Source: Brachionus koreanus (taxonomy: Eukaryota > Rotifera > Eurotatoria > Ploima > Brachionidae). Taken from it: a DNA stretch of 23,998 bases. Both the position numbers and the translations under genes were made by a program. The stretch is from the NCBI GenBank assembly GCA_016987375.1, contig PJRA01000506.1:958991-982988 (forward strand), written 5' to 3'. Shown one piece after another: positions 1 through 23,998 of the stretch (within the stretch, counting starts at the first letter, position 1; each line of letters opens with the position of its first letter). The notes beneath the pieces are model-generated. The model worked only from the letters and a program-made list of their open reading frames with translations, made no database searches and had not been told where the DNA came from.

Positions 1-134
1 CTGATACAACAATTTCTAGCATTGATGAAACAAGTTTTTCGACCGATACTACAACACCAAAATCGACAGAAATTACTTCAGATCAAGGATCAACATCATC
101 GTCAACAATTACATTGTCTGATACAACAATTTCT
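1..134 (+). repeat. Coding direct repeat in mucin-like stalk
   Basis: The 17-base string ctgatacaacaatttct occurs at 1-17 and again at 118-134. The spacing of 117 bases is 39 codons, so both copies encode the same DTTIS peptide in frame. This suggests a Thr/Ser stalk that grew by in-frame tandem duplication and may continue upstream of the window. Confidence 0.7.
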
Positions 135-2581
135 TCTACAACACCAATACTGTTCACAAGCTCCTCATCTATGCCTTTCTCATTTTTTAGCACGACAAAT
201 GTTTTTTCCACTTCTTTTTTCTCATCAACTTTTATTTTACCTTCCACGACATCTTTTTTTGAATGTAAATTTTCGACCGATTGTTCTGTTATTGGATCTT
301 TTTGTTTTGATGGATTTTGTCGTTGTCCAGCTGGTTTTACAACATACAATGGTTCTTGCATAGGTTTTTTTTTTCCCTTTTTTAATTTTTTTTTATTTTT
401 TATTTTTACAGCCACTATTCCTCTTCCGCTTGTTCTTCCTGTCCTTATTCCATTTAATGAAGTTTGTGATGTAATCGAATCTCAAACTTCTGCTTTTACT
501 AATTCGTTTGTTGATGTCGTAAGTTTTAATTTTTTATTTTTAATTTTATTTAAAAATTTTTTTTAGATCGATTCAAATTCCAGACTTTTTTTCAATGATC
601 CAAAAGATTTTCTTTATCCTTCCATCAATTCAATTTCATTTGCTGGTGACGCTGATTCTTCTTTATTCAAAAACATCTGTCCTCCTTTAAATATTCGACA
701 AAAAATTTTACAAAACCGTGTTGATTTCTCTCTCACTAATTCCAGCAACATTTTTCTCGAACGTTTCGAAAAATGTTCAAATTACAATGATTCAAATTTT
801 TCAATTCAAGATTGTTTTTTTCCTTTTGATGTTGAATATTCTCTAATTCTTCAAAATAGCTCTAAAATAACTGAGCAAGATCTAAAAGATATTGGTAAAA
901 ACTATTCAAATCAATTAATTGAAAAATTAAGTTTCAATATCAATAATTCATTGGTTTTTTTTCAGCTTAATTCTAGTTCTAGCTCTTTTTTTTTAAATGT
1001 AAACCAAAAGAAAGATTATTGTAATAATGAAACTAATTGTAATGATGGTCCTGAGCTGATTGAAGACATTAAAAACTATATGAAAGAATTAATTGATAGG
1101 ACTCAAAATTTCAGCAATAGTTATGAAACTTTTGGTAAGTGGCTCTTAAAATTTTTGATGTTTTTATATGTTTTATTGTTGCTTTTTAGCCAAAATTTTG
1201 TGTAACTTAGATAAAGATGATTGCATTTTTCAAAATAAAAAATGTGAAATAAGCACTTTTTCTCAAAAAAGATGTGTTTGTCAAAATGGCTTCTTTGAAT
1301 TCAATGGTATCAATAATGATTGTTTAGGTATGCTTTTTTTATAATCTTTTTTTTAAATATATTTTTTTCTGTATTTAGATTGCACAAAAAAATGTGAAAA
1401 TAGTGGAATTTGTTACAATAACAATAACATAGAATATTGTTATTGCTCTGGTTTTTTTTTTGGAGACCATTGTGAAATAAATGGATTGATAATTTTTGTT
1501 ATTGGAATTGTTTTATTAATATTAAGTTTTGCAACATGTCTTTTATTATGGTTCTGCTTTATAATAAGAAAAATGTATTTTTTTCATAAATTTAAATGAT
1601 CATGATTAATTTTTTTTTAAGAAAAAAGACTAAAATTGCAGATCAAAATCTTAAAAATAATTCCGCTCCTGAAGAAACTGAAATCAAGCAGATTTATGAC
1701 AACATCGAATTTGATAATGATGATTTTTTTAAGACTTTAGAAAATCCAAAAAGGCTAAATGAAGAATTTGATGCTGAATGGGATAAATTTAGTGTTGATG
1801 ATGAAATAAATTGGGATATCATTTTTGGAAAGGATGAAGATTTGAATTCAATTGAAGTAAATTAGTTTTTGTATTAAATTTTTCAAGTTTTTTTCTTTTT
1901 AACACTAGAAGCACCAAGCATTTTTTCACCTTTTTTAATTCAAAAATATTTTATAAAAGAAATCATTTTTCAACGAAAATTATAAAATCTACATAAATAA
2001 AAAAAGATAAATTCATTTAAAAATCTATTCAAAAGATACGAGGATTTGAAAATTTTTCAAATGAGTCAAATGACTCATTCGGTACTCCTAGTCTTTAATT
2101 GGAACGGTCCAAACTGAGAGCTGTTTTAAATTAAATTTTGGATATTTTTTTCATTGGGAACAGAAAAACCATTAAAAGAAAGCTTGGCTATCTAAGGGTT
2201 TATTTTACTCAGAATTTAATTTATAATAATTTATAATAAAAGTGGATAAAATATGTAAGCTTCTTTATTTAGGAAGCAAAAATATAAAATCATTGATGCT
2301 AATTTGAAAAGCCGTTCCTAATAATTTAATTTTTTTAGAATTCCGAAGAAACTGGAGCTATTAACCCTGCATTTTTGACTAAGAGTAATTTGATGATTCC
2401 CAGAGTAAACTTAAATGGCCATAAAGATCTTTTTGGAACTGACATATCATCGACTTTGAAAAGTCAAATATCCTTGCCTGGTCCAACAAATTTCAATGAC
2501 TTCAAAGGCATACCAAGAGCATGGATTACTGAGCCCACTATTGAAGACTATGAAAGTGATCATAATGAAGCATATTTTTAA
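1..2581 (+). CDS. Mucin-stalked, Cys-rich/EGF-like single-pass membrane protein (5' partial)
   Basis: Spliced by eye: <3-363, 412-518, 567-1134, 1190-1327, 1379-1574, 1622-1856, 2339-2581; all junctions GT...AG and in phase, giving 615 residues to TAA. In order: Thr/Ser-rich mucin-like stalk (residues 1-84); six-Cys EB/EGF-like module (about 86-119, core SFCFDGFCRCPAGF); an unrecognised Asn/Ser-rich, probably glycosylated ectodomain (about 120-370) with a CNNETNC loop; a second Cys-rich stretch; a classical EGF module (C393-C423, ending CYCSGFFFGDHC); a transmembrane helix (about 427-454) followed by basic RK; and an acidic cytoplasmic tail. It is probably a type I surface or adhesion protein, but no ligand or family can be named. 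The 5' end and signal peptide lie outside the window. The last intron (482 bp) carries a transposon terminus; if retained, the protein ends at TAG 1863, three codons past the donor. Confidence 0.85.
1899..2079 (+). mobile_element. piggyBac-like terminus inside intron 6 of the first gene
   Basis: Begins at TTAA (1899-1902) with the terminal sequence cactagaagcaccaagca. About 180 bp match, inverted, the block at 12651-12853, including the inner tract ctattcaaaagatacgagga. At 2060-2079 is a perfect 9-bp-arm palindrome (aatgagtca/tgactcatt). No matching opposite terminus is seen before the exon at 2339, so this is one end of a truncated element or a solo terminus. Assignment to the piggyBac type rests on the TTAA site and the repeat of the same termini, not on a transposase here. 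Confidence 0.6.
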
Positions 2582-3907
2582 ATCATGTGAAAAAAGATCT
2601 GGATACATGCATTACTATTTTAATTTACAACTCGTGCTTTAAAATTTTACTATTCAAAATGATGCTAAATTGTTTTATTTTATTTTTTTAATAGAAATTG
2701 AATATGAATCAAATCCGGTGATGATCCAAAGGCGAATTTGAAATTTTTTTTTGTTAGTTAAAATTTAACTGGCCATTAATTTATTTAAATGATATAAGAT
2801 AATTTTTTTTTTAATTTTCTGAGGTATTTGATTCCTATTACTTTTTTTTTGAATAAAGATATTTAAATTAAAAAATTTTATTTCATTCTTTTTTATTTTA
2901 ATTTTTGTTTTCAATGATTTCAAGTGATAATTTGGCTTGATTTTTTTGCTGAACTTATTTTTTAAATTTTAATATAAAAAATAGCAAAAATTATTTTTGT
3001 TTCTAAGACAACATTTAGTTCTTTAAATTTTTTTTTCAAGTTTATAAAAATCTTTTTAAAACATAGAAAATTTAAGGTTATTTTGGTTGTGTTGATAGTT
3101 TGACAAAAATAGTCTGTTATTAGAAAAATTGCTGTTTAAGTGAGACTTAATTAATTTAAACAAGATCTTTATTTTCAAATGTGAAGTGTTTTAAGTTTTG
3201 CTAAAAAAAAATTATAAAAAAAGTAGATCTTTTTTTACATTAAATAATAAAAATAAATATTAAAACGCTTTTTTCTATGAGTGAAAAAAGATTGATTCTG
3301 TTATCACTATTTTTTAATGAGAACAAGCCTCCTAACAACCTTTAGAAATAAATATAATTAGTAACCATAGGTTTATTATTGTTTTTATCAAAATCTTTAA
3401 ATGGTTGCTCTTATTTAAAAATTTAAAGGTGAATTCATAATTTAATTTGACCTATTTTTTTATAAAATAAAAAAACATCCGATTTTTACCATTAAGAAAA
3501 ATTCAAATTTAAGCTGAATAATAAAGTTAATTATTGAAATCAGATTTACGAGGGAGCACATTTTTGAATTAAAGAGAGTTAAGAAAATTAAAATTATCTA
3601 TAATAAATTCGCATAATTTAAAATATTATTATGGAAATCGACCTAGTTTTCCCTAATTAATTCAGATGAAAAAATCATACGATCCGAAATTTTTGAAAAA
3701 AAATCGTTCGTTTTTTTGTTGTGTTGATTTAGAAAAAGTAAAATAATATTTTTAGTTAAAAAAATCTATGATTTTTGTTCAAGGCTTAGTCACATCAAGT
3801 TAAAAACACATTCTCAACTCTCGATTTGATAAATTTTAGTATATAAATATAAATTTTACATTTTAGATTAGAATATAATAGAAAGTTATTCAATTTTGCT
3901 TCTAAAA
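2582..3907. other. Intergenic, 3' UTR of first gene then AT-rich DNA
   Basis: Holds the 3' UTR of the upstream gene, with a candidate AATAAA polyadenylation signal at 2852-2857. The rest is AT-rich sequence with stop codons in all frames; no RNA gene or transposon coding remnant is recognised. Confidence 0.6.
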
Positions 3908-4347
3908 ATGACCGAAATGAAGGCTCAGCTTTTAACAGAACTTCCGTATCACAGAGTAATAAAAAAAGAAAAAGTTGTTCAGATTTTTCTTTAAATATTT
4001 TATTTTTGTAGATTGAACAACCCCGCAAACCAAACAAATATTTGGAGTTTTTTGGCTCTTACATTGCACTGCCTTTAATGACTGTGGTTCTTGTTTTGTC
4101 ACTTTTGATATTATTTCTCCTGGTCAAAACATACTTTTCAAATTCCTACATGTACGCCATTCAAGAAGATATAAACCTAAAAAACAATAATTTAAACATT
4201 GGCGATTTAGTTGACAATCGATACGACCAATTTAATAACCGACCGCATGGACAAATTATTAAAAAACCAAATGAATCATTATTAGACAAAATAGCATCAT
4301 TAAATGACAAGAAAACATTTGAAAACGAACAAAAAAAATTCAAATGA
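3908..4347 (+). CDS. Small single-pass membrane protein, unknown family
   Basis: Two exons, 3908-3955 and 4012-4347, joined across a 56-bp GT...AG intron (phase 0), encode 127 residues. The ATG at 3908 (context aaaaATGacc) is chosen because it splices in frame to the hydrophobic exon. About 30 residues of N-terminus (MTEMKAQLLTELPYHR, then a basic PRKPNKY stretch) precede one strong helix (about 35-55, SYIALPLMTVVLVLSLLILF), then an Asn/Lys-rich hydrophilic tail without cysteines. There is no signal peptide. It resembles small integral membrane proteins in general layout, but I do not recognise the family. It stands alone on the plus strand. An upstream non-coding exon is possible. Confidence 0.7.
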
Positions 4348-5294
4348 TTATTTAATTAATTATTTTATTAACATCAAAAAAGTCCTCATTTAAATTATTT
4401 TTGCAAGCTTTTAATGCTCATTTTTGAAGAAATATTATTGTTTTTCTATGTACACTTGTGGTGTCTCAAAATCTTGTAAAATTCGTGGCTTATTTGGAAT
4501 ATTAGAAATTTATGCCTAGTCAATTACAGGATTACTAATCGTGTTTGTAATAATTAAGCAAACACTGATCAAGGAACAAATATATATATATATATTTTTT
4601 AGAATTATTATAAATCTCATCCAAGATTTAAGCAAATAATGTAATAAATCTACTAATTAATTTATTTTTTTAGTTTTAATTCAAATAAAATTATTTTTTA
4701 ATTAAATTTTTTATTAAAAAATATGTTCTAATTTGACAACAAAATTATTTATTCTATCATTTAAACTATTCATCTCATAATAAGAAAATGCATTTATAAA
4801 TAGTTTATAAATGATAGATAAAAAAAAATAAAGATAGGAAACCATTTGGTTGATTAATATTATTAAAATTGTAAAGTCAAAATTTTAAATTTATCGCCAA
4901 GGTGGTTCGATTATTTAATAAAATAATTTTCATAAAAGTTTTTAGTATTACCTTCATAAACCAATTTAAAAAATAAGAATAAGCAAGAATATCTTATTTA
5001 TTTATTAACTTAGTAAAAGATTATGTGTCGGTGTTAAAAAAAATTTGAATATGAATTAAAAAATTTTAATTTATTATAAAATACATATGTAGCTAAATTT
5101 TTATTTTCATTTACTCTATTTTTTCCACATACTCAGATTTTTCGTGAATAATGATATTTTTTTTAATTTTAATTTCTGGAATTTGTAAGTGTATATGAGG
5201 TTATGTGGTCTTTATGAATACACCGGTTCAATTTTATTAATTAAATAGGTTTGAAACAGTTATGGAAATTTATTACAACAAGTTATATGCCTTT
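4348..5294. other. Intergenic AT-rich DNA
   Basis: No gene seen. Contains a short (TA)n run near 4580-4595 and an imperfect inverted repeat: 4753-4770 pairs with 4799-4820 around a loop of about 28 bases. Confidence 0.5.
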
Positions 5295-5925
5295 AATTAT
5301 AGGCCTATCTAAATCACATCGATACCAGCTGTATTGCTGAGAGAATTATTAGAAACTTGGTATTAAATTTTTGTCCTGAAAATAAATAAATTAATCAATT
5401 CCAACATGGATTTATTCCTCATAAACCTAATCAAAATTCTTGATTTTTTGACACATAAAATATCTCTAGGCAATCAAGTGGATGTACTTTATACGGATTT
5501 CTCTAAAGCTTTCGATAGAGTGAATCACCAAAAAATTTTAATTTAAACTTAAACAGCTTGACATTGACGGAATGTGATTAAAATGGATTGAATCGTTTCT
5601 TAGTAATTGTAAACAAAGAGTTGAAGTTGGTAAAACAGAATCCGGATGGCTTAATGCTACTAGTGGTGTACCAAAACGCTCTGTCCTCGGTCCATTTGCT
5701 TTTCACAATTTTCATTCTCAAGTTTGCTCAGTAGCCTCAAAAGGCAACAGAATACTTGGTCAAGTTTTTCCTGTATGGTGCCCATACATAGAGAAAGATA
5801 AAAGAATTCTAGAGGGTGTTCAACGAAGAGCTACTCGTGCTATGACAGAATCTTTTGTCAGATTTACGCATTTTATGGGTTGCAATAAACCACTATATTA
5901 TAATGTAGAAACTTATGATTAGGGA
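5295..5925 (+). pseudogene. Non-LTR retrotransposon (LINE) reverse transcriptase remnant
   Basis: Translated pieces follow the order of a jockey/CR1-like reverse transcriptase: NYRPI (near 5295), QHGFIPHKPNQNS, VDVLYTDFSKAFDRVNH (motif A with the catalytic Asp, near 5482-5532), a thumb-proximal LKWIESFLSNCKQRVEVGK block, and SGVPKRSVLGP (motif B, near 5662-5695; the usual Gln-Gly is Lys-Arg). The YADD motif is missing: sequence jumps to the C-terminal region GNRILG and then VWCPYIEKDKRILEGVQRR (near 5775-5830). At least two internal deletions, frameshifts and stop codons make it dead. The endonuclease and 3' tail are not seen. Confidence 0.85.
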
Positions 5926-7267
5926 AAGGAAATTTAAAAAATTTAAAAATTTGGAAATTTCTTTCTTTTATAATTTATAAATTCTAATTTCTATGAAAAT
6001 CAAAATTTAAATGAATTTATTGTTTATCTATTCTAAAAAAATAATTTAAGAATGAATTAGCATCTTTTACTTACAAGCAAAAATTGAAATAATAAAGCGT
6101 TTTAAATTTGACAAATAGATACTAAGACAAAATCATTCTCAATGGAGAAAACCATCAAATAACAAAAAAAATAATTGACCAAAATCTATGCAACAGAAAT
6201 TACAAAATAAAAATTATATAAGTTAAATATATAATTATATTTTAAATATTTTTTTACATCGCCTTCTATGGGTTAATTGAAATAAATAAAAACAAAAAAT
6301 AAGAACAGCTTTTTTGGATTTATATCGTCTTACATTCTTCTGGATCTAATTAGAAAAAATTTAGAATAATTACTAAACATTAAATCTTAACCTCTTATAA
6401 TTTTTGGATATAAGAAAGCTAAGGCTTTCGTATTCATCCTTAACCTTTTTGAAATAAATAAATATTAGAGTTACACTTATATTCTTGAGGTTTACAAAAA
6501 TACATAATCTAAATTCAAAAATATTGTTTTAAAGAAATTGAAGTTTTTAACAAATTATCGACTAAAATTTTTTCTGATTATTTATTTTACTGAATTTTAG
6601 CTTAAAGAGAAAAAATCATATATTAGAATAAATTTTGTAAAATTTAATTAATCGCTAATATAAAACTAACATTCTTCTTTTTGATTTTGATAAAATTATG
6701 ATATTTTATTTTATCAAAAAAATTTAATATTTAATGGTAATGGCCAAGCTTTTTTTAACTAAATTGTAAAATAAAGTTCAAAATTTTGAATTAAATTCTT
6801 TGTTTTTATTTTAAATTAAAGCTATTAATTTTGGTCAATAATTTATTTTGCCCAAATTTACATCATCAATGATGATTGAATTAATTGTTATTTGGGATCA
6901 ATATACATTATATTTGACTAAATCAAAAAAATAATTAAAGTTTGAAAAAGAAAATTTAATTGTAACAATTAAACGTTCTAAATTTTAAATGTGCCTAATA
7001 TCATCTTTGATGCTTTATTTCATATAAATATTTTGATAATTTAATCAATTAAATCATAATCCTATAATTCACATCAAATAAATAATCTTTTTGAATTTCT
7101 AAATATTCTTTCAAGTTCATCAATCAAGATAAATAATTAAGATAAATCATTGTTTTATTCTATAATTGCCGCTAAATTAGCAAGTTAAATTTAAATTCCA
7201 ATTTTTTCTTAAATCAAACAAAAATATAATAATTCTGAGACAAAATAAATTTTTGAAATTTTTCAAA
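5926..7267. other. Intergenic AT-rich DNA, 5' flank of the RGG-box gene
   Basis: No open frame of note, no RNA gene and no recognisable repeat. The segment just upstream of 7268 should contain the promoter and 5' UTR of the next gene; no clear TATA/initiator pair could be chosen in such AT-rich sequence. Confidence 0.5.
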
Positions 7268-8434
7268 ATGTGGAAAAATATAGACACTTCAGATCTTTCA
7301 TTCAATACATTTGACATTCAAATTGATAAATTGAACACTGATAATGATACACAACTTTTTTTTTCTTCTGATGATCTTGCAAACTCTGTGAAAAATTTTC
7401 CTTGCAACGATTCTCATCAAAACTCATTTTCCAACATTGATACGCAATCACTTTTCGGTGACGATCCTCTAGGTTTTTGTAAAGAGGAAGCTAACAAGTC
7501 CATATTTTCAAATGATGAATTTGACTTAATCGGTTCTATTAAAGATAGTCATAGACTTAACGAATTTATTCCAAATTTAAACAATAATAATAACAATAGT
7601 TGCTTCCAGAATGTTCCTTTGAAAACTTCAAAGAGAGGAAGAGGTCGAGGTAGTAGAGGCTCTTATAAGCCTAGAGGAAGTAATCGAGCTCGAATGGTCA
7701 GTCAGAATTCTAACTTTGTCCCTTGTTCGTTTAATAATCCCATGCAGAATTGTGCATATTCTTACAATAATAGATTTAATCTTAATAATCAAAATTCATT
7801 TATTTCACAATCGTCTATGTCTAATTCGCATCAAACAGTTTGCATTAATCCTGAAATTTTGCGGAGACTTGGCTATCAACAACAAGGTAAGTATTCAAAT
7901 TCAATTTATTCAAAATTTTTAAGTTTTATGTCTATGACTAAAAAAAAATGCTTCTTGGATTTACACAAAATGTATTAAATAAATAAAATAGTTTTTTTTT
8001 TTATTATTAATTAGTAAATTCCAACGATAGTAATTCTTCATTGATGTTAAATGTCAAAAATCAATCCATGTCTTCCAACAATCAAATAAATGAATACAGC
8101 TATTTATGCAATCAATTTAATGAAACAACTCAAATAAACAGCCAGATTTATGAAAACAATTGCAATGGTATTAAATTTTTTTTTTTTTAAATATTTATTC
8201 TTTTCTTTTTAAGATTATGAAGACGTTTTTTCTTCTAATTATCCAAAGAGTTCATTAGCTAACGATTTAAGTTTTGACTTATTCAAGTCAAATTTTGAAG
8301 AAACAAACTATTTTGGAGATTTGGATTCTAAATGTTATATGGATATATCTAATAAGGAACATTTGGTGGTTAATGGTGAAGAATATGAAAATAACTATTT
8401 AACTGATGATTCTAATTTGGGCAGCTTTTTCTAA
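7268..8434 (+). CDS. Asn/Ser-rich RGG-box protein, unknown family
   Basis: Three exons, 7268-7886, 8015-8167 and 8214-8434, with GT...AG introns of 128 and 46 bp (both phase 1), encode 330 residues ending in TAA. The ATG at 7268 (caaaATGtgg) is the first in frame. The N-terminal half is acidic and rich in Asn, Ser, Asp and Phe; a basic Arg/Gly cluster follows at about residues 124-142 (KRGRGRGSRGSYKPRGSNRA); the rest is again Asn/Ser/Tyr-rich, acidic near the end. There is no signal peptide, membrane helix or folded domain that I can identify. RGG/AT-hook-like clusters of this kind bind RNA or DNA, so a nuclear or ribonucleoprotein role is plausible, not shown. A candidate AATAAA lies at 8473-8478. 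Confidence 0.8.
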
Positions 8435-8472
8435 AAAATACATTGAAATTAAAGTTAAATAACTATAATTGA

Positions 8473-8478
8473 AATAAA
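8473..8478 (+). terminator. Candidate polyadenylation signal of RGG-box gene
   Basis: AATAAA 39 bases after the stop codon. In DNA this AT-rich the hexamer is common, so its position relative to the stop is the only support. Confidence 0.4.
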
Positions 8479-10004
8479 AATATCTAATGTTCCACAAATT
8501 TTTTTTTCTAAACTAAAGATTACACAAAATAGTCTATTATACAGTAATGTGAAAAAATTAATTCAGCTAACTTTGTTGCCTCAAAAATAAAATTAAAAAT
8601 GGAATTAAACTTTGACTAATTTTTTTTAATTTTTATAAAATATCAAATAATCTCTTTAAAAAATGAATTTTTTTGCATAATTGTTTTTCAATTACATTTC
8701 TACATTTAAGTTTATTCTTTACTATCATATAGAGAGACTTCATTTAATTAAGTATTTCAAAATATCATTATTATCTAGATTATCAAAAAGAAAAATAACT
8801 AAATTCATAATTTAATTTACTAAAATAATATTTATTTAATTCAATTTGCGTCATGCAAGTTAAGAAAAGAAAAAAATTTAAGTTTTTATAAAAATGAAAA
8901 AAGGATTTATTTTGTATTAAAATAAGATAGTAAATTTTCTTAAAATTGAATTATTGTTAAAGTTAATTTAATTCTACATAAATTATAAGGTTATTAGCCC
9001 TATTTATTCAATTAGAGTAAGAACTAATTTTGCAGAATTTGCATTTTACATATCTAACATAATGGATTTCAGTCTTAATTAATTATCCATTTATATTCAC
9101 AAAAGCATTCTTTTCCCATTTTCTTTTTAATTTCAATTTCATCAAAATTTTAGAAAGCCTTTAGAATTAAATTTAATAATGTTTTTCCACTTTTATCTAT
9201 TCTGTTTATCATTTTGAAACATTTTTTATAGACTCAATTTTACCATTATTTAACATCGATTTTTATTCATTTTGTATTTTTTTATTAAAATAGTAATGTT
9301 ACTGAATTTGTGATAGATTTTTATCTAATTTGTGATGAGGATTACTTACGTCTTAAGTAAAATAAAAGTTTGTTTCACACACAATCTTAGAAAAAATTAC
9401 ATCAATCAATCTGGACAAAGTAAAATTTTTGATCAAATTTCTAAATTTTTCAAAAACTACAAAAACATTTTACATTTAATCTTAAAATGAACAAATAAAT
9501 TTCAATGTTTTTTTTTTAAATTAAAGTTCTTTTCAAAACTTTCAACTGTTACAAAAATTGAAAAATCTGCATTTAAAATTTTATCATTTAAATGTTTATT
9601 TTAAATATTTTGATCATTTTTGAAAAATACTTGGCCCAAAATCTGCTAGACAAGAAATTAATTTTCAATACTTTGTCATTTTTAGCTCTTTTTTCAATTT
9701 TTAATATTTTTTTTAAATAATAATCTTTAATACACTTTCAATCATCATATGATTTGATTCAATTTTATGGACAAAGCAAAATTCAAATTTTTTTTTTATA
9801 GACATCTTTTGGTTTTTCTGACCAATTTTGTGGAACATGTTACTTAGTACCACATCTTTAATTATATTTTTTTGTTGAATTAAATGATACATTTAACAAT
9901 TCACTAGTAATTTTAATTATTTTTTTAATTGTTCTATATGAATTTTCGACTTTTAACCTGCTAAAAATGAGAATTATTTTGGATGAAAATAAAACAAAAA
10001 AGTC

Positions 10005-10010
10005 TTTATT
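10005..10010 (-). terminator. Candidate polyadenylation signal of the receptor gene
   Basis: AATAAA on the minus strand (TTTATT on plus) about 47 bases after the receptor stop codon. A second AATAAA lies closer, near 10040-10045. Either could serve. Confidence 0.4.
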
Positions 10011-10056
10011 TTACAATCTTAATAAATAATTTAAAAATACATTTATTTCAATTATT

Positions 10057-13000
10057 TTATAAATATCCACTCGATTGAACATAATCCCATTGCAAGACTA
10101 GATTTTGATTTTTATTAAACATTTTTCTTAAATCTTCAAGCGATTCGTCTTCAAGATTCATTTTTAGAGAATAATCATCTAAAACTCTCTCTTCGGACAA
10201 ATTATCTCTATTCAATAGTGTCAATTCATGGCTAGAATTAAAGTTATCTCTTTCTTTTTTCCATTTCAAGTCTTCTTTTTGTGTGTTGATTTTTCGGCTT
10301 AAATCATAGTCCGATGAAATTTTTTCATTTATGTTGCTAGATGAACTGACCGGTTTTTCTAAAACTTCATTTTCATTTAGGTTCATTTCATCACTTTCTT
10401 GCATTTCATTTTCATTTAAGTCCTCCTTTTGCTTATTAGTAGCAATCAAAGGCAAAAATAAAATATTTCCCAAGGCACCAAGAGCTCCAAAATTTTTAGC
10501 CTCATCTTCTTTTTCCATCTTGTTCGTGTCATCGTTAGAAAAGTTTTTCTCAACCCTTTTACTCTTTCTTTTCTTAATCGAGTCTCTTAGATTAGGCAAA
10601 TATTCAAAACTTGTCTGACAAGATCTATCGCTAATTTGATAAATCGACATGGCATTATCCATTGAATCAAAACTCTTTTTTTCACCATAGCCATTGTAAA
10701 ATTTGGAAATTTTAGGCCGAAAAGCATACCGTGTATAATTAATGGAATATTTTGGTTTCGATTCACTCATTTGACTTGGTGTCTTTAGACCAGCTAAGCC
10801 AGCCAAAAGAAACATGCCATTGGACTTTTTCCGCTGTGAAGATGACAAGTCGTTTTCAAGGAAGGTGCTTGATTGCATATTAGATCCTATATGACACCGC
10901 AGATTTTTGGTTGTGGTGAAGGCGCTTCGTTGGTTTTTTTCAGGCTCAAAAATTATTATATATACTTTTGGTATAAATAAAAAAGCTAGAATAACCGTTG
11001 CACTGAAGCTGATGCTCAGGCTTAAAGTGATAACTTTAAACTCAGATCCGAAAAATAAGGGAAAAAAAGCTATCCAAATGACACATGTTGTGTACATGCT
11101 GAAACCAATAAATTTTGCTTCATTGAAATTTTCTGGTAAATTTCGAGTTTGAATTGCATAGAGGGTGCACATAGCCACCAAGAACATATTATATCCAAGT
11201 GGTCCTATCACCGATATTTTTTCTATCAAACACTCTAGCCGTGCTTCATTGCGTTTCGAATAATTAATATAAATTACCTTGGGTTCGTAGATTAGGCCTG
11301 TTATTATCAGACAGCATTCTACAGATATAATAGCAAGAGTAATTAAAATTTGGGAAGAAATGCTCATAAATCGAAGTTTTTTGGTAAAAAATCGTTTTTT
11401 ACTTTGGGACAAAATTCTGGCTATTCGATTTGTTTTTGTCAAAAGAGCTCCGTAAATAATTGAAAGATTTAGACCTGGTAGAATGCGATTAAGATGGCAG
11501 CTAAATAATGAAGGTTTCAGTAGTAATGGAATGGTTGTTAGATAGCACATGTAGATACCAATTAAAATAATGAAACTTAATTGCTTAGTAGTCGATTTTA
11601 CTATGCTAGTATCCGAAAATCTGATAAATATGTGAAAAACAAATGTATTTATAAGAATTCCGATTGTGCTTACTAGCAGAGCAAAGATTGACGCGAGATC
11701 ACTCCATTTCTGATACTTTAGAGGAAGTTTGTAGCAACCGGTCAAGTTTTTGTTAGGCCAATATCCCAAATTACATTCTTGACATGTGTGATCATCCAAA
11801 ATATAGGAATAATCTTCGCATTTCTTACAATTCCAGCAACATTTTAGACCACCTTGTTTTATTTGCTTAAAAAAAATGAAGTTTTTATTGTATTCTTTAA
11901 TTTATGAAGAAATAGTTTAGAGAAGGTTTTTTTTTCCTAACCTTTATAATTTATCCGAATTCGGAATTTTGAAAAATTAATTTTCTTTGTATTTTTACCT
12001 GTTTTTGGATAAATTAAGTTTTAAATTAACAATAAAAGTAAAATCTAAAATTTTTTTCAAAATTTTTTCTAGTTTCAGAATTTGAAATTAAATATTTTCT
12101 AAGGCTTTCTAATAGGAATTAATAAATTAGAAACAAGTAGTTGATACAAAGTTTATACTACCCAAATAAGTTTGTGCAAAAACTGAGTAAATGTAAAATT
12201 TTCAAAATAGCATTTTTTGATATATTTTTCAAACTTAAATATTAACCTTGCACTTTATCAATATTTTTGAGTGCTAACGCTTTATTAACACTTTATAATT
12301 TTGGCATTATGAATTTTGGAACAAAAAACAAAAACAAAAATTTAAAATTAGAAAACCTTTTTTTTGAGGATCCAAAAAATTGTTCTGTAAAATGTATCAA
12401 CTAATTCAAATTTTGTATCACCCAAATTTAGTCTGTGCAAAAATTGTTCAATTGTGCAAAACTTTATATGCATTAGAAAATTATTAAAATTAATTTGCAG
12501 AGGAAGTACAAAAATTAAATTTGGGTGATACAAGCCTTGCATCAGTTAATACATTTAGCAGAACAATTTTTAGACTATTAGATAAAAAGTTTTTTTAATT
12601 TAAAATTTTAGTTTTTGTTTTTTGTTCCAAAATTCACAATGCCACAATTTTTAAATTAATGAAAAATTTTTAAATCCTCGTATCTTTTGAATAGATTTTT
12701 CAAATGAATATACATTTTTTGATTTTTATGTAGATTTCAAAATTTTCTTTAAAAATGATATTACTTTATAAAATTATTATAGTTTTTTTTTATAAAAATT
12801 ATTTTTGAATTAAAAAAACGTGGAAAAAAAATGCTTGGTGCTTCTAGTGTTAATAATTTAAAATAATTTAATTTAATGAAATTAATTAAATTCAATTTTA
12901 ACCAACTTACTTTTACATATCCAAATTTACATTCCTTGGAACACATGCTTACAAAATCGTTTTCATTATTTGGAAACACAAGTTTAGACAAATCAAGTGA

Positions 13001-16000
13001 AAGCTTATTTTCATTATTCCAACTTCCTACTTCCCTATAAGTATATCGAGTTGAATTATCAATCTTGTTAAATTCTTTCTGAACATTTAGAATAACATAT
13101 CTAAAATCTTGTCAATTAGGATTAAATTGAAAAATTATTGGCCAAATAAAACCTTCCGGGAGGATCTCCATTCAAATCAAAATTAATTTTCTCGCCAGCC
13201 ATACCAACAAATGAGCTATCCCTAATATTATTAAACAATTCACTACCAGTTATTTTTTTCATTTTTTCACATAATCCTGGTATGCCCCCACAAGCCTATT
13301 TTAATATTTTAAACATAAATCGAGAGACTAGAGTAAAAATTTAAGACTACATTCTTATGAATTCTAGCCAAGCCATGAGTTATTGCTAGAAGAGCGTTTA
13401 TCACATAGCTCATTTTTGGATCCTGTTGATAATTGCGAAGCGAGTCCGGATAGTAGTCTCCTGAAAAATTTTCCATTATTTTATCTGTATTTATTTTGCA
13501 TATAAAAGGTAATTTTGAGTGACAATTTTTTAATTTAACACAATAGTCCAATTTGTTAGAGTTATTTGATATTATGATTGAAATACATTGATAGTTGTTG
13601 AATATTTTACTATTATAGAAAGTAATTACATCCTCAGAACTAATGCTTGATTCAAAGTCACTCATCTCATAATTTTTCTCCATGGTATTTCTTTTGTATT
13701 TTAAGTCACAATTGCGAAAAATAACAGACTTTGAAATAAAGCTATATTCATTTACTTTTGAATCAGATTCCTTTGTATCAGTGTCTAATTCAATTCTTGC
13801 ATGCATTCGAGAAAAAAAATCTTTTTTTATTTGATTTTGATTGTTTAGATAGCTAAACAAATCGTTTAAATCTTGCTGATTATTCAAATCGAGCAGATCT
13901 GAATCATGGTATTTGCTCTCACATTTATTTTGAGCCTCTTGCCAATTTAAACTTTCGGTCGAAAACCAATAGCATTTTTTACCAATTTCATGAAACTCTG
14001 CTGGACATTTTCCTTGTTTAAAAAGAATTTAAATAAATTTCTATTTTATTAAATATCATGTTTTTAAAAGGAGTTTTCTTTTAAATTAAATTACAGCTAA
14101 AATTAAATACATTTAAAAATATTTTTTACTTAAAAAAAATATATATTTTTTTTGAAATTAAAAAAATCAAATGTTTATTTAAGTTTATTATATCATTATG
14201 GTGAGTCAAAATATTTTGCATCTTTTTTTAATTTATCAAAAAAAAAGTAAATGATTACTAATATTCATAATAACCATTAACAAAATAACCTATAAACCAT
14301 TATTTTATCTATCTAGTTCAACTCCTATCTTTTTTCATTCACGACTTTGTGGTTAATAAAGTGCCATCCTCTAAAAAATAAACCATTGAGAGAAAAAGAT
14401 GATAATCAGAAGAAAGGTCTGTGCTTTATTCTGGATGAGGAAGAAGTTTTATCTCAGTTCTTCAATTTTCTACCGAACACACAACATCAAGCATGCGTAG
14501 GGAAATAAACATATTAACGCTTATGCTTAAAGAATATGATTGAGGATTTATTTAATTTTAAATCTTTGGGCTTAGACACCCGATTTAAACTAACTTTTAA
14601 TAAAAGCCATTTAGCATTGATACCAAAACCTTATTTTGTTAGGACAACATTAAAATCGTCCACTAGACATATTTAACGAGTTACTGCTGTTGCTGACAAA
14701 CCTTTCTCTTTTTTTTCCAACAAAATACATTAATGGAAATTCAAAATTTGAAAAAAAAGTTTATCTACACTCAGTCCTAAAAAAATTTAATCGGTTCAAT
14801 ATCTCAAAGGTATTCAACTAGATTTTTTTTTCTTATAAAAATGTTTAATTAAATCTAAATATTTTTAAATTGAAAATTCAAACACATCATAAATAAATTC
14901 AAGCTGATTTTTCTCTTAGCTTATTTTTATCAAATTCTAATTTTACAAATAAAAAACATACTTAATAATTAGCAAAATTTATGACTAGACTTGACAATAT
15001 TTTAAATTATTTGCATATTATAAAACAATTTAATATATTATAAGACTAAATTAGACTTACAAAAAAAGTGAAAAAAAATCTAAAAATAGAATTTTAATTT
15101 TTGGAACAAAAAGTATTTATTCAAAAGTGGTCTCAAGCAGTAAAAGTAGCTAAGTCAATTGAAAAAATTTTAATAAGATCAGAAAATATACTTTATCATT
15201 TAAGCATTATAACTTGACTATACACTTGACTTGAAAAATTCGACTTGTGAGAGTAAATATTGTAGCAAATTTTGTTTATTGTCATCAATTAGCCATGATT
15301 AAAATATATTGAAAAATATGAATTTGCAAATAAACCGAAAAAGGCGCGTCCAAAGCTAGTTGATCACTGGCACTCATTTAAATAGACTATTATTTAATTT
15401 AATAGTAACACTAGAACGTTTTTATCTTTAAAAGTTAATAATTTTTTAATTTTTTTCCCAATTTTAAAATTTAATTTTGTTTCCATTTTATTTTTAAAAA
15501 TCATAAATTGTTAGAAATTACATAAGAAAAAAAACATATCCGGAAACGTCTGGAGGAAGCTTTAAACCCCTTTTTTTTAAATCAAATATAAAAGCTTTCT
15601 TTTTAACTATATGTATATATTAATTACAAGAAAAATAAATAAAAATATAATGTCAAAGCGAGCTTCAGCTAAACTTGACTTGGACCAGCTTACTAAAGCT
15701 AATGATGCTGATTCAGATCCTTCACGGGATTCTGATTATGAAGAAGATGCCTTTGAATCTGAAATAGATTTTTTTTAATTGTCAGATTTAACAAATGATG
15801 ACTGTGATGTGGAAAGAGTGGTAAGCAACAAACATCTGGACAACCTTTAGAAGTAAATAAAACACCAAAATCAGGTGTTATATGGAAAAAAACTAAATGA
15901 CGCTGATGAGACAAAAATAAGAAAAATGATTTCTTTCAATGAAAAAGCTGGCCAAACAAGTTATTCAACTACATGTTTTGATAAGATTTCTTTGTTAACT

Positions 16001-18020
16001 TTTTTACTAATTTTTGATTTGTCAATGCTGAGAATGTTTCTTGAAATACTAATGTATTTTCTCTCAGTCCATTGAGCGAAGTATTTCTTTTTAAAAAGAA
16101 GACATTCTCTGTTTTATTGGAACATTACTCAATAGAAGAAAAATTCTTGTAAGAGAAATGTGTTTAGTAATAAACTAAAAACAAAAGCTCTCTGTTAAAA
16201 GTTTATTGAAAAAGGAGGATAAAATATATTTGAATGAAAGATTTAATAAGGGTTTTTTTAAACCTAGCCGGACGTTTAAGGTATAAAAATAATGTGGCGT
16301 TCTATTGTTAAAACAAACTTAAAAATTTTTATCAAAAAAAATTTGTTTGAACAACATAAAATCTTTATCGCCAAAAAAAAATCAATTAATTTGTATTCCC
16401 TCCAAAGATATTGTTTTAAACAGACTTTTATGTTAAAAAGATTTTGGTTTGTGGTGAACAAATAAATCCATTCAAAAACTAATTAAATTTAATTAGAAGA
16501 GATAGTTTCTAATTTAAAATCTGGATTTAAATAGAATTTACTGATCATTTAGATTTCATTGTTTTTTTTTGCATTTTAATGTCAAATTGAATTAAATGTA
16601 AAAACAACTGCAATTCAATTTAAAAAATTTTGATTTTTTTAATGAAAATTTCGCATAAAAACATTTAAATTTAATTCAAGAATAAACAAATTATGAAATT
16701 TAAAAAAAAAATTTAGCTTGATTTTTTAAAATTATTTTTCTAAGATAATTAATTACTTTTACATGGTGTCTTGTAGAACTTTTCCGACTCTTTATCAATG
16801 TAACAATTAAATCTATATTCCCAGTACTCATTGAACCATACGTTTCTTAAATTATTCGATGGATTTAGCCTTGCAAAATAATCATGGAATTCAGTTACGA
16901 CAGGTGAGTGTGCTTTAATTGACAAAGAGCCTATAGCCTCATCATAATAGTCTTTGGCTACATCAATTCTATCCGACCATCCATCGCTAAAAATAAAATT
17001 TTACTAAGGATCAAAAGTAAAGCTTACTTGCCTCCCAATTATAATGAATCGACCTTTGAGTTCCAAACGGTTAATGGCTGCTAGTAGACCTCTAATTGTT
17101 TCACCATAACAAAAACAAACTATCACTCTGGCCGATTCGGTATCATTCATTCTCTTGATTAAATTCTCATAATCTTCATCGCTTGCATATTGGGTTAATT
17201 TTTCATACATCACTAAGCATATATTCAAATATGAAGTTCTATTGCGAAATGCTTCCATACCACCCTGGCCATAACTTCCGTCAGTGTAAATCGCAAAAAT
17301 ATATGTCCAATTCATTCTCACCACTAAATCTGTCATCGCTCTAACTTGTAAGTAATCGCTAGGAACTACGCGTAAAAATGTTTTGTACATTTTTTTGTTA
17401 CTCAAATCGGTGCTTGTCGCCGAATAGGCCACTTGAGGTATATCAAACAATTGTAATAAATTTTGCACATTAATAGCTAAATCGCTTCCTGCAGGACCGA
17501 TCACTGCTAAAATTCTATTTTCATTTTCTTTATCACGGAGAATTTTTTGACATATATTATCTCTTGTATCATTAAAAGTATACTCTGACATTTGATCATT
17601 TTGTAGAATAAATGCAGGTACATTTTCATCACTCTCTTCCTCATTTTTGGCACTAGCAATTGTATGCTTAATGAAATCTATAGTTTCTTCTAAAGCTACA
17701 CTTGTAACCCAACATTCATCTCTAATTTCAACTCCTAGTTTTATGCCTGGAAGCAAATTAAGCTGATTGTTTATTTTATCGAGCATAAAAAGTAATGCTT
17801 CAACACGCTGTATGCCATATTGGTCCCTGATAAGACCGCATTTTGACTTGGGTATTTTGACTGAATCGTCGTAAGACGGCTGTTCATGAACTGGCAATAA
17901 AACACCAATCATCAAATCTCCATGCTGTATTATTCTTTTTCTCTTTTTACCAAATCCAGATATTTGATTGATTGACATTAAAATCACGAAAAAAATATAA
18001 ATTTTTATTTTTATAAACAT
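10057..18020 (-). CDS. Group I-type metabotropic glutamate receptor with inserted C-type lectin-like domain
   Basis: Six exons (18020-17032, 16986-16757, 14012-13351, 13295-13153, 13100-12911, 11865-10057) total 4023 bases, 1340 residues. Signal peptide 1-22; ligand-binding domain about 34-690, interrupted by a lectin-like domain at 409-579; nine-Cys domain about 718-781; 7TM about 795-1045 (KTNRIARIL, FNEAKFIGFSMYTTC and PKVYIII are family hallmarks); tail about 295 residues, Ser- and acid-rich, with no PPxxF Homer motif. YGIQRVEA, SVALEETIDFI and NVQNLLQLFDIPQ point to the mGluR1/5 group. Glutamate contacts known from mGluR1 are all present: Y68, R72, S179, T202, D222, Y250, D331, R336, K606 (mGluR1 Y74, R78, S165, T188, D208, Y236, D318, R323, K409). 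Expected role: plasma-membrane, Gq-coupled glutamate sensing. Intron 1 is GC-AG. Exon 2 donor is gtaatt (16756), because the nearby gtaaaa donor would create a TGA at the join. Confidence 0.95.
11940..12240. repeat. Receptor intron 5, diverged fold-back-like segment
   Basis: The block near 12140-12185 (gttgatacaaag, actacccaaataagtttgtgcaaaaactg) is a diverged direct copy of the block at 12396-12445 inside the neighbouring fold-back element. It suggests an older partial insertion of the same family. The remaining bases are AT-rich. Confidence 0.4.
12297..12650. mobile_element. Fold-back element (MITE-like) in receptor intron 5
   Basis: The outer ends are inverted copies: ggcattatgaattttggaac (12303-12322) against ggcattgtgaattttggaac on the other strand (12623-12642), continuing through aaaaaacaaaaac. 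The arms stay complementary far inward: attgttctgtaaaatgtatc and tgtatcacccaaattta on the left recur inverted on the right (12515-12575). The whole element is a long imperfect palindrome of about 350 bp centred near 12475, with no coding capacity. A target duplication is not clear. It lies directly beside the TTAA-type terminus at 12651-12853. Confidence 0.75.
12651..12853 (-). mobile_element. piggyBac-like terminus in receptor intron 5
   Basis: Ends with gcttggtgcttctagtg followed by TTAA (12850-12853). It is the inverted relative of 1899-2079: shared tracts include the terminal 20 bases, aatctacataaa, and ctattcaaaagatacgagga. Similarity stops near the fold-back element, which may have interrupted it. 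The partner end is not identified with confidence; ttaacact at 12284-12291 is only a weak candidate. Confidence 0.6.
13495..14007 (-). other. Segment encoding the inserted C-type lectin-like domain
   Basis: Residues 409-579 of the receptor. The long-form CTLD pattern is visible: CPAEF (C409), KKCYWF (C420), helix NWQEAQNKC (C437), DLLDLNNQQDLNDLFSYL, then QC (C549), NC (C570) and the terminal PFIC (C578). Inferred pairs: C409-C420, C437-C578, C549-C570; extra C508 and C564 could form a fourth. The WIGL core is degenerate, and neither an EPN/QPD nor a WND calcium/sugar motif is seen, so a calcium-independent protein-binding fold is more likely than sugar binding. The insertion follows the loop FNC...TPC, equivalent to mGluR1 C378-C394, and precedes YQQDPKMSYVINA (mGluR1 YVQDSKMGFVINA). 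Confidence 0.9.
14352..14434. repeat. Dispersed repeat copy 1 (see 23037-23128)
   Basis: Shares with 23037-23128, in the same orientation, the tracts ggttaataaa, ccctctaa-like, attgag-gaaaaa-gataa and gaaaggtctgtg. Diverged; family unknown. It might be part of an old transposase, but neither strand translates to something I can name. Confidence 0.4.
15405..16311 (+). pseudogene. piggyBac-like element fossil with N-terminal transposase remnant
   Basis: Left end gtaacactagaacgt (15405) and right end gcgttctattgttaa (to 16311) are inverted repeats matching at 12 of 15 positions, with TTAA on the right and GTAA on the left. A subterminal inverted repeat, AAACGTCYGG, is at 15545-15554 and 16267-16276. 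Inside, an ATG at 15650 opens 42 codons of acidic N-terminal sequence (MSKRASAKLDLDQL then DSDPSRDSDYEEDAFESE), stop at 15776; after frameshifts comes ISFNEKAGQTSYSTTCFD and LIFDLSM (15875-16074), in the style of piggyBac transposase before its catalytic domain. No catalytic Asp motifs remain. Dead, internally deleted element in intron 2 of the receptor. Confidence 0.6.
16987..17031 (-). other. GC-AG intron (receptor intron 1)
   Basis: 45 bp, donor GCAAGT, acceptor TTTTAG. Using it gives IIIGSDGWSDR, matching the invariant receptor IGSDGW motif. The neighbouring GT donor (gtaagc, four bases downstream) would shift the frame and give an early stop. Confidence 0.85.
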
Positions 18021-21000
18021 TATTAACAGTAGTATTCATTATGTGAATCTAGAGCTTAAAGTTGTCATTTTCTAAAAAAAAAAAATGTCTTATTATTTTT
18101 TCCTAAATATGTGAAGTTTTTTATCTCTATCTAATTAAAAGAAGCTTTAGATGAGACCTAAAGAATGAAATATGACGAAAAATCGATCTCATTTTTCAAT
18201 AAGAAAAAAAAATCTCAATAAACGGAATGTGTTTGAAAGTTCTATGTAAATTAATATATATATATTTTTTTTTTATTTTAGCTGAGAAAATTAATTCCAA
18301 GCACATCCTAAAAATCAACGACATCGTTTAATTCTCCTCAGCAAATATGATTATCTTGTTTGAAAATGATAAAATGTTAAAAAGTGAGAGGAAAAAAGTT
18401 CTATAATTAAAATCAATATTTTCCATCTTTTTTTTCATGAGATAAAGAATTTTTCTGATTATATACAAGAAAAAAATTATTTAAATTTTTTGGCCTAGCG
18501 CAAGAAAAAAAAAGTATTATCAAGCCAATTGTTTTGCCTCTGTCATTTCACTCAATGTAATTTTATATCTAATTTTTTGCTTTGCTTATCTAATTCTAAT
18601 CTTATTTGAATTTTATATTAAATTTATTGATGTTCAGTTTTAAACAAACAATTAATTAACTTCTCATTAAATATTTTTCTTTCCGAATTTCTATTTCCCA
18701 AATTTGGCCCTACCAGACTTGAGCTTCATTTGCGTCAAGCAAAAGCTTGCTAAGTCAAATAAAACTTTATTTTCTCAGAACTTATAGTTTATTCTTCTTA
18801 ATTGAATACAATTCCTAAAGTTAAAAAGCGTCTTAAAAATAATAAAAATTAATATTGCCTTCAAGTACTATTATTAAACTTGCCGTAAGCTTCACTAAAA
18901 AAAGACAACAATTTTTTAGGCATTTAGTTTTTAAAAAATTATTAAATAATTGAAAAGATTATAAAGGATGCTTATCATAATTGCTAAATTATCTAAATCA
19001 TGATATGGCAATAAATTTTGACAAATCATTATCATAGTTCAATAGAATGATGCTAATTACCAGGGCGATCATTCTTGAAAAGTATCATCTATCAAGCCAA
19101 AATTATTCACTATGATAAATATTAAATATAAGGAAATTTTTTCATCTTAAATAAACGGAAGGAAATTAGAATAATTGACAGTGAACAATCAAGTCTTCTG
19201 AAACAATCATTCAATAATTGATCGTAGCCTATGTACACATTTTTTTCATGTAAATTGGCAAAGCTTTAGGGTCTAGCAAAGTCTAAAAATAGTATGTTTT
19301 TTTCTCATTAAATAATCAATTTTCAAATTCTATGTTATTTTAAAGTCAGTTATCTTTTCTCAAAGCTGTATTAAATAATTTTCTTTTTGTTTCCAACCTT
19401 AATTAATTTGAACAAATAAGATTTTTCCGATTAAAATTGTTAAACAATAATTAATAGTTTTCTCAATAATTTTATTTTTTATTTAATGTAAATTATCAAC
19501 TAATTCAATTTAGAAAAGAAAATTACTAAAAAAACAATTACTTTTTGTAAACCCTCAAGCGAAATTTGTGAAAATTACTTAAATCCTAATAAAAGGTAAT
19601 AAAAAAAAGCTGTTTTAGAACGAATATTTTTAATTGTGTGCTAAGTAAATTCATAAATTCATATAATGTAATTAAATGCTTGCTTTTATTAAGCATATTT
19701 TAAAAAAATATGTTTTCTTTTTGAATATTAAATTCGATTACAGTAAATAGACAGTTTTGAATTTATTTTAAAAGAATTTTTAAATTCGATTTTAAAAAAT
19801 TAATAGCAAATTTGGCATTTTTCTCATCATTAAAAGTCTTTATTTCAAAAGTCTTTATTGGTTTCTTTAATAGTAATAGTTTTCTAAAATTTTATTCAAG
19901 AAAAAAATAAATAAGAGAAACCATATTTCAAAAATTTAGAAAAAAGTGACTAATGTCTATGATTTATTGACGATTTAGATATGTAAAAACGTTTTCTAAT
20001 ACTTAAGGAAAGATTATAATATATTTGATTGAGAGAATATTTTCTTTATTAAACAGTTATCAAAAGTAGAAGATCTGAATTATATAAATTGCACTGCATA
20101 CGATTTAGCATTCAGTGTTCTTTTGTTATTTCGTTTTCTTATAACAAACTGAATTTTTTTACTTAATTGTAAAATGGATATTTAACTGTCCATTATTCTT
20201 ATTTCAATTTGTCAATGGGACTTAAACTTTAATTAAATAAAAAAATAAATAAAAAAATTGCTAATAATTAAAGAAAAATTTTCATCTATAATTAATTTAT
20301 TTTATATCTAATCAATATAAAATAAAATGGAAAAGTTTTTTAAAATTTCGGCTATTCTCAATATCAATTAATAAAAATCTTGATAAATATAATAATTTAA
20401 ATTAACATTAAAATTCGAAAATACCCAAAAATTGAGATTTTTGTTATCATTTCTGAATAGAATTTTTATATGTATTAGAAAAATTGCTATAGCTAAATTA
20501 GATAGAAATATTTAATTTAAATTAGTGAAAATATTCCAAATAAAGTTGATGCATCACAATGTGAATCAAAATGAACGAAAAAGAATTCGAATTTCAATTT
20601 TAATGTAATATACCCGATGACTAAAAATTTATTCAAAATTATTAGTTTCCAATTTAGTTTTTTTATATTACTAATTCGAATATGAATAAATTTCTCTATT
20701 ATGATCTTATAGACTGGCTAAATATTTTAACTTGATTCATGAGATTTTTCTTTAAATTAGACTCTAAATGTTGAAATAAAATAACATGTTATCTAAATAT
20801 TTAATATAAAATTTTATAAATCTAAATACAATGTAATTTTAATTAATTTACAAAAAAAATTTATTTTGTTAAATCAACAAGGAGTGAACAATTTGATGAA
20901 AAATTATAAACAATTTTCATTTTTTGGATAGATATTTTATGTAAGAATTTTTGCAAATAAAAAAATTTTTGGAATATTTTTTTAATTGAATAATTAGAAA

Positions 21001-22989
21001 AATTAGAAATATAAAAAAAATCTCTATTCCATCTTTTTATCGATGTAACAGATCATGGACTTTTATTATAATATAGCCGGAAAATAATTTTTTTTTCTGA
21101 AATAAAATTTTTCACCATTAGTAAATCTTATTAAAATATTGTCTTTATTTATATTTTTGAAATTATCTAATGTAATATAGGACTATTTGATTTGATTTAT
21201 TTTTAAATTATTTTCCGGAAATTTGATAATACTGCGTTTAAAATTCACTAAAATTAACATTTTTGATGCATCGTATTACCTCATTCGATTATCCTGCTTC
21301 ACAAGCTAAGATACGCTTTTGGATCATGCACAAAAGCACATCTCGTCCATGCCATAAAATTTTTTTAATTTTGAACGCATGGTCTAATAGCCTAAGTATT
21401 TGGTGTAGCGCCAAAAAATAAAGAAAAAAATAATAGAAAATATGATTATAATTAATTCGATTTTTTTATTAAATAAGATTGGAGTTCTGGTGTGGCATTA
21501 TTCTAGGGAAATTTAAGTTTAAAAAAATAATTTATTTAGATTTAGAATTTATATAAAAAAAACACTAATTAACTGATTTTTTTGTTTTTGTTTTCGATTA
21601 AAAATTTTTAAATTCAACATAACCAAATAAAGGAATTCGATATCCGGAATTTAAAATGCAAATTTGAATTTTTTTACCATAAGAAATCATTAGGCTAAAA
21701 AAAATTATAAATACAAAGATTTTAAAAGTTCAATATACTTTTTTTGCACCTTTTTAACTTAAAATATTTTTTCTTATGTTAAAAAGAAACAAAAAATAAA
21801 ACACCGATACGATTAATATTATTGATTTGGTTTTCTAAATAAAATGAAAGTACATTTTACGTCAAAATATGTTGCACTTTGTCGCAGTATTTATTGTATA
21901 TTGTTTTACTAAATTTTGAATTATCAAAAAAAGTAAAAATTTCTGTTCGATTTGCATTTGGATGTCACAATAGCAAGGAATTTTTCAATTTTTATTTCAT
22001 TAAATCAAAGTTTTTCGGGTTAATTATGTTATCAGTATGGAAAATTTCATTTATCATAATTTTATTAAATTTTTTCTTCAATATAATGATTATTTTTTTA
22101 TTAATATTTTAGAGTTTTCTGGTATTAGCTTTCCAAATAATCAATATTTAAATTTACAAAAGGCAATTATTTTTTGGTTTTGTTTATTTAGAGTGTTTGA
22201 ATTAAAATTTTGATTCTAGAAGAAATCAATAACTTAAAAAATATAGTTCTATTTACATTTTAAAATAAAACAATTTTAAAAGCAACTGTTTTTTGAAACT
22301 TTCAAAATTCAAAAAATTCTGATTAATATTGCCAATTGAACCACAATTGTGATTCATCAAAACTCTGTATTAACTAACTAGAATCAAAAATCTAAATGCA
22401 AAATTATTTTTTTTTCGAAACAAGAGGTTTCAGTAACTTATTTCGTTAATTTGTTGAAATATTTTCAATTTTATATAAAAATTTTTAAATTTTTTTATAA
22501 TATAATTGGAATCAGACGCTTTAATTGTTGCCTATGGAATGGTTTTTTCAAAATTTTATCTAGGAAATTCTTGATATTATATGTTTTTGTATTTAAGAGT
22601 TGAAATAAAGTTTTTTGTTATCTCAAATTTGTTAGGAATTACCAAGTCTAATATTTATCGAATGAAACATAAAATAAAAATTAAAATAAAAGGACATATT
22701 AAAGTTAAATGCTTAAATTCTGCAATCGAAAATATATTCGCATCAACGACTCAAATTCTTTATTTCCTTTTTTGTTTTAATTTCATTTAATATTGAAATG
22801 ATTGATTAGTATTAAAATAATAGAGAGAGTTTAAAAATTTTGCATTTTTTTAATTTTTTTAATTTATCAATAAAAAAAACAATAATTAGCTAATCTTCAA
22901 AATACAAGCCATTATGCTCTATAGTTTTTGGTTTTTGGCTGTATATGCGAAAATTTTGAAAGCTTGATTCCTCATTTCTTGTACCATTC
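18021..22989. other. Long intergenic region upstream of the receptor
   Basis: Contains the receptor 5' flank and then nearly 5 kb without a supportable gene. Open frames at 21879-22112 and 22581-22790 (+) are low-complexity Ile/Phe/Lys/Asn translations of AT-rich DNA and are not believed. Local structures are an inverted repeat at 21077-21218, a TATA/initiator-like pair with a small hairpin at 20081-20153, and a less AT-rich patch at 21268-21415 of unknown origin. Confidence 0.6.
21077..21218. repeat. 14-bp perfect inverted repeat, possible short MITE
   Basis: ccggaaaataattt at 21077-21090 is the exact inverse of aaattattttccgg at 21205-21218, enclosing about 114 bp with no coding potential. 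The GC-containing ends make chance pairing less likely than for pure AT palindromes nearby. No clear target duplication. Confidence 0.4.
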
Positions 22990-23036
22990 AAGATTTATTG
23001 AGCCAAAAACCGATGGCACCCATCATATAATTTGTT

Positions 23037-23128
23037 CTGGTTATTAAAATACCGCCCTCTAAGAAAAAGAGTTATTAAGCGAAAAATACGATAACCAAAA
23101 GGAGAAAGATCTGTGTTATAACAGGTGG
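23037..23128. repeat. Dispersed repeat copy 2 (see 14352-14434)
   Basis: Diverged direct copy of the repeat in receptor intron 2. It lies 3' of the mariner remnant on that element's strand, so it may be part of the mariner 3' region or an independent repeat. Confidence 0.4.
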
Positions 23129-23357
23129 TGCATTATTAGTTACATAAAATTCAAACCCTAATTACTTAGAAATGGTATTAGCCAAATCAAAAAAATTGTC
23201 TTTTCATTTAATACTTATTTTATTATCTGTTAAAAATTATTTCTTGTACAGAGACAACACACTGTTATCAGCTTTAGATCTCAATTTTGTCTCAACAACC
23301 AACTTCAGTGATTGTAAAAAGTTTGAATCATTTTTTTTTTAAAAGTGATTCAATGCG
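23129..23357. other. Non-coding flank 3' of the mariner remnant
   Basis: Presumed 3' part of the mariner element plus AT-rich DNA; its terminal inverted repeat was not located. Confidence 0.35.
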
Positions 23358-23842
23358 TCAAATCAATTGTTGTTCTGTTGTTGCTTCCCAGTCTCCTTCA
23401 TAGACATTCTGTGCCAAGATATCCCTAAAGTTCTCTATTGGTCTTGCCTGTGGACCATTTGGACGATTAATGTCTTTTGGTACAAAATAAACCATTACAT
23501 CCATCAAAGAAATTGTCTCAGCAGATCCATGAGCACTTGCTAGACCAGACCAAAACAAATAATTAGAGTCGCTGTGAAACTTATCGATGAATGGTAGAAG
23601 TAGTTTTTCCAAGCATTCTTTAATATAAACCATTGAATTTAAAGCAGTAGATTTGGACGAGCGACAAAAAAAGGCTTTGACATTCGGCGCTCAGAAATTG
23701 CTATCCACATAAAAAATTTTTTTGTAAACTTTTCCAGCAAAACGAATATTTTCTGGACTTTTTTCTTTTGCACCAGTATAATACCCATCATTTCATTACC
23801 AGCAAAGCAAAATATTTTTCATCATCCAAAAATACGATGTAA
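23358..23842 (-). pseudogene. Tc1/mariner-type transposase remnant
   Basis: Read on the minus strand in several frames: VFLDDEKYF (first catalytic Asp, near 23835-23809), SPENIRFAGKVYKK, MWIAISERRMSKPFFVARPN, then the open stretch 23633-23358 with VYIKECLEKLLLPFID, FWSGLASAHGSAE, VYFVPKDINRPNGPQARPIE and VYEGDWEATTEQQL. These are the ordered blocks of a DDE transposase. The second catalytic Asp (usual FWPDLASAH) is Gly here, and Trp is lost in NFRD (usual DFW). At least two frameshifts and an in-frame stop lie between blocks. The N-terminal helix-turn-helix part is missing, being cut off at the tRNA-like sequence. The element is inactive. Confidence 0.85.
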
Positions 23843-23916
23843 GCCCGTATAGCCGAGCGGTTTGTGTGTTAGTCTTGCAAGCAGAGGATCGAGGGTTCAA
23901 AACCCGCTGAGGGTGG
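23843..23916 (+). repeat. tRNA-derived sequence (SINE head or tRNA pseudogene)
   Basis: A perfect polymerase III A box, tagccgagcgg (23850-23860), and a near-perfect B box, ggttcaaaacc (23894-23904; one mismatch), are spaced as in a tRNA. A loop cttgcaa at 23874-23880 would carry anticodon TGC (Ala). The acceptor ends (gcccgta against gagggtgg) do not pair properly, and the anticodon and T stems have mismatches, so it is not a functional tRNA. The following bases to 23998 (including ggggcgcatgtttaaac) may be the body of a SINE. It directly abuts the mariner transposase at the point where its reading stops. Confidence 0.6.
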
Positions 23917-23998
23917 AAAAATCTTCAAAATATCTCTGCAATACGGGGCGCATGTTTAAACTCCTTTCATCAAAAAATGGGTGATCGGTTTCGACTGG

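Follow-up and report, generated by a model that had tools for sequence, protein, structure and literature searches.

Does the Venus flytrap domain (VFT) of a glutamate receptor of the rotifer Brachionus koreanus harbor a C-type lectin-like domain (CTLD) and, if so, what could such a composite receptor do? The question is raised by the minus strand of the window (the whole stretch of DNA analyzed here, 23,998 nucleotides), on which six exons form an intact group I metabotropic glutamate receptor (mGluR) gene (18020-10057). From the lines of evidence presented below, we propose, with a probability of roughly 0.7, that this gene of monogonont rotifers encodes a functional glutamate receptor whose flytrap houses a CTLD. 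The features of the gene are as follows.

Exon 1, 17032..18020, minus strand: N-terminus and first part of the VFT (ANF_receptor, E 2.5e-50; gene model).
Exon 2, 16757..16986, minus strand: VFT, ending in phase 1, one codon and one base past the cysteine equivalent to mGluR1 C394 (gene model; alignments to mouse mGluR1 P0109 and to the mGluR1 chain 7dge).
Intron 2, 14013..16756, minus strand: 2744 nt, phase 1, if the lectin-proximal acceptor is used.
Exon 3, 14012-13351, minus strand: predicted CTLD insert, then VFT segment.
Predicted CTLD insert, 13461..14012, minus strand: 552 nt, i.e. 184 codons, residues 407-590 of the long product; acceptor TTTTTAAACAAG/G (open frame; PDB profile matches; homologous inserts in P0001, P0002 and P0003).
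Candidate second 3' splice site, 13461..13472, minus strand: AAAATTTTTCAG/G, same phase, at the insert end; its use would skip the CTLD and give a product of 1156 amino acids.
Remainder of exon 3, 13351..13460, minus strand: VFT segment DYYPDSLRNYQQDPKMSYVINALLAITHGLARIHKN, including the lysine equivalent to mGluR1 K409.
Exon 4, 13153..13295, minus strand: VFT (gene model; alignment).
Exon 5, 12911..13100, minus strand: VFT end and start of the cysteine-rich domain (gene model; alignment).
Exon 6, 10057..11865, minus strand: rest of the cysteine-rich domain, seven transmembrane helices and cytoplasmic tail ending in QSSGYL; acceptor AAG (7tm_3, E 4.3e-59; NCD3G, E 1.2e-7, below cut-off).

The six-exon model has a coding sequence of 4023 nt in its long form, which we infer to be translated in vivo into 1340 amino acids; its phases are consistent throughout and it contains a single terminal stop. 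The initial annotation had described the exon 14012-13351 as open and in phase with both neighbors, and both points hold in this model. The N-terminus encoded by exon 1 reads like a signal peptide. Intron 1 is apparently of the GC-AG type (donor gcaagt at 17031, minus strand), as required by the phases and by the conserved GSDGW motif. Intron 2 houses on the plus strand (15650-15779) a short acidic open frame beginning with MSKRASAKLDLDQLTKANDADSDPSRDSDYEEDAFESEI, which in our estimation recalls the start of a transposase-derived gene. Other open frames of the window include one of 110 residues (23358-23690, minus strand; no Pfam family at E <=1), which we take to resemble a mariner-type transposase remnant; one of 114 residues (5578-5922, plus strand; no Pfam family at E <=0.1), presumably resembling a broken retrotransposon reverse transcriptase; and those at 567-1865 (plus strand), possibly corresponding to a membrane protein with a single transmembrane segment and an EGF-like region (EGF_2, 14.8 bits versus a cut-off of 22.1).

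Of the four Pfam families expected from the initial annotation, ANF_receptor (exon 1) and 7tm_3 (exon 6) exceeded their cut-offs, whereas NCD3G reached 31.9 bits (cut-off 38.9) in the exon-6 frame alone, the domain being split over exons 5 and 6, and Lectin_C stayed below its curated cut-off in the insert (17.3 and 19 versus 22.6 bits). In the three rotifer orthologues presented below NCD3G scored 47.5-50.9 bits. When the ectodomain of the form lacking the insert was compared with solved structures, the best match was mGluR1 (E 1.5e-156; 525 bits), followed by mGluR5 (518 bits) and mGluR7 (347 bits), and in this score-based comparison of structure-sequence matches, mGluR1 and mGluR5 came well ahead of mGluR7, mGluR3 and mGluR2. 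Eleven of the 14 mGluR1 pocket positions compared are kept (Y74, R78, S165, S186, T188, D208, Y236, D318, G319, R323 and K409), and three pocket-side positions are changed (S164 to Gly, S166 to Asp and E292 to Tyr), the residue numbers and glutamate-contact roles being those that we assume for mGluR1. Judging by these residues, the core of the receptor seems capable of binding glutamate. Two more ANF_receptor places occur on the same contig (G000:C29:894944-906628), about 52-64 kb from the window.

The insert itself (14012-13461) has no stop in its own frame, whereas the remaining two forward frames contain 14 and 25. Simulation with first-order Markov models of the insert and of intron 2, 20000 sequences each, yielded no sequence with a forward frame open for the full 552 nt. 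Its GC content (27%) is low for coding sequence here (other exons, 27-40%; intron 2, 23%). A joint profile of the four rotifer inserts matched 143 distinct PDB sequences at E <=1 (best E 1.8e-6), the best 60 of which all bear what we take to be names of CTLD proteins. The B. koreanus insert alone matched solved structures with a best E of 2.6e-5 (60 of 69 matches listed), and the Proales similis insert, which is 33% identical to it, gave 44 matches (best E 0.0029), all of them, by our reading of their names, CTLD proteins. Comparison of the insert profile with ten resident CTLDs of this genome by hhalign gave probabilities of 95.9 (local, 48 columns) and 97.1 (global), values that come from one template without database calibration, the global alignment being unreliable column by column. 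The densest CTLD site of the genome searched (83 Mb, 92 contigs), among the matches listed, is a cluster of eleven Lectin_C matches in about 13 kb (G000:C6:742428-755653).

Most of the CTLD signal is carried by the first 50-60 residues or so of the insert, the middle of which does not align to CTLDs and varies strongly among rotifers (about 40 fewer residues in B. calyciflorus). Lectin_C matched two of the four inserts at E <=1 and gave no match in the three orthologues scanned whole; single inserts also attract unrelated weak families (e.g. CovS-like_HAMP, 0.002). The WIGL core motif is absent from all four inserts, as read from the alignment. Insert identity to B. plicatilis, B. calyciflorus and Proales amounts to 74, 34 and 32%, respectively, and that of the other extracellular and membrane domains compared to 82-91, 67-76 and 59-63%. 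Profile homology, mostly over the first 50-60 residues, identifies the exon 3 insert as a probable, divergent CTLD.

The eight cysteines of the insert (409, 420, 437, 508, 549, 564, 570 and 578) are compatible with a CTLD framework with the predicted pairs C0-C0', C1-C4 and C2-C3, and we infer the disulfides 409-420, 437-578, 549-570 and 508-564. The C-x7-C spacing of C570 and C578 is the C-terminal spacing found in five of the ten resident CTLDs of the genome, so that these two residues look like C3 and C4. In the Proales insert, no cysteine corresponds to C549 or C570, although C508 and C564 have counterparts, a joint loss that fits a C2-C3 pair formed by C549 and C570; in B. calyciflorus, the loop cysteine is out of register with C508. 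A PF(I/V)C motif occurs at the C-terminal end of three of the four inserts. The initial annotation had proposed a full long-form CTLD with six hallmark cysteines plus two, and the insert does contain eight cysteines. EPN or QPD and WND are the motifs of Ca2+-dependent sugar-binding lectins. None of QPD, EPN and WND occurs anywhere in the long protein, an absence that speaks for a protein ligand rather than for classical Ca2+-dependent sugar binding; we favor a putative protein-binding module on a working glutamate receptor.

The insertion site lies just past the cysteine equivalent to mGluR1 C394, as the initial annotation had placed it (after the C378-C394 loop). In MAFFT alignments mouse C394 fell under a late CTLD cysteine; we rejected this placement and set the equivalent at C405 (in TPC), because the form lacking the insert then has the modal spacing between C378 and K409. 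Indeed, this spacing is 31 residues in 97 of 121 database proteins, and 17-40 residues in 118 of the 121 (the former 97 included), which have no insert there, these proteins being the best-scoring relatives listed, many of them from fishes, and not an even sample of animals. In the B. koreanus protein the distance is 215 residues with the insert and 31 without it.

Among the matches listed, the closest database proteins are all from rotifers: P0001 of B. plicatilis (83% identity, 70% of the query covered), P0002 of B. calyciflorus (61%, 100% covered) and P0003 of Proales similis (54%, 99% covered). As modelled in the database, all three of these orthologues have a homologous insert in the corresponding position. 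The C378-K409 distance is 172 residues in P0002 and 214 in P0003, and is not measurable in the truncated P0001 model; a junction CK-(R/K)-x-CP is common to the B. koreanus gene and to both full-length relatives (P0002 and P0003). A search with the insert and its flanks (4703 candidates) returned four proteins, namely P0001, P0002, P0003 and the insert-free P0121. No bdelloid name appeared in that search, among the best 120 of 751 database relatives (four rows nameless), or in a further search that scored 65 candidates and did not return even B. plicatilis. Of ten genome loci fetched, the one that is clearly mGluR-like (L034, contig C12) has a single exon spanning the site, with neither insert nor intron. 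The insert-bearing proteins are already present in public databases, under the names mGluR1, unnamed product and G protein-coupled receptor; the precomputed Pfam list gives no lectin domain for the three deposited relatives. A 2021 report by Kim on 401 GPCR genes of Proales similis may be the source of P0003.

That the locus is an assembly chimera, or an adjoining lectin gene misread as an exon, is highly improbable: nothing beyond the odd architecture speaks for it, database proteins from three further species have this insert in an identical position, which rules out an assembly artefact, and one uninterrupted frame, with no stop or intron, runs from the CTLD into the receptor codons, which rules out a separate lectin gene. 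The refutation foreseen in the initial annotation, i.e. orthologues lacking the insertion together with an assembly error, is contradicted by the insert being present in all three orthologues found. A recent duplication of a resident lectin was also rejected; among the best candidates scored in the genome, there was no close copy of the insert, the gene itself being followed by three weak matches (E 0.03-0.6). We also consider it unlikely that the insert is a degenerate or partly disordered CTLD derivative that no longer folds: the lack of WIGL, the long variable middle with its deletion in B. calyciflorus and the restriction of the good match to solved CTLDs to the first ~55 residues would suit such a derivative, whereas the cysteine framework is largely kept, with a paired loss in Proales, and so is PF(I/V)C at the C-terminal end of three of the four inserts.

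The splicing of the insert raises further alternatives. The donor at 16756 gives an open frame with either of the phase-1 acceptors, i.e. the one before the CTLD (TTTTTAAACAAG/G, 14013/14012) or the one at its end (TTTTTCAG/G, 13461/13460), whereas an alternative GT donor at 16762 leads to a stop at residue 405 with either. The upstream acceptor, which ends in AAG, is credible because exon 6 of the same gene also uses AAG. Use of the second acceptor would remove 552 nt in phase, the resulting form reading TPCKRDYYPDSLRNYQQDPKM, and both forms (1340 and 1156 amino acids) end in one terminal stop. The initial annotation, which had delimited a removable segment at 14012-13497, missed this in-phase acceptor; the segment actually ends at 13461. 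That the CTLD exon is mostly skipped, the plain mGluR being the working product and the insert a minor exon of little consequence, appears quite unlikely. The skip acceptor seems nearer the CAG consensus, and the insert evolves faster than the neighboring domains; however, a toy matrix built from four introns (4.6 for the skip acceptor versus 3.6 for the upstream one) says little and cannot rank the two sites, because acceptors actually used by the gene score anywhere between 0.0 and 6.1, and the cytoplasmic tail changes fast too (69, 48 and 24% identity to B. plicatilis, B. calyciflorus and Proales), so that rate alone does not imply neutrality. The 184 codons contain no stop, and both Brachionus and Proales have retained the reading frame and most of the cysteines, which also argues against predominant skipping. 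A stronger competitor, to which we give somewhat less than an even chance, is that the CTLD is always included, the TTTTTCAG site being a fossil or a chance occurrence and the plain receptor never being made; it disputes only the splicing part of our proposal and overlaps with the rest. It agrees with the insert being present in all three orthologue proteins, with the residues around the site (FSGDYYPDS) also being kept in B. plicatilis, as coding sequence would be, and with a looser pyrimidine-AG acceptor pattern occurring at two further coding places (cds 1846 and 3246), meaning that acceptor-like sites arise by chance. Against it, TTTTTCAG occurs only once in the 4023 coding nt, in the right phase and at the end of the domain, and splicing there brings the C378-K409 distance back to the modal 31 residues.

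The gene therefore looks able to encode both plain and lectin-bearing receptors by acceptor choice. An in-phase site at the insert end, combined with the modal spacing, is what would be expected of the original acceptor of a phase-1 intron. It is likely that, prior to the divergence of the Brachionus and Proales lineages, a CTLD module of phase 1 at both ends entered such an intron and came to form a single exon with the coding sequence that follows it. The old acceptor would survive at the insert end, and the pre-mRNA could give either receptor. For this composite receptor, we propose that glutamate is still bound in the cleft, whereas the CTLD, which would replace a short stretch after the C378-C394-type disulfide and comprise about four disulfides and no Ca2+ or sugar motifs, would hang from the loop adjoining the segment with the K409-type contact. 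The CTLD would most likely bind a protein, be it a matrix or partner-cell protein or a co-receptor, and the bound partner could anchor the receptor at a contact site or bias flytrap closure toward one state; the second ligand or synaptic tether put forward in the initial annotation are thus reasonable as putative functions. We tentatively extend this proposal to a splice-switchable coincidence receptor, in which the two in-phase 3' sites would toggle between a plain and a lectin-armed flytrap, making glutamate sensing dependent on a matrix or partner-cell ligand.

Similarly to the group I receptors mGluR1 and mGluR5, the B. koreanus protein has a VFT, a cysteine-rich domain, a class C 7TM domain and the 11 pocket residues mentioned above; it differs from them by the 184-residue CTLD, which follows the C394-type cysteine and is, on paper, optional by splicing. 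With solved CTLDs (CLEC4A, LOX-1, CLEC2D and NKG2D), the insert shares the first helix region and a predicted N-terminal cysteine hairpin of the long form, and its cysteines may follow the same framework, whereas it lacks WIGL and the Ca2+/sugar motifs, has an extra cysteine pair and a long variable middle, and is embedded in another domain. A CTLD-bearing kinase receptor likewise displays CTLDs on a signalling receptor, the available part of its description mentioning no VFT. GABA-B1a, with its N-terminal sushi domains, is another class C receptor with extra extracellular modules, and polycystin-1 is a large membrane protein with a CTLD; in these proteins the modules are appended beside the flytrap fold, whereas here the module is inserted within it. 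In agreement with the initial annotation, which knew of no such class C GPCR, we found no description of a CTLD in an mGluR or a class C flytrap in the open-access literature searched. The central claim of that annotation, a probable CTLD within the VFT of an mGluR, finds support in homology, in the structure of the gene and in the occurrence of the insert in three other monogonont rotifer proteins.

The flytrap of mGluRs is a drug target, and its closure is coupled to a rearrangement of the receptor dimer. A natural insertion near a glutamate-contact residue shows how much the flytrap fold tolerates, and this one is a domain insertion missed by standard annotation, Pfam flagging none in the deposited relatives. 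If both splice forms are made, they would offer a natural plus/minus test of an extracellular protein ligand gating a class C receptor. If our proposal is true, one receptor may read both glutamate and a second partner.
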